From: Candidatus Zixiibacteriota bacterium
GTDB taxonomy: Bacteria > Zixibacteria > MSB-5A5 > GN15 > FEB-12
Assembly: GCA_029860345.1 (NCBI GenBank)
Contig: JAOUBJ010000001.1
Location: 1 to 64,000 of the forward strand
Length of the DNA: 64,000 bases
Direction of reading: 5' to 3'
Positions within the stretch are counted from its first letter, which is position 1. Each line of letters begins with the position of its first letter. Below are positions 1 through 64,000 of the stretch, in pieces. The notes beneath the pieces are model-generated. The model was not told the DNA's origin. It saw only the letters and a list, made by a program, of their open reading frames with translations, and did not search any database. The position numbers and the translations under genes are program-made.

Positions 1-12
1 GGGGGAAGATCA

Positions 13-151
13 TTTGGGGGTGATCCTTGTAACCCGCCCCAAACAAGGTTTGAGACGGCCACCCGACGGCGAGTGGGTGGCACCCTCAAAGCCGCTTTGG
101 GGGTGATCCTTGTAACCCGCCCCAAACAAGGTTTGAGACGGCCACCCGACG
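13..151. repeat. Two 56-bp direct repeats, 83-bp period
   Basis: Positions 13-68 and 96-151 are identical over 56 bp, starting TTTGGGGGTGATCC and ending GGCCACCCGACG, with 27 bp between them. A diverged relative occurs at 5284-5328 (shared core GGTTTGAGRCGGCCACCCG). The unit is noncoding and looks like a dispersed intergenic repeat of this genome. The array may extend leftwards beyond the window. Confidence 0.85.
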
Positions 152-619
152 CCTGCGCTCAGGTTGACAGGCGAAGAGTCTGATTGTTACCACCCTTGCA
201 CATAGTGTATCGATCTGCGACCTGTGCAAAGAATCAGCATCCACAAAACCACACTGTGGGCAATCGTTTACGCCGCGGCACAGTTTGTCCATCGGTCGGC
301 ACGGTTGTTGTCCTATTACTGTCTGAGATGGCTTTTGGAATCGACATACTTGACCGCCTGGAATGTCCCTCCCGGCAACAGCGCCCACCGGTAGAGGCCA
401 CAGGTTGCCGAACCGGCCGACGGCCTTCCCGCCCTGCTGCCGATCTGCGGTCCGCGGCTATCACCCGGTGGCCACGGGGCCATCGCCGGTCGGCGGACAA
501 CTTCGGCGACAGAGCGGGACGGGGACGACCCAGCGACGGTCGATCGAGAGCAACCCGTTCCACCTGGGTCGACCCTTCCGACTCGACCTGATCTGACCCG
601 GCTGACTTGAAGTGTAAAC
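152..619. other. Gene-free stretch
   Basis: I see no convincing gene here. Reading frames on both strands are arginine/proline-rich and compositionally unlike neighbouring proteins, none has a good ribosome binding site, and no repeat or clear terminator was recognised. It should contain the promoter of the gene starting at 620, but I could not identify one with confidence. Confidence 0.5.
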
Positions 620-1060
620 ATGAACAGACCAACCCCAACAACCGCAGGAAAACCTGGATACCGCCGGGCGATCTTGACCGTGATCAATACCGTGACGGTT
701 CTCTGTCTTGTGGCACTGCTGCTTCCCTCCCCAGCGGCATCGTTTGATCTGCCCGACTTCGATCCCTGGTACTATCAATCGAACGACGAATGGCAGTTCA
801 TGGTGCCGGACAAGGCTCAACACTATTACGGCTCACAGTTGCTGGTGGAAGGTGGCATGCACCCCGCCGCAGCGTTGGCCGCTGGGTTCATGTATGAAGT
901 TTATCAGAACGAAATCGGGGTCGGGTTTTCTTACAAGGATTTGATTGCCGACGCTTTCGGCGTATTGGCGGGTACGGTCAACAGTGATAAATTCTACCTG
1001 TTCATGGATTACTCGACCCGCGACGAATTCGTCAAGCTCAACGCCGTGTTAACGTTTTGA
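620..1060 (+). CDS. YfiM/DUF2279-like small exported protein
   Basis: A 146-residue protein. Residues about 18-42 form a hydrophobic N-terminal segment ending PAASF, consistent with a signal peptide or anchor. The body carries a DKAQHYYGSQL segment and a SYKDLIADAFGVLAGT segment. This pairing of a D-K-x-x-H helix with a K-D-L-x-A-D-x-x-G helix is the pattern of the YfiM/DUF2279 family and resembles VanZ-like membrane proteins; the family's biochemical role is not known to me. It converges on gyrA with only 3 nt between the two stop codons. The ribosome binding site is weak. The family call is by motif recall only. Confidence 0.6.
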   Translation: MNRPTPTTAGKPGYRRAILTVINTVTVLCLVALLLPSPAASFDLPDFDPWYYQSNDEWQFMVPDKAQHYYGSQLLVEGGMHPAAALAAGFMYEVYQNEIGVGFSYKDLIADAFGVLAGTVNSDKFYLFMDYSTRDEFVKLNAVLTF

Positions 1061-1063
1061 GAC

Positions 1064-3490
1064 TTACTCCTCTTGGGCAACTTTCGCGACATCGGTGACA
1101 AGGTCACCATCGGACATTTTGATCAAGCGTACGCCCTGGGTGTTGCGACCGATCACCGAGATATCTTTCACCGCCTGGCGGTTGGCTATCCCTTCTTTGG
1201 TAATCAAAATCAACTCATCGCCGTCGAGAGCTTCCATTATCGTGACGACCTCACCATTGCGGTCGGATGTCTTGACATTGATGATCCCTTTGCCGCCACG
1301 ATTGGTGACCCGGTAATCGTTGACCGAAGAGCGTTTGCCGTAGCCGTTCTCGGTGACAACTAAGAGAGAACTGTCACGTTTGAGCACGACCATCCCGATA
1401 ACATAGTCACCCTTGCCGAGGTTGATCCCCTTGACGCCATAGGCGGTGCGACCCATAGAGCGCACTTTGCTTTCGGGGAACCTGATGGCCATGCCCTTAC
1501 GACTGGCCAGCACGATATCGGATGAACCGTCGGTTATCTGGGCTTCGATCAACTCGTCGTCGGTGGGCAGATTCATGGCGTTGACGCCAACGACGCGCGG
1601 ATTGGAGAAAGCATCCAAAGGCGTCTTCTTGATCACACCCGAGCGCGTAGCCATCACCACGAACCGGTCGGGCGAGAAATCGCGGACGCGACAGAAAGCA
1701 GTGATTGTTTCGCCGCGCTCCAACTTGCACATGTTGACGATCGGTTTTCCCTTGGCCAGTTTACCGCCGGTGGGGATAGCGTGTACCTTCACCCAATAGC
1801 AGCGTCCCTTGGTGGAGAAGAAGAGAATAAATTCATGCGTTGAAGCGATAAAGAGATGCTCGGCAAAATCCTCTTCTTTGGTGGCGATTCCCTTCACGCC
1901 GCGACCACCACGGTTCTGGCGACGGTAGGCCGACACTGAGAGTCGTTTGATGTATCCAAGGTGCGAGATAGTGATAGCCATCTCTTCTTCAGCGATGAGG
2001 TCCTCGACACTGAGTTCCTCGGCGGCGTCCTGGATTTCGGTGCGACGGTCGTCGCCGAACCGTTTGGCCAGGTCCTCGGTCTCTTCTTTGATGATATTCA
2101 TGCGCAGCGCCTTGGAAGCGAGAATCGCTTTGAGTTGCGTAATGCGCTTTATCAGTTCGCGGTATTCATCTTCGATCTTCTTGCGCTCAAGACCGGTCAG
2201 TCTTTGCAGACGCATCTCAAGGATGGCCGTCGCCTGCCGGTCGGAGAGCTTAAACTTCTTCATCAAACCGGCATGGGCGGTGGGAGTGTCTTTGGACTTT
2301 TTGATCAGCGTAATAACGGCGTCGATGTTGTCCAGGGCGATTCGGTATCCTTCGAGAATATGAGCCCGGGTCTCCGCCTTGTTCAGTTCAAACTGAGTGC
2401 GACGGGTGACAACCTCATGGCGGTGATCGACAAACGATTGGATCAGTTGTTTCAACGTTAGAAGCTTGGGAATACCGTGATCGAGTCCCAGCATCATCAC
2501 CGAAAACGTCGTCTGCATGGTGGTGTGTTTGTATAGTTGATTGAGAACGATATCGGCTTGCTGATCGCGTTTGAGTTCCACGACGATACGCATGCCGTCA
2601 CGATCGGATTCGTCGCGCAGATCGGAGATGCCTTCGATAACTTTGTCACGCACCAGGTCGGCTATTTTTTCAAGCAGGTTGGACTTGTTGACCTGATACG
2701 GAATCTCGGTGACGACTATAGCTTCCTTGCCGTTGGTCATGTGCTCAACGGCGGCCCGTGCGCGGACCAGCAGGCGACCCTTGCCGGTGCGGTAAGCTTC
2801 ACGGATACCTTCGCGACCGTTGATAATGCCGCCGGTCGGGAAATCCGGCGCCGACACTATCTCCATCAGATCCTCGTTTTCACAATCCGGTTCGGCGATC
2901 GTTTTCAAGATAGCTTCGGCAATTTCGCTGAGGTTGTGCGGAGGTATACTGGTAGCCATGCCGACCGCGATGCCGGTGGTGCCGTTGCAAATCAGATTGG
3001 GAAACTTACCGGGCAATACGGTGGGTTCTTCACGCGTGGCGTCATAGTTGGACATGAAGTCGACCGTCTCTTTGTCGATGTCGGCGAGAATCTCTACTGC
3101 AATCGGCGTCAGTCGCGCTTCGGTGTAACGCATGGCCGCTGCGCCGTCACCATCGATGGAACCGAAGTTACCCTGACCATCCACAAGCGGATAGCGCATG
3201 TTGAACGGCTGGGCCATCCGCACCAGAGTCGGATAGACCACTTGTTCACCGTGCGGATGATAGTTACCCGAGGTGTCGCCGGCAATCTTGGCGCATTTGC
3301 GATGGGCCTTGCCGGGGTTCAGATTAAGATCGTTCATTGCCACCAGGATTCGACGGTTCGACGGTTTCATCCCATCACGGATATCCGGTAGAGCGCGGTT
3401 GGTGATGACCGACATGGAGTAGTCGAGATATGATGACTTCATTTCCTCTTCGAGGAAGACCGTTTCGATCTTTTCGCTTTCAAGCGGCAT
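1064..3490 (-). CDS. gyrA: DNA gyrase subunit A
   Basis: An 808-residue GyrA, the breakage-reunion subunit of DNA gyrase, which with GyrB introduces negative supercoils. The N-terminal winged-helix and tower domains are intact, with the catalytic tyrosine at residue 122 in [11 protein letters not shown], the same number as in E. coli. The C-terminal beta-pinwheel domain begins with a GyrA-box, QNRGGRG, around residue 530, which favours gyrase over topoisomerase IV. SD-like AAGGA lies about 9 nt before the ATG. The quinolone-binding loop is unusual: [11 protein letters not shown] places Gln at 83 and Pro at 87, where quinolone-susceptible enzymes have Ser and Asp/Glu. No gyrB is in the window. 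Confidence 0.97.
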
Positions 3491-3725
3491 GAGGCGAATT
3501 CCTTATAAATCCGGGCAGTTTCGGTCAATTCATGGACTTTCAAAGTACGCATCTTAGTGGTTCAAGGCAACAAAAAACAGACCCCGGCCGTCAGTTGTAT
3601 CCACTTGGGCTACTATCGGTTACGTCGCCACAGACAGGTCGTGCAAGGGCGTGGGTTGCATTGCTTTGGGCGAGTTGCATCGTTGAATCTTGACATCAAC
3701 CGCCAAAACTGCGTATAAGATTAGA

Positions 3726-4247
3726 ATGCATTACAAGCACACTCACAGTCTTATTGTTGTTACATGCATCATAGCAGTGGTAATGACGACCGTTGTAGTT
3801 GCCGTCGGCGACGAACCGCCGTTCGATCCATACGTCCTGCTGGGAGAATGGAGCGGCGCCGGAATGTTGGTGATGCCGATGACGGGTGTCGAGCTGGAGG
3901 TTGAAGGGAGCGCCAGCTTTGTACAAGATTCATCAGGTGGTTACATTCGCACCGGCATATCCGGTACCAAGTTTCTCTACACCTATTCAGATTCAGGACA
4001 CTTCTACGTCAACCCCGACAACGACTCCCTGATCTGGGAAGTTTGGGACGGGTTTGGCCGCCACGGTATCTATGAAGGGATCGGCAGGGGCGACACGTTG
4101 ACAGGTCGTCGGAGAGGCGGCAATGCTGTTTTCCAGGTCACAACGACGATGGTAACACCCGACAGCCTGGATTTGCATTTGTACTACCTTGACAACAACG
4201 GACGTCGGTACCAGAAGGCTCGGCTTAACCTGGGACGTAACAGGTAG
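3726..4247 (+). CDS. Small exported protein of unknown function
   Basis: A 173-residue protein from the ATG at 3726; a TTG at 3690 would add 12 residues ahead of the signal sequence, so I prefer the ATG. Residues about 6-27 (LIVVTCIIAVVMTTVVVAVG) are a signal peptide or N-terminal anchor. The rest is polar and beta-rich (GEWSGAGM, LEVEGSASF, GIYEGIGRGDTLTGRR), resembling small lipocalin- or DUF1579-like barrels that measure change in a substrate, but I cannot assign a family. It is divergent from gyrA and converges on the radical SAM gene with 11 nt between them. Confidence 0.7.
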   Translation: MHYKHTHSLIVVTCIIAVVMTTVVVAVGDEPPFDPYVLLGEWSGAGMLVMPMTGVELEVEGSASFVQDSSGGYIRTGISGTKFLYTYSDSGHFYVNPDNDSLIWEVWDGFGRHGIYEGIGRGDTLTGRRRGGNAVFQVTTTMVTPDSLDLHLYYLDNNGRRYQKARLNLGRNR

Positions 4248-4258
4248 GCGCCGCTGCA

Positions 4259-5203
4259 TCACTCCTCAAAAGGATGATGATTGTCGAAATCCGGCAGATA
4301 ATGCGCAGAGCTGGACAGGTCCTGCACCCATCCGCGATAAAAACCAAGAACCTCAAACTCATCGATCACGCGATTGTATTCTTGGACACCGAGACACCGG
4401 TGCAATTGTTCGTGGCCCCTTACGGCGGCTGTGGGGTGGTATTGGGCCATGAGCGAAATGTGCACGTCCACCGACAGTTCCTCGGCAATGAAACGCAAGA
4501 CCTCTATACTGTTTTCGACGTGACCGGGCAACACCAAGTGTCTGATGATCAAACCGCTCGTTATGTAGCCGTCGTTATCCAGCTCAATGGCGGCTCCTTT
4601 TTGTCGGTACATTTCGTTGAGCGCTTTCGTAGCTACGCCGACATAGTCTGTTGCACCGGAGTACCGATGGGCTAGCTCATTGTCCATATACTTCATGTCC
4701 GGCAGGTAGACATCAATGACTCCCTCCAGGGAGCGAATGGTCTGAAGCCTGTCGTAACCGTTGGTATTGTAGACAAAGGTTGGGTTCCAGCCTCGATTGT
4801 TCAAGGCTGTCATGATGGCCCGCATCTGGGTCAGGCAGTGCGACGGCGATACAAAGCCAACGCCATGGGCGCCGCCCTTGAGAATGGTTTCGATTTGACC
4901 AACGGCCTCTTCAATGGACATGTCCACTGAGTTGAGGCTGCCTTGGTTGGAGGAGATTTGGTGGTTTTGACAGAAGATGCACTGCAAGTTGCAATGAGCG
5001 AAGAAGACATTGCATATACCCTGTGATCCCGACAACACCGGCTCCTCGCCCATGTGACAGCAGATCGATGATATTGGCAGTGAGGCATCGGTCCGACAGT
5101 ATCCCAGTTGGCCGTCGATACGGTCGACGCCGCACTCGCGGGGGCATAGCGTACATCGGTTCATGGGGTCCGGTCTGCTGTTTGGGTTGCTCTCCGTTGA
5201 CAT
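4259..5203 (-). CDS. PflX-type radical SAM protein
   Basis: A 314-residue radical SAM enzyme of the COG1313 (PflX, pyruvate formate-lyase activating enzyme-like) group. The N-terminus has the family's cysteine motif CTLCPRECGVDR (about residues 17-28), and the SAM-cluster motif CxxxCxxC appears as CNLQCIFCQNHQ (about residues 72-83). A glycine-rich SAM-contact segment (GGAHGVGFVSPSH) and NTNGYD follow. The family is expected to reductively cleave SAM to a 5'-deoxyadenosyl radical; the substrate of PflX proteins is unknown, and no pyruvate formate-lyase gene is in the window. No clear Shine-Dalgarno precedes the ATG; a second Met lies 13 residues in. Confidence 0.88.
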   Translation of the reverse strand: MSTESNPNSRPDPMNRCTLCPRECGVDRIDGQLGYCRTDASLPISSICCHMGEEPVLSGSQGICNVFFAHCNLQCIFCQNHQISSNQGSLNSVDMSIEEAVGQIETILKGGAHGVGFVSPSHCLTQMRAIMTALNNRGWNPTFVYNTNGYDRLQTIRSLEGVIDVYLPDMKYMDNELAHRYSGATDYVGVATKALNEMYRQKGAAIELDNDGYITSGLIIRHLVLPGHVENSIEVLRFIAEELSVDVHISLMAQYHPTAAVRGHEQLHRCLGVQEYNRVIDEFEVLGFYRGWVQDLSSSAHYLPDFDNHHPFEE

Positions 5204-5283
5204 GTTGATAAGATAGCAACAGTTCGTGTATCATTCAAGAGGTGGCATGCAACCTTTTTTGTGTTGGGCAGTATGGCCGTGTC

Positions 5284-5328
5284 ACTGGGTGGGGCACCCA
5301 CAGACCCGGTTTGAGGCGGCCACCCGTC
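5284..5328. repeat. Diverged copy of the left-end dispersed repeat
   Basis: GGTTTGAGGCGGCCACCCG here differs by one base from the core of the repeats at 13-151. The preceding GTGGGGCACCCACAGACC also resembles the sequence around 40,658-40,681. It lies in the gap between the radical SAM gene and the terminator of the large dockerin gene. Confidence 0.55.
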
Positions 5329-5406
5329 CGTTCAGGGTGAGGTTGAAGAGATGCACTGAGTTAGATTCTGGGCGCGCGAAGCCCCAAAGAGCGATTTATA
5401 GCAAAA

Positions 5407-5436
5407 AAGAAGCGAGGAGTAAACTCCTCGCTTCTT
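5407..5436 (-). terminator. Rho-independent terminator of the 1,656-residue dockerin gene
   Basis: A perfect 14-bp inverted repeat (AAGAAGCGAGGAGT / ACTCCTCGCTTCTT, loop of 2 nt). Read on the minus strand it is followed by a T run (TTTTTTGC) 30 nt beyond the stop codon of the dockerin gene. Confidence 0.88.
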
Positions 5437-5466
5437 ATATAGTCAGTGAACTGACTTTCTAGGAGA

Positions 5467-8400
5467 CTAGAAGCACCAGTCACCACACGGGCACGGGCCG
5501 TCGTTGTACAGGAACTCCGCGAGATAAATCACGTCGTCCATGTCAACGTCGCCGTCACAGTCAACGTCGCCCAGGTGCATAAACGGAATCGGTCCGGGAC
5601 CGGTACCATTCACGTAGCGAGCGAGGCAAACTACGTCGCCAACATCGATGGCGCCGTCATTGTTGACGTCGCCACGACCAAAGCCGAGCCACTTGTTAGC
5701 CAATGCCGCGAGGGCGTCGACTTCAGTAGCGTCGCCTGAGGTTCCGTGCAGACCAAACTGAGCCACGGCGAGTTCGTATGTGTCGCCGCCGGCAAAGTCG
5801 TGTCCTGCGATAGTGAAGTGAGCTTCACGATCGCTGGTGAACGGAGCCTGGGAGTACTCACCGGCGGGCCGGTTCATGAAGTCCCAAGCAGAGTCGCCAA
5901 GATATAGAGTCGGAGTGTTGAACCACATACCGTCGCCGTGTCCGGAAACGGAGTTGATCAGCGGAGTGAAGTCCACATTCGGGTTGCTACCGCAACCAAA
6001 CGGGAACTTGATCATACCCCATTGGGTATCACCAACACCACCATTGCTGACCCACGCCGCCGATCCGGCTGCGGAACGAGAAGCGATATCATCACTGCCA
6101 ACGTCATAGTCCATGGTGGCACCCATGCGCCAGCCATCGACCGGGTCACCGTTACGCTCGGTGATTTCCATGATGTCAACGGTGAGGTCCTTCAGAGGCT
6201 CAAAGTCGACAGCACCCACCGTGCGTGAGTTACACATAAGACCCATGGTCAGATCGTTATCGAACGGTGCGCCGTAGTTCGACCAATCCCAGCCGCCACC
6301 CAGATCAAAGTTCTGCATGGAGTCAAGGTAGGTCGCACAAACACGGTTACCCATGATCGGCTCATATGTAAGGCCGTCAGTGGAGTATCCACCAAGACAG
6401 CTCAGCGTCACGCCTTCATCGATGTGAGCTTTACACATGTCGTCACACCAGTTCGGATCCGGCTGCATCGACCAATACGATTCAGCTTCGCCGCCACCAG
6501 AATACCAATCCTGGGTGCTAAGAGCCTGCTCAAAGACACCACCGGCCCAAACGAACGAACCCTGATAAACAGAGGCGTCGTCGCCGTCGATGTCGATAGC
6601 ATGCGGATCCCAGTCGCCGGTACCGATACGACCATTGTTGGTCACGAGCTGCGTGTTACCGCCGCCCATGCCGAACTGCATGGTCGTAGTGTCGATAAGA
6701 CAGCCACCCACGATAGTCACGTGGATTTCGGGGGCGCCATAGAGAGTCTGACCACAAACATCGTGGAGGTAGAAGTCAGGATCGTTTGACGGAATTACGA
6801 TATAGAAATCCTGAGGTCCACGAAGGATCATCGACTGGTTGACGTCAAGAACGAGATCAGCCGTGTCGCCGGCGGCAAGAATGTCGCCTGCGTGCGGCCA
6901 GACAACCGCTTCGGTGTGAGTCGCGTACTGCAGGAACGGAACGCCTGCATCGGCGCCCAGATTCAACATCTGTTCGCCACGATCACGAAGCACGAAGTAG
7001 TCATCGACATCAGCTTCCGGACGGGCCGGGATAGCTTTGAGCTCGAATCCTTCAGTCAAACGATCGGTGATACTGGAGGCACGATCCATCACGTCTGGAC
7101 GCACGTTGGCCGGAGCAAAGTCCGGAGGAATCCAGGGATGGTTCGCACTTGTGTTGGTCTCGAGTTGACCAAAGATCAAGTCGGTACAACCGGTGTTGAC
7201 CAACTCATTCGGGAGCGGTACGTGCAAGGAGGTGGCCGGACCAAACTCAACCGAAGGAGAAGGCTGGTACGACTGAATCTCCAAGCGCGGACGATCATCA
7301 CCCTTGGCCAATACGGAGAGAGTTCCGTAGAGGTCACTTATGGCCAGGTAGCCAGGACCAATCGCCGCACTGAGGGCGATAGAGTTCGGGAAACCACCAT
7401 AAGTAATACGGCGACGGAAGATTTCGTCACCAGTTGCGGAATTGCGGAAGTCAATGAAGCCATGATGACCGACATCGATCAGAATGTCATCAGCGCCTTC
7501 CGGCTCGCAACTGAGGGCCATGTCGCCACGGTACGTATTGTACTCAGGGCTGGAGGTCGCCCACACCGAGGCACCAGTGGTTTTGTTGAACGCAAGGATC
7601 AACCCACCGGCCGGCGGGGTCGCCCACCAGGACTGACCGGCTTGATAGATGCGGGCACGGTCGACGACCGGGCCGGCAGCAGTACCGGCAGTATTGGGAC
7701 GATGTGAAGGTACCGCGTAGGCTACTGATCCGTCGCTGGTGTTGATGCCATACATGACACCGTCACCGGGATGATACGGAGCAGCAATACTGGAGTTGAC
7801 AAACAACAGACTCTTCTCCAGATCGACGGCGTTAGGAGCGGCAAAACCTTCACCACCCTGCGGGCCTTCCGGATAGACTGTGGCAGCCTGTAGGCCACCG
7901 GCTGTTGACAACTGCCAGTTGATGGCGCCGGAGGCGCCGTCGATGGCGTATACATCACCTTCCACACCACCCGGATAGGTGTTGTAGAAAAGCTGTGAGC
8001 CATCGGTCGAACCGGACTTAAGCGGTGCGCCAGGAGCTATGTACACCGGGTTGGAAGCCCAACCGCCGTACAGAGCGCCGGTCGCTGCATCGACAGCAAC
8101 GATAGCACCGTCATCGGTACCGAAGTACAGAACGTCGGTTCCACCCTGATCCAGAATGATAAACGAACCGTAACGGGTCTGGCCAAAGAGGCCGCCGACG
8201 CCGACGGATGTAATATCACGGCTCCAGATCGGAGCGCCGGTAGCGAAGTCCCATGCACTTGTTGATTGCTGGTCACCACCGGACAGATACATGACACCAC
8301 CAGCGATATGCGGGGTGCAACGAATCTGGTTACCCAGCGGGAAGCCAGTAAGCGTGTATAGGGCGGCACCAGTAGCCAAATCCTTCACCTGGACCTGGTT

Positions 8401-10437
8401 ATCCCAGGCACAAGCAATCTTGTCGCCGGAAATAGCGGGACCGGTGTAGAAAATTTGGTTGGTGGGATGAGTGTAGCACCACTGCGTGGTCAGATCGCAC
8501 TGAGCATCGCTAAAGGAATTGAACGATGCGCCGGTACGTTGCTGATCGTGCTGATGCGTGACCCAGCCTTCGCCATTAGGATCACATACCCGCTCTTCGT
8601 GCGGGATGCAACAATGATAGGATTCGGCGAGGAATGCGATATCGCAAGGCACGCCGCCCCAATCGACACAGAGCAGACCCCAGAAACCGTTCCAGAGTTC
8701 GGCTGCGCCATTCATCCAGCCACCGCCACCAAAGTCTGTCATGGTAGCAATACCCTCAGCTTCGGTCGGTGACAAGGATTCAATCGAGACCCAGTAGAGG
8801 CCTTGAATGGCCACGGCCAACGGAGCGAAGTCGACGGTTGTGTAACTGGGGAACATCACATAATCAGCCGGGGTCAAAGTAACAGAGGCCAATGCCGGGC
8901 CAGGCAGACCACCCACATCTTCGTGGACTGAAACCACGGAGTTGTGAGCATAGGCCACGCCCGGATTGAAGTCATAGAGAGCCCAGGAGACTTCTCTGAC
9001 TTCACACTCTTGCCCAACGGATTTCATCAACTGGGCATCGGCAACGTCGCCGTAAGCATCCGGCAGAGTCCAGTAATACTGCGGACCTACGTCGTACCAA
9101 ACCAACTCACATTCGAAGTAGGGGTCTTTACACAGGTTAGCAGTGTATTTCATGTCGACATCGATGCCAAAGAGGTCACCGATGGTCCACCAGTCGCCAC
9201 CGTAGATACAGTAGGAACGACCGTGGCCGGTTGTTTCATCATCCGACAAGGTGCCTTCGAAGTCGCCGGCACCGAGATCACCGGTCGAGTTGAAGGAGAC
9301 ATAGAAGTCCCCCGAACCCAAGACCAGGTTGTGGGCTGAGAAATCAACATTAGTGTATGCCGGATGGTACACATAGGTTCCCGCCGGGACGGTTTCCTGT
9401 GCAATAACCGAGCCAGGATAGCCGGCATTGTCATCCCATACACTGATAATCAAGTCGTCATTACCGACGATACCGGCGTTCTGCGAGGAGGAACCCGTAA
9501 AGTCGTAGACATCGATATCTACGGACTGAAGGGTTTCAACTCCGGCTACAGTAAACCGTTGTGCATAGTCGATAATACCATAAGCGTCGTGAGGAGCTTT
9601 CCACCAGTAGGCAGTGCCCTCATCCCAGCTTTGAGAATAGCAATCGGTAAAAGGTAACTCATAGCAACAACGCTCAGATGTCATGAGGAAGCATACATCC
9701 TCACCCCAGTCAGCAAGCATCGTACCCCAGAAGCCGTTCCAGTTTTCACTGGCCCGTTCTTCACCGGTGTACGAGTGCGGACCGGTACCTTTATCGGACA
9801 CGCACCACAACGTGTCACCATCGCCGCCCAGGGTAGACCAGCCGATATGGTATTCTTCACCATTAGTGAAGACCCAATCGGCAGCCGCCCAGTTGGCTTC
9901 GGCCCACCAGAAGGATCCGCCCATGGCGGCATTAGGTACATCGGTCGAGTCCAGCTTGTTGCCGGGGAAACCGAAGCCGTCGTCGTCCCATAGGTACACC
10001 CGCATATCCGGAGTACCGGTGGCAAAACCACCATACATCAGGACCCAACCGACCTTCAGAGTACACTCAATACCTTCTTCGACGGTAAAGCGCATATTCA
10101 TGAGATCGTCGCCCCAGGCATCCGGAATACTCCACACCCAGACGGATGAAACCGTGTCGTCGTAGTAGCCTATGTCTTCACAGAAGTAGGCTGACGGAGG
10201 GCTTGAAGCAACGCCGGACATCTGAACCTCGATGGGACCTTGATCCATCGGCTTCTTGAACGAAGCCGGGGCTGGACGAGCGTCTTCGATGTCATTGTAG
10301 AGTTGAGCGTTCGGGTTGACAGTCGGTATAGCATTCAGCGCCTCTACCGGCTTCTCCCCGATGCCTGAAATTGCCGTACCGCTGAGGGAAAAAACGAGAC
10401 CCAGAACGAATACTGCGAATAACAGTCTTTTTAACAT
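5467..10437 (-). CDS. Giant secreted dockerin protein with PQQ-like propeller
   Basis: A 1,656-residue exported protein with a strong SD (AAGGAGGAAT) just before its ATG. Residues 1-25 are a signal peptide. Roughly residues 80-600 hold three related beta-sandwich modules, each with a PDAWGD/PDAYGD-like motif, a VYLWDD/SVWDD-like strand and paired cysteines near the module ends. Residues about 620-1,060 form a PQQ-like beta-propeller with repeated AWDFATGAPIW, AVDAATGALYG and AIDGASGAINW blades. A further beta-rich region follows, and the last about 65 residues are a tandem dockerin type I-like pair (DVNNDGAIDVGDVVCLARY and DVDCDGDVDMDDVIYLAEF), each with the Ca-binding DxNxDGxxDxxD loop. No enzyme signature is seen. 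A role as extracellular adhesin or scaffold-bound protein is inference. Confidence 0.9.
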   Translation of the reverse strand: MLKRLLFAVFVLGLVFSLSGTAISGIGEKPVEALNAIPTVNPNAQLYNDIEDARPAPASFKKPMDQGPIEVQMSGVASSPPSAYFCEDIGYYDDTVSSVWVWSIPDAWGDDLMNMRFTVEEGIECTLKVGWVLMYGGFATGTPDMRVYLWDDDGFGFPGNKLDSTDVPNAAMGGSFWWAEANWAAADWVFTNGEEYHIGWSTLGGDGDTLWCVSDKGTGPHSYTGEERASENWNGFWGTMLADWGEDVCFLMTSERCCYELPFTDCYSQSWDEGTAYWWKAPHDAYGIIDYAQRFTVAGVETLQSVDIDVYDFTGSSSQNAGIVGNDDLIISVWDDNAGYPGSVIAQETVPAGTYVYHPAYTNVDFSAHNLVLGSGDFYVSFNSTGDLGAGDFEGTLSDDETTGHGRSYCIYGGDWWTIGDLFGIDVDMKYTANLCKDPYFECELVWYDVGPQYYWTLPDAYGDVADAQLMKSVGQECEVREVSWALYDFNPGVAYAHNSVVSVHEDVGGLPGPALASVTLTPADYVMFPSYTTVDFAPLAVAIQGLYWVSIESLSPTEAEGIATMTDFGGGGWMNGAAELWNGFWGLLCVDWGGVPCDIAFLAESYHCCIPHEERVCDPNGEGWVTHQHDQQRTGASFNSFSDAQCDLTTQWCYTHPTNQIFYTGPAISGDKIACAWDNQVQVKDLATGAALYTLTGFPLGNQIRCTPHIAGGVMYLSGGDQQSTSAWDFATGAPIWSRDITSVGVGGLFGQTRYGSFIILDQGGTDVLYFGTDDGAIVAVDAATGALYGGWASNPVYIAPGAPLKSGSTDGSQLFYNTYPGGVEGDVYAIDGASGAINWQLSTAGGLQAATVYPEGPQGGEGFAAPNAVDLEKSLLFVNSSIAAPYHPGDGVMYGINTSDGSVAYAVPSHRPNTAGTAAGPVVDRARIYQAGQSWWATPPAGGLILAFNKTTGASVWATSSPEYNTYRGDMALSCEPEGADDILIDVGHHGFIDFRNSATGDEIFRRRITYGGFPNSIALSAAIGPGYLAISDLYGTLSVLAKGDDRPRLEIQSYQPSPSVEFGPATSLHVPLPNELVNTGCTDLIFGQLETNTSANHPWIPPDFAPANVRPDVMDRASSITDRLTEGFELKAIPARPEADVDDYFVLRDRGEQMLNLGADAGVPFLQYATHTEAVVWPHAGDILAAGDTADLVLDVNQSMILRGPQDFYIVIPSNDPDFYLHDVCGQTLYGAPEIHVTIVGGCLIDTTTMQFGMGGGNTQLVTNNGRIGTGDWDPHAIDIDGDDASVYQGSFVWAGGVFEQALSTQDWYSGGGEAESYWSMQPDPNWCDDMCKAHIDEGVTLSCLGGYSTDGLTYEPIMGNRVCATYLDSMQNFDLGGGWDWSNYGAPFDNDLTMGLMCNSRTVGAVDFEPLKDLTVDIMEITERNGDPVDGWRMGATMDYDVGSDDIASRSAAGSAAWVSNGGVGDTQWGMIKFPFGCGSNPNVDFTPLINSVSGHGDGMWFNTPTLYLGDSAWDFMNRPAGEYSQAPFTSDREAHFTIAGHDFAGGDTYELAVAQFGLHGTSGDATEVDALAALANKWLGFGRGDVNNDGAIDVGDVVCLARYVNGTGPGPIPFMHLGDVDCDGDVDMDDVIYLAEFLYNDGPCPCGDWCF

Positions 10438-11576
10438 TTATTCCTCCTTAAAGTAAGGAAAAAACTCAAATTCGATCGCTGAGGTTCGGTATACTGCCGG
10501 ACTGATCGATCACTCATAATTAATCGACCGTCATGAGGCAACAGACCACGTCCTCGGTTATGTCTAGGGAAGGTGAGGACACAAACTTCAGGCAACGAAT
10601 TCACTTTCTTCCTATCTTTTGGAGTCGGAGTCTATCCTGCATTGGATAAACACCGTTTTCAGCTGTAACATGTCAAGGCTAATGAACTTTATCTTTTCGA
10701 TTCTAAATATCAAATTACCTCCTGTGAAGGGTAACATCCAAAAAACAGACTAAAAGTCGAGTTTCGGAGTGTTAGTAAGAGATAGAAAAATTAGAGGCGA
10801 AGACTTAACAGTGTGGTAAACGAAAATGTCAATTGCAGAACCACTACCGAAGCAGATTATTCTACAAACAACAGCAGACCTTGAGCTTTATCAGCCATCA
10901 GGTCAAAAACGTTAGCACTATTTAGTCAATCAAAAAGAAGTACTTATGTGCGGTTACGATTAGTGACTGGTATGGCTCTCGGGCACTGCACGTAACTTAC
11001 ACACGCTCAGTAAGCAAAGTACAGGGAAATGGCTTATTGTCAAGGAAAATATTGCCGTTTTAAGTGCATTTTTTCACCTTCAGGTCGGTTTTCGCCCCAA
11101 TTATACCATCTTCTCCCGGTTGTCGGGCGGATCGGACGCTCTGGGCGTAGCGGAGGTCCACTTCTGCCCCGGCTCAAGAGGGGATTGGCCAGACCGATTC
11201 CCGTGGACCCGGTAAAAGTCACAGAAACCCCATTTAATGCCAACTCGAAAACCGAGACTATTTTCACCTTTTTCAGATATGCAATGCCAGGGCCAGGCAC
11301 TGCCGCTCTGTATGGTGTAAGCAAAACCGGATAGGGAAACATGACCAGTATTCAGCCGGAGTCAATTCGAGGAGACAAGGGTATGCCCCGGTCACCCAAC
11401 GGTGACGCTCATGGCCTGAAGGGCCACCTCGGCTGCTCACGAACTCATGGCTGCGATTGTCAAACAAAACACCGGCGACAGGCGATGGCACTACTGTCAT
11501 ACAGGGTCAGTCGCTTTCATCTGGAAAGGTAAAACCGAGACAGTTCAAAACCTGTAACTCATCATGGAGGTGAATT
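10438..11576. other. 1.1-kb intergenic region between divergent genes
   Basis: Positions 10,438-11,030 are AT-rich, with no supported gene on either strand, and should hold the promoter of the large dockerin gene. Positions 11,080-11,500 turn GC-rich with short inverted motifs (for example GGGATTGG near CCGATTCCC); the open frames here (such as 11,040-11,342 minus) look like translated repeat DNA. I could not identify a defined element. Confidence 0.5.
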
Positions 11577-11840
11577 ATGAAAAGGATGCTTCTCACAGGA
11601 ACTGTATTCATGGCGGCCGTCCTCATCGGGGTTGGCCTCACGATGTTCGTGGCTCCCAACGCGGAAGCAGACAAGTGCGCACCTGTATTCCCGCCGATTC
11701 ACGACTCGACATGCGACACCGGGCCTCTCTGCTCGGAACCAACACCATATTACCTGATCCAGTGCGATGGACGCATACTCGGCTCTGGCGAGCCATGTGA
11801 CTGCTATTGGATTGGATGTTGGAGTGGATCTGGGTGCTAA
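11577..11840 (+). CDS. Small Cys-rich secreted protein
   Basis: An 87-residue product with a near-ideal start (GGAGGTGAATT then ATG). Residues 1-32 are a clear signal peptide (lysine/arginine, hydrophobic run, ending APNAEADK). The mature part of about 55 residues has eight cysteines, ending EPCDC, WIGC and SGSGC, and is rich in Pro, Gly and Ser, so it probably folds as a disulfide-stabilised miniprotein outside the cytoplasm. I recognise no family. A 17-codon reading frame with its own strong SD and a terminator-like hairpin follow at once. No processing protease, transporter or modification enzyme is adjacent, so a peptide natural product is only one possibility. Confidence 0.75.
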   Translation: MKRMLLTGTVFMAAVLIGVGLTMFVAPNAEADKCAPVFPPIHDSTCDTGPLCSEPTPYYLIQCDGRILGSGEPCDCYWIGCWSGSGC

Positions 11841-11916
11841 TGAAGCAATAGTATAGCTTTTGTCGGCTGACCCCGCCTTTTCGCCGGTGTCAATGTTAAA
11901 CCGAGGAGGTACGTTA

Positions 11917-11970
11917 ATGACTGGCCGAGGCTGCTCCATCCGGGGCAGCTTTGTTTGTTATTCCGTTTGA
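11917..11970 (+). CDS. Possible 17-residue peptide ORF
   Basis: ATG at 11,917 is preceded at 7 nt by AGGAGG, one of the best ribosome binding sites in the window. The frame encodes MTGRGCSIRGSFVCYSV and stops at 11,968-11,970. It overlaps the hairpin at 11,930-11,949. It could be a leader peptide for the Rad50-like gene downstream, a second small peptide, or chance. Confidence 0.3.
   Translation: MTGRGCSIRGSFVCYSV
11930..11949 (+). terminator. Terminator-like hairpin after the Cys-rich gene
   Basis: An 8-bp stem GCTGCTCC/GGGGCAGC (one G-U pair) with a 4-nt loop, followed by TTTGTTTGTT. It probably ends the transcript of the small Cys-rich gene, or attenuates transcription into the Rad50-like gene. 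Confidence 0.5.
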
Positions 11971-12032
11971 ACGGCTTTGGCCTCACAATGTCCTTGACAG
12001 GTGGGTTAGGTGGCAGGTTTCTTAGCTATCAG

Positions 12033-14444
12033 ATGCGCCTGCTCTCATTGGACATAAATAACTTCCGGGTTATCAGAAAGGCGACACTGCCGTTGCCGGA
12101 TCGCGTCATCGGTGTGATCGGCCCCAACGGCGCCGGCAAGTCCTCACTGGTGGAGGCAATTGCCTGGGTGCTCTACGGCAACCAGGCGGCACGCAGCGGT
12201 AAAGATGAGATTAAGTCTCAGTTTGCCGGTGCCGGTGAAAACTGCGAGGTCACTTTGGATTTCGAGGTAAATGACGTGCCCTATAAAGTGACACGCCGGT
12301 TGGTGGGTAGGAAGGAAAAGGCCGAAGTGGAATTGTTCCGGGGTGAAGCGGCCGAATCGGTGGGCGTAAACGAGACTCGGCAGTATGTCGGCCAGCTTTT
12401 GGGGCTGGATTTCAAGGGGTTTCTGACATCGTTCCTGGCCCGCCAGCAGGAGTTGAACGCCCTCTCGGATCTTCAGCCCTCCAAACGTCGGGACCATCTT
12501 GCCGGGATGCTTGGTATCGAACGGCTTGATCGAGGCATAATCAAGCTGAAAGAAGACCTTCGCCTGGAATCACGTCAAATCGAATTCATGGAGCAGCAGT
12601 TAAGCCATCGGACCAACCTGGCTGCCGAGATCGAACGGCTGACCACCCACTTGGGACAACTCAGTGGTCGCCAGGTTTCAATAGAAACAGGGGTCAGGAA
12701 TGCCGAAGCTGCGGTCAAGTCGGTATCTGATAGAGCGGCGCAGCTTCAGGATACCAAATCGCAGTGGACACAACTGACGGCTCAGATACAGGCAGAACAA
12801 GGATCATTGACCTCACTTGAGCAGCGGCAAGCCGACCTGCAGAAAGAGGCCGACAAGCTGGCCAAAATGAAAACCCAGGCAAAAACGCTGGCAGGCACCT
12901 TGCAGGCACTTCCGAAAGTTCGCCGGGAGCTGGAAAAACACAAGGCTGCCCGCAGCAGCGTAGACGTGCGGAAGCAGATAATAACACAGCTTGAGGCTGC
13001 CCGTTCTGACTTGAAGAATGTCACAGGCGCGATTGAACTTGGTCAGGGCCGATTGAAGTCCACCAAGGCCAAGCTGAAGGCAATACCTGCTGATGTCGCC
13101 GAGCAACTAAAACAGACGCAGAGCAATCTGGAAGATGCCCGCACCTCGTTTAGCCGGCTCAAAGCAACTCGTGATAGCCTGGCTACTCAGGCCGACAAAC
13201 TGACCCGGCAGGTCGGTCAGGTGGACAGGTTTGGGCCGGACTCGGTCTGTGATCGCTGCCACCGACCCCTCGGCGAAGACCTGCCAACGATTCGTAAGCA
13301 TCTGATTGAGGAACTGGACAGCCTAAAAAAGCAATTGGCCGAGCACGACCGCGACCTGCTCAAGCAGGAAAAGGGTGGTGGTCAACTCAAGAAACAGTGG
13401 TCGGAACTCGACCGGCAAACCAAGACAAGATACGAGGCTGAGGTCGACCGGATCGCAGATGAGAAAGAACAGGCCACATTAGAGAAGCGAAAAACAGACC
13501 TAACAACCGCTGTCGACAAGCTCACCGAGCAGTTGGCTCAGACTGCCGAAGTGACCCTGGACGAAGAGGCTCACACTCGGTTATCGGAGCAATTGGCCCA
13601 ACTGGAGGAGGGCCAGAATCAGCGGCAGCTATTGTTGGGCAAACTGGATCGCCTGCCGGTGGTGTCCAAAGAGTCCACCGAGACCAAAACCAAACTGAAC
13701 CAGGCGGCGGGTGCAATCGATAAGTTAAACGCACGGCTGACCGCCTTGAACTATGATCAGAAAGCAGCCGATCAGGTAGCGACCGAGCTGGTAACTGCAC
13801 AAGAACATCTCGACAAAGCGCGCGGCGAGCAATATGCGCACACGAAAGACGTCGAGATCACACAGTCGGAGATGAATGAGAAGCTCCGGCAAAAGCAAGC
13901 TCTTGAAAAAGCCGAAGCCGAACTGGAAGAGCATCAGACCTCCCGTTACCATCGCGAGAAACTGGGCCTGCTGATGGCTGAGTTCAGGCAGCATCTGATC
14001 ACACGTATCCGGCCACGGCTGGCTGACCTGTCGAGCGGACTGTTCTCGGACATGACCGGCGGGAAATACAGTATGGTCGAGCTTGACGAAAAGTATAACC
14101 TGCGAGTATGGGATTCCGGGCAGTTTTTCGGCGTCGAACGTTTCTCCGGCGGCGAGAAGGACCTGGCCAATCTCTGCCTGAGGCTAGCCATCTCATTGGC
14201 CCTGACCGAGTCGGCCGGGCTGAGTCGATCATTTGTCATCCTGGATGAGGTGTTTGGTTCGCAGGACAATGAGCGCAAGGAGCTCATTATTGGCGCCCTC
14301 GGCTCACTCAAAAACCGGTTCCCCCAGCTTTTGTTGATCACGCATGTCGAGGACATTAGGGACCGGGTCGAAGAGTTGATCGAAGTCAGGCCGACCTCAC
14401 AGGGCTACTCGGAGGTGATCGTCAATGAAGTCGCCGTTGGTTAG
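12033..14444 (+). CDS. sbcC: Rad50/SbcC-like ATPase
   Basis: An 803-residue SMC-family ATPase. I chose the ATG at 12,033 because the protein then begins MRLLSLDINNFRVIRKA, the usual Rad50/SbcC N-terminus; a TTG at 11,955 adds 26 atypical residues. The Walker A motif is GPNGAGKSS (about residues 31-39). A long coiled coil follows, split near residue 404 by a zinc-hook CxxC (CDRCHRP). The C-terminal ATPase lobe has the ABC signature RFSGGEKDLANL and Walker B SFVILDEVFGSQD. With SbcD/Mre11 such proteins process DNA ends and hairpins. No sbcD is adjacent. Instead the gene overlaps by 20 nt a nuclease-fold gene, implying translational coupling. Confidence 0.88.
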   Translation: MRLLSLDINNFRVIRKATLPLPDRVIGVIGPNGAGKSSLVEAIAWVLYGNQAARSGKDEIKSQFAGAGENCEVTLDFEVNDVPYKVTRRLVGRKEKAEVELFRGEAAESVGVNETRQYVGQLLGLDFKGFLTSFLARQQELNALSDLQPSKRRDHLAGMLGIERLDRGIIKLKEDLRLESRQIEFMEQQLSHRTNLAAEIERLTTHLGQLSGRQVSIETGVRNAEAAVKSVSDRAAQLQDTKSQWTQLTAQIQAEQGSLTSLEQRQADLQKEADKLAKMKTQAKTLAGTLQALPKVRRELEKHKAARSSVDVRKQIITQLEAARSDLKNVTGAIELGQGRLKSTKAKLKAIPADVAEQLKQTQSNLEDARTSFSRLKATRDSLATQADKLTRQVGQVDRFGPDSVCDRCHRPLGEDLPTIRKHLIEELDSLKKQLAEHDRDLLKQEKGGGQLKKQWSELDRQTKTRYEAEVDRIADEKEQATLEKRKTDLTTAVDKLTEQLAQTAEVTLDEEAHTRLSEQLAQLEEGQNQRQLLLGKLDRLPVVSKESTETKTKLNQAAGAIDKLNARLTALNYDQKAADQVATELVTAQEHLDKARGEQYAHTKDVEITQSEMNEKLRQKQALEKAEAELEEHQTSRYHREKLGLLMAEFRQHLITRIRPRLADLSSGLFSDMTGGKYSMVELDEKYNLRVWDSGQFFGVERFSGGEKDLANLCLRLAISLALTESAGLSRSFVILDEVFGSQDNERKELIIGALGSLKNRFPQLLLITHVEDIRDRVEELIEVRPTSQGYSEVIVNEVAVG

Positions 14445-15096
14445 ATTTGGGCCCAAGGGCCGGACCCTTATCCGGGTCTCGTTGGTGATTCTGATCACCG
14501 CCGTGATTGTCTGTTACCGGCTGGCCGAGGACATCGGTGTTGACCTCAAACCGGATGATCGTTGGATCATTGTGACGGTCATCGACGGCGACACGGTCGA
14601 GTTGGCCGGCGGCGACAAACTGAGACTGGCCAATATCGACACACCTGAGATCGACGAACCATTCTTCGAAGAAGCCAAGCAGTTCCTGACCGACATAGCC
14701 TTGCACCAGTCGGCACGGGTGGAGTACATCCGAGAACGTCGAGACAAGTACGGACGGTTGCTGGGTTGCTTGTTTATCGACTCTGTTTTTGCCGGGGAGG
14801 CTATACTGGAACGAGGTTTAGGATACCTTCTGTTGTTCGACAACAATGATCTTAACCGCCCTCTGGTCCAGCGACTGTTGGCGGCCCAACATCGGGCAAT
14901 GGAGTCGGGCCTTGGTCTTTTCTCTCTTGTCCGCACACCGGAAGAACACTACCTGGCGACATATCGAAGTTTTCGGTTTCATCGTCCCGGTTGCGAGTAT
15001 GTGGGTGAGTACCGCCCTGATCGATATCGCATGTTCGACACTCGCGATAGCGCTTTATTCGAAGGCCTCTCCCCCTGCCGCAGTTGTAAGCCGTAG
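14425..15096 (+). CDS. Membrane-anchored staphylococcal-nuclease-like protein with C-terminal metal-binding module
   Basis: A 223-residue protein starting 20 nt inside the Rad50-like gene. Residues about 13-32 are hydrophobic (VSLVILITAVIVCYRLA), a signal-anchor. Residues about 48-165 match the thermonuclease (SNase) fold: VIDGDTVEL, KLRLANIDTPEID, and RRDKYGRLLGCLF with the Arg and Asp/Glu expected around the active site. The last about 45 residues (FHRPGCEYVGEYRP to CRSCKP) match the Ada-like metal-binding module often appended to secreted SNases. It is expected to cleave nucleic acid on the outer face of the cytoplasmic membrane, which makes a direct partnership with a cytoplasmic Rad50 homologue puzzling. 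Confidence 0.85.
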   Translation: MKSPLVRFGPKGRTLIRVSLVILITAVIVCYRLAEDIGVDLKPDDRWIIVTVIDGDTVELAGGDKLRLANIDTPEIDEPFFEEAKQFLTDIALHQSARVEYIRERRDKYGRLLGCLFIDSVFAGEAILERGLGYLLLFDNNDLNRPLVQRLLAAQHRAMESGLGLFSLVRTPEEHYLATYRSFRFHRPGCEYVGEYRPDRYRMFDTRDSALFEGLSPCRSCKP

Positions 15097-15131
15097 ATGG
15101 GGCGGGCGGTCTAGTCCCCCGTTTCTTGTAG

Positions 15132-15175
15132 GTCGAAACCCCTGACCCGAAGGGTCGCCGAAGGCGGGTTTCGAC
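15132..15175. repeat. Nested palindrome
   Basis: Outer arms GTCGAAACCC/GGGTTTCGAC (10 bp) enclose an inner GACCC-GAA-GGGTC hairpin. It lies 36 nt after the nuclease gene without a following T run, so a dispersed palindromic repeat is more likely than a canonical terminator. Confidence 0.6.
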
Positions 15176-15326
15176 ATCTTCATCTGCGCGCCAGGCACAC
15201 CCCATCAACCGCAATCAGATGTGCTTATGCCAAAAAACAACATGCATGCCGGACACTAATCATGATGGCCGGGTCCGCCCTCAAACCCGCCAAATCGTCG
15301 GGAATCCTGGTGGTGCTGACGCACCT

Positions 15327-15349
15327 GTCGGGACCATAAAGGTCCCGAC
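15327..15349. repeat. Palindromic intergenic element
   Basis: GTCGGGACC and GGTCCCGAC (9-bp perfect arms) surround ATAAA, followed by TACAAGAG. Together with the palindrome at 15,132 it fills the gap between the nuclease and protease genes. It resembles short GC-rich palindromic repeats scattered in many genomes. Confidence 0.6.
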
Positions 15350-15447
15350 CTACAAGAGAGAGCGTGCCCGGTCATACTGACGGAGGTCAGTATCCAGTCT
15401 TCGTATGCGGAATCCGGAATTCGACCAAGTCCGGCTTGACAATACTG

Positions 15448-15476
15448 TTGACTCGACCTCCGGATCAAACTATACT
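15448..15476 (+). promoter_or_regulatory. Sigma-70-like promoter for the subtilase gene
   Basis: TTGACT, 17-bp spacer, TATACT. The predicted start near 15,483 gives a leader of roughly 215 nt before the subtilase ATG at 15,700. Confidence 0.65.
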
Positions 15477-15699
15477 GAAGCCATTAGGGAGGGGCAGCCT
15501 CTTTGAGTCATGTCTTCGTGCCGTGCCCCTTTTACGGATCAAAACAAGATCGTCGATTACTTGTCGCCGGATTAATCCGTTCGCCCGTGCTTGAGCAACT
15601 TAAAGCTCCCGAATCTTTCCGTTCTGAAAGGAACGAACAGGACGGTGAGGCAGGATGGGGCGGCTGGTTGGTCAGCGATCACAAAAAAGGAGTTTTGTT

Positions 15700-17079
15700 A
15701 TGGCCAGTGTAAAACCATCGTCGGCCAAAGCAGACGGTTCCGAAGTTCGGTTCGAGGTAGTGGTAAAACCGGAGGGTGAAAGCAGGTCGGTTTTCGACCC
15801 CGATGCCTTTCCCACTATTGCCAACCTGGACGAGTTCCGGTCTCCCAAGGGGCGGAGTATCAAAGCTGCGCGGAAACTACAAAAGAACGACATCACCGTT
15901 CACCACATAGGTGAGTTCAGCATTTCCGCTTCCTGTCCCGAAGCGAAATTCGAGTCGTTTTTCGGTACAAAGATCAGCCAGCACCGACCGCCCAAGAAAG
16001 CTCTGGCCCCCGCCGATTACGTGATGCGGGCACCCAAGAAAGGTGAGGACTGGAAACTTCCTACAGAGGATAATCTCGATAAACTCATCGAGAAAGCATA
16101 CATCCAGCACGATCCTATACTGTTCGCCGGTGAGCGTCCGATACCGCCGTTCTGGAAGGACAAGTTTCGCCTGCGGGTGCCGGTCGACGTTGCCCAAATA
16201 ATGAAGGCTTCGTCGGTGCACAAGAAAGGCATTACCGGCGATGGTGTGAGGGTGGTTATGCCGGATACCGGATTCTATCACCATCCCTACTTCAAGGAAC
16301 AGGGGTACAATTTTCTGGCCGTGACGACCCCCGATGTTATCGACTATACGTCTGATGCCAGCGGTCACGGCACCGGCGAATGTGCCAATCTACTGGCCAC
16401 GGCCCCCGGCATCAACTTCATCGGGTTGAAAAAAGGCAACACTACGCTGGCCATCAAAACCGCCGTCGAGTTGCGCGCCGACATTATCACCTGCAGTTGG
16501 GGTTATAGTGAAGATTTACCGGGGACAAGCATGCCGAGTTGGCTGAAGCCGCTCTATCTGGCCGTTCTCGACGCCGTGAGTAAAGGTATCACCGTTTGCT
16601 TCTCGGCTGGTAACGGCCACTTTGGTTTCCCCGGCAGCATGCCGGAAGTCATCAGCGTCGGGGGCGTAGTAGTCGATGAGAAACTGAACTACTCAGCCAC
16701 CAGGTACACCAGCGGTTTCGAGTCAACCTGGTTCCCGGGACGCGATGTGCCGGACATATCCGGGTTGTGCGGTGCGCCGCCCTCCGCAGACTACATTGTT
16801 CTGCCTGTTCAGAAGGGCTGTAGTCTGGAGAAAGCCGGTGGCTGGGGCGCTTTCAGCGGAACCTCGGCGGCCAGTCCGATGGTGGCCGGTGTCTGCGCTC
16901 TGTTGAAAGAGGCTGACCCGACCTTGACACCCAATGACATCAAGAATATACTGAAGTACACGGCGCGTGATATCACAGTCGGCAAGAACTCCATGAACAA
17001 GAGCGCCGTTCCAGGACCGGACCTGGCCACCGGATACGGGCTGGTAGACGCCGAACGAGCCATGGAGACAGTATTATAA
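15700..17079 (+). CDS. S8 (subtilisin-like) serine peptidase without a signal peptide
   Basis: A 459-residue protease. The ATG at 15,700 is preferred because AAAAGGAG lies about 8 nt upstream; an upstream start at 15,655 has none. Residues 1 to about 125 resemble a propeptide (DEFRSPKGRSIKAARKL, then ISASCPEAKFESFFGTKIS), the pattern seen in sedolisin/subtilase pro-regions. The S8 domain then has all three catalytic residues: Asp in MPDTGF, His in SGHGTGE and Ser in GTSAASP, plus the oxyanion-region SAGNG. No signal peptide or membrane segment is visible, so a cytoplasmic or non-classically released enzyme is expected. A sigma-70-like promoter lies upstream and the small propeptide-like gene 87 nt downstream. 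Confidence 0.88.
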   Translation: MASVKPSSAKADGSEVRFEVVVKPEGESRSVFDPDAFPTIANLDEFRSPKGRSIKAARKLQKNDITVHHIGEFSISASCPEAKFESFFGTKISQHRPPKKALAPADYVMRAPKKGEDWKLPTEDNLDKLIEKAYIQHDPILFAGERPIPPFWKDKFRLRVPVDVAQIMKASSVHKKGITGDGVRVVMPDTGFYHHPYFKEQGYNFLAVTTPDVIDYTSDASGHGTGECANLLATAPGINFIGLKKGNTTLAIKTAVELRADIITCSWGYSEDLPGTSMPSWLKPLYLAVLDAVSKGITVCFSAGNGHFGFPGSMPEVISVGGVVVDEKLNYSATRYTSGFESTWFPGRDVPDISGLCGAPPSADYIVLPVQKGCSLEKAGGWGAFSGTSAASPMVAGVCALLKEADPTLTPNDIKNILKYTARDITVGKNSMNKSAVPGPDLATGYGLVDAERAMETVL

Positions 17080-17112
17080 ACCGACTGCCGGTCTGTGTCT
17101 GATCATTGTTCT

Positions 17113-17146
17113 GCGGCAGCTTTCGCCTTTTGGCGAGAGTTGCCGC
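17113..17146 (+). other. Intercistronic hairpin between protease and propeptide-like gene
   Basis: A 15-bp imperfect stem (GCGGCAGCTTTCGCC pairing with GGCGAGAGTTGCCGC through G-U pairs, 4-nt loop of T). No T tract follows. It may stabilise the upstream mRNA or partly terminate, which would set different protein levels for the two genes. Confidence 0.5.
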
Positions 17147-17166
17147 CACTTTAAGAGAGAGATGAC

Positions 17167-17520
17167 ATGCCAGAGAGTCCCCAACAGCAAGTGCAGTTCG
17201 ATCTAACGGTCAAGGCACCGGGGTCGGGTCAGGATGCCTCCCTGGCGACGATCGATCAACATCGCCCCAGTAGCGAACACATTGAGCGATGCCGGCGATG
17301 GTTGGCCTCGCTTGGCGTGGAATGTCATGCCACCGCCTTCGGTCTGGCCGGGAAAGCAGCGAAGCCGCTGTTTGAATCGATCTTCAGCTGCGCACTACGT
17401 CGGATTGATGCTGGTCCGGGACGGCCCTTGTGGGAAGCCTCTTCGCCACCCCAGGCTCCACCCGAAATCGAACAGTTCGTACACCAGATCACAATCGGCG
17501 CCGAACCGGAATTGTTCTAA
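17167..17520 (+). CDS. Stand-alone protease propeptide-like protein
   Basis: A 117-residue protein without a signal peptide. Its middle (IDQHRPSSEHIERCRRWLASLGVECHATAFGLAGKAAKPLFESIF) reads like the pro-region of sedolisin/subtilase enzymes: an F/H-R-P-S turn, a helix with R-x-W-L, G-V/L-x-V, then a helix ending F-x-x-x-F. The same pattern occurs at the N-terminus of the adjacent S8 peptidase (SPKGRSIKAARKL ... PEAKFESFFG). Stand-alone proteins of this type can act as intramolecular-chaperone or inhibitor partners (compare the I9 family). The pairing with the upstream protease is inferred from proximity and shared pattern. A strong terminator follows. Confidence 0.65.
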   Translation: MPESPQQQVQFDLTVKAPGSGQDASLATIDQHRPSSEHIERCRRWLASLGVECHATAFGLAGKAAKPLFESIFSCALRRIDAGPGRPLWEASSPPQAPPEIEQFVHQITIGAEPELF

Positions 17521-17577
17521 GCAGAAAATGACAACCAGTGCTTGAACGATTGCCTGGTTTCTCCCATCAGGTAAGAA

Positions 17578-17603
17578 ACGCCCGACCGTTCTCGGTCGGG
17601 CGT
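17578..17603. terminator. Bidirectional rho-independent terminator
   Basis: An 11-bp perfect stem ACGCCCGACCG/CGGTCGGGCGT with a TTCT loop. It is followed by T-rich DNA on the plus strand (TGAGTTTGTT) and TTTCTTAC on the minus strand, between the convergent propeptide-like and dockerin genes. Confidence 0.8.
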
Positions 17604-17683
17604 TGAGTTTGTTATGCGTGGTGTGGGTCCCGGTGCGACACGCAGCCATCGGGGCAAACCGAGGGTCTGCTCACGCCTGGACG

Positions 17684-18469
17684 TTAGAAGCAATCCACCG
17701 GTGCTGGGCCGCCGGTGAACATGAAGTCGACCATGTATACCAAATCGGAAATATCTATATTGGGCTCGGTGTCTCCGTTGACGTTGGCTTCGTCAAAGCA
17801 AGGCGCCGAAGGGCCGCCGGTGAACATGTGGTCGACCATGTACACCAAATCGGAGATGTCGATATTTTCGCCGGGGTCGCCGTCGACATTGCCGCGGATA
17901 CCTATACAGCAGCCGGAGGCAACATAGCAGTGCGGGCCGTCCCAGGTGGGCGTACTGGTGCCGTTGGTCGAGTGCGACCAGAACCAGTACCCGGCCGGCG
18001 GGTAGTATGACGAATCGATACAGTATGTCTTGCCGTTTTGAGAGGGATCTATCTCAGTCGAAATAGAGAAAACCACCTGGTTGAACCCAACAACCATACC
18101 CGGCTTCACCATGGCAAAACCACCAAAGCCGATGGTGTCGGCGCCCGAACCGGTGACACTCCCCGGCGTAAGAAAGAGACCACCATCGAAAACATCACCC
18201 CAACCGATGCTGGCTGTGTCACCGACTATCGGCGACCAAGTGCCACCATCGGGTGAGTATAATCTGAAACCGTTGGTGGAACCCAGCAGATCGAAACTGG
18301 TCGTGTTGTTGAGGCGAATGTGGAAGGTAACGGTGCCTCCGGCGGCAATCTGCCCGGGGTCACCCTCACCGTCGACATGGTCGAGACTCACCGCGCCCTG
18401 CGCCATAATCGGCGAGGCGACAAAACATAGCAATAAGAAAAAAACGGCCAAAGAAGCAATCCGCTTCAT
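17684..18469 (-). CDS. Secreted dockerin protein
   Basis: A 261-residue protein from the ATG at 18,469, which has GGAGG 6 nt upstream; a longer frame begins at 18,508 without support. Residues 1-23 are a signal peptide ending PIMAQ. Residues about 24-185 form a single beta-rich domain (VTFHIRLNNTTSFDLLGSTN, DSSYYPPAGYWFW, WDGPHCY) similar to part of the 1,512-residue protein at 30,653-35,191 (IDFNIHLRNNTGNDLLHLAN, WTGPHCF). The C-terminus is a tandem dockerin-like pair (NVDGDPGENIDISDLVYMVD and NVNGDTEPNIDISDLVYMVD). Function unknown; cell-surface or extracellular location is expected. Confidence 0.88.
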   Translation of the reverse strand: MKRIASLAVFFLLLCFVASPIMAQGAVSLDHVDGEGDPGQIAAGGTVTFHIRLNNTTSFDLLGSTNGFRLYSPDGGTWSPIVGDTASIGWGDVFDGGLFLTPGSVTGSGADTIGFGGFAMVKPGMVVGFNQVVFSISTEIDPSQNGKTYCIDSSYYPPAGYWFWSHSTNGTSTPTWDGPHCYVASGCCIGIRGNVDGDPGENIDISDLVYMVDHMFTGGPSAPCFDEANVNGDTEPNIDISDLVYMVDFMFTGGPAPVDCF

Positions 18470-18645
18470 TGTATCCTCCAGAGTGAACGCTATAGTTGGC
18501 GGGACCAATAGCGAGTAAACCGCAAACTGTCGTATCGACCCAATATACAGTTTATACGCACTTTGACAAGCGACATTTTGCGCACTACCGCCTTTACACC
18601 ATTAGATTCGGCAGTTTGCGCCAGGGCCTTGATGTCTGTTGAAAC

Positions 18646-21600
18646 TCAGTCGATGGCACATCCGCGCTGCGGCGCTGTACCCCCGCCGAAGAAGTATTCG
18701 ACCAGATAGACCAGATCGCTGATGTCCACTACGCAGTCGGCATCGACATCCGCCGACGGCGGGAATTCCGGAGGGGGGCCGGCTCGAAACATGAAGTCGA
18801 TGATGTACAACAGATCGGAAATATCGACACTGCCATCGAGCGTAATATCACCCGCCCGGTGGCCGGCCAGGATGAACCAGCCTCCGGCCGTCAATGAGTC
18901 GCCGTCGTTGAAGAGGCCGGTGAGGGTGTAGCCGCGATTGGTCATTCCCCAGGCTATCTCATAACCACTTAAGAAATCTATCGCTGAGAGATCCAACGCC
19001 ACCGCCTCGCCGATGAAGTCCGGGTGGGTCGGCAGCAATTCGACCGACGACGGCACCAGAGCGCCGTTGATGGCCAGAGAGGATTGATCAATATCCCCGA
19101 CCGTGTGCCCATCGTTAAGATCGCCGAAGTAGATCGTCACGGTGTCCGGTTCAAGGGCGTGCAGGGCCGTAGCGCTTATGGTGTCCGGTTCGATTTCAAC
19201 CTTCCCCATGGGCGATGGGTAGATAGCTTCGATCAAGTCCCTCGCCGCCGGTTGTTCCATGTACCAAAGGTGGAAACCGAACCACCATACTTTCGTCCCC
19301 TCGTTGTCGACGGTCAGCCCGATAGGATCACCCTCATGTATTGAAGTATTCGGATAAAGTGTATGGGCTACATGGGTGACTTCGGCATCCTCGTTCACTC
19401 TGAAGGAAGCGACGTCCGGCGCACACTGTCCGCACGGCCAGAACATCTGGGCAATCGGTGTAAAGAAATCGTTTGCAGGGTCATAAACCATGTCGGGCAT
19501 GGATCCGTTAACACTCTCCGCCCATGTGAATCCCGTTTGTTGGTGACAATACGTCTCCGGGCCACAGTAGATCCAGGACATGGACGCTACTGAATCGACA
19601 CCGAAAAACCGCGAGATAAACCAGTGATAGGTTTTGTGAACAGTGGGCGGACTGTGGGATCCAAAACCGTTCAGTGCTGACAAAGAACCAAAGGCGGCCA
19701 GAGTTCCCCCCGAGAGCAGATAACGCGTAAATCCTCGCATCTGATCTTCGTAATCGGGGGACAGAATATTATGGGCGAAGTCACCGTCGACAATCACCAC
19801 GCTATAGCGCATGAAGTCATGCCAATCGACACACTGCGGGAATCCGTCGGGACAGTACTGAGATCGGATGCTGTCTCCGACTAAGTAATAGTCGTGGTCA
19901 TATCCCACAAGCAGCGAGTCGTAAAACTCCATAAGAGCCGACGGGGCGACAGCCATTGCCGGGATGGGTCTGCCTATCATAACCAAAATGTCCCTGGTCC
20001 GAGGCTCGATAAAGTGTAGCTGTGTCTGGTTGGAAAAAGGCGTCTCGTACCCATACTCGTCCACGGCGTTGACAAAGTATACATGGTCATCGACCGGCCC
20101 CAGATCGAGATAGCTTGTGGTTGAAGGCTCAAGTTCTGTGTGAGGCTCAAGGGCATAATAGTAATAGGTCTTGTCTTCATCTGCGATGTAGAAACTGTCG
20201 AGCGGTACGATACTATCGGCTGCCTCACCCTCGTCGTAAAAGGGGTGATACTTGATCGCGATGTCGGCTGAGTCGCCCCGGTAGAACAGATAATGATCGA
20301 CCACCACTCCCTGGGGAGCTGTCCACTCGATCGTGGCCGGTTCAGTTTCCTGCAGAAACAAGTATTCAGTCGGCAACGTTGGACTCTGGTTGGATGGTCC
20401 GCCCGACCGTATGAATAATGGACTCCCCGGGTCACCTACACTGCCTTCGGCCACGCTGGCCACATTGACAAAGTAAAAGAGGCTGGGATCGAGGTTCTCG
20501 AATGTATACTCGGTCTGAGAAGTAGAGAGCTCGGCCTCAAGCACCAATTCCTCTGGTCTGAGCCACGGCGCCACGACACCCGGATATGGCAACATCTCAG
20601 GTGGTATCTGGCTGAAATAGACTTTGTAGCCATCAAGATTGAGAAAAGGTGCTCGCTGCCAGCTCACAGTTACGGTGGATATGGTCTTGTACGAGACTCT
20701 CAAACCCGAGACCGGATAAGGAGTGTTCCTTACCAACTGACCGAGCGAATCGGCCATCGTGGCGTTGGCCAGCAAGTTGTCGAAATTGAGATTGGCCAGA
20801 TAGGTATCCGGATCATCCGGCAGGTTGTAGGCGTTGGTAGTGTCTACATGCACACTGTCGGCGGTGAAGGCCGCAAACAGAACGCGCTCGGTGGCGCCCG
20901 GTGGCAGTTCGAACGGACCCATAGACATAAGAAACCGAGCGTCGTAGCCATCGGCAAAATCCTGCGCGTGGGCTTGATCGGGGTACATCCAAATCGAGTC
21001 ATCCGGCAGGATCGATGCCGTCTGTACCTGGTCGTAGTCCCACTCGACATGACTCAGGAGGTAGTACTTGTTGACATCCCCTTCGGGAGTACCTTTGCCA
21101 CCGGTTCCAAAATCCATGAAGGGATCGTTCGGAGAACCCTTCAGCCGGGGTCCAAAGTCGAGAGTCGTATTGGAATTACTGATCCACCAGTTGAAAGCGG
21201 TGTCGGAGATTTCAAAGGAACTGTGCAGCCACTTTAGGGCCAGTATCTTTGGCGTCGTATACGGAGAGTACAGATGGTCACCATCGTTGTCAATGACGTA
21301 ACCAATCTGGTGCTCGGGGATGGACCCGGCCAGATCGTCGCCGTGTCCATAGGTCCCGCTGCATTCATAACAAACATCGGCATCAACGAAAATCCCGATG
21401 TAGGCGTCGTGAACACTGTCAGCGCCGATATTTGTCACGCCCAGATCATAAACAATTATCTCGTCCAGGCCCGGCTGATCCCATGAGTGAGAGGCCAAAA
21501 CTATGTCCAGGTTCATGGGTATATGGGGCCGTCCAAAGTAGTCCGGGTCGACGCCGGCGGTAAAAGTATCAACGCAATTGGCTGTGAGTGAATTGTCAGC

Positions 21601-22062
21601 GATGTGATCGACTTCGGCCATCGAACCTGATTGCGACCAAAGAGGCGCGAACAACTCACCTCCACCGGTCGACCAACCGTCGGCTCCGACCGACACCAGA
21701 GTGTCCGTACCAACGATACCGCCAACCCACACCGCCATTCCATACAGATACTCGACTTGGCTTCCCGGCGGCGTGATGAAACTCAGATCGGGCGCTCCCG
21801 TGTCGGCCGGAACTACCCCCGGATAATAGCCGCTACCGGCCGTGCCGTTACAGTTGACAGTAGCTTCGATCTTCGCCGTTCGGTGGAGGCCAAAGCTGGT
21901 TAACCCAGCGGCCGACGCATGGAGAGATTTGGCCCGTTGTTCGGTCTCGGATTTGAACGGGTGGGGGGAGGGTTCGGATTTGTTGTCCCGCGCTGAGGAA
22001 GAAATGGTGATGGAGCCGATGACAATGACCAGCGACGCAAGGAACTGCGGCGGGACCTTCAT
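18646..22062 (-). CDS. Large secreted protein with FN3-like and dockerin domains
   Basis: A 1,138-residue protein with a signal peptide (FLASLVIVIGSITISSSA) and SD GGAGGTCCCAC before the ATG. Residues about 60-440 form a large beta-rich domain with calcium-loop-like Asp clusters (IDNDGDHLYSPY). A fibronectin type III-like unit lies near 450-560 (VSGLRVSYKTISTVTVSWQR, LDPSLFYFVNVASVAEG) and a second related unit follows. A region near 690-900 resembles a Rossmann-like or glutaminase-like fold (VVIVDGDF, LLSGGTLAAFGSL). The C-terminus is a dockerin pair (DITLDGSVDISDLLYIIDF, DVDADCVVDISDLVYLVEY). No enzymatic motif is certain. The consensus promoter at 22,291-22,318 drives it. Confidence 0.88.
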   Translation of the reverse strand: MKVPPQFLASLVIVIGSITISSSARDNKSEPSPHPFKSETEQRAKSLHASAAGLTSFGLHRTAKIEATVNCNGTAGSGYYPGVVPADTGAPDLSFITPPGSQVEYLYGMAVWVGGIVGTDTLVSVGADGWSTGGGELFAPLWSQSGSMAEVDHIADNSLTANCVDTFTAGVDPDYFGRPHIPMNLDIVLASHSWDQPGLDEIIVYDLGVTNIGADSVHDAYIGIFVDADVCYECSGTYGHGDDLAGSIPEHQIGYVIDNDGDHLYSPYTTPKILALKWLHSSFEISDTAFNWWISNSNTTLDFGPRLKGSPNDPFMDFGTGGKGTPEGDVNKYYLLSHVEWDYDQVQTASILPDDSIWMYPDQAHAQDFADGYDARFLMSMGPFELPPGATERVLFAAFTADSVHVDTTNAYNLPDDPDTYLANLNFDNLLANATMADSLGQLVRNTPYPVSGLRVSYKTISTVTVSWQRAPFLNLDGYKVYFSQIPPEMLPYPGVVAPWLRPEELVLEAELSTSQTEYTFENLDPSLFYFVNVASVAEGSVGDPGSPLFIRSGGPSNQSPTLPTEYLFLQETEPATIEWTAPQGVVVDHYLFYRGDSADIAIKYHPFYDEGEAADSIVPLDSFYIADEDKTYYYYALEPHTELEPSTTSYLDLGPVDDHVYFVNAVDEYGYETPFSNQTQLHFIEPRTRDILVMIGRPIPAMAVAPSALMEFYDSLLVGYDHDYYLVGDSIRSQYCPDGFPQCVDWHDFMRYSVVIVDGDFAHNILSPDYEDQMRGFTRYLLSGGTLAAFGSLSALNGFGSHSPPTVHKTYHWFISRFFGVDSVASMSWIYCGPETYCHQQTGFTWAESVNGSMPDMVYDPANDFFTPIAQMFWPCGQCAPDVASFRVNEDAEVTHVAHTLYPNTSIHEGDPIGLTVDNEGTKVWWFGFHLWYMEQPAARDLIEAIYPSPMGKVEIEPDTISATALHALEPDTVTIYFGDLNDGHTVGDIDQSSLAINGALVPSSVELLPTHPDFIGEAVALDLSAIDFLSGYEIAWGMTNRGYTLTGLFNDGDSLTAGGWFILAGHRAGDITLDGSVDISDLLYIIDFMFRAGPPPEFPPSADVDADCVVDISDLVYLVEYFFGGGTAPQRGCAID

Positions 22063-22216
22063 GTGGGACCTCCGATAATCTGGTTTGCCCGCGTCGATGC
22101 TGCAATCTGACGGTTTGTCCTGCGACGGGCAGGAATAATATAGTGCTCAACCCACATTCCTCCAAGCCAAAACGAGGTCGGAATCGACCGCCAGCCTGGA
22201 TTTTGGGCAAGGAGAA

Positions 22217-22261
22217 GCCCTGCCTGCTAAGGATCAAGCACACGGGGAGGACAGGCAGGGC
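22217..22261 (-). promoter_or_regulatory. Stem-loop at the start of a 220-nt 5' leader
   Basis: GCCCTGCCT (22,217-22,225) pairs perfectly with AGGCAGGGC (22,253-22,261), 27-nt loop. It lies just inside the transcript predicted from the promoter at 22,291-22,318. It may be an mRNA-stabilising 5' hairpin or part of a regulatory leader. Confidence 0.45.
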
Positions 22262-22290
22262 CTAGGAGGGCTTTTTTAGAATTCACCCAC

Positions 22291-22318
22291 ATTATACCAC
22301 CTGTTGAGCCCTTGTCAA
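22291..22318 (-). promoter_or_regulatory. Consensus sigma-70 promoter of the 1,138-residue dockerin gene
   Basis: On the minus strand, TTGACA (22,318-22,313), 16-bp spacer, TATAAT (22,296-22,291): both hexamers match consensus perfectly. Transcription would start near 22,284 and give a leader of about 220 nt. Confidence 0.8.
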
Positions 22319-22408
22319 CTGAAAACAATAAAAATATGCGTGTTATACCCTGTGTACGGAGTGACCTATCCTTCGATGGGGTGGCGTCGGAAAGTTACAA
22401 TGTGAGAG

Positions 22409-22436
22409 CGGCCGCCCCACCGAAGTGGGACGGCCG
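22409..22436 (-). terminator. GC-rich hairpin beyond the dockerin remnant
   Basis: CGGCC...CCCAC-CGAA-GTGGG-A-CGGCCG forms a strong imperfect stem. It sits about 50 nt after the stop codon of the dockerin remnant on the minus strand, where intact dockerin genes here have terminators. T-rich DNA follows only on the plus strand. Confidence 0.4.
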
Positions 22437-22483
22437 TGTGGTTTCTTCGTCTTTGCTGCGAAAACAGGAAATTAGTTCTGTGC

Positions 22484-22600
22484 TCACGGACAGGACGGCG
22501 GCGGCGGACCGCCGGTGAACATATAGTCCACCAGATAGACCAGGTCGGAAATGTCGATACCACCACTGGCTTCTATGTCGGCCTCTTCAGAGCAGGGTGG
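22484..22600 (-). pseudogene. Remnant of a dockerin gene (last repeat only)
   Basis: The minus strand encodes a C-terminal dockerin half: EEADIEASGGIDISDLVYLV followed by DYMFTGGPPPPSCP and a stop codon. This nearly repeats the ends of the intact dockerin genes nearby. Upstream, the open frame continues to 23,014 but its sequence has no signal peptide or domain and overlaps the lipoprotein gene on the other strand. Only the last of the paired repeats has survived. Gene decay or a recombination scar is the likeliest origin. Confidence 0.75.
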
Positions 22601-22826
22601 CGTCGGTCTGCACCACCATTGGTTTTTGTTCAGGTATAGTATCGCTGCGCAGGTTCTGAACAGCAAAACAGCCTCCGCTTTGTATGAACATGCCACCTTG
22701 ATGTATCTATACCCCCTTCCAGCAACAGCTTGAATGTAAGCAAGAAATGTTTTCCGATGTGCATCCAAGTTGCTTAACAAGAACTGGCACGTTACGGACA
22801 TGTGAGGCTGAAAGGAGTCTTTTGAT

Positions 22827-24272
22827 ATGTCAAAGTCAGTTATAGTAATCTCTGCAATCCTACTTTGTTTGGTAGTGGGCTGCGGTCGTGAGCAATCACC
22901 TATGGGTCCGGGCAGTCCGGCTCTGCGCCATGAAAACACAGGTAACACGCAGGCACAACTGTCCGCTACGGAGGTTCTTTCGGTACAACTGAATCTGTTC
23001 GTCGGTTTTGCCAACGGTCAGCCGGTGAATGTACACCGGATTACCGCCGATTGGGAACCGGCGACTGTAACATGGAATAGTTTTGGTGGTGCCTACAACG
23101 CCAATGTCGAGGGATCTTTTGCAACCGTTACCAGCGGCTGGCAGAGTATCGACATCACCGGCCTGGTCCAGGACTGGGTCGATGATACTCAGCCCAATTT
23201 CGGACTGCTGTTGGATCAGGCAGTGTCTGGGTTCTCACCACAGATCATATCCAGTATGGAGACCGGCAGCCTGGCACCTTTTCTGGTGATCTGTTACGAC
23301 CCGGGAGGTGACGTGGTCTGCGACACACTGACGGCTCAGGCCGATGTTTTTGTCGACCAAATGCTTCCCGACAACCCAACCGAGGGTAACACTGTTTTGC
23401 AGGTGGCCCAGATGATGACACCGAGCGCCGAGAAGCAAGCCCTGATACGGTTTGGCCTGCCCGACTTTGTTAACCAGCAACTGCCAGCCTCGATTGGCGG
23501 ACAGGTTTGGGACGATGTTAATCAGGACGGCGTGCACGGTCAGGACGAGCCCGGTCTCTCGGGCGTTGTGGTGAATCTGTACGATTGCCTGGACAGTTTT
23601 GTTCTGGCCACAACCACCGATATTGGCGGCGCTTACTTGTTCGCAGACCTTCCAGCCGGAAGTTACCTGGTTGAGTTTGTCGCCGGCGAAGGATACCTCT
23701 TCAGCCCGCCCGGTCAAACGGCTGATGACTCGTTGGACAGTGATGCCGACCCGGCAACAGGTCTCACTGTGTGTCTTACGGTGGCCGAAGGTGAGGATGC
23801 ATCTTTTTGGTCGGCTGGTATGTATCTTCCCCCTGATCCCGACGATCCCGATGATCCCGGCTGTACCAGAGGGAAAGGGTATTGGAAGAACCACGCCGGG
23901 TTTGGTCCTCAGTTGGACGAACTGAGCGACCTGCTGCCGCTTTCATTAGGTAGCGACGGCGGAGACATGAGCCTGTTTGTCGCGGATGCGCAGACAGCCG
24001 CCGACGTACTCGCCATGAAGACCTACGGCTCACCGAAAAACGGTATTACCAAGCTGTACGCCCATCTACTTACGGCCAAACTGAACATTGCATCCGGAGC
24101 CGATGCCGAAAAGGTTGCAGGCGTGATCGACGAGGCCGACGCCTTCCTGGCCGATCGTTCATGGGTCGACTGGAAAGAACTCGATCGGGATTCCAGGAAT
24201 CTGGTGTTAGAATGGAAAGACGTTTTGGAATCGTACAACAATGGTGAGATCGGCCCCGGCAGTTGCGACTGA
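22827..24272 (+). CDS. Multidomain surface lipoprotein (DNRLRE, SdrD-B-like, YWKNH module)
   Basis: A 481-residue lipoprotein: residues 1-19 are a signal peptide ending in the lipobox LVVGC. Residues about 45-155 match the DNRLRE domain (ADWEPATVTWNSFGG, WQSIDITGLVQDWVDD, PNFGLLLDQ). Residues about 222-330 match an SdrD B-type repeat (GGQVWDDVNQDGVHGQDEPG, GAYLFADLPAGSYLVEF). After a PDDPDDPG linker, residues about 350-481 begin GCTRGKGYWKNHAG, a module found at the end of many secreted proteins. SD AAAGGAG precedes the ATG. It probably stays attached to a membrane and faces outward. It is a solo transcription unit with its own terminator. Confidence 0.85.
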   Translation: MSKSVIVISAILLCLVVGCGREQSPMGPGSPALRHENTGNTQAQLSATEVLSVQLNLFVGFANGQPVNVHRITADWEPATVTWNSFGGAYNANVEGSFATVTSGWQSIDITGLVQDWVDDTQPNFGLLLDQAVSGFSPQIISSMETGSLAPFLVICYDPGGDVVCDTLTAQADVFVDQMLPDNPTEGNTVLQVAQMMTPSAEKQALIRFGLPDFVNQQLPASIGGQVWDDVNQDGVHGQDEPGLSGVVVNLYDCLDSFVLATTTDIGGAYLFADLPAGSYLVEFVAGEGYLFSPPGQTADDSLDSDADPATGLTVCLTVAEGEDASFWSAGMYLPPDPDDPDDPGCTRGKGYWKNHAGFGPQLDELSDLLPLSLGSDGGDMSLFVADAQTAADVLAMKTYGSPKNGITKLYAHLLTAKLNIASGADAEKVAGVIDEADAFLADRSWVDWKELDRDSRNLVLEWKDVLESYNNGEIGPGSCD

Positions 24273-24295
24273 TATGACCCCACATTGTGACCTAG

Positions 24296-24319
24296 CGGCG
24301 GGTCTTGACAGGCCCGCCG
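24296..24319 (+). terminator. Rho-independent terminator of the lipoprotein gene
   Basis: A 10-bp stem CGGCGGGTCT/AGGCCCGCCG (one G-U), loop TGAC, followed by TTTTGTTTTGG, 23 nt after the stop codon. Confidence 0.85.
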
Positions 24320-24429
24320 TTTTGTTTTGGTTATGTTCACCTTTCCTGTGGGGCAATCGGCCGCGGCGGACCGCCAAGAAAGGCTGGTCCGAAGACCGAC
24401 CCACACCGATTGGTCAGCGGCTATACAGC

Positions 24430-25461
24430 TCAGTTCGAGGTCATATCCAGCACCACCCGTCCGACCACCTGACCATTCTGCAAGCGCCTGAAAATCTCGT
24501 TGATATTCTCAAGCGGCTGTTTTTCTACAGTAGTCCTGATGCCGACTTCAACAGCCAGCTTGACCGCTTCATCCATATCTCTGCGCGTTCCAATGATGGA
24601 GCCAATTACCGTTTGAGCGGCCAGGACAAAGTTGCAGATAGGTAATGGAAAATCTCCCGGCGGCAAACCATTCAATACACAAACACCGCCGCGGCGAAGC
24701 ATCTCTACGCCGGAACGAAAGGCCGAGGCGGATGCGGCGGTGACAAGTACGGCGTGGGCGCCACCGGTTTCATCGTGCACCCTGGAGACAGCGTCGTCTT
24801 TGGCGGCGTTGACTGTTAACTCGGCCCCGTGTCGTTCAGCCAGCGCCAGTTTGTCATCATCGATGTCGACCGCCACAACTCTGTATCCAAACACTCGCGC
24901 GTACTGAACAGCCACATGCCCCAGTCCGCCCACACCGGAAATCACTACCCAGTCGCCGTGTTTCGCCTGAGTCTGTTTCAAACCTTTGTAGGTGGTGACG
25001 CCGGCGCAGAGGATCGGCGCCATCTCAAATGGATCAGCCTGCTCCGGTATCTGCACGACGAAGTCGCTCGGCGCTACGACGTACTCGGCAAAGCCACCAT
25101 CGACAGAGTAGCCAGTGGCCAGTTGCCTTAAGCACAATGTCTCCCAGCCGCCGGTGCAGTGTTCACATTGGCCGCAGGCCCAGTGCAATGACGGCACTCC
25201 CACCAGGTCTCCCTCGCTCGTTCGGCTGACGTCCTTCCCCAGTGACACCACCCGTCCGACGATTTCATGGCCGGGGACAAACGGCAGTTTCGGATTGCCC
25301 GCCATGTCGCCTGCGGTAGCGTGCAAATCGGTGTGGCAAACGCCGCTGGCGATTATCTTAATGAGTACCTGTCCGGCGCCCGGTTGGGGAACAGCGATGT
25401 CCTCGACTATGAGCTCGTCGCCATAAGCATGAATCCGTGCAGCTTTCATAGTAGCAGCCAT
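24430..25461 (-). CDS. adhP: Zinc-dependent alcohol dehydrogenase, AdhP type
   Basis: A 343-residue medium-chain dehydrogenase that interconverts primary alcohols and aldehydes with NAD(H). Catalytic zinc ligands are present: Cys in GVCHTDLH, His-Glu in PGHE, and Cys in LCAGVTTYKGL. The structural-zinc lobe has four cysteines (CGQCEHCTGG ... TLC). The Rossmann motif is GVGGLGHVAVQYA, and the Asp in VVAVDIDDD predicts NAD rather than NADP. Length and motifs match E. coli AdhP closely. SD AAAGGAA precedes the ATG. A 32-codon frame with a strong SD lies just upstream on the same strand. Confidence 0.95.
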   Translation of the reverse strand: MAATMKAARIHAYGDELIVEDIAVPQPGAGQVLIKIIASGVCHTDLHATAGDMAGNPKLPFVPGHEIVGRVVSLGKDVSRTSEGDLVGVPSLHWACGQCEHCTGGWETLCLRQLATGYSVDGGFAEYVVAPSDFVVQIPEQADPFEMAPILCAGVTTYKGLKQTQAKHGDWVVISGVGGLGHVAVQYARVFGYRVVAVDIDDDKLALAERHGAELTVNAAKDDAVSRVHDETGGAHAVLVTAASASAFRSGVEMLRRGGVCVLNGLPPGDFPLPICNFVLAAQTVIGSIIGTRRDMDEAVKLAVEVGIRTTVEKQPLENINEIFRRLQNGQVVGRVVLDMTSN

Positions 25462-25515
25462 GCAAGAGTTCCTTTCGTCAAAGTGTTGCGGCCACTCGGT
25501 CGTCCCGTTTAACGG

Positions 25516-25614
25516 TCACACCAGGTGAAACCATTCAACCCTGAATACTATGGCCCCATCCCGTGCTTGGCAACTTGTTTTGGCCGTATCCGGCGTTGGA
25601 TCGATGTTATCCAT
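25516..25614 (-). CDS. Possible 32-residue ORF upstream of adhP
   Basis: The minus strand has AGGAGG, 6 nt, then ATG at 25,614; the frame begins MDNIDPTPDTAKTSCQ and stops at 25,516, 54 nt before adhP. The ribosome binding site is better than that of adhP. It could be a small protein or leader peptide. No homologue recognised. Confidence 0.35.
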   Translation of the reverse strand: MDNIDPTPDTAKTSCQARDGAIVFRVEWFHLV

Positions 25615-25631
25615 TTTGCCCCTCCTGACGG

Positions 25632-25660
25632 TTGACAATTCGGGCAGCAGGCTATAACAT
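25632..25660 (+). promoter_or_regulatory. Candidate promoter of the TPR-CHAT gene
   Basis: TTGACA (25,632-25,637), 17-bp spacer, TAACAT (25,655-25,660, 4 of 6 matches). A start near 25,667 would leave a 130-nt leader. Confidence 0.5.
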
Positions 25661-25797
25661 ACGAGGTACAGGACGCGCTGGAAAAGTCACCTGCGTCTTG
25701 AAACAGCTGGGAAAATGTAACCGGACGGTTCGCCCCTCCAATGCAATTTGGTATTAGCTTCTTCACTCAAAACGGGTGAACCTTCCCGAGGTCATCG

Positions 25798-28689
25798 ATG
25801 CGTCGACTTAAACTGCTGTTGCTCACAATCGTCATCCTCATCGGACCGCCACGCCCTGTGTGTAGCCAATCGTATGACGAGTTGTCCAACCAGGCCGAAT
25901 CTCTCAATGTTGCCCAGAACTTTGACTCGGCTATGGTGATTGGCAGAATGGCTCTGAAGTTAGCCGAGGAGCGATTCGGAAAAGAAGATCTGAGGGTGGC
26001 CAAGGCCTGGAACAAACTGGGGGGACTCCTGTGGGAACAAGGACACTACCTAAGAGCCGATTCCTGTTTTCTTCGTGCAACAGCCGTGTGTGAAGCCGGG
26101 GGCGAAGAGAGTGACCGGGTTGCCATCGCCTCGCTGGGTAGTCGGGCGGACGTCCGTCAAGTTCTGGGTGACTATGCCGAGGCAGAACGGCTCTACCTGA
26201 AAGCGTTGAAGGCGAGTGAGCATCACATTAAAGTCGGCGCGCGGGGACGTGCCCTGATCCACCTGGCCCAGTTGTATCGTCGTTTGGGTCGGTTGGCCGA
26301 GGCAGAGCCACTGGTCAAACAGGCTCTGGCCATCATCGGACAAGCGCTGGGACCCGAACACCCACTCATAGCGCAGAGTCTGCATCAGTTAGCACTCATA
26401 TATCATGGCCAGGGACGACTGTCCGAAGCTATACCGCTCGAAGAGCAAGCCTTGGAAATACGGAAGAAGTGGGCTGGACCGGCCCACTCGGAAGTTGCGT
26501 CCTGCATGAACGACCTGGCCAATTATTATTGGGAGTTAGGACAATACGCGCAGGCCGAATCGCTCCAAACCAGCGCCCTGACTATAATGGAGGAGGCGTT
26601 GGGATCGCTGCATCCGTGGGTCGGGGGGACCATGACCGACCTGGCCAGAATCTACGTTAGCCAGCACAGGTATGACGAAGCGGGTCCGCTTTACCAACGT
26701 GCGCTGTCAATCCTTGATGAGGCTCTGGGGCCCGACCATCCGGAGGTCGCTGACGGACACAACAATCTGGCGGTTTTGCTTACCAAGCTGGACAAGTACA
26801 CGGAGGCCGAGAGTCACTTTCAAAAGGCATTGACGATCAGACAGAAGGTCCTGGGAAATGATCATCATCTTGTGGCCGAAAGCCTGGAGGGCTATTCAAC
26901 GCTGCAAAGATGTCAAAAGAGCTACGCCGAGGCTCTTGAATCTGCCGATAGAGCGGTTGGTATCAGGCATCTGAACTTCACCGAAAATTCATCCGCACTG
27001 AGCGAACCGGACGCGCTGGTTTATTCGGACCTGATGCGCCGTTCCACCGACAACCTCCTGAGTTGCTACCTGGATATCGAAGCATCCACACCGACCACTG
27101 AAGTCAGGGTCGCCGATGCTGTCATATCTACCAAGGGTCAGGTATCCGATGCTATTTTTGAACGCCAAAAGAACCTCGTTACAGAAACCGACTCGGCAAC
27201 GATCGATCTTGCTCTGAAACTGAAGCAGTCAAAACATCAACTGGCCGAGCTGTACGTTCGGGGGACGGTCGGTGATCCGGCCGGGTTTCGCCTGAGGACG
27301 GACTCACTCACAACCGCAACCCGGGATCTTGAGGCGGAACTATCTCGGCGCAGCCTGAGCTATCGAAGGCGGCAGGAGTCCAGAGATATCAGTGTGGAGC
27401 GGCTGGTCTCCCAGTTGCCCGACCAAGCTGTCCTCGTGGAGTACTTGAAGTACAACCTGACGGAGCCCCAGAAGGACAGTACCACTGCTCACTACCTGGC
27501 CGTTGTGTTCGACGGTACCGGCGTGGTCAATCTGATCGACATGGGTGAGGCATCCCAGACAGACAAGCTGATCGACCAATACCGTCAGCACATGGTGTTG
27601 GCCACCCAGACCGCGGGTCTGCCGTCCGGCGACGATCTTGCCCGGTATCGCACAATCGCGGTACAGCTCTGGGCGAGAATCTGGCAACCGATAGAGGCGT
27701 ACACGCGCGACAAGGAGCTGATCATGATTGCGCCGGACGGCGGCTTGTCGCTCGTTTCATTTGCCGGCCTAATCGATGAACAAGGCCAATACCTCGTGGA
27801 GAAATCCACCGTACACTATCTGAGCGCCGGTCGAGACCTGATTCCGCTGCAACATCGGGACAAACCGGCCAGTGGGCTGTTTGCTATCGGCGCCCCGGAC
27901 TTCGATGCTTCGATTGCCCAGCGCTTGGCCGGTCTGGGTCCCCGGGGTGACAGTGGAAAAATCGGCACCGGATACTACGGTCTCAGAGGCAGTGTTCCGA
28001 CGTGCAGCGAGTTTATGTGGTCGGGAGTATCGAGTTTACCGCTCAGCCAATACGAGGTTGAGGCGATAGCAAACTCTTGGCGCGGCGCTTCTGAGGAACG
28101 GGTAACGGCCTACTTCGGGGCCCAGGCCAGCGAAGATCGCTTCAAGGCCATGGCTCCGCGCCACCGGGTCATTCACCTGGCCACGCATGGTTATTTTATC
28201 AGCGCCGCCTGCCATACAGATCGCATAAATGGTTCGACCGGAAGCTATGTCGGGGATCATCCGCTTCTGCTGTCGGGATTGTTTCTGGCTGGAGCCAATC
28301 TCCGGGGTGGCGGGACAGACAGTACTGACGTCGAAGACGGCATTCTCACGGCCTATGAACTGTCATCGATGGACCTTACCGGCACGCAGCTGGTGGTGTT
28401 GTCGGCCTGCGAAACCGGGCTTGGCAGTGTTCAGGAAGGTGAGGGTGTCTACGGCCTCAGGCGCGCCTTTCAGATGGCCGGGGCCAGGACGGTGATCAGT
28501 TCACTGTGGGCGGTATCGGATCGACAGACGGCTACCTTTATGACCAGGCTCTATGAGGCTGGTGATGAGAGTATTCCATTTAAGCTCCGACAGCTCCAAC
28601 TATCCGCTTTGAGTGATCTTAGGTCCAAAGGTCTTTCTGATCACCCGGTCAGTTGGGGGCCTTTCATTGCCAGTGGCGATTGGAAATAG
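25798..28689 (+). CDS. Secreted TPR-CHAT protein (caspase/separase-like peptidase domain)
   Basis: A 963-residue protein. Residues 1-23 are a signal peptide (LKLLLLTIVILIGPPRPVCS). Residues about 30-390 are about eight tetratricopeptide repeats of the 42-residue kinesin-light-chain type (LGPEHPLIAQSLHQLALIYH and similar). The C-terminal third is a CHAT domain with both expected catalytic residues: His in VIHLATHGYF and Cys in VVLSACETGLGSVQEGEGV, followed by GLRRAFQMAGARTVISSLW. Active CHAT proteases (for example TPR-CHAT/Craspase) cleave protein partners; this one is predicted to be exported, so it is not a CRISPR effector. SD GAGGTC precedes the ATG. An ECF sigma/anti-sigma pair lies convergently downstream. 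Confidence 0.92.
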   Translation: MRRLKLLLLTIVILIGPPRPVCSQSYDELSNQAESLNVAQNFDSAMVIGRMALKLAEERFGKEDLRVAKAWNKLGGLLWEQGHYLRADSCFLRATAVCEAGGEESDRVAIASLGSRADVRQVLGDYAEAERLYLKALKASEHHIKVGARGRALIHLAQLYRRLGRLAEAEPLVKQALAIIGQALGPEHPLIAQSLHQLALIYHGQGRLSEAIPLEEQALEIRKKWAGPAHSEVASCMNDLANYYWELGQYAQAESLQTSALTIMEEALGSLHPWVGGTMTDLARIYVSQHRYDEAGPLYQRALSILDEALGPDHPEVADGHNNLAVLLTKLDKYTEAESHFQKALTIRQKVLGNDHHLVAESLEGYSTLQRCQKSYAEALESADRAVGIRHLNFTENSSALSEPDALVYSDLMRRSTDNLLSCYLDIEASTPTTEVRVADAVISTKGQVSDAIFERQKNLVTETDSATIDLALKLKQSKHQLAELYVRGTVGDPAGFRLRTDSLTTATRDLEAELSRRSLSYRRRQESRDISVERLVSQLPDQAVLVEYLKYNLTEPQKDSTTAHYLAVVFDGTGVVNLIDMGEASQTDKLIDQYRQHMVLATQTAGLPSGDDLARYRTIAVQLWARIWQPIEAYTRDKELIMIAPDGGLSLVSFAGLIDEQGQYLVEKSTVHYLSAGRDLIPLQHRDKPASGLFAIGAPDFDASIAQRLAGLGPRGDSGKIGTGYYGLRGSVPTCSEFMWSGVSSLPLSQYEVEAIANSWRGASEERVTAYFGAQASEDRFKAMAPRHRVIHLATHGYFISAACHTDRINGSTGSYVGDHPLLLSGLFLAGANLRGGGTDSTDVEDGILTAYELSSMDLTGTQLVVLSACETGLGSVQEGEGVYGLRRAFQMAGARTVISSLWAVSDRQTATFMTRLYEAGDESIPFKLRQLQLSALSDLRSKGLSDHPVSWGPFIASGDWK

Positions 28690-28756
28690 GTAACCGGGCA
28701 GAATGGGCGAGCGCGTTTACGGGTGGCACCATCGGACTGTGTCGCAGTGGTAAGTT

Positions 28757-28801
28757 CCTCCGGTTCCTGCGTTCGTCGAAGGGGAGCGTGTGAACCGGAG
28801 G
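28757..28801 (+). terminator. Possible terminator of the CHAT gene
   Basis: Inverted repeat CCTCCGGTTC/GAACCGGAGG (10 bp, 25-nt loop) about 70 nt after the stop. The T run (TGTTTTTA) begins 13 nt after the stem, so termination is uncertain. Confidence 0.35.
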
Positions 28802-28840
28802 TTTCAAAGGCTGTTTTTACACAACGCCTCAGTGAGAGTC

Positions 28841-28881
28841 GCAGGGTCACAACCACGCCTAGGGCGTGGTCAGGACCCTGC
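28841..28881. repeat. Two-tier palindrome
   Basis: Outer arms GCAGGGTC/GACCCTGC and inner arms ACCACGCC/GGCGTGGT, separated by 3-nt internal loops and closed by a 3-nt loop. No T run on either side. It looks like a structured intergenic repeat or small structured RNA rather than a terminator. Confidence 0.55.
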
Positions 28882-29032
28882 AAAACCACAATATGTCACA
28901 GCCTGAAGGTTAAATCGCTCTCCTGCGCTGCACGGCCTGTGACTATATCAGTGAGTGCATTAGGCAGTGTGCGCGAAGCGCCAAGAACAGGCTTGCCTGC
29001 CACCTTGGGGCTTGTTGAAGAAGGCCCGCTTG

Positions 29033-29122
29033 GCGTCATTGCGCGCGAGCCCGCCACCGGCGGGCCAATCTCATGCCTCGACTCCGCTCGGCATGACACG
29101 TGTGCAACGAATTGAGATTGCC
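29033..29122 (-). repeat. Dispersed repeat, copy 1 (inverted relative to 35,317)
   Basis: Begins GCGTCATTGCG and has a core (29,063-29,122) running from GGCCAATCTC through GACTCCGCTCGGCATGACA to GAGATTGCC. The reverse complement of 35,348-35,406 matches this core with only a few differences. The right-hand terminal inverted repeat seen in the other copy is degenerate here. Confidence 0.75.
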
Positions 29123-29197
29123 ACGGCACACAAGGCGCCTCTCGCACTGACGAGTCCGTGGGTTTATCAACAAGCCCCTTGTTGAAGGGCTTCGAGA

Positions 29198-29881
29198 TTA
29201 GAATTCGATTATAAACATGAGGGTATCCGTGCCCAGGGCAGAGACATCCTTCGGATTGCGTATCGTGACAGTGTACTCACCCGCGTTCAGGAGACTGTTC
29301 GGCAATCGCAGGTGTGCGGTCTGGCGTTCATCAAATGACAGCCGAGTGTTCTCGTAGACCAAGCCGAGTTGTTCCGATTGAACGCGGACCTCATAACGAT
29401 CACCGGGGACAGCACCATCGAAACCAAAGGTCAGCACCATGTCCATCCCCGGCTGCGGTCGAATTGTTGTAGTCGCACCCCTGGTTGACACCAGTTGTAC
29501 ATTGTGCACGGGTGCTATCTGAGGCCGGACCGGCCTGTCTCGCAGGATACCGTGATAGGCCAGGGGAAGTAAAAGCACCACCAGCAGATAAACCAGGGCA
29601 GGTCTCATCAACAGATTTGTTTTTGGCCACAACAGTTGAACCAGGCGTTGCCGCAGGGTGGTCTCCCTCTCTTTCTCGCTCACCGACCGCCGCACCGCCG
29701 CCTTAACCGTATCATCATCGGTGAGGAGCCTGGCCGTGGATTCAAGCTGAGTTACCTCCTGCGTACAGAAATCGCAGTCCATCAAGTGCAACTCAAAACG
29801 TTCCTGATTCTCTTCGGTCAGCCAGTTCATCTCGTAGTCATGAAGCAGTTTTCCAACCTCTTTGTCGATACATCCATTCAT
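29198..29881 (-). CDS. Anti-sigma factor with zinc-binding N-terminus
   Basis: A 227-residue protein. The N-terminus has the zinc-associated anti-sigma motif H-x3-C-x2-C (HLMDCDFC, about residues 32-39). A transmembrane helix lies at about 92-112 (LLMRPALVYLLVVLLLPLAY). The C-terminal about 110 residues are a periplasmic beta-sandwich (GDRYEVRVQSEQLGLVYENT, LNAGEYTVTIRNP). It overlaps the ECF sigma gene by 4 nt (ATGA), so the two are co-translated. Expected role: hold the sigma factor at the membrane and release it on an envelope signal. Confidence 0.88.
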   Translation of the reverse strand: MNGCIDKEVGKLLHDYEMNWLTEENQERFELHLMDCDFCTQEVTQLESTARLLTDDDTVKAAVRRSVSEKERETTLRQRLVQLLWPKTNLLMRPALVYLLVVLLLPLAYHGILRDRPVRPQIAPVHNVQLVSTRGATTTIRPQPGMDMVLTFGFDGAVPGDRYEVRVQSEQLGLVYENTRLSFDERQTAHLRLPNSLLNAGEYTVTIRNPKDVSALGTDTLMFIIEF

Positions 29882-30408
29882 GACAGAACCCCTTTTTCGG
29901 CCAGACAGTCGCGAAGCATGGATCGTCCTCGACCGACATACACATAATACTGCTCAGGTTTCAAGACCATTCTGCGGCAAATCTCTTCGGTGCTGTAACC
30001 CTGGTAGCGCAGGTTGACTATTCTGGCATATTTCGAGAACGATCTGGCCAGCCTGCCGATACAGTCCAGCAACGACTGTCTGAGCATCGGGTGCGACGGT
30101 GAGGCCTGTGGCCACTCAAAATCACGGGCCAGAGCTGTTTTCTTGTCGGCCCGTCGTCCTTTGTCTCTTCCGAATTGTCTGACAGTCATTTTTAGCACTC
30201 CGTAAGCCCAGGCCTGAAAGCTGACGGTGAAAGTTTCTGTTTTGTACTTTTGCAACACCGTAATGCATGCCTGCTGGGCAATCTCTTCTGCGTTTTCTGT
30301 GTCGACCCTATGTGCCGCGAAGCACCGAAACCTAACAGAGAGTTCGCGAAAGAGTTCTTGTTCGGCTGCTTTGTCGCCGTTTTTGGCGTTTTCGACCAAT
30401 TGCTCCAT
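29878..30408 (-). CDS. ECF-type RNA polymerase sigma factor
   Basis: A 176-residue sigma-70-family protein of extracytoplasmic-function size. Region 2 is visible in AEEIAQQACITVLQKYKT and FQAWAYGVLKMTVRQFGRDK (DNA melting and -10 contact). Region 4 lies at about 125-170 (LRYQGYSTEEICRRMVLKPEQYYVYVGRGRSMLRDCL), with the helix-turn-helix for -35 recognition. It is followed without a gap by its anti-sigma gene. A weak promoter-like TTGACA lies upstream on the same strand. Likely targets are unknown; the nearby CHAT and dockerin genes are candidates. Confidence 0.88.
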   Translation of the reverse strand: MEQLVENAKNGDKAAEQELFRELSVRFRCFAAHRVDTENAEEIAQQACITVLQKYKTETFTVSFQAWAYGVLKMTVRQFGRDKGRRADKKTALARDFEWPQASPSHPMLRQSLLDCIGRLARSFSKYARIVNLRYQGYSTEEICRRMVLKPEQYYVYVGRGRSMLRDCLAEKGVLS

Positions 30409-30652
30409 TGTGAACAGACTTTCAGGACTGAATGTGTCTTCTCTATTAATGTAGGTAGACTATTTCGGTGTCAAGGAACAAAGAGCCCCGATCCAGAGTG
30501 AGAGTTTTCCTTGGGACCGCCCGGATCATTTCTGAGTTTTCTTGAACATCGTCAGTTAGGTTTGGCGCTCGGGTGGCACATAGGGCATAAGCATGAGACA
30601 TAAAGATTTCGAACCAAGAACAATGACTCAGCACGTCTAAAGGAGCAATATC

Positions 30653-33600
30653 ATGAAACTCAGCCACACGGTCCTTGCATCATTACTGATCATCGTCACA
30701 CAGATGGTTGGGACGGCTGCCGCCACCGAACCTGGAACGCCGGTTATTGACCGATCCAGGGCTAGTATCGAGTTGCCGGTGTCCACCCCACTCGACCATC
30801 AGAATAGAGCCATCAATCCGAAAGAGGCGCCTGATCGCCTGGCCTCTGCGGTCGATACCTGTCTCGACTTGAGTTATGCGGGCTCCCCCGCCTTCGTGTG
30901 GCCGCTGCCGTCGAATTCGGGCATTGTCGAGTACGCCATGCGCTTCGACGGCGACGGAGCGCAAGTTCTGACCTCAGTTGAGATTCCCATCTACAACAAC
31001 GGGGACGGCGAGTTCGGTGACAACAACCTTCACCTGGCCATCTACGAAGACGACGGCGACGGATTGCCGGGGACACTGATCGCAGCCGACACCATACTGG
31101 CCGGAACATACTCTTCCTACCCGGCCTCGACACTGTTTGATCTGGAATCACTCAACCTGGTCGTGAACGATACTTTCCATGTAGGCATCGCCACCGACGC
31201 CGCGCCGGGAATGGGAGAGAATGAGTTGATCATCTCGGACGACGGATCGGGCGGGCTGGGTCGATCTTCACTTTACGCCTTTGGAGCATGGATGACGTTA
31301 CCTGACGCTTTCGGCACCGATGAGTCCTTCCTGATGAACGTAGTGCTCTGCCCGATTGTTGACATGTCCGATACGGCGGGCATGGGCATCACCATCAGCG
31401 GTCCCGGGGCCGGTCCCGGAAACACGATCCTGTGCGGACAAACTATCGACTTCAACATTCATCTCAGGAACAACACCGGCAATGACCTTTTGCATCTGGC
31501 CAACGGTTTTCATCTGTATTCACTCAACGCTATAAGCTGGGCCACTCCCACTTTCAGCGTCGATCCCGCCATGAGTACTGTTTTTCCTCAGACGAATACG
31601 TTCACCTACAGCCTGGACGGCGCCGGAGCCGATTCTGTGAGTCTTGACTACCTGACTGTTGTGGGCGGTTTGCCTCCTGACTGGGAGGGCACAGTGGCGA
31701 CCCTCGCCACCACTTTCAGCTGCGCCGACACCGGTATGGTTGCTTGTATCGACTCCTGCTGGACCCCAGGCTCCGGCCCATGGACCTGGTGGCCGAACGG
31801 CGGTTCGCCGATGCCACCATCATGGACGGGTCCTCATTGCTTCATGGTGGCGCCGGATTCACTCTTCGGCATCGAAATCGTTTTTGAGCACGACGTACAG
31901 GCGTCCGAAACCATCCACTTCGCCAATAACATCCCACCCAACAATCCGGTCCATATCCAATTTAAGCCGTGGGTGCACTTCCTGCCTGAATCGGTGCCGA
32001 TCAAGGTTCTCCATGACGGCGACTCTTCCGAGTACACATTCCATGTCTCCGATATCAGCGGCAACTGGATGATGCCTTTGGACACGCATGAGATAGTGTT
32101 CAATGACACGGTGATGTGGCAGCTCGACGAGGGCACCCACGAATACCGGGTGGACCTGGGCGTTGATTCCACCACGATCACTCGGCTGAGAGAATATATC
32201 ACGCAAGACAAACCGTTTGCCGATGGCGGATGCTGGGCGGTTCCACAGCTTAGCCTCTTTGATCCGTCGCTCGAACTGTACAGGATCGATACTCACTTCC
32301 CGCCGTATGACCCTATATTCCGCGTTTATTACACCGATGCCCGCTTCTTTCGCCCCAACGTGACATACGAGTACGATTTTAGTGTTTCGGCGGATATATC
32401 GCAGGAGTTCAATCTGAATGGTACAATGGACATCGACGTCACCAGTCTCTACTGTATGAAGCTGCACGGAAGGAGTATTCTGTGCGGAGACATCAATTTG
32501 TCGGCGAGGGAACTGGGGCCCGACCTTGGACAAATACCTCGCATGGCCACGCTGGATTTCCCCAGTCTTTTTGAAATCGATCCAATCAGGCTCTACAAGG
32601 GATACATGGTAAAAATCAAGGCCGGCAAACTTCTGAATATCGAAGCCGGCGGCAGCATCAAACTCCGAGACGCTTCATTGGAGCATGACACTTACCTGCG
32701 GCTACCTTGTGACCCATACGTGTTTGGAGTTGCCATTACGCCGCATCTCGATGTCGGTGTGAAGGCTTACGGAAAACTGGAACTGCTCGGCGGAGCGGCC
32801 AGCGCCAAAGCCCGTATCTGGGCGGAAACCGAATTCAGTATACCATGCAGTCTCAAAGTAGCCCCGGACTTCTCGTTCGACATCAGTGCCGATCCCTGCT
32901 TCTTTCTCGATCTGAAATACCGAGCCACAGTAAAGGCATGGAAACTCAGCTACACCTACCAAGGTAGCTACACTTTGATAGACACATGCCTAAGCGTCCA
33001 TCTACCCTCGGGTGAAACCAGGGACCAAGGACGGATCCCGATGACCACTTCAGTTGCAGACAGCCGGTACTACGGACCGCCGGCATTGGCCTCGCACGGG
33101 TCGGCCAGCATGTCTGTCTTCGTCAACAGCCAGTCCCCTGGCGATGAACAAATCTACTACTCCAAACTTGATACCACATCCGGATGGGCCTGGACGGCAC
33201 CGGCCAAGATGACCACCAGCAACGACGCCAAGTTCCACCCCGACATCACCAACCTGGGCGACACGGCCTTTGTGGCCATCTGGGTGGAGAGCGTGGGAGC
33301 CACCGAGCCGGACTCTACTGTTTACGATTCGGGGCTGAGTCTGGATCAACTCTACGATGTCAACAAAACCAACGAAATCTTCGTGAATACCTATCACACC
33401 GGTTCGGGTTCCTGGGGAACTCCGCAGAAACTAACCAACGATGGATACGCCGATGGCGGTCCGGCCATTGCCGCGAGTTCCAATCATCACCTCTGTGCCG
33501 TGTGGAGCTACAATGATGACGCCTCGTCATACGATCCGATGAACCAGAAGATCAGGTTTGCGTATTACAACGGCATTAGCTGGTGGCATGCCGTGCTTCC

Positions 33601-35191
33601 GAATCAGTCCGGCTACAACGTCCAACCCTCCGTTACTTTCGACCGCAACGATAACGCTGTGATCGTGTGGGTGCACGACGGCAGTCCCGTGGATGGCGCC
33701 AGTGACGCCAGTAGTCGAGAACTTCTTCAGACTACCATCCCGCCTACCGGTACACCTACCGGCACCAACCTTGTCGTTACTACGGCGCGCGGCCCACTCA
33801 ATCCCAGCGTCGCGATTGGAATGGACAGCACGGTGGCAGTCGCTTACGAATTCTATGGATTGCATGACAGCGCGGGCGTATTGCTGGACTCCGTCGTATT
33901 CGGCGATAACATCCAGGTCGCGGTCAGCCTGGGCGACCTGGCAACACCCTCACAGTGGCAAGTTGACACCGTTGGCTTCAGCGACAGCCTGAGTTTCGGG
34001 TCCATGCCGAAGTTACTGGCTCATGACAATCTGTTGCTGCTGACTTACGTAGGCTATGAACACGATGTAAGCGTGCTGCCCGACGGTAATTTGCGCTACA
34101 CCGAATTGAACCTAATGAGCCCTGCCCCGACATGGAAGACTCCTGCAATCTATGCCGATGAAGACACTGTCGACACATACCTGGGCGATCTTACAATCGA
34201 CCCGACCGGTATGGCAAGAATCCAATACCAGTTGGACTCGGCTGCCACAAACAACTATCCGTCCGGGTACAATAAGATTCATGAACTGACCCTGGTACCG
34301 AACGTAGACTGCTGCGAAGGCATGCGCGGAAACATCGACGGCGGCGAATTCGAAGTCCCGCCCGACATTACCGATCTGGTTTACATGGTTGACTGGATGT
34401 TCATTCTGGGCGATGAACCACCATGCCCGGAGGAGGCCGATGTGGACGCCAGTGGAGAAATCGACATAGGCGATCTGGTCTTTGTGGTAGACTTCATGTT
34501 TAACGGCGGTATCGAACCACTACCGTGTGACGACAAGGCAGGCATGGATAAGGAAACGCGGCGTGATGGATTGGGGATAATGATTGAGTCGGTAATCGAA
34601 CCCGGCGCCACCACAATCTACCTGAAGTCGCCGGTCGACCTGCGCGGGATTCAACTCGAACTGAAAAGCGAGAGCGAAGTATCACCTGCCAACCTGATCG
34701 GAGACCGGATCGATATGCCTTTCGGTCAACGAGGCGGAATAGCCAAGCTGGGACTTCTTGATCTCGACGGCGATGAGATCATCGCGGCCGGTGACTACCC
34801 CATTGTAAAACTCGATGGAGAGTGCCGGATAGTCTCGGCCAAGGTTGCGGACAGGCGAGCCCGTCCTATCGTACCGAGTATCAGGGCCTCATCCGGGCCG
34901 GTCGAGCTTCCCACAACCTACCAACTGTATCCAAACTACCCTAACCCATTCAACCCGAATACGACTATTCGCTTCGCTTTACCTGAAGAGACAGATGTAC
35001 GACTGACCCTGTTCAATCTGCTCGGTCAGATCGTGGCGCCGCTTATAAACGAACATCTCGCGGCCGGTCAGCACCAGGTGGATTGGGACGGACGCAATCA
35101 GTTCGGCCGGGCCGTGGCCAGTGGTGTCTACTTTTATCGCCTGGATACCCAACGATTCAGCCAAACAAGGAAAATGGTATTGTTGAAATAG
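30653..35191 (+). CDS. 1,512-residue secreted protein with dockerin pair and T9SS-like C-terminal domain
   Basis: SD AAAGGAG precedes the ATG; residues 1-24 are a signal peptide. Residues about 60-240 resemble the DGDGxP/LYxDDG beta-sandwich modules of the 1,656-residue dockerin protein. Residues about 245-400 resemble the domain of the 261-residue dockerin protein. Residues about 800-1,200 have repeated beta-propeller-like stretches with NxP/WxxxG patterns (FHPDITNLGDTAFVAIWVES, NVQPSVTFDRNDNAVIVWVH). A dockerin-like pair lies at about 1,222-1,285 (ITDLVYMVDWMF, DVDASGEIDIGDLVFVVDFM). The last about 90 residues (YPNYPNPFNPNTTIRFALP, GQHQVDWDGRNQFGRAVASG, YFYRLDT) match the FlgD-Ig-like/type IX secretion C-terminal family. 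Secretion is near certain; the function is unknown. Confidence 0.9.
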   Translation: MKLSHTVLASLLIIVTQMVGTAAATEPGTPVIDRSRASIELPVSTPLDHQNRAINPKEAPDRLASAVDTCLDLSYAGSPAFVWPLPSNSGIVEYAMRFDGDGAQVLTSVEIPIYNNGDGEFGDNNLHLAIYEDDGDGLPGTLIAADTILAGTYSSYPASTLFDLESLNLVVNDTFHVGIATDAAPGMGENELIISDDGSGGLGRSSLYAFGAWMTLPDAFGTDESFLMNVVLCPIVDMSDTAGMGITISGPGAGPGNTILCGQTIDFNIHLRNNTGNDLLHLANGFHLYSLNAISWATPTFSVDPAMSTVFPQTNTFTYSLDGAGADSVSLDYLTVVGGLPPDWEGTVATLATTFSCADTGMVACIDSCWTPGSGPWTWWPNGGSPMPPSWTGPHCFMVAPDSLFGIEIVFEHDVQASETIHFANNIPPNNPVHIQFKPWVHFLPESVPIKVLHDGDSSEYTFHVSDISGNWMMPLDTHEIVFNDTVMWQLDEGTHEYRVDLGVDSTTITRLREYITQDKPFADGGCWAVPQLSLFDPSLELYRIDTHFPPYDPIFRVYYTDARFFRPNVTYEYDFSVSADISQEFNLNGTMDIDVTSLYCMKLHGRSILCGDINLSARELGPDLGQIPRMATLDFPSLFEIDPIRLYKGYMVKIKAGKLLNIEAGGSIKLRDASLEHDTYLRLPCDPYVFGVAITPHLDVGVKAYGKLELLGGAASAKARIWAETEFSIPCSLKVAPDFSFDISADPCFFLDLKYRATVKAWKLSYTYQGSYTLIDTCLSVHLPSGETRDQGRIPMTTSVADSRYYGPPALASHGSASMSVFVNSQSPGDEQIYYSKLDTTSGWAWTAPAKMTTSNDAKFHPDITNLGDTAFVAIWVESVGATEPDSTVYDSGLSLDQLYDVNKTNEIFVNTYHTGSGSWGTPQKLTNDGYADGGPAIAASSNHHLCAVWSYNDDASSYDPMNQKIRFAYYNGISWWHAVLPNQSGYNVQPSVTFDRNDNAVIVWVHDGSPVDGASDASSRELLQTTIPPTGTPTGTNLVVTTARGPLNPSVAIGMDSTVAVAYEFYGLHDSAGVLLDSVVFGDNIQVAVSLGDLATPSQWQVDTVGFSDSLSFGSMPKLLAHDNLLLLTYVGYEHDVSVLPDGNLRYTELNLMSPAPTWKTPAIYADEDTVDTYLGDLTIDPTGMARIQYQLDSAATNNYPSGYNKIHELTLVPNVDCCEGMRGNIDGGEFEVPPDITDLVYMVDWMFILGDEPPCPEEADVDASGEIDIGDLVFVVDFMFNGGIEPLPCDDKAGMDKETRRDGLGIMIESVIEPGATTIYLKSPVDLRGIQLELKSESEVSPANLIGDRIDMPFGQRGGIAKLGLLDLDGDEIIAAGDYPIVKLDGECRIVSAKVADRRARPIVPSIRASSGPVELPTTYQLYPNYPNPFNPNTTIRFALPEETDVRLTLFNLLGQIVAPLINEHLAAGQHQVDWDGRNQFGRAVASGVYFYRLDTQRFSQTRKMVLLK

Positions 35192-35217
35192 CCATCATTA
35201 TCGAATTGTACTCAGAC

Positions 35218-35247
35218 AAGGGACAGTACCTGAATGTGCTGTCCCTT
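35218..35247 (+). terminator. Hairpin after the 1,512-residue gene
   Basis: AAGGGACAG/CTGTCCCTT, a 9-bp perfect stem with a 12-nt loop, starting 27 nt after the stop codon. It is not followed by a clear T run, so efficiency is uncertain. Confidence 0.45.
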
Positions 35248-35316
35248 CGTTATGTCGTACACGTAAGAATACTCTTGATCGACCAGGCGGGGGGGCTTGA
35301 CGATAGACCCTCGCCA

Positions 35317-35450
35317 GCGTCATTGCGAACCCGCCGCAGGCGGGTGCGGCAATCTCGATTCGCTGCACACCTGTCATGCCGAGCGGAGTCGATGTATGAG
35401 ATTGCCGCGCGACCAACGGCACGAGTGCCTTTGGTCGCGCGCAATGACGC
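35317..35450 (+). repeat. Dispersed repeat, copy 2, with 11-bp terminal inverted repeats
   Basis: Ends are GCGTCATTGCG (35,317-35,327) and CGCAATGACGC (35,440-35,450), perfect inverted repeats. An inner pair GGCAATCTC/GAGATTGCC bounds the core at 35,348-35,406, which is the reverse complement of the core at 29,063-29,122. The structure resembles a small MITE-like or palindromic repeat. No coding capacity. Confidence 0.78.
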
Positions 35451-35646
35451 CGAAAGGTTTTTCGACCCTCAGATGCGTGTTCTGCATGGTATCATCTTTA
35501 AGGCAGTTTCTGCAATTAACATGCGTCAAACCATCCACTTTGCCGTATACAAGATTAAGTGAAGTCTCATTAACTGACTGCTCTGGAAGGCATTGACTTC
35601 TTGCCGGCGACGTGAGCCGGAGTCAGCAAATGGAGACTTATTACGC

Positions 35647-36438
35647 ATGCCCTCAAAAACCCCCAAAGAAAACCTGCCTGAGTTGTCTCGCCGAGAGCTT
35701 ATCAAAGCGGGTGGTGTGGCGATGGCCGCGATGGCCGCCGGTACCGCCGCCGAGCGAGCGCTGGCTGCAAGTGATGCCGTGCGCTCGGCCAAAGGTCGGC
35801 GCCTGGCCATGGTGATAGACCTGGACCGTTGCATTGGCTGCAAGTCTTGTGCGGTTGCCTGCAAATCCGAAAATGGCGTCCGATTGGGCGGCTTTCGGTC
35901 ATGGGTCTCAGAACGTGAAGACGGCCGGTACCCTCAGGTGACACGATATATGTTGCCGCGTCTGTGCAACCATTGTGAAGAACCGGCCTGTTTGAAAGTC
36001 TGTCCTGTGGGTGCGACGGTTAAGCGGCCCGACGGTCTGGTCAACATCGATAAATCCAGGTGCATCGGCTGCCGCTACTGTATGGTGGCTTGTCCCTACA
36101 ATGCCCGCTACTTCAATCCTCGACATGATTCTGACGGTGAACAACTATATCCGGCCCGCACCCACGGAACGGTCGACAAGTGTAACCTCTGCGCACATCG
36201 TGTGGACAACGGTGTCGTGCCCTCCTGTGTGAACACTTGTCCGGCCGGAGCGCGCCTGTTCGGCGATCTGAACGATGCCGACAGCGACGTTCATAAGAAG
36301 TATGAGAGTGAGCAACCGGAGCCGCTTCTGCCTGAGTTCGGCACCAGTCCGTCGGTCTTTTACAAAGGTGGGAAACCACACTTGTTCAAAGAGGATCAGA
36401 ACCGGCCGGAAGCCACTCTCGTGAGTGAAGGAGAATGA
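35647..36438 (+). CDS. Tat-exported four-cluster iron-sulfur subunit (PsrB/TtrB/SrdB type)
   Basis: A 263-residue protein from the ATG at 35,647; the longer frame from 35,593 places extra residues before the Tat motif. A twin-arginine signal SRRELIKAGG is near residues 13-22. Four ferredoxin-type cysteine clusters follow: CIGCKSCAVAC, CNHCEEPACLKVC, CIGCRYCMVAC and CNLCAHRVDN...CVNTC, each complete for [4Fe-4S]. It is expected to carry electrons between the NrfD-type quinol-oxidising subunit and the molybdenum catalytic subunit on the periplasmic side. It is the first gene of the B-C-A operon; the next ATG starts 4 nt after its stop. Confidence 0.92.
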   Translation: MPSKTPKENLPELSRRELIKAGGVAMAAMAAGTAAERALAASDAVRSAKGRRLAMVIDLDRCIGCKSCAVACKSENGVRLGGFRSWVSEREDGRYPQVTRYMLPRLCNHCEEPACLKVCPVGATVKRPDGLVNIDKSRCIGCRYCMVACPYNARYFNPRHDSDGEQLYPARTHGTVDKCNLCAHRVDNGVVPSCVNTCPAGARLFGDLNDADSDVHKKYESEQPEPLLPEFGTSPSVFYKGGKPHLFKEDQNRPEATLVSEGE

Positions 36439-36442
36439 CACC

Positions 36443-37951
36443 ATGAAGGCATTATCTTTGGAGACGCACATCAAACCGATTGTCGGCAAGTACAGAGGCA
36501 GCAACATAGTGAGCATTATGTTGACCGCCTGCGCGGCCTACTGGCTGTATCATTGTTGGCGCATCCTTTCGGAGGGACTCACTACGCTCGGCATCGATAC
36601 TTACAGCGCCACCTGGGGTGTTCTCGTGGCCAACACGGTGCATATTATCGGCATCAGCCATGTCGGGATTGCAATCTCGGCTGCGGTGCGGGTCCTGCAT
36701 CTGGATCGTTATCGCAATATCGCCCGGCTGGCGGAACTTGTCACGGTGATCGCACTCGTCATGGCCGTGGCCAACCTCTTGCTGCATGTCGGCCGACCTG
36801 ATCGATTCATCCTGAATGTCGTCCTTTACGGCAAGTGGCATTCCCCTATGGTTTGGTCGATGACCGTGTTCACGACCTACTTCCTGGCCAGTTCTGTTTA
36901 CTTGTACCTGTCCATGCGGCGAGACCTATGGTCGATGTCAAACATTACCGACAGGTTTGGGAAGCTCTACAGGTTTCTGACCTTCGGTTACACCGACAGC
37001 AGTGATCAACGAGCGCGCCACGAACGAACGCTTTTTTGGATGGCCCTAATCCTGATCCCGATCATGGTCTCGGTGCACTCGGTGTACGGCTTGCTGTTCG
37101 GCATGATCTCGGCGCAAGCCGGATGGTACAACCCGCTTCAGGCGCCCTACTTCGTTTTGGGGGCCATCGTCTCGGGCTTCTCGGCTATTATCGTTATTGC
37201 CGCCCTCCTGCGCAAAACTTTCGCCTGGCAGCAACTGCTTACCGATCAGTTGTTCAAAGCGTTCGGCGCCTTCCTGACTTTTGTAGTCTTCCTGTATCTC
37301 TACTTCATTTTGAGTGAACAACTGACCTCGCAGTACCTTCCAATGGAATCGGAGAGGGCGGTTTCAGATTCTTTGTTAACCGGTCGTTTTGCCGTATCGT
37401 TTTGGACAGCTACCAGCCTGGGGCTAATCCTGCCGTTTGTCTATTTGCTCGTTCAATCGGTGAAAAGGAACTATGTTCACATTGGCTTAACAGCAATGTC
37501 GGCAGTCCTGATAAACGTCGCTATGTGGGTCAAGCGCTATCTGATCGTCGTCCCGACCCAATACCAGGCGAATCTGCCCATGGCTCGGCCATCGTTCGAG
37601 TATACGCCTACCTACACCGAGTGGGTGGTGACGCTGGGCTCGTATGTTGTGGCCGCCCTCATCCTGGTTTTCCTTTTGAGATTGCTCCCATTGTTTGAGC
37701 TACCGGTCGTGACCGAGCAAGTCTCGGCAACACACCTTACAGATCGCCCCTCGGCCCGACGAGTGGTAATGGTCCTGTCGCTGATAAGCGGACTACTGAT
37801 GATAGCCTGGGGTGTTGCTACTCGCGAAGGCGATTTTGGACCGGTCAAGTGGCTCACGGGTATTGTCTTTCTGTTGGTGATTCCTATGGCCAACTGTTTG
37901 ATAGACATTACGCCAAGGGAGCCTGAGGGAAAATCAAAAGTACAGCACTAA
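36443..37951 (+). CDS. NrfD/PsrC-type membrane subunit
   Basis: A 502-residue polytopic protein with SD AAGGAG 9 nt before the ATG. Hydropathy suggests about ten transmembrane helices, including VVTLGSYVVAALILVFLLRL near the C-terminus. In this family the subunit binds menaquinol in the membrane and passes electrons to the FeS subunit, without heme. The region LLHVGRPDRF near residue 115 is the family's conserved loop. It follows the FeS gene by 4 nt and precedes the catalytic gene by 31 nt, so all three should be co-transcribed. Confidence 0.9.
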   Translation: MKALSLETHIKPIVGKYRGSNIVSIMLTACAAYWLYHCWRILSEGLTTLGIDTYSATWGVLVANTVHIIGISHVGIAISAAVRVLHLDRYRNIARLAELVTVIALVMAVANLLLHVGRPDRFILNVVLYGKWHSPMVWSMTVFTTYFLASSVYLYLSMRRDLWSMSNITDRFGKLYRFLTFGYTDSSDQRARHERTLFWMALILIPIMVSVHSVYGLLFGMISAQAGWYNPLQAPYFVLGAIVSGFSAIIVIAALLRKTFAWQQLLTDQLFKAFGAFLTFVVFLYLYFILSEQLTSQYLPMESERAVSDSLLTGRFAVSFWTATSLGLILPFVYLLVQSVKRNYVHIGLTAMSAVLINVAMWVKRYLIVVPTQYQANLPMARPSFEYTPTYTEWVVTLGSYVVAALILVFLLRLLPLFELPVVTEQVSATHLTDRPSARRVVMVLSLISGLLMIAWGVATREGDFGPVKWLTGIVFLLVIPMANCLIDITPREPEGKSKVQH

Positions 37952-37982
37952 ACACGACTTTGAAAAAACAGGTGGATATATA

Positions 37983-40289
37983 ATGAGTACTACAGATCGA
38001 AGAAAATTCCTAAAGCTGGCCGCGCTCGGTTCCAGCAGCCTGCTGGGGATGGACACTGTTTTCGGACAACCATCAAGCCTGGAGGGCAACCTTGAACTCG
38101 CCGGCGGCGGGAGAAGTTTTTCACTGGTGGAAAACGGTGAACGCAAAGCTGTCCCATCGGCCTGCTGGCAATGTGTCAACTCGTGCGCCAATGTCGGCTA
38201 TCTTGAAAATGGCAGGCTGGTAAAGATCGAAGGCAATCCGCTCTTCGCTACCAACCAGGGCAAGATATGCGCGCGCGGTCAAGCGGGCATCAATCAAGTT
38301 TACAATCCGGACCGACTGCTTCATCCCATGGTGCGGGTCGGCAAGCGTGGCGAAGGCAAATGGAAGAAGATATCCTGGGACGAAGCTCTCACTCTTTTGG
38401 TCGAGGGCGGAGAAATTGCCGGACGCCAGGTTAAGGGCTTGAGAACTTTGCGCGATGAAGGCACGCCTGAGAAATATCTCTTTCATTATGGCCGCATGGT
38501 CGGCAGCGACTGGCTGCTCAACATCTACTATTTCTGCCAGGCCTACGGCACGGACTCAATCGGCGATCACAACTCGATCTGTGTCAATGCGGGTAGTATC
38601 GCCGGCAGTCTCATGGGTCATACTTCACCGGCCGTTTCGATTAAGGAGTGCAGAACAATCCTTCTCTTTGGCTCCAGTATTTTCGATGCCGGTTTCGGCT
38701 TCATACCGCGGATAAGAAACTATACGGAAGCCCTGGCTCGCGGCGCCAAGATGTATGTTTTCGACACTCGCCTGTCCAACACGGCAGCCAAAGGGACCGA
38801 GTGGATTCCTATCAAGCCGGGCACCGATCAGGCGGTGGTGCTGGCCTTGTGTCATGAATTGATCCGGACCGGTCTGTACGACAAGGACTTCATCGAGAAA
38901 CACGCCAATATCTCACCGGCCGAATTGACCGCGGAGTTGGACCGGTACTCACCCGAATGGGCCGAGCAGATCAGCACTGTCCCGGCCGACAAGATCCGCT
39001 TGATCGCTCGTGAGTTCGGCTCCAACCAGCCCAACCATGTCACCAGTTCGCGCGGCGCCTTTATGCACCACAACGGTGTCCAGACCCAACGGGCCGTTTA
39101 TATGTTGCGGGCGCTTTCGGGTGTCCTGTCTCTTACCGGTACGCGCGGCTCACGACCTCGGTGGAACTATGCCTTTCCTTTTCCTCAGCCGGACCCACGA
39201 CCCAAGAGCATGGATTTGTTCCAGGGTCGAAAAGACAAATACGCCATCCCGGACTATGGTGTCTCACATCAGATACTTGACATGATCGAGAAAGGACCGG
39301 AACGACCGGATATCTACCTGGTTTATTGTCACAATCCGGTCTTCTCCAACGGTAACTGTAAAGAGAATGCGAAAACCTATCGCGACGAGGAGAAGATTCC
39401 GTTTTTAGTGGCCGTCGATGTGGTTCTGAGTGAAACATCGGAACTGGCCGACCTGGTGCTGCCCGACGCTACCTATCTGGAACGCTGGACCCTGCACGGC
39501 ACTACCTCACCCGATGATATTCCGGAATACTATATCCGCCAACCGATGCATGCGCCGCTGGGTGAGGCACGTAATTTCTGTGATGTCACTCTTGAGATAG
39601 CCGAACGTCTCGGTCTCAACCTGGGTTTCACCACAACAGAAGAATTCGTGCGCGAGACGATTAACAACACCGATGGCGTAAAGGAAGCGGGTGGATTTGA
39701 GTATATGAAAGCACACGGCATCTGGCATGACACCGAAGCAGCGGTAACTGCTACCGAGCCGGGTCATGTTACTATCAAGTCGGACCGGCTGGCCGGGCTT
39801 GGTTTTGATGCCATCCCAGCCTGGATGCCGATCCCCGCCCACGAGGAGATGAGCGATGATGATTTGATCCTGACTACTTTCAAAGTACCGGTGCAAACTC
39901 ATTCACGAACTCAAAACTGCAAGTGGTTGACAGAACTATTCCACAAAAACCCGGCCTGGATAAATCCAAAGACGGCCGCCAAAAGAGGTATCCGCGATGG
40001 CGACAGCATTCGAGTGAAATCTGCAATCGGCGAGATCGTCACCACGGCCAACGTAACTGAAGGAGTGCACCCGGGCGCAATTGCCATAGCCCACCACGCC
40101 GGGCACTGGGCGCATGGTGTATACGCCGGTGGCGGCAAGAGCAGTGTGCATAGGTCGGAAACGGACTGCGACAACAAGTGGTGGCAAGACAATGGTGAGC
40201 ATGTCAACCTCATAATACCCAGGGTGGGTGATCCCATCAGCGGCTCCATGTGCTGGATGGATACGGTGGTTCAGGTGGAGAAGACGTAG
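37983..40289 (+). CDS. Tat-exported molybdopterin oxidoreductase catalytic subunit (polysulfide/tetrathionate/selenate reductase-like)
   Basis: A 768-residue CISM-family enzyme. The Tat signal is DRRKFLKLAALGSSS (residues about 5-19). The N-terminal [4Fe-4S] motif is present: CWQCVNSC ... KICARGQAG. The Mo-bis-MGD domain follows, and DHNSICVNAGSIAGS contains a Cys in the region that supplies the molybdenum ligand in PsrA-type enzymes. Length (768) is like PsrA/PhsA and shorter than Salmonella TtrA (about 1,020). The gene order B-C-A is shared by ttrBCA and srdBCA. Substrate (polysulfide, thiosulfate, tetrathionate, arsenate or selenate) cannot be fixed from sequence alone. Expected reaction: quinol-driven reduction in the periplasm. 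Confidence 0.88.
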   Translation: MSTTDRRKFLKLAALGSSSLLGMDTVFGQPSSLEGNLELAGGGRSFSLVENGERKAVPSACWQCVNSCANVGYLENGRLVKIEGNPLFATNQGKICARGQAGINQVYNPDRLLHPMVRVGKRGEGKWKKISWDEALTLLVEGGEIAGRQVKGLRTLRDEGTPEKYLFHYGRMVGSDWLLNIYYFCQAYGTDSIGDHNSICVNAGSIAGSLMGHTSPAVSIKECRTILLFGSSIFDAGFGFIPRIRNYTEALARGAKMYVFDTRLSNTAAKGTEWIPIKPGTDQAVVLALCHELIRTGLYDKDFIEKHANISPAELTAELDRYSPEWAEQISTVPADKIRLIAREFGSNQPNHVTSSRGAFMHHNGVQTQRAVYMLRALSGVLSLTGTRGSRPRWNYAFPFPQPDPRPKSMDLFQGRKDKYAIPDYGVSHQILDMIEKGPERPDIYLVYCHNPVFSNGNCKENAKTYRDEEKIPFLVAVDVVLSETSELADLVLPDATYLERWTLHGTTSPDDIPEYYIRQPMHAPLGEARNFCDVTLEIAERLGLNLGFTTTEEFVRETINNTDGVKEAGGFEYMKAHGIWHDTEAAVTATEPGHVTIKSDRLAGLGFDAIPAWMPIPAHEEMSDDDLILTTFKVPVQTHSRTQNCKWLTELFHKNPAWINPKTAAKRGIRDGDSIRVKSAIGEIVTTANVTEGVHPGAIAIAHHAGHWAHGVYAGGGKSSVHRSETDCDNKWWQDNGEHVNLIIPRVGDPISGSMCWMDTVVQVEKT

Positions 40290-40370
40290 CAGGCAAGCCT
40301 GTTTTTTGCGCTTCGCGGCCATCCATCCGTGGTAGTGTCGGATCAAAGCCGAAGATGGACCCCCGCCTTC

Positions 40371-40503
40371 GCGGGGGTGACAGATAGGAAGCGGGGGTGG
40401 CAGAAAGGAAGCGGGGGTGACAGAAAGGAGGTGGGAGTGACAGAAAAGAGGCGGGAGTGACAGAAAGGAAGCTGGGGTGGCAGAAAGGAATCCGGGGTGA
40501 CAC
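40371..40503. repeat. 20-bp tandem repeat array
   Basis: Six full units and a diverged seventh of exactly 20 bp, consensus GCGGGGGTGACAGAAAGGAA, start at 40,371, 40,391, 40,411, 40,431, 40,451, 40,471 and 40,491. The array begins at the right arm of a CCCCCGC-CTTC-GCGGGGG hairpin (40,360-40,377). Because 20 is not a multiple of 3, the frames spanning it are not proteins. Confidence 0.85.
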
Positions 40504-40552
40504 ACAATGCTCCGGTAGGTGTGAGCTTGCAGGGCAGGTTTCACAACAGCTT

Positions 40553-40598
40553 GTAGGGCGGGTCCGTCTTCGCCTGCGCGCCGTGGCGTGAACCCGCC
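40553..40598 (+). repeat. 46-bp GC-rich repeat, copy 1 (left of gpx)
   Basis: Starts GTAGGGCGGGTCCGTCTTCG and ends CGTGAACCCGCC. It matches 41,467-41,512 in 43 of 46 positions, same orientation. The ends are inverted repeats (GGCGGGT/ACCCGCC), so it can fold as a hairpin. Confidence 0.85.
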
Positions 40599-40847
40599 AT
40601 TGGTAAGCAGCAGAACCAGAAACGGTTCATACCCCTACGACTTCCCACAGCAAGCTGTGGGGCACCCACGCCCCACAGACCTGCCGACAAAACCGGGTCC
40701 GGAGACGCCCCAATACTCACTCTCTACTATGGACAGCCGTCGTCGTCGGGGAACCGAATCCAGCTCCACATCGTTTCCACTGATAGTACCTGACAGATTA
40801 TGAAACGAGGTGCCCTGCTCAAGGACATCGGAAGGAGCGAAGAGATC

Positions 40848-41456
40848 ATGACTATACAAACCCTTGGTCTGGCCACAGTACTTATGTTATTGGTAGGATC
40901 AGCCTGCAGCAAGAAGTCCGACACCGGCGCCGAAGGCGAGAACACGGAGTCGGCAGACATGGAGGTTTCACAGAAGACGGCCGTGGATTACAGGTCCATC
41001 CCCTTTCAAACGATTACCGACAACACCACCAGTCTTGCCGACTTTGACGGCCAGGTAGTGTTGTTGGTCAACGTTGCCAGCAAGTGCGGCTACACGCCGC
41101 AGTATACCGACCTTGAGAAACTGTATCGCAGTTTCAAAGACAGCGGCTTTGTAGTGATAGGATTCCCGGCCAATAACTTCGGCGGACAGGAACCGGGTAC
41201 CAATGCCGAGATTATCGAGTTTTGCAAGAAAACCTACGACATCTCCTTTCCGATCATGGCCAAAGTGAGTGTGGCTGGCGACGATAAGCATCCGTTATTC
41301 GTTGAACTCACCGAGAATTCATCTGTGCAGGGTGAGATCAAGTGGAACTTCTCGAAGATGCTTTTGGATAGACAGGGTAATTTGATTTCGCGGTATGATT
41401 CCGGTGTGGAACCTTTGTCGGAAAAGCTTGTGGGCGAGATTCGGAAACTGTTGTAG
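40848..41456 (+). CDS. Glutathione-peroxidase-like lipoprotein (thioredoxin-type 2-Cys GPx)
   Basis: A 202-residue protein from the ATG at 40,848; the longer frame to 40,800 would bury the signal. Residues 1-19 are a lipoprotein signal ending VGSAC. The GPx fold has the peroxidatic Cys in NVASKCGYTP, the Gln in FPANNFGGQEPG, and the Trp-Asn in KWNFSK, giving the usual catalytic tetrad. A second Cys in EFCKKTYDISFPIMAKV corresponds to the resolving cysteine of thioredoxin-dependent homologues. It should reduce hydroperoxides in the periplasm or at the membrane surface. The gene is bracketed by two direct 46-bp repeats. Confidence 0.9.
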   Translation: MTIQTLGLATVLMLLVGSACSKKSDTGAEGENTESADMEVSQKTAVDYRSIPFQTITDNTTSLADFDGQVVLLVNVASKCGYTPQYTDLEKLYRSFKDSGFVVIGFPANNFGGQEPGTNAEIIEFCKKTYDISFPIMAKVSVAGDDKHPLFVELTENSSVQGEIKWNFSKMLLDRQGNLISRYDSGVEPLSEKLVGEIRKLL

Positions 41457-41466
41457 CAACAATCTC

Positions 41467-41512
41467 GTAGGGTGGGTCCGTCTTCGCCTGCGCGCCGCGG
41501 CGTGGACCCGCC
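41467..41512 (+). repeat. 46-bp GC-rich repeat, copy 2 (right of gpx)
   Basis: Starts GTAGGGTGGGTCCGTCTTCG and ends CGTGGACCCGCC, with perfect end arms GGTGGGTCC/GGACCCGCC allowing one G-T. It differs from copy 1 at three positions and lies 10 nt after the gpx stop codon. Confidence 0.85.
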
Positions 41513-41553
41513 GATCATGGCAGTGCTGCGGACAGACCCGCCCTCCCAAAAAA

Positions 41554-41577
41554 GGACCCCGACTCAAGCCGGGGTCC
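41554..41577 (-). terminator. Rho-independent terminator of the act-nar gene train
   Basis: GGACCCCG/CGGGGTCC (8-bp perfect stem, 8-nt loop), followed on the minus strand by a T run (41,553-41,548). It is 108 nt after the last narK stop. A second hairpin (41,625-41,650) lies between them. Confidence 0.82.
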
Positions 41578-41624
41578 ATCGAGTGTCAGGTAGCTGTCAG
41601 GCGAGTCGCCTGGCGGCACCCAAT

Positions 41625-41650
41625 GGCGGAACCACTAAGAGGGTTCCGCC
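41625..41650 (-). other. Hairpin in the narK 3' region
   Basis: GGCGGAACC/GGTTCCGCC (9-bp perfect, 8-nt loop), 35 nt after the narK stop. No T tract follows, so it probably protects the mRNA 3' end or is a dispersed palindrome. Confidence 0.5.
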
Positions 41651-41684
41651 CTGCTAAGGCACCACTTGCGCAGGGTCCATCAGA

Positions 41685-43301
41685 TCAGCATTTTATTTCT
41701 GCATTCTTCCGGGCATAGTACCACCAGTTGACAAGCAGACAACTCAGATAGTATCCGGCGAATCCGTACAGCGCATATTCAGGAGTTCCGGACTTGATCT
41801 GGGTGGCGAAAATCTTGGGAATCAGGAAGGCTCCATAGGCCGCGATTGCCGAGGTCCATCCCAGAACCGGCCCGGCTTGGTCCTTTGGGAAGATGATTGC
41901 AATCATGCGAAAGGTGGAACCGTTGCCGATACCGGTAGTGGCAAAGAGCACGATGAACAACAACAGAAACGGTATGAAGTACTGTTCCGGTGTCGGTGAA
42001 CTGTTGGCCAGACTGACCGTGTATCCGCAGGCTAATGCGGCGAAGATCATAATCAGTGTGTCCCAGTGGGTGACGCGCGCTCCACCCAGTTTGTCGGATA
42101 GCCATCCGCCGAGCGGGCGAATAGCAGCGCCCATGGCGGCGCCAAGGAAGGCGAATTTGAGAATGTCCGGCGCGTTGGGGTTGACAATAGCCTCGGCCAG
42201 TTGTTGGCCTTCAGGACCCACGCGAATGTATCCGAATACATCCTTCAACAGCTTGGGGAAGGCATTGGCGTAACCGATGAACGATCCGAAGGTCATAATA
42301 TAGAGCCAGGTCATCACCCAGTTGTGTTTATTATTGAAAATCGCAAACTGGCCGACCAGGTTGTCCTTGGTCTCCTTCGGAGTCAGATACCTCATGAGGA
42401 CAAGCGTACAGATCACCGCAATGACCAACACCACCAGAATCTTCAACAGAATCGGGAAACCGCCCCACGGCGTGATCAGACAGACGACCCCGATTGTACC
42501 GCCGGCATAGCCGAGTATCTCCAACCACAGGTACTTACCTACCGCAACCGGCGTGGAACCGCATTTGTGTTGGGGCAGGTTGTTCATGAAGAAGAAAGCG
42601 AGAATTGCGAAAACCGCCAGCACCGGCACCCAAACCAGCGCCGCGTTCTGAATCCAGATAGGGCTTTGGCGCAACAGATGAGACTCACCGCCAAAGACGC
42701 CTACCGTGATAATGAACGGAATCGTTACCTGCATTACAGCCACGCCAAGGTTGCCTATCCCGGCGTTGAGTCCGAGGGTCAAACCTTGCATCCGTTTCGG
42801 GAAGAAGAAACTGATATTGGACATAGACGAGGCAAACGCTCCGCCACCGATACCCGAAAGCGCGGCCAGAACAATAAAGGTCAGGAAGCTCGTACTTGGG
42901 TCCTTGAGAGCCAAGCCGGTACCCAGGGCGGGTAGAATCAACAACAGCGTGGTCATAAATTTGACGTTGCGGCCGCCACAGATCGCAATCATGAAAGAAT
43001 TAGGTATCCGTGTCGTCGCCCCGACGAGTCCTGCCACGGCCGGCAGCGTGTACAAAAGAGCTTTGTAGGCGTCACCGGTCAGCGGAACACCGTCATTGCC
43101 AAAACTGAAATTGAACAGGCTGGGATCGATGTCGTGCAGCCCCTGCATTAATCCGACAATGACACCCCAGTAAATCCAGACGGCAAAGCCCAACAAAAGA
43201 TTGGGAATCGATATCCACAGGTTTCGATTGGCAATGCTCTTGCCCGTGCTTTCCCAGAATGACTGGTCCTCTACATCCCAACGATTAAGCGTTGTAGCCA
43301 T
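41685..43301 (-). CDS. narK: NarK-type nitrate/nitrite transporter (second copy)
   Basis: A 538-residue major-facilitator protein with about twelve transmembrane helices. The nitrate signatures of the NNP family are visible: AGLVGATTRIPNSFMIAICGGR and GGGAFASSMSNISFFFP early, and GLNAGIGNLGVAVMQ, matching the family's glycine-rich motifs that flank the substrate arginines. It is longer than NarK1 and has cytoplasmic N-terminal residues (WDVEDQSFWESTGKSIANRN) typical of NarK2/NarT-type nitrate/nitrite antiporters. Its start overlaps the NarK1-DoxX gene by 17 nt. A nitrate-in/nitrite-out role is expected from its position behind narGHJI. Confidence 0.92.
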   Translation of the reverse strand: MATTLNRWDVEDQSFWESTGKSIANRNLWISIPNLLLGFAVWIYWGVIVGLMQGLHDIDPSLFNFSFGNDGVPLTGDAYKALLYTLPAVAGLVGATTRIPNSFMIAICGGRNVKFMTTLLLILPALGTGLALKDPSTSFLTFIVLAALSGIGGGAFASSMSNISFFFPKRMQGLTLGLNAGIGNLGVAVMQVTIPFIITVGVFGGESHLLRQSPIWIQNAALVWVPVLAVFAILAFFFMNNLPQHKCGSTPVAVGKYLWLEILGYAGGTIGVVCLITPWGGFPILLKILVVLVIAVICTLVLMRYLTPKETKDNLVGQFAIFNNKHNWVMTWLYIMTFGSFIGYANAFPKLLKDVFGYIRVGPEGQQLAEAIVNPNAPDILKFAFLGAAMGAAIRPLGGWLSDKLGGARVTHWDTLIMIFAALACGYTVSLANSSPTPEQYFIPFLLLFIVLFATTGIGNGSTFRMIAIIFPKDQAGPVLGWTSAIAAYGAFLIPKIFATQIKSGTPEYALYGFAGYYLSCLLVNWWYYARKNAEIKC

Positions 43302-45096
43302 CCAGACACTTCTCCTTTTCCACGACTAAAGCGGGTTCTATTTGCGGTTTCAAGAAATGATCTATCGAGGCTCTGCCTGCCCCTTTCCACAACACCAAAA
43401 GCAGGGCGAACAGGACGAACAGTGAAAACTCCAGGCCCCGGCTTTCCGAAAACAGGCCGTCGGCCGAATGGACGAAAACGACCGCGCCAATCAAGACCGT
43501 TACGTTTAGCGCCGATGCGATACGTGTGCCCAATCCCACGAGCAGTGCAAAACCGCCTATAATATGAACGAAAACCACATACCAGGCGAGTACGTTCTCC
43601 AACAGGCCAATGCTGCCCACCATTGCCTCTATCTCCTGCATGTTCAACACAAAGTAAATCCCCTGGATAACCAGTGCTCCACCCAGGTACATGCGCAACG
43701 CCGTCATTGGGCTGAAAGTCTGCATAATTGAGGCCAGTTGCGGTACCCTGAGTTTCCTCGGTGTCGCCTTAGCTGTGGCGGCACGATCCCGCAGGGCTTG
43801 TTCATACTCGGACTTGGCTTCAGTTTCATGACTTGGTGAGAATGATATCATATATGTAGCGAAGGAGCAAACCAAAACCAAACCACCCATAATCAGCAGC
43901 GCGTTGGGCCAGCTTAATGCATCCACCCTCAACAGGAATCCGGCCGCTACCGCTCCCATGTTCCCACCGGCTCCGACGATACCGGCCACTGAACCAAGCG
44001 CCTTCTTACTTATAAAAGGAACCACCGAGTAGGTTGCCCCTTCCGACATCTGTACGAAAAGGCTGAACCCGATCATGGCAGCGATAGCCAACGGCAGAAC
44101 AGTCATCCGGGAGAAGATCATCAGGGCAACTCCCTCAACGGCCAGCGCGATGAAGAGCCATTTCACCCTCCCCCTCAGCCCCCCTTTGAGAGCGAACCTG
44201 TCACCGATGATTCCACCCATAGTGCGGGCGAAGATGTTCATCAATCCGAACAGACCGGCCACCAGACCGGCTGTGGCCAGACCCAGTCCAAAATAATCTT
44301 TGTAGTACAGTGCGGCCATGTTGTTAATTGTCAGCTCGATCCCGAAACATGCGGCATAGATAATAAACAGCGCCCACACTCGCTTGTCTTTTGCCGCCAG
44401 CATGAATGTGCCGTTGGTCCCTTTGCTGTCGCGCATTTCCTTTTTGGCGCGAAGTTCCTTGAAATTGCCGTCGGGAAGATCGGTAGTCAGGAAATAGTAT
44501 GCGATACCGGCCAGGAAACAGACGGCTCCCGCCACTACCATCGAAAGGCGCCAACTCCAGAAATCGCTGTACCCAAGCCCGACAAAAGCAGCGAAGATCA
44601 AAGGCATGACCATCTGTGTGACGCCGCCCCCGAGGTTACCCCACCCGGCACTGGTTGCATTGGCCGTGCCGACACAGTTGGGCGCAAACATAACCGACGT
44701 GTGATACTGGGTGATCACAAAGGAGGCGCCAATAGCGCCGATGGCCAGACGGAACAGAAGAAAAGTAGTGTAGTCATGCGCAAACCCGATACCCATCACC
44801 GGAATCGCTCCCAGCATCAAGAGCCAGGTATATGTACGTCGGGGTCCGATGCGGTCGCAGAGCCACCCGATGACCAGCCGAGCCACTATCGTGATAGCCA
44901 CCGAGGCAATGATAGTATTTCCGATCTGTGTCTTGGTCAGACCCAGTTCGTCCCTGACCACAGCCATCAACGGCGCAATACCAAACCAGGCGAAGAAACA
45001 AAGGAAGAACGACAGCCAGGTGGTGTGGAAGGCACGCATCTGCCTCGTCGAATAGCTGAATAAATTGATCCGTGTTGCCTTGTTTCTAATCTCCAT
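43285..45096 (-). CDS. NarK1-DoxX fusion protein
   Basis: A 603-residue membrane protein. Residues 1 to about 425 are an MFS nitrate transporter of the NarK1 type (TTWLSFFLCFFAWFGIAPLM, GWGNLGGGVTQMVMP, GIVGAGGNMGAVAAGF). After a charged linker (about 428-460), residues about 466-580 match DoxX: four helices, the HIIGGFALLVGLGTR segment, and the ending EFSLFVLFALLLVLWKGAGR followed by ASID, close to the family motif G-A-G-x-x-S-x-D. DoxX proteins are associated with thiosulfate:quinone oxidoreductase and other redox roles. SD GGAG precedes the ATG; a 157-nt gap with two short inverted repeats separates it from narI. Confidence 0.88.
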   Translation of the reverse strand: MEIRNKATRINLFSYSTRQMRAFHTTWLSFFLCFFAWFGIAPLMAVVRDELGLTKTQIGNTIIASVAITIVARLVIGWLCDRIGPRRTYTWLLMLGAIPVMGIGFAHDYTTFLLFRLAIGAIGASFVITQYHTSVMFAPNCVGTANATSAGWGNLGGGVTQMVMPLIFAAFVGLGYSDFWSWRLSMVVAGAVCFLAGIAYYFLTTDLPDGNFKELRAKKEMRDSKGTNGTFMLAAKDKRVWALFIIYAACFGIELTINNMAALYYKDYFGLGLATAGLVAGLFGLMNIFARTMGGIIGDRFALKGGLRGRVKWLFIALAVEGVALMIFSRMTVLPLAIAAMIGFSLFVQMSEGATYSVVPFISKKALGSVAGIVGAGGNMGAVAAGFLLRVDALSWPNALLIMGGLVLVCSFATYMISFSPSHETEAKSEYEQALRDRAATAKATPRKLRVPQLASIMQTFSPMTALRMYLGGALVIQGIYFVLNMQEIEAMVGSIGLLENVLAWYVVFVHIIGGFALLVGLGTRIASALNVTVLIGAVVFVHSADGLFSESRGLEFSLFVLFALLLVLWKGAGRASIDHFLKPQIEPALVVEKEKCLDGYNA

Positions 45097-45253
45097 TCTT
45101 CTTCTCCATCAGGTTGACCAAGTTCGCTTCAGTTGGCCGATTGTCAATCTCAGTGCCAGTCACGCCCGGCCGTTGCTAATGACGGCCAGGTTCTATTATG
45201 TAGAACTGACTTGACCTGCTGCGGCAGGAAGTCATAATGGAACCACGATCCAA

Positions 45254-45961
45254 TTATGTCGTGAGGCGCGCTTTGCGCCGATCTTTGTACCATCTAACAA
45301 CCTGGGTCCGGCGCCACAGGTACGGATTGGGAACCACCAGTATATGCACCAGGCGTGTGAACGGGAAAAACGTGACCAGCCCAAAAGCCAACACCACGTG
45401 CAGCTTGACCATCCACGGCATCCCGCTCATATACGTCACATTGGGACTAAATTTCACCAGTGACCAGAGGTACGGCGTCATGGAAGTTGCATACCACGAC
45501 GATCCCCAGCGATAGACAACCGCGATGTAGATACCTATCGCGACTTGCGCAGCCAGCATGATGAGGAGAATCCAGTCTGATACGGACGTGACCTCGTTTA
45601 TCTTGCTGTACTTGCGCCGTCTTACGATCAGATTCACCAGGCCAACCAAGGCCAGCACCGCGAATATCAGAGCAGAAATCTCCAGCACGAACAAACGCCA
45701 GGGCACCCGATTCCAGGCCAGCAGTTGCTCCGGTATCAGAAAGGCCACAAGGTGACCGGTCAGAATGGTCAGGATTCCATAGTGAAAAGGAACCATGCCC
45801 CAGAAGTGGAATTGGTTTTCGAGAAACTGCGATGACAGCGAGGAGTAACTGAACGACTGAGCTCTATAACGCTGTATCGTTACCAGGAAGAAAACGAACA
45901 GCGCCATGTACGGCAGAACTCCGAACAGCAGCTGGTTATAATCTGTTAAGAAACTACCCAT
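45254..45961 (-). CDS. narI: Respiratory nitrate reductase gamma subunit, cytochrome b
   Basis: A 235-residue integral membrane cytochrome b with five helices. Heme-ligand histidines are present near residues 52-69 (HFWGMVPFHYGILTILTGH) and in the last helices (KLHVVLAFG and FTRLVHILVVP), matching the four axial ligands of E. coli NarI. It oxidises quinol and feeds electrons to NarH. Its ATG overlaps the end of narJ by 8 nt. Confidence 0.93.
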   Translation of the reverse strand: MGSFLTDYNQLLFGVLPYMALFVFFLVTIQRYRAQSFSYSSLSSQFLENQFHFWGMVPFHYGILTILTGHLVAFLIPEQLLAWNRVPWRLFVLEISALIFAVLALVGLVNLIVRRRKYSKINEVTSVSDWILLIMLAAQVAIGIYIAVVYRWGSSWYATSMTPYLWSLVKFSPNVTYMSGMPWMVKLHVVLAFGLVTFFPFTRLVHILVVPNPYLWRRTQVVRWYKDRRKARLTT

Positions 45962-46502
45962 TATTCACTCCTTGTGCCGATAGATTGTGTCGGCTTTTTA
46001 TCTCCCGACAAATGCCATCAAGCACATTCGAGTACACATTATCTTTACCTTCGAATCCCGCCAGCATTTTCTCAACCGCCGGCAGGACAAACATCGAGGC
46101 AAACTCACCCGCTTCGTCAGCGTCCATTTTACCTAAAGCCTCAAGAACATGGGGCAGATGATCCGGCAGCTCGGCCGATTCGGTCAGACCAAGCTGACGA
46201 AGTGTCTGCCGCATTTTGACAATGAAAGTACCTCGTTCGTATCGTTCGCCAAAGAGATGCCAGCCGACTTCCAGGGCGCAAACCGGATTGATATCAAAGG
46301 TGCGGGTGTACAGCTCCTGCATCTGTTCAAGCGAGGCATCTCGAATACCTTCCACGAATCGCCGCACCGGGTCCAGCGCAGTCGAGTCGGCCCTATCAAG
46401 GCCGCTGACACAATCGTCCAGGCGCAAGGTCTGATCGGTCTCCGGGTACTTCAGCAAGCGACCGAGGCTTTCATAGATATTGTTGGTGACATGATCGTTC
46501 AC
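45954..46502 (-). CDS. narJ: Nitrate reductase assembly chaperone
   Basis: A 182-residue NarJ/TorD-family chaperone that binds apo-NarG for molybdenum cofactor insertion. The family pattern LGRLLKYP near the N-terminus and LPDHLPHVLEAL near the middle are clear. The start is GTG, overlapping the narH stop (GTGA), so translation is coupled. Confidence 0.92.
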   Translation of the reverse strand: MNDHVTNNIYESLGRLLKYPETDQTLRLDDCVSGLDRADSTALDPVRRFVEGIRDASLEQMQELYTRTFDINPVCALEVGWHLFGERYERGTFIVKMRQTLRQLGLTESAELPDHLPHVLEALGKMDADEAGEFASMFVLPAVEKMLAGFEGKDNVYSNVLDGICREIKSRHNLSAQGVNNG

Positions 46503-47989
46503 AATCCCCTCCTGGGGCCGGAAGTGAATCCAAAGCCTGCTTCCTGCCTGCGAACATGTGGATCGGTGAGCGCCTCGATAGCTTCCTCACGATGCGACGG
46601 TGGGATTACAAACCGGTCTTCAAAGGTACACAGCGAAGTGAGCCGGTAAATCTCTTCGGCCTGTTCCCGCGTACAATCAGCTTCGTGAAGCATCCGGTCT
46701 ACGGTTTCGGCGGAAACATCACCGACGGTGAGCGACCTTCGATACCAGCGCACCGCTTTCTGTTTGCGCAGGGCGTAGGCAACTTTGCCGGTCTGCCCGG
46801 CGGCCAGAAGGTTGCCGAGGAACTTCATGGGGACCCGTGATTCGTCGATGTCATGGAACAAATCATCGGATACACTTTTAAGCGTGTTGTCCTTGTCGGT
46901 AGCAATCACCGGCGACATCGGCGGCACATAGAACAACATCGGGAGAGTCCTGAATTCCAGATGCGGCGGCAGGGCCATCTTCCATTCCTTAACATACTTG
47001 TAAACGGGTGAAGCCTGGGCCGACTTGATTACCGAATCATGAATGCCGGACCGTTGTGCTGCCGCGATTACTTCCGGGTCTGATGGATTCAGAATCATCG
47101 AACGGTGTCCTTCAATCAGCTCGTCCTGCGGCATCTCCGCAACTTCCTCGACCCGGTCGGCATCATAGAGCAGCACACCGAGATATCGAATGCGACCCAC
47201 GCATGAATGGAAGCAAGCCGGCGCCTGTCCGGTCTCAATTCGTGGATAGCACAGGAGACACTTTTCCGATTTCCCCGTTGACCAGTTGTAGTAGGTCTTT
47301 TTGTAGGGACAGGCTGAGATGCACGAGCGCCAGGCCCGGCAGCGGCTCTGGTCGATCAGCACGATTCCGTCCTCGCCACGTTTATAAAGCGCACCCGATG
47401 GACACGAAGCTACACAGGCCGGGTTCAAACAGTGGTTGCAAATGCGCGGGAGATAGAAAAACACCAACTGCTGCACGGCAAACAACTGCTTACGCTGCTC
47501 CTCGGTCAGACCTTCAAGGTTGGGATCGTTCTCCGCATACAGCGGCGATCCTCCGAGGTCATCATCCCAGTTGGGACCGGCTTCGACATCGATATGTTCA
47601 CCGGTGACCATCGAAATGGGACGCGCTGTCGGCTGGTCGTCCCCCTGGGGAGCATTGAAGAGATTCTGGTAGTCGTAGGTCCAGGGTTCGTAGTAGTCGT
47701 CCATGCTGGGCTGATTGGGATTGTGAAATATATTTGGAATCAGCCGCGCCGGTCCGGTCGATTTGAGTTGGACCTTGTTTCCTTTCTTTTCCCAACCGCC
47801 TTTGTATTTGTCCTGGTCCTCCCACTTGGTGGGATATCCCGTGCCCGGTTTTGTTTCGACATTGTTGAACCACATGTACTCGGTGCCTTTGCGGTCGGTC
47901 CAGATGTTTTTGCAGGCAATACTGCAAGTGTGACAACCGATGCACTTGTCCAGATGGAACATCATTGATATTTGCGAACGCACATTCAT
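46499..47989 (-). CDS. narH: Respiratory nitrate reductase beta subunit
   Basis: A 496-residue iron-sulfur subunit. The first cluster is CIGCHTCSIACKN (residues about 16-28); the later ones are CNHCLNPACVASC, CRAWRSCISAC and CLLCYPRI. In CRAWRSC a Trp replaces the second Cys, the known NarH signature of a [3Fe-4S] cluster. It carries electrons from NarI hemes to NarG. SD AAGGAG lies 9 nt before the ATG, and the gene starts 19 nt after the narG stop. Confidence 0.95.
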   Translation of the reverse strand: MNVRSQISMMFHLDKCIGCHTCSIACKNIWTDRKGTEYMWFNNVETKPGTGYPTKWEDQDKYKGGWEKKGNKVQLKSTGPARLIPNIFHNPNQPSMDDYYEPWTYDYQNLFNAPQGDDQPTARPISMVTGEHIDVEAGPNWDDDLGGSPLYAENDPNLEGLTEEQRKQLFAVQQLVFFYLPRICNHCLNPACVASCPSGALYKRGEDGIVLIDQSRCRAWRSCISACPYKKTYYNWSTGKSEKCLLCYPRIETGQAPACFHSCVGRIRYLGVLLYDADRVEEVAEMPQDELIEGHRSMILNPSDPEVIAAAQRSGIHDSVIKSAQASPVYKYVKEWKMALPPHLEFRTLPMLFYVPPMSPVIATDKDNTLKSVSDDLFHDIDESRVPMKFLGNLLAAGQTGKVAYALRKQKAVRWYRRSLTVGDVSAETVDRMLHEADCTREQAEEIYRLTSLCTFEDRFVIPPSHREEAIEALTDPHVRRQEAGFGFTSGPRRGL

Positions 47990-48008
47990 GCTATAGACTC
48001 CTTATCTG

Positions 48009-51000
48009 CTACCAGATCAACTGGGGAAGTTTGCGCACCAGTATGTGGGTGTCACGGTTGCAACCGATCGGCCCCCAGTAGTTGAAGTGATATGTAAATT
48101 GGCCGTAACCACCGGCCATAAAATTCGGTTTTAGCCGCGTGCGGGTAAGACTGTTGTGCCCACCGGCGCGACGGCCTTTGCGAAGAGGAGACTTGGGCAC
48201 AGAGTATGTGCGCTCCGGCGAATGATACTGGATGCACACGCCCGGGGGTATGCGAGCACTGACGGCGGCGCGAGTGACCACGACACCGTGGTCGTTGTGC
48301 ACTTCGACCCAGTCGTTGTCGACCACACCGATATCCTCGGCATCCTTAACGTTCATCCAGAGCGGCTCCACCCCGCGCGACAGAGTCGTCATGCGCTGGT
48401 TGTCGCCGTATGTCGAATGAATGTGCCACTTGCCGTGCGGTGTCAGGTAGTTCAGCATCTTAGACGCACCTGCCTCCTTGTCAAAACGCAGGTCCGAATA
48501 CTGTGTTGGAAGTGGTTTCGGTTTATAGGTAGGCAAATGTTCACCGAATTGCAGATACATCGGATGATCCAGGTAGAAATGCTGACGTCCGGTCAGAGTG
48601 CGCCACGGCACCAACGCTTCGACATTGTATGTGAACGGCGAATATGCGCGCCCTTCCTCGATCAGTCCGGACCACATCGGGCTGTTGATGAATCGCTGGG
48701 GTTGAGCCTGGATACCTTTGTAGGTGGCCCGTACCGACCGATACTTCTCAACCAGATGCACCAGCGGCAGGCCGACTTTCTTTTCCATGTTCTGATAAGA
48801 GCGGTAGGCCAGTTCGCCATTGGTTACACTGGCAAACTCCAGGATGATGTTGCAGACATCGGCGTCATTCTTGAGTGACAAATATGTTCCGCCGTTCCAA
48901 CTTTCGGTCGGTAAGCGCGTCAGGGCTTCCTCATACACATCATCAATCTGGTATTGTGTACCGTGGGCGCTCAATCCGGCCTTGCGGACATTGGGACCAT
49001 ACGATATCAGCTGCTGGTAGAGGTCCTTGTATTGTCGTTTGACCACTTTCAGGTTCGGCATGGTTTTGCCGGGGATCGGCTCGACCTCTCCCTTCTTCCA
49101 GTCTTTCAACTCAGGCTGCGCAATCTCTGCCGGAGAATCGTGAGCCAACGGCGCCGCAACCAGGTCTTCGACCGGTTCGGGGAAATGTTTTTCGGACAAC
49201 TCGGAGAATTTCTTGGCTATGGCCTGAAATATCTGCCAATCACTTTTCGATTCCCAACATGGCGGTACCGCCTCGGACAAGGGATGAATGAAGCTATGCA
49301 TGTCGGTGGAGTTCAAGTCGGCCTTCTCGTACCAGGTTGCGGCGGGCAAAACGATATCCGAGTACAACGCCGAGGTATCCATGCGGAAGTTCAGGTCTAC
49401 GACAAGGTCCATCTTTCCTTGCGGCGCGTGCTCATGCCACTTGATCTCTTTGACGGATTCCTCGGCCATATCTTCGGCAATGGTGTTGGTGTGGGTGCCG
49501 AGATAGTGTTTCAAAAAGTACTCATGCCCCTTGGAGGAGGACATCAACGCGTTACCGCGCCAGATATACCAGACGCGCGGCCAGTTTTCCGGTGCGTCCG
49601 GGTCCTCGACGGAGAACTTCAAATCGCCTGACTTCAGTTGTGACACTACCTTCTTGACAACTTCGTCGTTGTCGGCAGCGCCGTCCGCCTTGGCATCCTT
49701 GACGACATCTATCGGGTTCTTATTGAACTGAGGATAGAACGGCAGCCAGCCATTACGCACGGCGCGCGACTGCACGTCCATGGTATGCCCTTTGGCCAGC
49801 GTGTTCGCAGGCTGCTGACGCGGCACGGTGTGATAGTCGGTGAACTCTTTTTCATAGCGCCACTGGTCGGTGTGAACATAGTGCCAGCTGGGTGCATTCT
49901 GGACCCGTGACGGTGGGAACCAGTCTTTGGCCAGTGCAATACTACCCCACGACTCGCCGGGAGCCAGTTTTTCCTGACCGACATAGTGCGCCAGGCCGCC
50001 GCCGTTGACGCCGATACAGCCACAGAACATCAAAGCGTTGATCCCGGCCCGGTACATCAAGTTGGCGTGGTACCAGTGGTTGATACCAGCGCCGATAATT
50101 ATCGTGCATTTGCCGTTGGTGTGTTCGGCTGTCGATGCCCACTCGCGTGCGAAGCGGATAACCATATCACGGTTCATGCCGGTATACTTCTCCGACCAGG
50201 CGGGCGTGTACGGGGCGTCATCGTCGTATGACGAAGGGTAGGACCCATCGAGACCGCGCGCGACGCCATACTGAGCCATGAGCAAATCGTAGGCTGTCGT
50301 GACCAAAACAGTTTCGCCTGAGTGGGTGGTGATTCTCTTCACCGGCACGGCGCGGTTGAACTCATCGGCTTGACCGAAGTCATCGAAATTGACCGACACG
50401 GTTGCATCGTTGGCATCAAGAAAGGTCAGTTCCGGATCAATACTGCTGCCGTCGACACCGTCTTTCAAAGTCAGGTTCCATTTCCCCATCTCCTTGCCCC
50501 AGCGATGACCCACGCTGCCCATCGGCATCTTGGGTTTCTGATCGGCGGCATCCCACATGAGGAACTTCCAGTCGCCATTCTCGACGTCTTTGTATGGGTC
50601 GAGACGGTTAGCGCGAAGCAGTTGTCCCGGGCGGTAGGTGCCTTCCTCGTCACCTTCGGTCAACTCAACCAGCATGGGAGCGTCGGTGTACTTCTTGGTG
50701 TATTCGATGAAGTAAGGCGTCTTTTTTTCGTGGTGAAACTCTTTGAGAATGACATGATTGACGGCCATCCACCATGCGCCGTCCTGTCCGGCATTGAGCG
50801 ACACCCATTCGTCGGCGTACTTGGCTACTTGGTTGAAATCCGGAGCGAAGACCCACATCTTGGAACCGTTGTGGCGCGCCTCGGCGGCAAAGTGACAGTC
50901 GGGCGTCCGAGTCATGTTAAGGTTGGAACCCATCACGGCCAGCATCTTGGCGTTGTACCAATCGGCTGACTCCTGTACATCGGTCTGCTCACCCCAGGTT

Positions 51001-51656
51001 TCCGGAGAGGCGGGCGGCAGATCGCAGTACCAATCGTAGAACGAAAGCGAGATGCCACCCATCAATTGGAGCATCCGGGACCCAGCCGCATAGCTGATCA
51101 TCGACATTGCCGGAATGGGTGAGAAACCGGCGATTCGGTCGGGGCCGTGCTTCTTGATAGTGTAGATATTGGCCGCAGCCATGATCTCAAGCACCGTATC
51201 CCAACTGGCCCTGCGGAACCCACCCTTTCCTCGCGCCGTCTGCCAGCGCGCCCGCGCTTCGGGGTCTTCGACCATGGCCGTCCACGCTTTGACCGGGTCT
51301 TCGTGTTCATCGCGGGCTTGCTTGTAGATGTCCAGCAAAGTGCCGCGAATGTAGGGATACTTCACGCGCAAGGGGCTGTAGAGATACCATGAGAACGAAA
51401 TACCGCGTTGACAGCCGCGAGGCTCGTAGGGAGGTAGCGAGGCTTCCAGGGAGGGATAGTCAAGCTGTTGCATTTCCCAGGTTACGATCCCTTCTTTGAC
51501 ACATATCTGCCAACTGCATCCGCCGGTGCAATTGACCCCGTGCGTACTCCTGACCACCTTGTCATGCTGCCAGCGATTGCGGTAGAACTCTTCCCAGCTT
51601 CTCAGCTTGGGATCTATTTCATCTTTTATCCAGGGAATGGATCCATGCTTACTCAA
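48009..51656 (-). CDS. narG: Respiratory nitrate reductase alpha subunit
   Basis: A 1,215-residue Mo-bis-MGD catalytic subunit that reduces nitrate to nitrite. [14 protein letters not shown] carries the His and Cys ligands of the FS0 cluster, and [14 protein letters not shown] includes the conserved Asp that ligates molybdenum in E. coli NarG. No twin-arginine signal is present, so the active site faces the cytoplasm. Start is TTG; SD AGAGGTG lies 5 nt upstream and overlaps the cytochrome c stop. The nitrite oxidoreductase branch is related, but the NarJ, NarI and two NarK genes favour nitrate reduction. Confidence 0.95.
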
Positions 51657-51659
51657 TGG

Positions 51660-52571
51660 TCACCTCTTCTTTATTGACTCAGTAATGAGAGGGCGCCTGA
51701 CCGCGCGGAACCGTTTGCTCCAGATTCCGCCGAAGGCCACCATACCGAAAATACCGCCACCCAGGCCGCAAACAACGACGGCCAGCCAGATGATGAATGT
51801 GTCGGGATCATACTCAGCCTGCCCCGACACCGACTCAAAGAACATGGCCAGTTCTCTGGTTTCATCCGCATCTAACTCGTGGCCTTTGAAAACCGAACGC
51901 ATAGTCTCCGTCGCCGGTGAGGACAACCAGGCCTGAAGCGCCGTGCGGCCGTTGAGGCGTCCGAAGATACCGGTCAGGTCCGGCCCCAGTTGGCCACCCA
52001 GACCGGAACCTGAAGCGTTGACACTATGACATGAAACACAGGCCGGACCGCCTTTGGCCAACATCTTCCGGCCGGCAAATATCTCCAGCCCCAGAGCGGC
52101 CACGCTGTCGGAGAAAGGCTCCAGCGCTTTGGGCGTACCGAAAAACTGTGAGGAATCAAGGGCCGATTCGGCATCTATGAAATCCAGGAGCGCTTCGACG
52201 TTGGCGCGAGTGATCCCCGGGACATTGGTCATCAGGGCGCCGTTGGATTCGTCTTTCAGTTTCATGGCCACCGGGTCCTGCGCGTCGAGCATCGACTTGG
52301 GATCGAGAATAAATCGGATCATCCAGTTGCGATCCTGCCTCTGCGACACGTTTTTCAAATCCGGGCCGACCAGTCGTCCGCCGCCGATCCAGTGGCAGTT
52401 TGCACAGTTCTGTTTGAAGTATTGGGCTATATCGATTTGGCCGCGGACACTCGGCGCCATGCTCAGTAGAAGGACCAACGCTCCGGCGAGTACCAAGGGT
52501 AAACCGGCCAATCTCGACCGTAGAAAACGGATCGTCCTGGGGCTTTTTGTTTTGTTCAACTGCGAACTCAT
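51660..52571 (-). CDS. Membrane-anchored diheme cytochrome c (NarC-like position)
   Basis: A 303-residue exported cytochrome. The signal anchor covers about residues 20-44. Two heme-c motifs are present: CANCH (near 57) and CVSCH (near 178), each with class-I cytochrome features and distal methionines possible. A C-terminal helix at about 258-280 (FIIWLAVVVCGLGGGIFGMV) anchors it again. It is the gene just before narG, 3 nt upstream of it, the same position that NarC (a diheme c-type cytochrome) holds in the Thermus thermophilus nar operon. It sits between the ACIII genes and narG, so it is a candidate electron link. Confidence 0.9.
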   Translation of the reverse strand: MSSQLNKTKSPRTIRFLRSRLAGLPLVLAGALVLLLSMAPSVRGQIDIAQYFKQNCANCHWIGGGRLVGPDLKNVSQRQDRNWMIRFILDPKSMLDAQDPVAMKLKDESNGALMTNVPGITRANVEALLDFIDAESALDSSQFFGTPKALEPFSDSVAALGLEIFAGRKMLAKGGPACVSCHSVNASGSGLGGQLGPDLTGIFGRLNGRTALQAWLSSPATETMRSVFKGHELDADETRELAMFFESVSGQAEYDPDTFIIWLAVVVCGLGGGIFGMVAFGGIWSKRFRAVRRPLITESIKKR

Positions 52572-52602
52572 CGCGTATACCTCACAGTCTCGTGTTTCCT
52601 GC

Positions 52603-52935
52603 TCATCGTCCCGACCCGGGCGATGTTGATTCTTCAGCCATCAATTCCATGGCGCGGTCGATCGGTATTCGGTAATGTGTGCCGGCCGAGTCAAGTGGCT
52701 CCTGGGCGTTCAACAGCGCGTCCTCTCTACCCTGCAAATCGATCAACTCCCGCGGAATCCGAGGGGGCGACTGGCCCGACCGCACCTGGTCCTGCACCGA
52801 TACGACATATTCGTTCAGGCAGACAAAGGCCAACACCAATAGAGTCACAGCGACATAGGTGATGACGATCAGGGATCGCGTACGAACACCGCGTCTTGTA
52901 TTCAACGATCTGTTTTGGTCGTTTGAGTCACTCAT
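52603..52935 (-). CDS. Small single-helix membrane protein of the ACIII cluster
   Basis: A 110-residue protein from the ATG at 52,935, 2 nt after the actF stop; a longer frame to 53,073 lies inside actF. One transmembrane helix (about 22-42: LIVITYVAVTLLVLAFVCL) follows a basic N-terminus. The C-terminal part has YRIPIDRAMELMAEE, a short motif I recall from small proteins in ACIII gene clusters. Likely an accessory or assembly component, perhaps equivalent to the extra small subunits named after actF in other genomes, but that equivalence is inference. Confidence 0.75.
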   Translation of the reverse strand: MSDSNDQNRSLNTRRGVRTRSLIVITYVAVTLLVLAFVCLNEYVVSVQDQVRSGQSPPRIPRELIDLQGREDALLNAQEPLDSAGTHYRIPIDRAMELMAEESTSPGSGR

Positions 52936-52937
52936 GC

Positions 52938-54122
52938 TTAAGTATTCTCGAACTTCATTGAGTTCTTTAGACTTGGATCGCCCATCGGTATCACCGGGTG
53001 TGAACTGTATTTTCGCCAGAAGTACCAAACGAATATCCCACCGACGCCAACTATGGATGTGAGATCCATCCACGACAGGTGCGGACTGTGTTCATGCAGC
53101 GTCGGGAACACCAGCCAGTGCAGGTCGACCCAGCGCATAAGCAGTACCCACACGGCCATGGAGCCCAGCACAATCAGGTTGCGTTTGGATGCCCGCGTTA
53201 TCAGCACTACAAAAGGAAGCACAAAATGACCGAAGATCATCAACAGACTGACCCAGCGCCAGCCGCTATACCAGCGATGATGGAACCAAATGGTCTCTTC
53301 GGGGATGTTCGCATACCAGATCAGCATATACTGTGAAAAGCCCATGTAGGCCCAGAAGATGATAAAACCGAACAGCAGTTTTCCAAGGTCGTGATAGTGT
53401 TCGATTGTCACCACCTCGTTCAAGACCGATCGGCGTCTCAGATGGATACCTATGAGGACCATGAATGACAGAACGGCCAGCAAGCTGCCGGTGAAAAAAT
53501 AGACGCCGAAAATGGTCGAATACCAGTGTGCATCCAATGACATCAGCCAGTCAAACGATGCAAAACTCAAGGTCAGAGCAAACAGTATCATGCCCGGCGC
53601 GCTGATTCTTCTGAATCTCTGAGTCAGTGAGGCTGAGTGACCGCTATCCTGTTTGAGCGATGTGCGGTAGAGAGACAAGGCCAGAATCGACCAGATTACA
53701 AAGTAGCCGATGGATCGTATCACGAAGAAAGTCGGGTTGAGATAGGGCGCCTTTTGAGTTAGGATGGCATCGTTGGCCACCACCTCGACATGACTCCAAT
53801 GATACAATTCACCCATCCCCAACAGCACGGGGATAGCAAACACGGCCATCAACGGCAGTGTCGCGGCAACGCTTTCCGACCAGCGGCGGAGCACTGTGCT
53901 CCACTCGGCGTTGACCAAATGATGCAACATGGTGAAAAACAATCCACCCAGGCCGATGGATACCCAGAACGCAAAAGCAACCAGGTAGGAATGATAGAAC
54001 TGTTTCGTGTCGGTAAAATACCCCAGCGAAGTAGCGGCCAGTCCGATCAGACCAATAACTAACGACACCGAGCCGAGCTTGCCTTTGTCGGTAAGCCTGA
54101 ATGTGTTTTGGTCAAGTTTCAT
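52938..54122 (-). CDS. actF: Alternative complex III subunit ActF
   Basis: A 394-residue membrane protein with about ten helices, related to NrfD/ActC. Segments such as FDWLMSLDAHWYSTIFGVYF, LLFGFIIFWAYMGFSQYML and HHRWYSGWRW are characteristic of ActF. In known ACIII it forms part of the quinol-oxidising membrane module with ActC. It overlaps actE by 4 nt (ATGA). Confidence 0.9.
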   Translation of the reverse strand: MKLDQNTFRLTDKGKLGSVSLVIGLIGLAATSLGYFTDTKQFYHSYLVAFAFWVSIGLGGLFFTMLHHLVNAEWSTVLRRWSESVAATLPLMAVFAIPVLLGMGELYHWSHVEVVANDAILTQKAPYLNPTFFVIRSIGYFVIWSILALSLYRTSLKQDSGHSASLTQRFRRISAPGMILFALTLSFASFDWLMSLDAHWYSTIFGVYFFTGSLLAVLSFMVLIGIHLRRRSVLNEVVTIEHYHDLGKLLFGFIIFWAYMGFSQYMLIWYANIPEETIWFHHRWYSGWRWVSLLMIFGHFVLPFVVLITRASKRNLIVLGSMAVWVLLMRWVDLHWLVFPTLHEHSPHLSWMDLTSIVGVGGIFVWYFWRKYSSHPVIPMGDPSLKNSMKFENT

Positions 54123-54766
54123 TCTGTCCGGTCCTGCTGTGTGGTGTCGACCGGCGGTGGCGGGAGATCATCCGCGGTTGCATTCTGAGAGCGCTGCAAG
54201 GCTCTCACGTATGCGACTATTGCCCACCGATCGGCCACCGGCACCTGGAAACGATAGGCCGCCATGTTATTCTTGCCGTTGGTGATAACGTTGAATATGT
54301 GTCCGTCTTCGATGTTTCGCATCCGTTCGTCGTGAAGAGTCGGCGGCGGCAACATGCCGCGTTGGCTCATGACGCCTTTGCCGTCACCCACCCGGCCGTG
54401 GCAGGGCGAACAGAAAATGTCGAATCGTTCCTGTCCCCGTTTCAGAAGATGCATACTGATCGGCAGCGGTGACTTCTTCACCAATTGGCTGTCAACAACG
54501 AATCCGGTGTTGTACACCATGTCTGTGGTGAGTTGTCCGCGCGCAATGGTTCCTTCGATTGGTTTTCGCATGGCCATGTTATTGTCAAAGAACGGTCCCG
54601 CTTCCTGGGCTTCGTACCTCGGTTGATCATCCATGTTCGGCACGACGTGGATCGGCGTATCCTGCGACGGCCGGCCGCGATGGCAACCCGGAATTACTGC
54701 CACAAGAGACAGCAAGAATACTCCCGCCTTCGCAAGCACGCGCAATTGTGGCCACATCCGTGTCAT
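54119..54766 (-). CDS. actE: Alternative complex III monoheme cytochrome ActE
   Basis: A 215-residue lipoprotein (signal ending VIPGC) with one heme motif CSPCH in FDIFCSPCHGRVGDGKG. The Met near MAAYRFQVPVADRW is the probable second axial ligand. In ACIII, ActE takes electrons from the ActA hemes and passes them on. It overlaps actD and actF by 4 nt each. Confidence 0.9.
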   Translation of the reverse strand: MTRMWPQLRVLAKAGVFLLSLVAVIPGCHRGRPSQDTPIHVVPNMDDQPRYEAQEAGPFFDNNMAMRKPIEGTIARGQLTTDMVYNTGFVVDSQLVKKSPLPISMHLLKRGQERFDIFCSPCHGRVGDGKGVMSQRGMLPPPTLHDERMRNIEDGHIFNVITNGKNNMAAYRFQVPVADRWAIVAYVRALQRSQNATADDLPPPPVDTTQQDRTE

Positions 54767-55314
54767 TTGCTCTTTACAACCTCCACATTGGTGGCACCTA
54801 TCGATTTCAGCAAAGCTACCGTCTCCGCTTGAATGAACTTGGGGTCATCCGCCTCGACACTGACAAAGAAACCGCCATCGGTCACTCGCCTGAACTGCTC
54901 GGAAGAAAACAACGGATGGTGCAACCGGGGAAACTTGTTAAGAGCTATCATTCCCAGGGTCGCCATGATAGCTGAAGCGAGAATAGTTATCGCGAAAATC
55001 GGGGGGATGAAGGCCTGGTAACTAAACAGCGGCTTGCCCGAGATTATCAACGGGTAATCAAGCACGCTCACCCAGTAAATGAACAGAGTGATGCCGAGCA
55101 ATCCGGCCAGCCCGGCAATACCTATCATATATCCCAACGGGGACCTACCCAGACCCATGCTTTTGTCCATACCGTGAATGGGAAACGGTGAGTGGCAATC
55201 AAACTTCGAATAGCCTGCGCCGCGAATCTGCCCGGCTGCTTTCAGCAGAGTGTCCGAACCTGAAAACTCAGCCAGGATGCCGAAGACTTTTTTGCTGCTA
55301 TCAGACATGGGCAT
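54763..55314 (-). CDS. actD: Alternative complex III subunit ActD
   Basis: A 183-residue membrane protein of the DUF3341/ActD type: a soluble N-terminal domain ([33 protein letters not shown]) and two transmembrane helices ([20 protein letters not shown] and [19 protein letters not shown]). Structural role in ACIII; no cofactor. The ATG region overlaps actC by 14 nt. Confidence 0.9.
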
Positions 55315-56677
55315 CTCCCTTGGCGTGCGGATCAGCCTGCGGCAGGATTGCTTTTACCTCCGACATGGCCACCATCGGCAGGAACCTGAGGAACAACAGG
55401 AACATGGTGAAAAACAGACCGAACGATCCGATCAGCAAACCGATATCGTGCCAGGTTGGGCTGTAGTAATCCCACGCCGACGGCAGGTAATCGCGGGCCA
55501 GCGTGATCACGATCACGAATCGCTCGAACCACATGCCTACATTGATGAGAATCGATGCGATAAACATCACCACCAGATGGTTGCGCAGTTTTTTGAACCA
55601 GAAAAGTTGCGGCACGAATACATTGCATGAGATCATTATCCAGTAAGCCCAGGCATAAGGGCCGAAGGCGCGGTTGACGAAGGCAAACTGTTCGTACATG
55701 TTGCCTGAGTACCATGAGATGAAGAACTCCATCCCATAAGCGTAGCCGACCATCATACCAGTCAGCAACATGATCATGTTCATGCGTTCGAGCACTTTCT
55801 GCGTGATGATGTGCTGCAGCTTGAAGGCATAGCGCGCGATCAATGACAGCGTCATGACCATGGCAAAGCCTGAAAAAATCGCACCCGCCACGAAATAGGG
55901 CGGGAAGATGGTGGTGTGCCATCCCGGAACGACGGCGGTTGCAAAGTCGGTCGAAACAATACTGTGAACGGACAGCACCAACGGAGTCGAGAGCCCGGCC
56001 AGAACCAGGTAAGCCAGTTCATAATGTCGCCATTGGCGATTACCACCGCGCCAACCGAGTGAGAAAAGACCATAGAGCACTTGCTTGATTTTGCCCACGG
56101 CCCGATCACGCAGGGTGGCCAGGTCGGGAATCAGCCCCACATACCAAAACATAAACGAACAGGCAAAGTATGTCCCCACCGCGAAGGCATCCCACAAAAG
56201 CGGACTACGGAAATTGGGCCACATATACATCTGATTGGGAATGGGCATGGTCCAGTAGATCACCCAGATGCGGCCGACATGGATAGTCGGGAAAATCAGA
56301 GCGCAGATGACGGCAAAAATCGTCATCGCCTCGGCGAAACGGTTGATCGCCGTGCGCCAGCGTTGACGCAGCAAGAATAGAATGGCGGAGATCAAGGTTC
56401 CGGCATGACCGATACCTACCCAGAAAACAAAATTCACAATTGCAAAACCCCAGCCGACCGGGTTCTGCAATCCCCAAACGCCGATCCCTTCCCAAAAGAG
56501 ATAGCCGATCAGAGCGAAAAAACCGATGGCCAGCGTAAGTGAAGTGCTGAACATCACCTTCCAGGCGGTGGGCGTTTTCGCTTCCGGGATGCGGCAGACC
56601 GACTCGGTGATTGACTCGAAAGTCGGATTGCCCGTCACCAGAACATCGGGGCCACTTTGGTCCGTGCTTGAACTCAA
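55301..56677 (-). CDS. actC: Alternative complex III subunit ActC, NrfD-like
   Basis: A 458-residue polytopic protein with about ten helices, the main quinol-binding membrane subunit in known ACIII structures. Typical segments: [40 protein letters not shown] and [20 protein letters not shown]. The only plausible start is TTG, overlapping the actB stop as TTGA; the next in-frame Met is far downstream. Confidence 0.93.
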
Positions 56678-59637
56678 CTCGGCATCTCCGGGTTAGGGTT
56701 GCGAACCTTGGCCAGGTAGGAGGTTCTGGGCTTGACATTCAGTTCCGCCAGCAGATCGTAACTGCGCTTGTTCAATTTGACACGGGACACTTCACTCTTG
56801 GGGTCATTGATGTCTCCAAATACGATGGCGCCGCTGGGGCAAGCCTGCTGACAAGCCGGGCTGACCTCGCCGTCCTGCACCTGGCGGCCTTCCAGCTTGG
56901 CCGTGCGCTTGGCAGCGGTGATTCGCTGCGCGCAGTAGCTGCATTTTTCCATCACACCTCGTGAACGAACCGTTACGTCGGGATTCTGGGCCATCTTGGT
57001 GACCTCGGGCATGTTTTCGGTAAGATGGAAGAAATTAAATCGCCTGACTTTGTAGGGACAGTTGTTGGCGCAATAGCGGGTGCCAACGCAACGATTGTAG
57101 ACCATCGCATTCAGACCTTCCGAATCATGAACGGTGGCCGCAACCGGGCAGACCTGTTCGCAAGGTGCATTCTCACAGTGATGACAAGCGACCGGCTGAT
57201 GGACTATCTGAGGATCATCAACATCGCCTACGAAGTAGCGGTCGAGCCTGATCCAATGCATCTCGCGACCCATGCGAGTCTCAGCCTTGCCGACAATCGG
57301 AATATTGTTTTCACTTTGACAGGCAATCGTGCAAACGTTGCAGCCAGTGCACTTGGTAAGATCGATGGTCATCCCCCATTGGTGTCCCTTGTCGTATTCG
57401 TGCTCCTTCCACAACGATTTGAGAGGTGGATGCTCGACCGCCGCCTTGGCAAACGACGGCAGAATTCGATACTTTTCCAAATCCGCCTCACGAACAATCG
57501 GACGGCCCTCCATGCTGCCGTGATCCTGGGTATTGGCCAACTCGTACTCGCGGCCGGTGGCCGTCAGTGACACGTCATGGCCATAATGAAGGGCCGACAT
57601 AGTTCTGAGAGTATAGGTATTAAAACCGACCCCGTTGCCAACCCTGCCAGATTCTGTACGGCCATAGCCGAGGGCCAGCCCGACCACGTCGTCAGCCTGT
57701 CCGGGAACGATCCAGATTGGCATGCTCATACTCCGGCCGGCATGGGTCAGGTCGACCATATCTTCATTCTTGACGCCGAGGCGTCGTGCCGTGGCCGGAC
57801 TGACTGTGGCCACATTGTCCCAGGATAACTTGGTGATCGGATCGGGCAGTTCTTGTAGCCAGCCGTTGTTGGCGCCGGTACCGTCGTTGAGAGTGTTGTC
57901 GGCATGGAAGACGAACTGGAGTTCGTCTGAACCGCTGCCCTTCCCGGATGCAGCCAGAGCTTCGGCAATCAGACCGGGAGCCACCTGGGGGTCTGCAATT
58001 GCGTAGCCTGTGTCAGCTACGATGCCGTCATGCAACGCCTGCGACCACTGATCGTCAAAACCGCCGCCCCACTCCTGTTGCCAGGTTTGACGAACGAGAT
58101 CATAACCCTTGTTATTTTTTTCACTATTTAGGGCAGAAACAAATTCAATGTCCGGCTTGCCACCAAACAGCGGCTCAATCAGAGGCTGTACCATCCCCAC
58201 CGTACCATCAGCCGCTCTTGTGTCGCCAAAACTTTCGAGAAAGTGGGCGCGCGGAATATGCCAGGTAGTTTCACGCGAGGTTTCGTCTCGGTGCGAGCTG
58301 AGGTGGATCGAAGTCGCAACTTTTTTGAGCGCCTCACCGAATGCAAGATCGACCGGGGCGTTATACACCGGATTGCCACCGAGCATCACCAGTGTTGATA
58401 CGCTCCCACCCTTCATGCGATCAATGAGAGTCTTCAGACCATCACTGGAGGATTGAACGGCATCGTTTGGCTCAAGATATGAGACAGTGTTTCCGACGCT
58501 GCCCAGGAGATCATTGAGATACATGGCCAACGCGTGCACTGCCTGCGGCTGACGACGCCCTGCAACGACCAGTGACCGTGGTCCGGCCTGGGCCAGATCG
58601 GCGGCCAATGGCGCCACCCAGGCACGACAGGCAGCCGGTAATTCGGTCGAGTCCATCGTGATCTGACCGTCAACCGGTACACCGTTGTCCCGTAAAGCCG
58701 CAGCTACGGCCGTGGCGAAGACCGGAATCAGGTCAGGTTTCAGAGCCAATCGGTGATCAGCCGACGCGCCGGTCACGCTGAAAAGGCTCTCCACTACGTA
58801 CAGGCGATTCATCGAATCCTGTTCAGTATCCAGGTGACGTCCGGCAGCAAATCCAGCGGCGGCAGTGACAGAATCGCTCTCAGTCAACAGGAAATCGGCA
58901 TCCAGAGACAGGATGACTTGAGCCTGATCATAATTATAAACCGGCTGGTACCTGCTGCCGCCGGCCAGTTCAAAGCCTGCATAAATATTCTCATCACTAA
59001 CCGGCTCCCAGCCTACCCAGGTAGCTTGGGGAAACCTGGCCTGGAATTGCTTCTTGAGTCGGGCCATGGTCGGTGAAGAATACGGCTCCGACAGAACAGC
59101 CAGTCGCGCACCGCCATCGCCGATCAGATCAGTCGACAGCTCCGACCATGCTGCGATGAAATCATCCCATGTCGCGGGCTGGTTGTCATGCAGCGGATGT
59201 TGTGAGCGGTCGGGGTCATACAGATCAAGTATGGCCGCCTGCATCTCAAGACTTGATTTTCCACGGGTGGATGGATGCAGTTCGTTGCCCTCGATTTTGG
59301 TGGGCCGCCCCTCATGGCTTTGCACTATCGCTCCGTAGGCTGAGTTGCCGCGCGGCATGGTGGTAGCAAAAAAATTAGGCAACCCCGGCGTCACAGATTC
59401 GGTATCCTTTGAGTAGGGGACGATTTTTTCCACCGGACGGCGGCAACCGGCCAACCCGGCCATAGCCATCGAAGCCGCCATCAGAGTCAGGAAACTGCGT
59501 CGCGACCAGGCGTTATCCATCTCATTGGCGCTCTGGGGAAACTCTTGCTCGACCCATTTCCTAAATTGAGGTGTATTGGCCCGTTCGTCCAGACTGCGCC
59601 AGTAATGTTTGCCGTTGGCGGATGGTTTTTGTTTCAT
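56674..59637 (-). CDS. actB: Alternative complex III subunit ActB (molybdopterin-like plus iron-sulfur domains)
   Basis: A 987-residue protein from the ATG at 59,637, which overlaps the actA stop as ATGA; the longer open frame inside actA is not real. [17 protein letters not shown] is a Tat-like signal followed by a lipobox GLAGC. Residues about 60-730 are a molybdopterin oxidoreductase-like domain, which in ACIII lacks the cofactor. From about residue 750 is a four-cluster ferredoxin domain: [35 protein letters not shown] and CSYCAQR...CQQAC. Thr replaces Cys in CVGTRYC, as expected for the one [3Fe-4S] cluster of ActB. Confidence 0.95.
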
Positions 59638-60281
59638 CGATGACACCCTGTGCAATCTGAAGGCGGTGACAACGCTTTGTCCGTTATCATCTCGTGTGCA
59701 AAGGTCATCTGATCCGGCCCCGGCTGCCAGGCCATGTTTGTGATTTCCGATGCTGGACGAAGGTGTGGCCCTGGATCGCGATGGCAGTCCAGACACCAGC
59801 CCATACTCAACGACTGGCGCTGCGTGATGAGTTCCATCTGGTCTACCCGACCGTGACAACTTGAACAGCCGACACCCGCTCGCAAGTGCAGACTGTGATC
59901 AAAGTAAGCATAGTCGGGTAACTTGTGTACGCGCACCCACTCGATGGCGGTACCATCTGTCCAGCTTGAGCGCACGGCCTTGAGCTTGTCACTCTTGACC
60001 CCCACCAGGGCGTGGCAGTTCATGCATATCTGCGTCGAAGGAATCGAGGCCACCGGCGAGGACTCAACCGATACGTGGCAATAGCGGCAGTCTATTCCCA
60101 AATCACCGGCGTGCAGCTTGTGGCTGTAGGCAACCGGTTGATTGGGACGATATCCTACATCGGTATGGCTCGGTGATCCAAAGTACCAGATTCCGGCCAC
60201 GACCGCGCCACCACTCAATACGGCCAGGCCGAGAACGACAAGAGGCAGTTTATTTATCCACTCAGGAAATATTTGTGGCAA
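59634..60281 (-). CDS. actA: Alternative complex III pentaheme cytochrome ActA
   Basis: A 215-residue protein with an N-terminal anchor (LPLVVLGLAVLSGGAVVAGI) and five heme-c motifs: CRYCH, CMNCH, CSSCH, CLDCH and CTGCH. This is the standard five-heme ActA. It sits at the head of the gene train and passes electrons outward from the quinol-oxidising core. The start is a TTG with only a weak SD; no ATG is available before the first heme motif. A promoter and FNR-like site lie upstream. Confidence 0.93.
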   Translation of the reverse strand: MPQIFPEWINKLPLVVLGLAVLSGGAVVAGIWYFGSPSHTDVGYRPNQPVAYSHKLHAGDLGIDCRYCHVSVESSPVASIPSTQICMNCHALVGVKSDKLKAVRSSWTDGTAIEWVRVHKLPDYAYFDHSLHLRAGVGCSSCHGRVDQMELITQRQSLSMGWCLDCHRDPGPHLRPASEITNMAWQPGPDQMTFAHEMITDKALSPPSDCTGCHR

Positions 60282-60416
60282 AACTGTTCTTCAAGTTTTT
60301 TGGAGCGGGACCTGTCTTCGTTCCCAGTCCATCATTTGCTTCGTAGCGACCGCCTGACACCCCGGTTTCAACCGGCGTCCCCGAGTTATATGTCAGGTCC
60401 ACAAAGTCGATGATCT

Positions 60417-60445
60417 ATCCTACTGTTACTCGCTCTAAATGTCAA
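60417..60445 (-). promoter_or_regulatory. Candidate promoter of the act-nar operon
   Basis: On the minus strand, TTGACA (60,445-60,440), 17-bp spacer, TAGGAT (60,422-60,417). The start near 60,410 leaves a leader of about 130 nt before actA. Confidence 0.55.
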
Positions 60446-60479
60446 TGAGATAATTGACGGCATGGAGCCAATTTATCCT

Positions 60480-60493
60480 TTGACTAAAGTCAA
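60480..60493. promoter_or_regulatory. FNR/CRP-family-like palindrome
   Basis: TTGAC-TAAA-GTCAA is a perfect 5-bp inverted repeat with 4-nt spacing, close to the FNR consensus TTGAT-N4-ATCAA. Its centre is about 76 nt upstream of the predicted start of the act-nar transcript. That distance is not one of the usual class I positions, so the assignment is tentative. No FNR-family gene is in the window. Confidence 0.5.
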
Positions 60494-60679
60494 GCCAGAC
60501 ACAAATACCATTGGTTGGACGGCACAGATGTCCCTGACGATAGCCTGTCCGGCTGAAGCCTGCAACAAAAAAAACAGGCGCGGGATACTGCATAAGGCCA
60601 TGACATTCAGGACCTTATTATGTCAGCGGGGACCAAAGGCGGCAGCGCAGTGACAGATATGCGCAATGCCAATCAGCCC

Positions 60680-60697
60680 CCGGAGGCGAACCTCCGG
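60680..60697 (-). terminator. Hairpin with UUCG loop after the propeller lipoprotein gene
   Basis: CCGGAGG-TTCG-CCTCCGG on the minus strand, a 7-bp perfect stem, about 40 nt after the stop codon. No T run follows, so termination is uncertain. Confidence 0.4.
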
Positions 60698-60735
60698 AGG
60701 CTTTGCAGAGAAAGAACCACGGACGACGTAGGTGT

Positions 60736-61785
60736 TTAAGGAATCAGAGAGAGAATGTCCATGGTTGTATCGAGAACCGGCGGAACCAGAACTTTGAGCG
60801 AGCTACTCGACTGTCTGAGTATCCCCTCATAATCGGTCGCGACGATAAGTCGACGCCCTCGACGGCTGAGCGAATTGACTTTCTTGTCGGCCAGTTTTTT
60901 GACTGGCCGAAGGTCACCGCCAAAGTAGGACACCACACCCTCCTCGGTGCCCGCGTAGACAACCCATGCCGAGGCATCGATTGTTCTTACGTTATTTGAC
61001 GGAAGACCTTCGGCCGTCGTTATTGTTTCCCACCGCCCGCCGTCGTAGACATGCATTCCGCGAGTGGTACCGACATACAGATGTTCATGATTGTAGTCGA
61101 GCGTATTGACAGAGTCGAACATGGTCTGGTCGCGCAACAGGTATCTTTTGTTGAAGTCGTCGCCGTCCCAGCGGTACAACCCCTGTCCGTCCGATCCGAC
61201 CCACAGACCACTCTCGTCGGCGACCATAGCCGACACGAAGACATCGTCCATCAGCAGATCGCTGGTTGTGCCGTCGTGTGAATAAAGTCCCTGTGCGGTG
61301 CCGACCATCAAGCGATCACCATAACTGTAGAGGCAGGTAATGTCGGCGCCCATCTCGACATCCAACTTCTTCAGCATAGCGCCATCGAACTGATAGAGAT
61401 GCCGCCCACCGACATAGACGACACTGTCGTGAATCGTGACGGCCCTGAAATCGTCGTTCGCGGCGACCACTGTGTGCGACTTGTCGGAGAAGTCGTAGGT
61501 GATCACGCCTCCCTCGCAGACGGCAAAAAGTTTCGGACCCTCAACCACCATGTCGGCGATCTTCGTGACCAGTTGTACCGGCTCAGGTGCGATATCAACT
61601 ATCGGGACTACCTGCTCGACCACGGTCTCGACGAATGCTTCGGCCGTGGTTTCAGCCGGACTCTTCTGGACTGCTTTCACGGTCGCAGCGCTCTCGGTCT
61701 CGCCGTCAGCGGCGCAACTGGCGAAGGTGAGAGCGGAAATCAGCAGTGCTGTGGCCATCGCTGTTAGTTTGGTTTTTGTGAACAT
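60736..61785 (-). CDS. Beta-propeller lipoprotein (two-component-regulator-propeller-like)
   Basis: A 349-residue protein; the ATG at 61,785 has AAGGAGG 5-6 nt upstream, and a GTG one codon earlier is possible. The lipoprotein signal ends TFASC. After a Thr/Ala/Val-rich linker, residues about 75-349 contain repeated blades of the Reg_prop kind: LWVGSDGQGLYRWDG, LYVGTTRGMHVYDGG, GLPSNNVRTIDAS, VVYAGTEEGVVSYFGG. Such blades occur in sensors of hybrid two-component systems and in stand-alone lipoproteins. No other signalling domain is attached. Function unknown. Confidence 0.85.
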   Translation of the reverse strand: MFTKTKLTAMATALLISALTFASCAADGETESAATVKAVQKSPAETTAEAFVETVVEQVVPIVDIAPEPVQLVTKIADMVVEGPKLFAVCEGGVITYDFSDKSHTVVAANDDFRAVTIHDSVVYVGGRHLYQFDGAMLKKLDVEMGADITCLYSYGDRLMVGTAQGLYSHDGTTSDLLMDDVFVSAMVADESGLWVGSDGQGLYRWDGDDFNKRYLLRDQTMFDSVNTLDYNHEHLYVGTTRGMHVYDGGRWETITTAEGLPSNNVRTIDASAWVVYAGTEEGVVSYFGGDLRPVKKLADKKVNSLSRRGRRLIVATDYEGILRQSSSSLKVLVPPVLDTTMDILSLIP

Positions 61786-61823
61786 CACGTCCTCCTTACG
61801 GTTTGGGTTTCCATTCTATCAAC

Positions 61824-61853
61824 CGTATATCAAACGCGGTGCCAAGCCGTCAA
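61824..61853 (-). promoter_or_regulatory. Candidate promoter of the propeller lipoprotein gene
   Basis: On the minus strand, TTGACG (61,853-61,848), 18-bp spacer, TATACG (61,829-61,824), about 39 nt before the ATG. Confidence 0.4.
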
Positions 61854-62060
61854 TTGCTTACATGTCAATAACTTAGCTGTGCGGAGAGGAGGCCCGGACG
61901 ACGACAAACGTGTCAATTCGGACACACCTAACCGGGCCGTCCGGCCAAAGTTGTTCAATTCAGGGACTTACCAGTGTCGAAATTGACACAAATGTGTTCA
62001 TCAAAAAACTTGTGTTCGTCCGGGCTGTTCTGTTGGTTGTATAAGTTATTGGAGGATATG

Positions 62061-63362
62061 ATGGTTCACCTGACAGCCCGACATGTAATAGTGTCCTGTT
62101 GCCTCGTTTTGGCGGCAGCGTCTGTTGTGGCCGGCGGCACGCTCCAGACCCGCATCCTACAGTACAGTCAGGATCGGCTCTACTTCGCCTCCGGAACTGA
62201 GGCACATATCTACCCGCACAGCAGGTTCATTATAATGTGCGGCAACGATTCGATATATGAGGGCTGTATAAACAAATCGTTTCTGGGCGTGTCGTACAGC
62301 TATCCTGCCCTCGGGTTTTTTGACAGCCTGCCGCTTGATTCGTGCTGCGCAAAGATCGAGTCGGCTGAAGTTGACCGATCATCGATAATCAGAATCGGGC
62401 TTTCGGGAATCGAGCCACATCTCTGGCAACGTATGATGATCGATACGTCGAACCCTGGGAGTTCCTTTCCGAATCCGTTCAGTCCGGGTGATTCGATCAG
62501 GTCCGGCGGCAGCAGTGCGTCGATAAGCTCTTATCCCGATTACATCGATTTGGTGTTCAAAATGCAACTGGGAGAATTGGATGGGTTTGTTTCCTTTGTC
62601 AATCATGGTCAAGAGATGCCGGGCGACATTGTTATCGATGCCCAGGCTCCCTTTATCGTTGTCATGATTCCGAACCTATCACGAGACGTTAATCGCGGCG
62701 GGCAGCTTGCCGTTTCGCTGTACTACCGGTTCAACGAGGATAGGCTGCCATTGCTCTTTAGGGGAGACAACGCTACACCCATTCACAGTTTTTGTCCATC
62801 GGCTTCAGCAGGTGTCCGTCCATATCCATTCTCGACTCGGCAGGGACGTGAGCTTTTGGAACAACACCAAAACCGACCAAGGCAGGTGCATCTGGGTGTT
62901 TGGCGGGAATCGCTTGAGAAACCTGCCTTGTTTTTCGCCGATGTTCTCTCGCGAGACAGAGTCGAGGTGAAACTGGTCGACCGCTTTGAGGACGCTGACG
63001 TATGCTTCGCTTTAATTGAGTTCGATGAGCAAAACGATCTGCTCACTTTGAGACGGATCAACGATCTGCTCCGATCCGTCCCGACTGAGTTTATATTCCA
63101 ACAGGAAGTGCTGGACAGCGTCGGTGTTTGCATCGCCACCGCCGCCGGGGAAACGGATAGCACTCAGCGTACCAAGTTCCTGCTTCGCGCCGACCAATAC
63201 CTAATGCATGATCTGGGCGTCCTTCCCCTGTTTCGTCCCCGGGTCTATTTTCATGGCTCGAAACTCTTGACCGATTTTCGCTTCAGCGCCGGAGGACGCT
63301 TTGTGCTGAACGACCTGACGAAACTCAAGCTGCCGTCTCCGGGCGCCGGGTGCAGCCAATGA
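62061..63362 (+). CDS. Secreted protein with solute-binding-protein-like C-terminal part
   Basis: A 433-residue protein; of the two adjacent ATGs I take 62,061 because TTGGAGGAT is then 5 nt away. Residues about 5-24 (ARHVIVSCCLVLAAASVVAG) are a signal peptide. The C-terminal half resembles the last part of family-5 (oligopeptide-type) solute-binding proteins: a segment PRQVHLGVWRESLEKPALFF, then FLLRADQYLMHDLGVLPLFR and VYFHGSKLLTDFRF. The N-terminal half is shorter than in transporters and no permease is nearby. Its stop overlaps the next gene by 4 nt (ATGA), which points to a sensory role, but this is inference. Confidence 0.7.
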   Translation: MVHLTARHVIVSCCLVLAAASVVAGGTLQTRILQYSQDRLYFASGTEAHIYPHSRFIIMCGNDSIYEGCINKSFLGVSYSYPALGFFDSLPLDSCCAKIESAEVDRSSIIRIGLSGIEPHLWQRMMIDTSNPGSSFPNPFSPGDSIRSGGSSASISSYPDYIDLVFKMQLGELDGFVSFVNHGQEMPGDIVIDAQAPFIVVMIPNLSRDVNRGGQLAVSLYYRFNEDRLPLLFRGDNATPIHSFCPSASAGVRPYPFSTRQGRELLEQHQNRPRQVHLGVWRESLEKPALFFADVLSRDRVEVKLVDRFEDADVCFALIEFDEQNDLLTLRRINDLLRSVPTEFIFQQEVLDSVGVCIATAAGETDSTQRTKFLLRADQYLMHDLGVLPLFRPRVYFHGSKLLTDFRFSAGGRFVLNDLTKLKLPSPGAGCSQ

Positions 63363-64000
63363 CCTACACTGGGCGAATACGAGTCTACCTGATAGTTGTA
63401 GCCATGTTGCCACCGCTTCTGGTAATGTCGGTAATCTACTTTCACTCGGTCAGGCAGGTTGAAGCCTCGGATCGTCAGCATGCCGTCCAGAACCTTCAAA
63501 AGTATCAGATCTTTCTGCGCACCTTCGAGAGCGAACTGAACGACAACCTGGAAGCGCTTTTTGACTCTGAATCGCTGGGCCGGGCGCGATTACTGTTGCA
63601 ATCCGGGCGTGAGGACAAAGTAGTGCTGACCCCTAAGCAGTTTGGGTTCGACTTCATGGAGATCATTGATACTGCTTACAGGGTAGTGGCAACGCATCAT
63701 CGACCCGGCCTGTTGGGGGAGTCGATTCGACCGGCGCAGTTGTCGGAGGGTTTTGGCAACACCGGAAGTACTCACACCGTCGAATACGATGTCGGTGGAC
63801 CACATGCGGCCGTTACATTGGTGAGACCGATCGACCCGGGCCTGTTGTTGTATACCGGTCGATACCTCGACACGCAATACCAACTTCGTCTTGCGGGATT
63901 ACTGGATGCTGAGATTAACATCGTCATAGAGCCAAAGGTAACCGATATTCATCAGCAGATGGAACCGGGAACTCTGTACGATGTGGAAGGCGAGTACCAC
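63359..64000 (+). CDS. N-terminal part of a membrane sensor protein (cut by window edge)
   Basis: An open frame of 214 codons with no stop before the window ends. Residues 1-29 are a membrane helix (RIRVYLIVVAMLPPLLVMSV) after a short basic start. Residues about 30-214 are extracytoplasmic, with long helices (HAVQNLQKYQIFLRTFESEL, LRLAGLLDAEINIV), as in NtrY-like and other histidine-kinase sensor domains. The second membrane helix and the signalling domain would lie beyond 64,000. It overlaps the upstream solute-binding-like gene, so the two are probably co-translated. Histidine kinase identity is inferred, not seen. Confidence 0.65.
   Translation, partial: MTYTGRIRVYLIVVAMLPPLLVMSVIYFHSVRQVEASDRQHAVQNLQKYQIFLRTFESELNDNLEALFDSESLGRARLLLQSGREDKVVLTPKQFGFDFMEIIDTAYRVVATHHRPGLLGESIRPAQLSEGFGNTGSTHTVEYDVGGPHAAVTLVRPIDPGLLLYTGRYLDTQYQLRLAGLLDAEINIVIEPKVTDIHQQMEPGTLYDVEGEYH

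Follow-up and report, generated by a model that had tools for sequence, protein, structure and literature searches.

The stretch of DNA analysed here (64,000 nucleotides in full, hereafter the window) carries the gene for a subtilase of family S8 followed by a gene whose product, on profile comparison, is a free paralogue of the N-terminal propeptide of that protease. The two genes probably form a module of protease and dedicated propeptide, the free protein acting as an inhibitor in trans and possibly as an aid to folding. Stand-alone propeptide inhibitors are already known from SUB1-ProM and POIA1 and, functionally, from ASP/ORF2; a free propeptide of the S53 type encoded next to an S8 protease with a retained built-in propeptide seems to be a novel bacterial form of this principle. 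No description of such a bacterial pair was found in the open literature that was searched.

As a rule, subtilases are export proteins that lose their propeptide outside the cell. A cytoplasmic subtilase needs another brake, which here would apparently be provided by a duplicate of the gene segment encoding the enzyme's own propeptide. The pair would be a bacterial equivalent of the stand-alone propeptide inhibitors of eukaryotes; it also joins a sedolisin-type propeptide to an S8 enzyme and provides a set of protein pairs open to direct expression and testing.

A subtilase gene and its small downstream neighbour

The main features of the locus are the following.

15700..17079, + strand: gene 1, S8 subtilase of 459 aa (PF00082 match, catalytic triad, no signal peptide)
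15700..16125, + strand: built-in propeptide domain of the protease, residues 1-142 (~142 residues), predicted sedolisin/pro-kumamolisin-like fold
16264-16266, + strand: catalytic D189, from homologue and subtilisin alignments
16366-16368, + strand: catalytic H223, from the same alignments
16612-16614, + strand: oxyanion N305, from the same alignments
16864-16866, + strand: catalytic S389, from the same alignments
17113..17146, + strand: intergenic hairpin with a perfect 15-bp stem and a UUUU loop (z -5.1)
17167..17520, + strand: gene 2, free propeptide protein of 117 aa with the C-terminus ...AEPELF

Gene 1 starts with an ATG preceded by an AAGGAG ribosome site, and its product matches PF00082 with an E value of 1e-25. 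Residues D189, H223, S389 and N305 are invariant across 12 homologues and each aligns with its counterpart in subtilisin, so that the intact Asp-His-Ser triad proposed in an initial reading of the sequence alone (hereafter the sequence-only reading) was confirmed. Subtilase domain, Asp-His-Ser triad and oxyanion Asn, the features that define MEROPS family S8, are thus all present; assignment to the S53 sedolisins, whose triad is Ser-Glu-Asp, was not supported, the histidine of the S8 triad being present and invariant in GHGTGE. The closest solved homologues of the protease by sequence are subtilisins. No domain besides S8 was found in it, and NCBIfam and PADLOC searches returned generic S8 matches only, the PADLOC subtilase match being weak. 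In a full-length AlphaFold model the propeptide alone was confident, the catalytic domain having a pLDDT of about 25.

Kyte-Doolittle analysis detected no hydrophobic N-terminal segment in either gene product, the best 12-residue means being 0.52 for the protease and 0.20 for the small protein, and such a segment is likewise missing in nearly all relatives. The protease indeed has no signal peptide, as the sequence-only reading had stated, and is predicted to be cytoplasmic.

Gene 2 follows on the same strand after a gap of 87 bp. The two window proteins are too diverged for BLASTP, which gave no usable match between them, and their homology had to be established with profiles: the free protein and the built-in propeptide share 24% identity, and hhalign of the free protein against the protease N-domain gave a probability of 98.6 and an E value of 6e-16. 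In a related locus from the same class as the window (G005), the pair is similar enough for BLASTP (33% identity over 128 aa, E 1e-19), and the alignment ends at PPELF in both proteins. A profile built from eight free proteins only was searched against six whole genomes. It recovered the free gene with E values of 1e-40 to 3e-46 and, as second match, the N-domain of the neighbouring protease (2e-8 to 5e-6); nothing further was found in these genomes except one match at E 0.08. These searches bear out the earlier description of the gene 2 product as a 117-residue propeptide-like protein. The sequence pattern on which that description drew fared less well, R-P-S and G-x-x-V being exact only in the small protein, with R-S-P and D-I-T-V at the corresponding places of the protease. 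In Calothrix the free gene is independently annotated as encoding a hypothetical protein.

Both propeptides are modelled with a sedolisin-type fold

A model of the free protein was built from 14 window and related sequences (mean pLDDT 86). In VIA-align its best match was pro-kumamolisin (1T1E; Z 9.6, rmsd 3.8, 113 of 117 residues aligned), followed by TPP1 (3EE6 and 3EDY, Z 8.8 and 8.5) and a next row at 7.5, whereas propeptides of the S8 type and POIA1 scored 5.9-6.5 (POIA1, 5.9). The model of the built-in domain gave the identical three top rows: 1T1E (Z 8.6, residues 35-167), 3EE6 (8.1) and 3EDY (7.9), and Foldseek placed a sedolisin-type propeptide at rank 1 for this domain. The likeness to protease propeptides that had been anticipated for both the protease N-terminus and the small protein was therefore found.

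In profile searches of the kind that the sequence-only reading had recommended, no family member matched the Pfam I9 profile at E values up to 1. The pro-kumamolisin profile PF09286 matched weakly in three of eight free proteins (best E 2e-4) and in five of eight built-in domains (best 0.0047), and the free protein of locus L076 reached 17.5 bits against a curated cut-off of 23.5; the window proteins gave no match to it. The shared top fold matches indicate that an S8 catalytic domain here carries a sedolisin-type propeptide and that the free protein shares its fold; judged from the models, both propeptides are sedolisin-like (S53/pro-kumamolisin) and not of the I9 type. Pro-kumamolisin and TPP1 (1T1E, 3EE6) resemble the window proteins in this propeptide fold and differ in their catalytic domain, which is S53 (Ser-Glu-Asp) in the former and S8 (Asp-His-Ser) in the latter. 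To our knowledge, S53 propeptides have not been known as products of separate genes.

The free protein ends at the predicted processing site

The C-termini were compared in an alignment of all 14 pairs. In the eight core members the free protein ends 0-1 residues beyond the column of protease residue Phe142, the predicted P1 residue after which the protease would process itself; in the other members it ends 1-8 residues beyond. The window protease reads PILF-AGERP around Phe142, and most free proteins read PELF. The four divergent members L076, L077, L078 and L079 have tails running 2-8 residues past the P1-aligned position, at which Phe gives way to Gly, Gly, Tyr or His. In the structural alignment, residue 117 of the free protein corresponds to residue 169 of 1T1E, the neighbourhood of which we take to be the primary cleavage site region of pro-kumamolisin. 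Since it ends at the position aligned with Phe142, the free protein resembles a ready-made, cleaved, product-like propeptide, and the simplest reading of the alignment would be that its end is the predicted autoprocessing end of the built-in propeptide.

Distribution and evolution of the pair

A free gene near the protease and on the same strand was found in all 14 loci of the protease family, the window included, so the adjacency, which the sequence-only reading had proposed to check, is conserved; these loci span about eight phyla, although most source genomes are metagenome-assembled and individual placements may be contamination. Neither of the two refuting conditions of that reading, a small protein structurally unlike protease propeptides or a neighbourhood that is not conserved, was thus encountered. 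Six relatives with proteases 63-71% identical come from Pirellulaceae, Desulfocapsaceae, Rhodospirillaceae, two Gemmatimonadota and Nitrospira, and in all six the free gene is directly downstream of the protease gene. The protease of G005 is 39% identical and has the free gene too. More distant carriers of the free gene are G681, G872, G993, G1655, Calothrix and Nonomuraea, the last two with the free gene upstream of the protease. When the small protein alone was searched against the class, G005 was the only real match among many chance ones, most of them with internal stops. Viral contigs yielded no relatives, and phage records only distant S8 matches.

The protease occurs in just one to three of the about 290-350 genomes covered by each phylum or class search, and no further genes common to the flanks of the core loci were found. 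This rarity within each phylum and the lack of common flanking genes suggest that the protease and free gene spread horizontally as a self-contained unit. Just upstream of the pair, the window has a gene for an SbcC/Rad50-like ATPase (11955-14444), which overlaps a staphylococcal-nuclease-like gene (14425-15096); neither is conserved beside the protease pair in relatives.

All family members keep the built-in propeptide. Rhizobium relatives of about 30% identity have it with no free copy within 5 kb, so that possession of a free copy distinguishes the closer members of the family. Between the window and its core relatives, identity is 30-48% for the free protein, 40-60% for the built-in domain and 74-79% for the catalytic domain. 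The free copies fall into more than one group in the tree, and a single clade was not rejected by the AU test (p 0.18); a single old duplication and a few repeated ones both fit.

Comparison with known systems

Subtilases are tightly inhibited by their cognate propeptides, whose C-terminal tail lies in the active-site cleft (PMC10580911). Stand-alone propeptide-like inhibitors include Plasmodium SUB1-ProM, Pleurotus POIA1, yeast IB2, Arabidopsis SPI-1 and Toxoplasma MIC5, of which SUB1-ProM inhibits potently and is encoded next to subtilase genes (PMC6993865). The gene 2 product shares with this class its origin from a small separate gene, the propeptide fold and a C-terminal tail that is predicted to be aimed at the active site. 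The five examples are all eukaryotic and of the I9/S8 propeptide type, whereas the window protein is bacterial with a sedolisin-type fold; it also differs in lacking a signal peptide, in being a recognisable paralogue of its neighbour's propeptide and in having a P1-aligned end.

Among bacteria, ORF2 of Aeromonas sobria, encoded downstream of the S8 protease ASP, both matures and inhibits ASP by binding the active site with its C-terminus (PMC5638518). ASP is secreted and propeptide-deficient, whereas in the window protease a propeptide is built in and a signal peptide is missing; an external chaperone pair of the ASP/ORF2 type, with a protease devoid of propeptide, was not matched, a built-in propeptide being present throughout the family. 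Protealysin and emfourin are an intracellular protease and its co-encoded inhibitor from one bacterial operon, but protealysin is an M4 metalloprotease, the window enzyme belonging to S8, and emfourin is not reported as a propeptide copy in that work (PMC9505478). QhpE, from the qhp operon, is like the window enzyme a cytoplasmic S8 protease, and the window family gives a weak profile match to it; QhpE cuts a defined leader peptide once and no free propeptide partner is described (PMC7876137). By analogy with cognate propeptides, SUB1-ProM, ORF2 and emfourin, the free protein most likely holds a cytoplasmic protease inactive in trans.

Proposed mechanism and alternatives

The proposed mechanism builds on homology, fold, conserved pairing, the position of the C-terminus and the missing signal peptides, from which we infer autoprocessing, binding, inhibition and a physiological trigger. 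With its built-in sedolisin-type propeptide, the cytoplasmic S8 protease would fold and then cleave its own chain after Phe142. The free protein, as a second propeptide copy ending at the cut site, would mimic the cleaved product, dock on the mature catalytic domain and place its C-terminal Pro-Glu-Leu-Phe in the S4-S1 pockets. This would keep the enzyme inactive in trans up to the point where the inhibitor is broken down or the protease exceeds it in number, and the free protein may additionally help folding. Homology, fold and conserved neighbourhood, as envisaged by the sequence-only reading, are supported, and the chaperone or inhibitor role that it proposed would be the natural interpretation of them. 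Points against a dedicated module are the divergent tails of L076-L079, the Rhizobium relatives devoid of a free copy, and the protease's own propeptide, which by the usual rule makes a second copy unneeded for folding.

Recurrence of the two-gene pair in about eight phyla makes it very probable that the loose copy is a dedicated inhibitor or folding partner, and that gene 2 is a chance neighbour or a functionless, decaying duplicate can practically be dismissed: its similarity to the built-in propeptide is low in the window genome (24%), but across these phyla the free proteins keep an intact frame, invariant fold positions and a conserved C-terminus. As a folding partner, the free protein would act mainly as an intermolecular chaperone in trans, with inhibition secondary. 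We consider this credible but unlikely. Aeromonas ASP needs the downstream-encoded ORF2 for its activity, the C-terminus of ORF2 being in the active site (PMC5638518), and the adjacency of free gene and protease in 14 of 14 loci would fit such a role; ASP is, however, without a propeptide, whereas every protease of the present family retains one, and the lower conservation of the free copy relative to the built-in domain fits an inhibitor better, if not decisively.

Divergent members of the family point in another direction. The proteases of L076, L077, L078 and L088 all bear repetitive C-terminal extensions and have neighbours of modified-peptide pathways, namely a TIGR03975 RiPP C-methyltransferase (L076, L077) or SPASM radical SAM genes (L078, L088); QhpE, moreover, performs single-turnover processing in a radical SAM pathway (PMC7876137). 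The free protein could accordingly serve peptide maturation as an adaptor with a regulatory role, a decoy or a substrate, sensing some signal or bringing a target to the protease. We regard this as improbable, since C-terminal repeats are missing from the window locus and from its six nearest relatives, and these loci do not share such neighbour genes. It is also conceivable, albeit speculative, that the pair is a stripped-down peptide-maturation module and that in the divergent relatives the protease is its own precursor, its tail being modified while the free propeptide holds it inactive, then freed to cut. Were this so, bacteria would have in free sedolisin-type propeptides a general means of switching cytoplasmic subtilases. 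The toxin-immunity pair suggested by the sequence-only reading, in which competitors would receive the protease while the producer is protected by the free propeptide, found no support and is judged very improbable. The layout, two genes of which the small one diverges fast, recalls protease/immunity operons such as protealysin/emfourin, where this role is a published proposal (PMC9505478), and between the two Gemmatimonadota loci the free copy has indeed diverged faster (78% identity) than the catalytic domain (94%). Yet both proteins lack signal peptides and delivery domains, the neighbourhoods were found to share no secretion or effector genes, the PADLOC match is weak and generic, and the protease already carries a propeptide of its own.

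Expression signals

The intergenic hairpin noted in the sequence-only reading exists as described, and the 114-nt stretch that was folded has an MFE of -44.7 kcal/mol. The hairpin was rejected as a classical terminator because no T-run follows the stem. Strong intergenic hairpins occur in three of seven core loci (window, L051 and L052), with unrelated sequences, and are missing in the other four. The proposal that the hairpin sets different expression levels is thus possible for the window but not general; such hairpins may tune expression in some hosts and are not part of a conserved design. In L052 the free propeptide gene has its ribosome site and start codon inside a long inverted repeat (7378-7450, z -5.0). 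Three further candidates in the window are consensus matches only.

15448..15476, + strand: sigma-70-like promoter candidate TTGACT-17-TATACT, upstream of the protease gene
16924..16952, + strand: further element inside gene 1
17577..17604, + strand: intrinsic-terminator-like hairpin after gene 2 (12 pairs, 9 GC)

As consensus matches, the promoter and terminator candidates would fit one two-gene unit.

Neighbourhoods of divergent relatives

In L088 the protease gene (3637-5559, - strand), a SPASM radical SAM gene (2223-3680, - strand) and the free propeptide gene (1901-2389, - strand) are consecutive, and L078, from another phylum, has the same three genes in this order (3657-8432, + strand). 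Both proteases end in an array of about ten C-x-R-A-P-x hexapeptides, an arrangement reminiscent of a fusion between a peptide core and its protease. The L078 protease gene, from G993, has an IS630-like transposase in its middle (4439-5524, - strand). Pro-Ile-rich C-terminal repeats of the protease are found in L077 (180-5044, - strand) and L076 (942-5433, - strand) along with the TIGR03975 radical SAM gene and the free propeptide. L077 also has a weak 2OG-Fe(II) oxygenase match; a similar-looking gene in L076 is without NCBIfam match, and the radical SAM reading frame of L076 is split in two. These four loci suggest a link between part of the family and modified peptides. Radical SAM and subtilase genes also occur together in a published clone (PMC6423787), which was set aside because its arrangement differs.

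The Rhizobium leguminosarum plasmid relatives of the protease (L081, 3103-11386, and L084) are surrounded by folE, adenylosuccinate synthetase, purB, queE, IMP dehydrogenase and nitrile hydratase genes, with an AMP-ligase-like gene before the protease, and this neighbourhood resembles a 7-deazapurine nucleoside cluster. A Mesorhizobium plasmid relative (L083, 1364-10966) lies beside beta-RFAP synthase-like, purC-like and purH genes, a setting reminiscent of C-nucleoside clusters.
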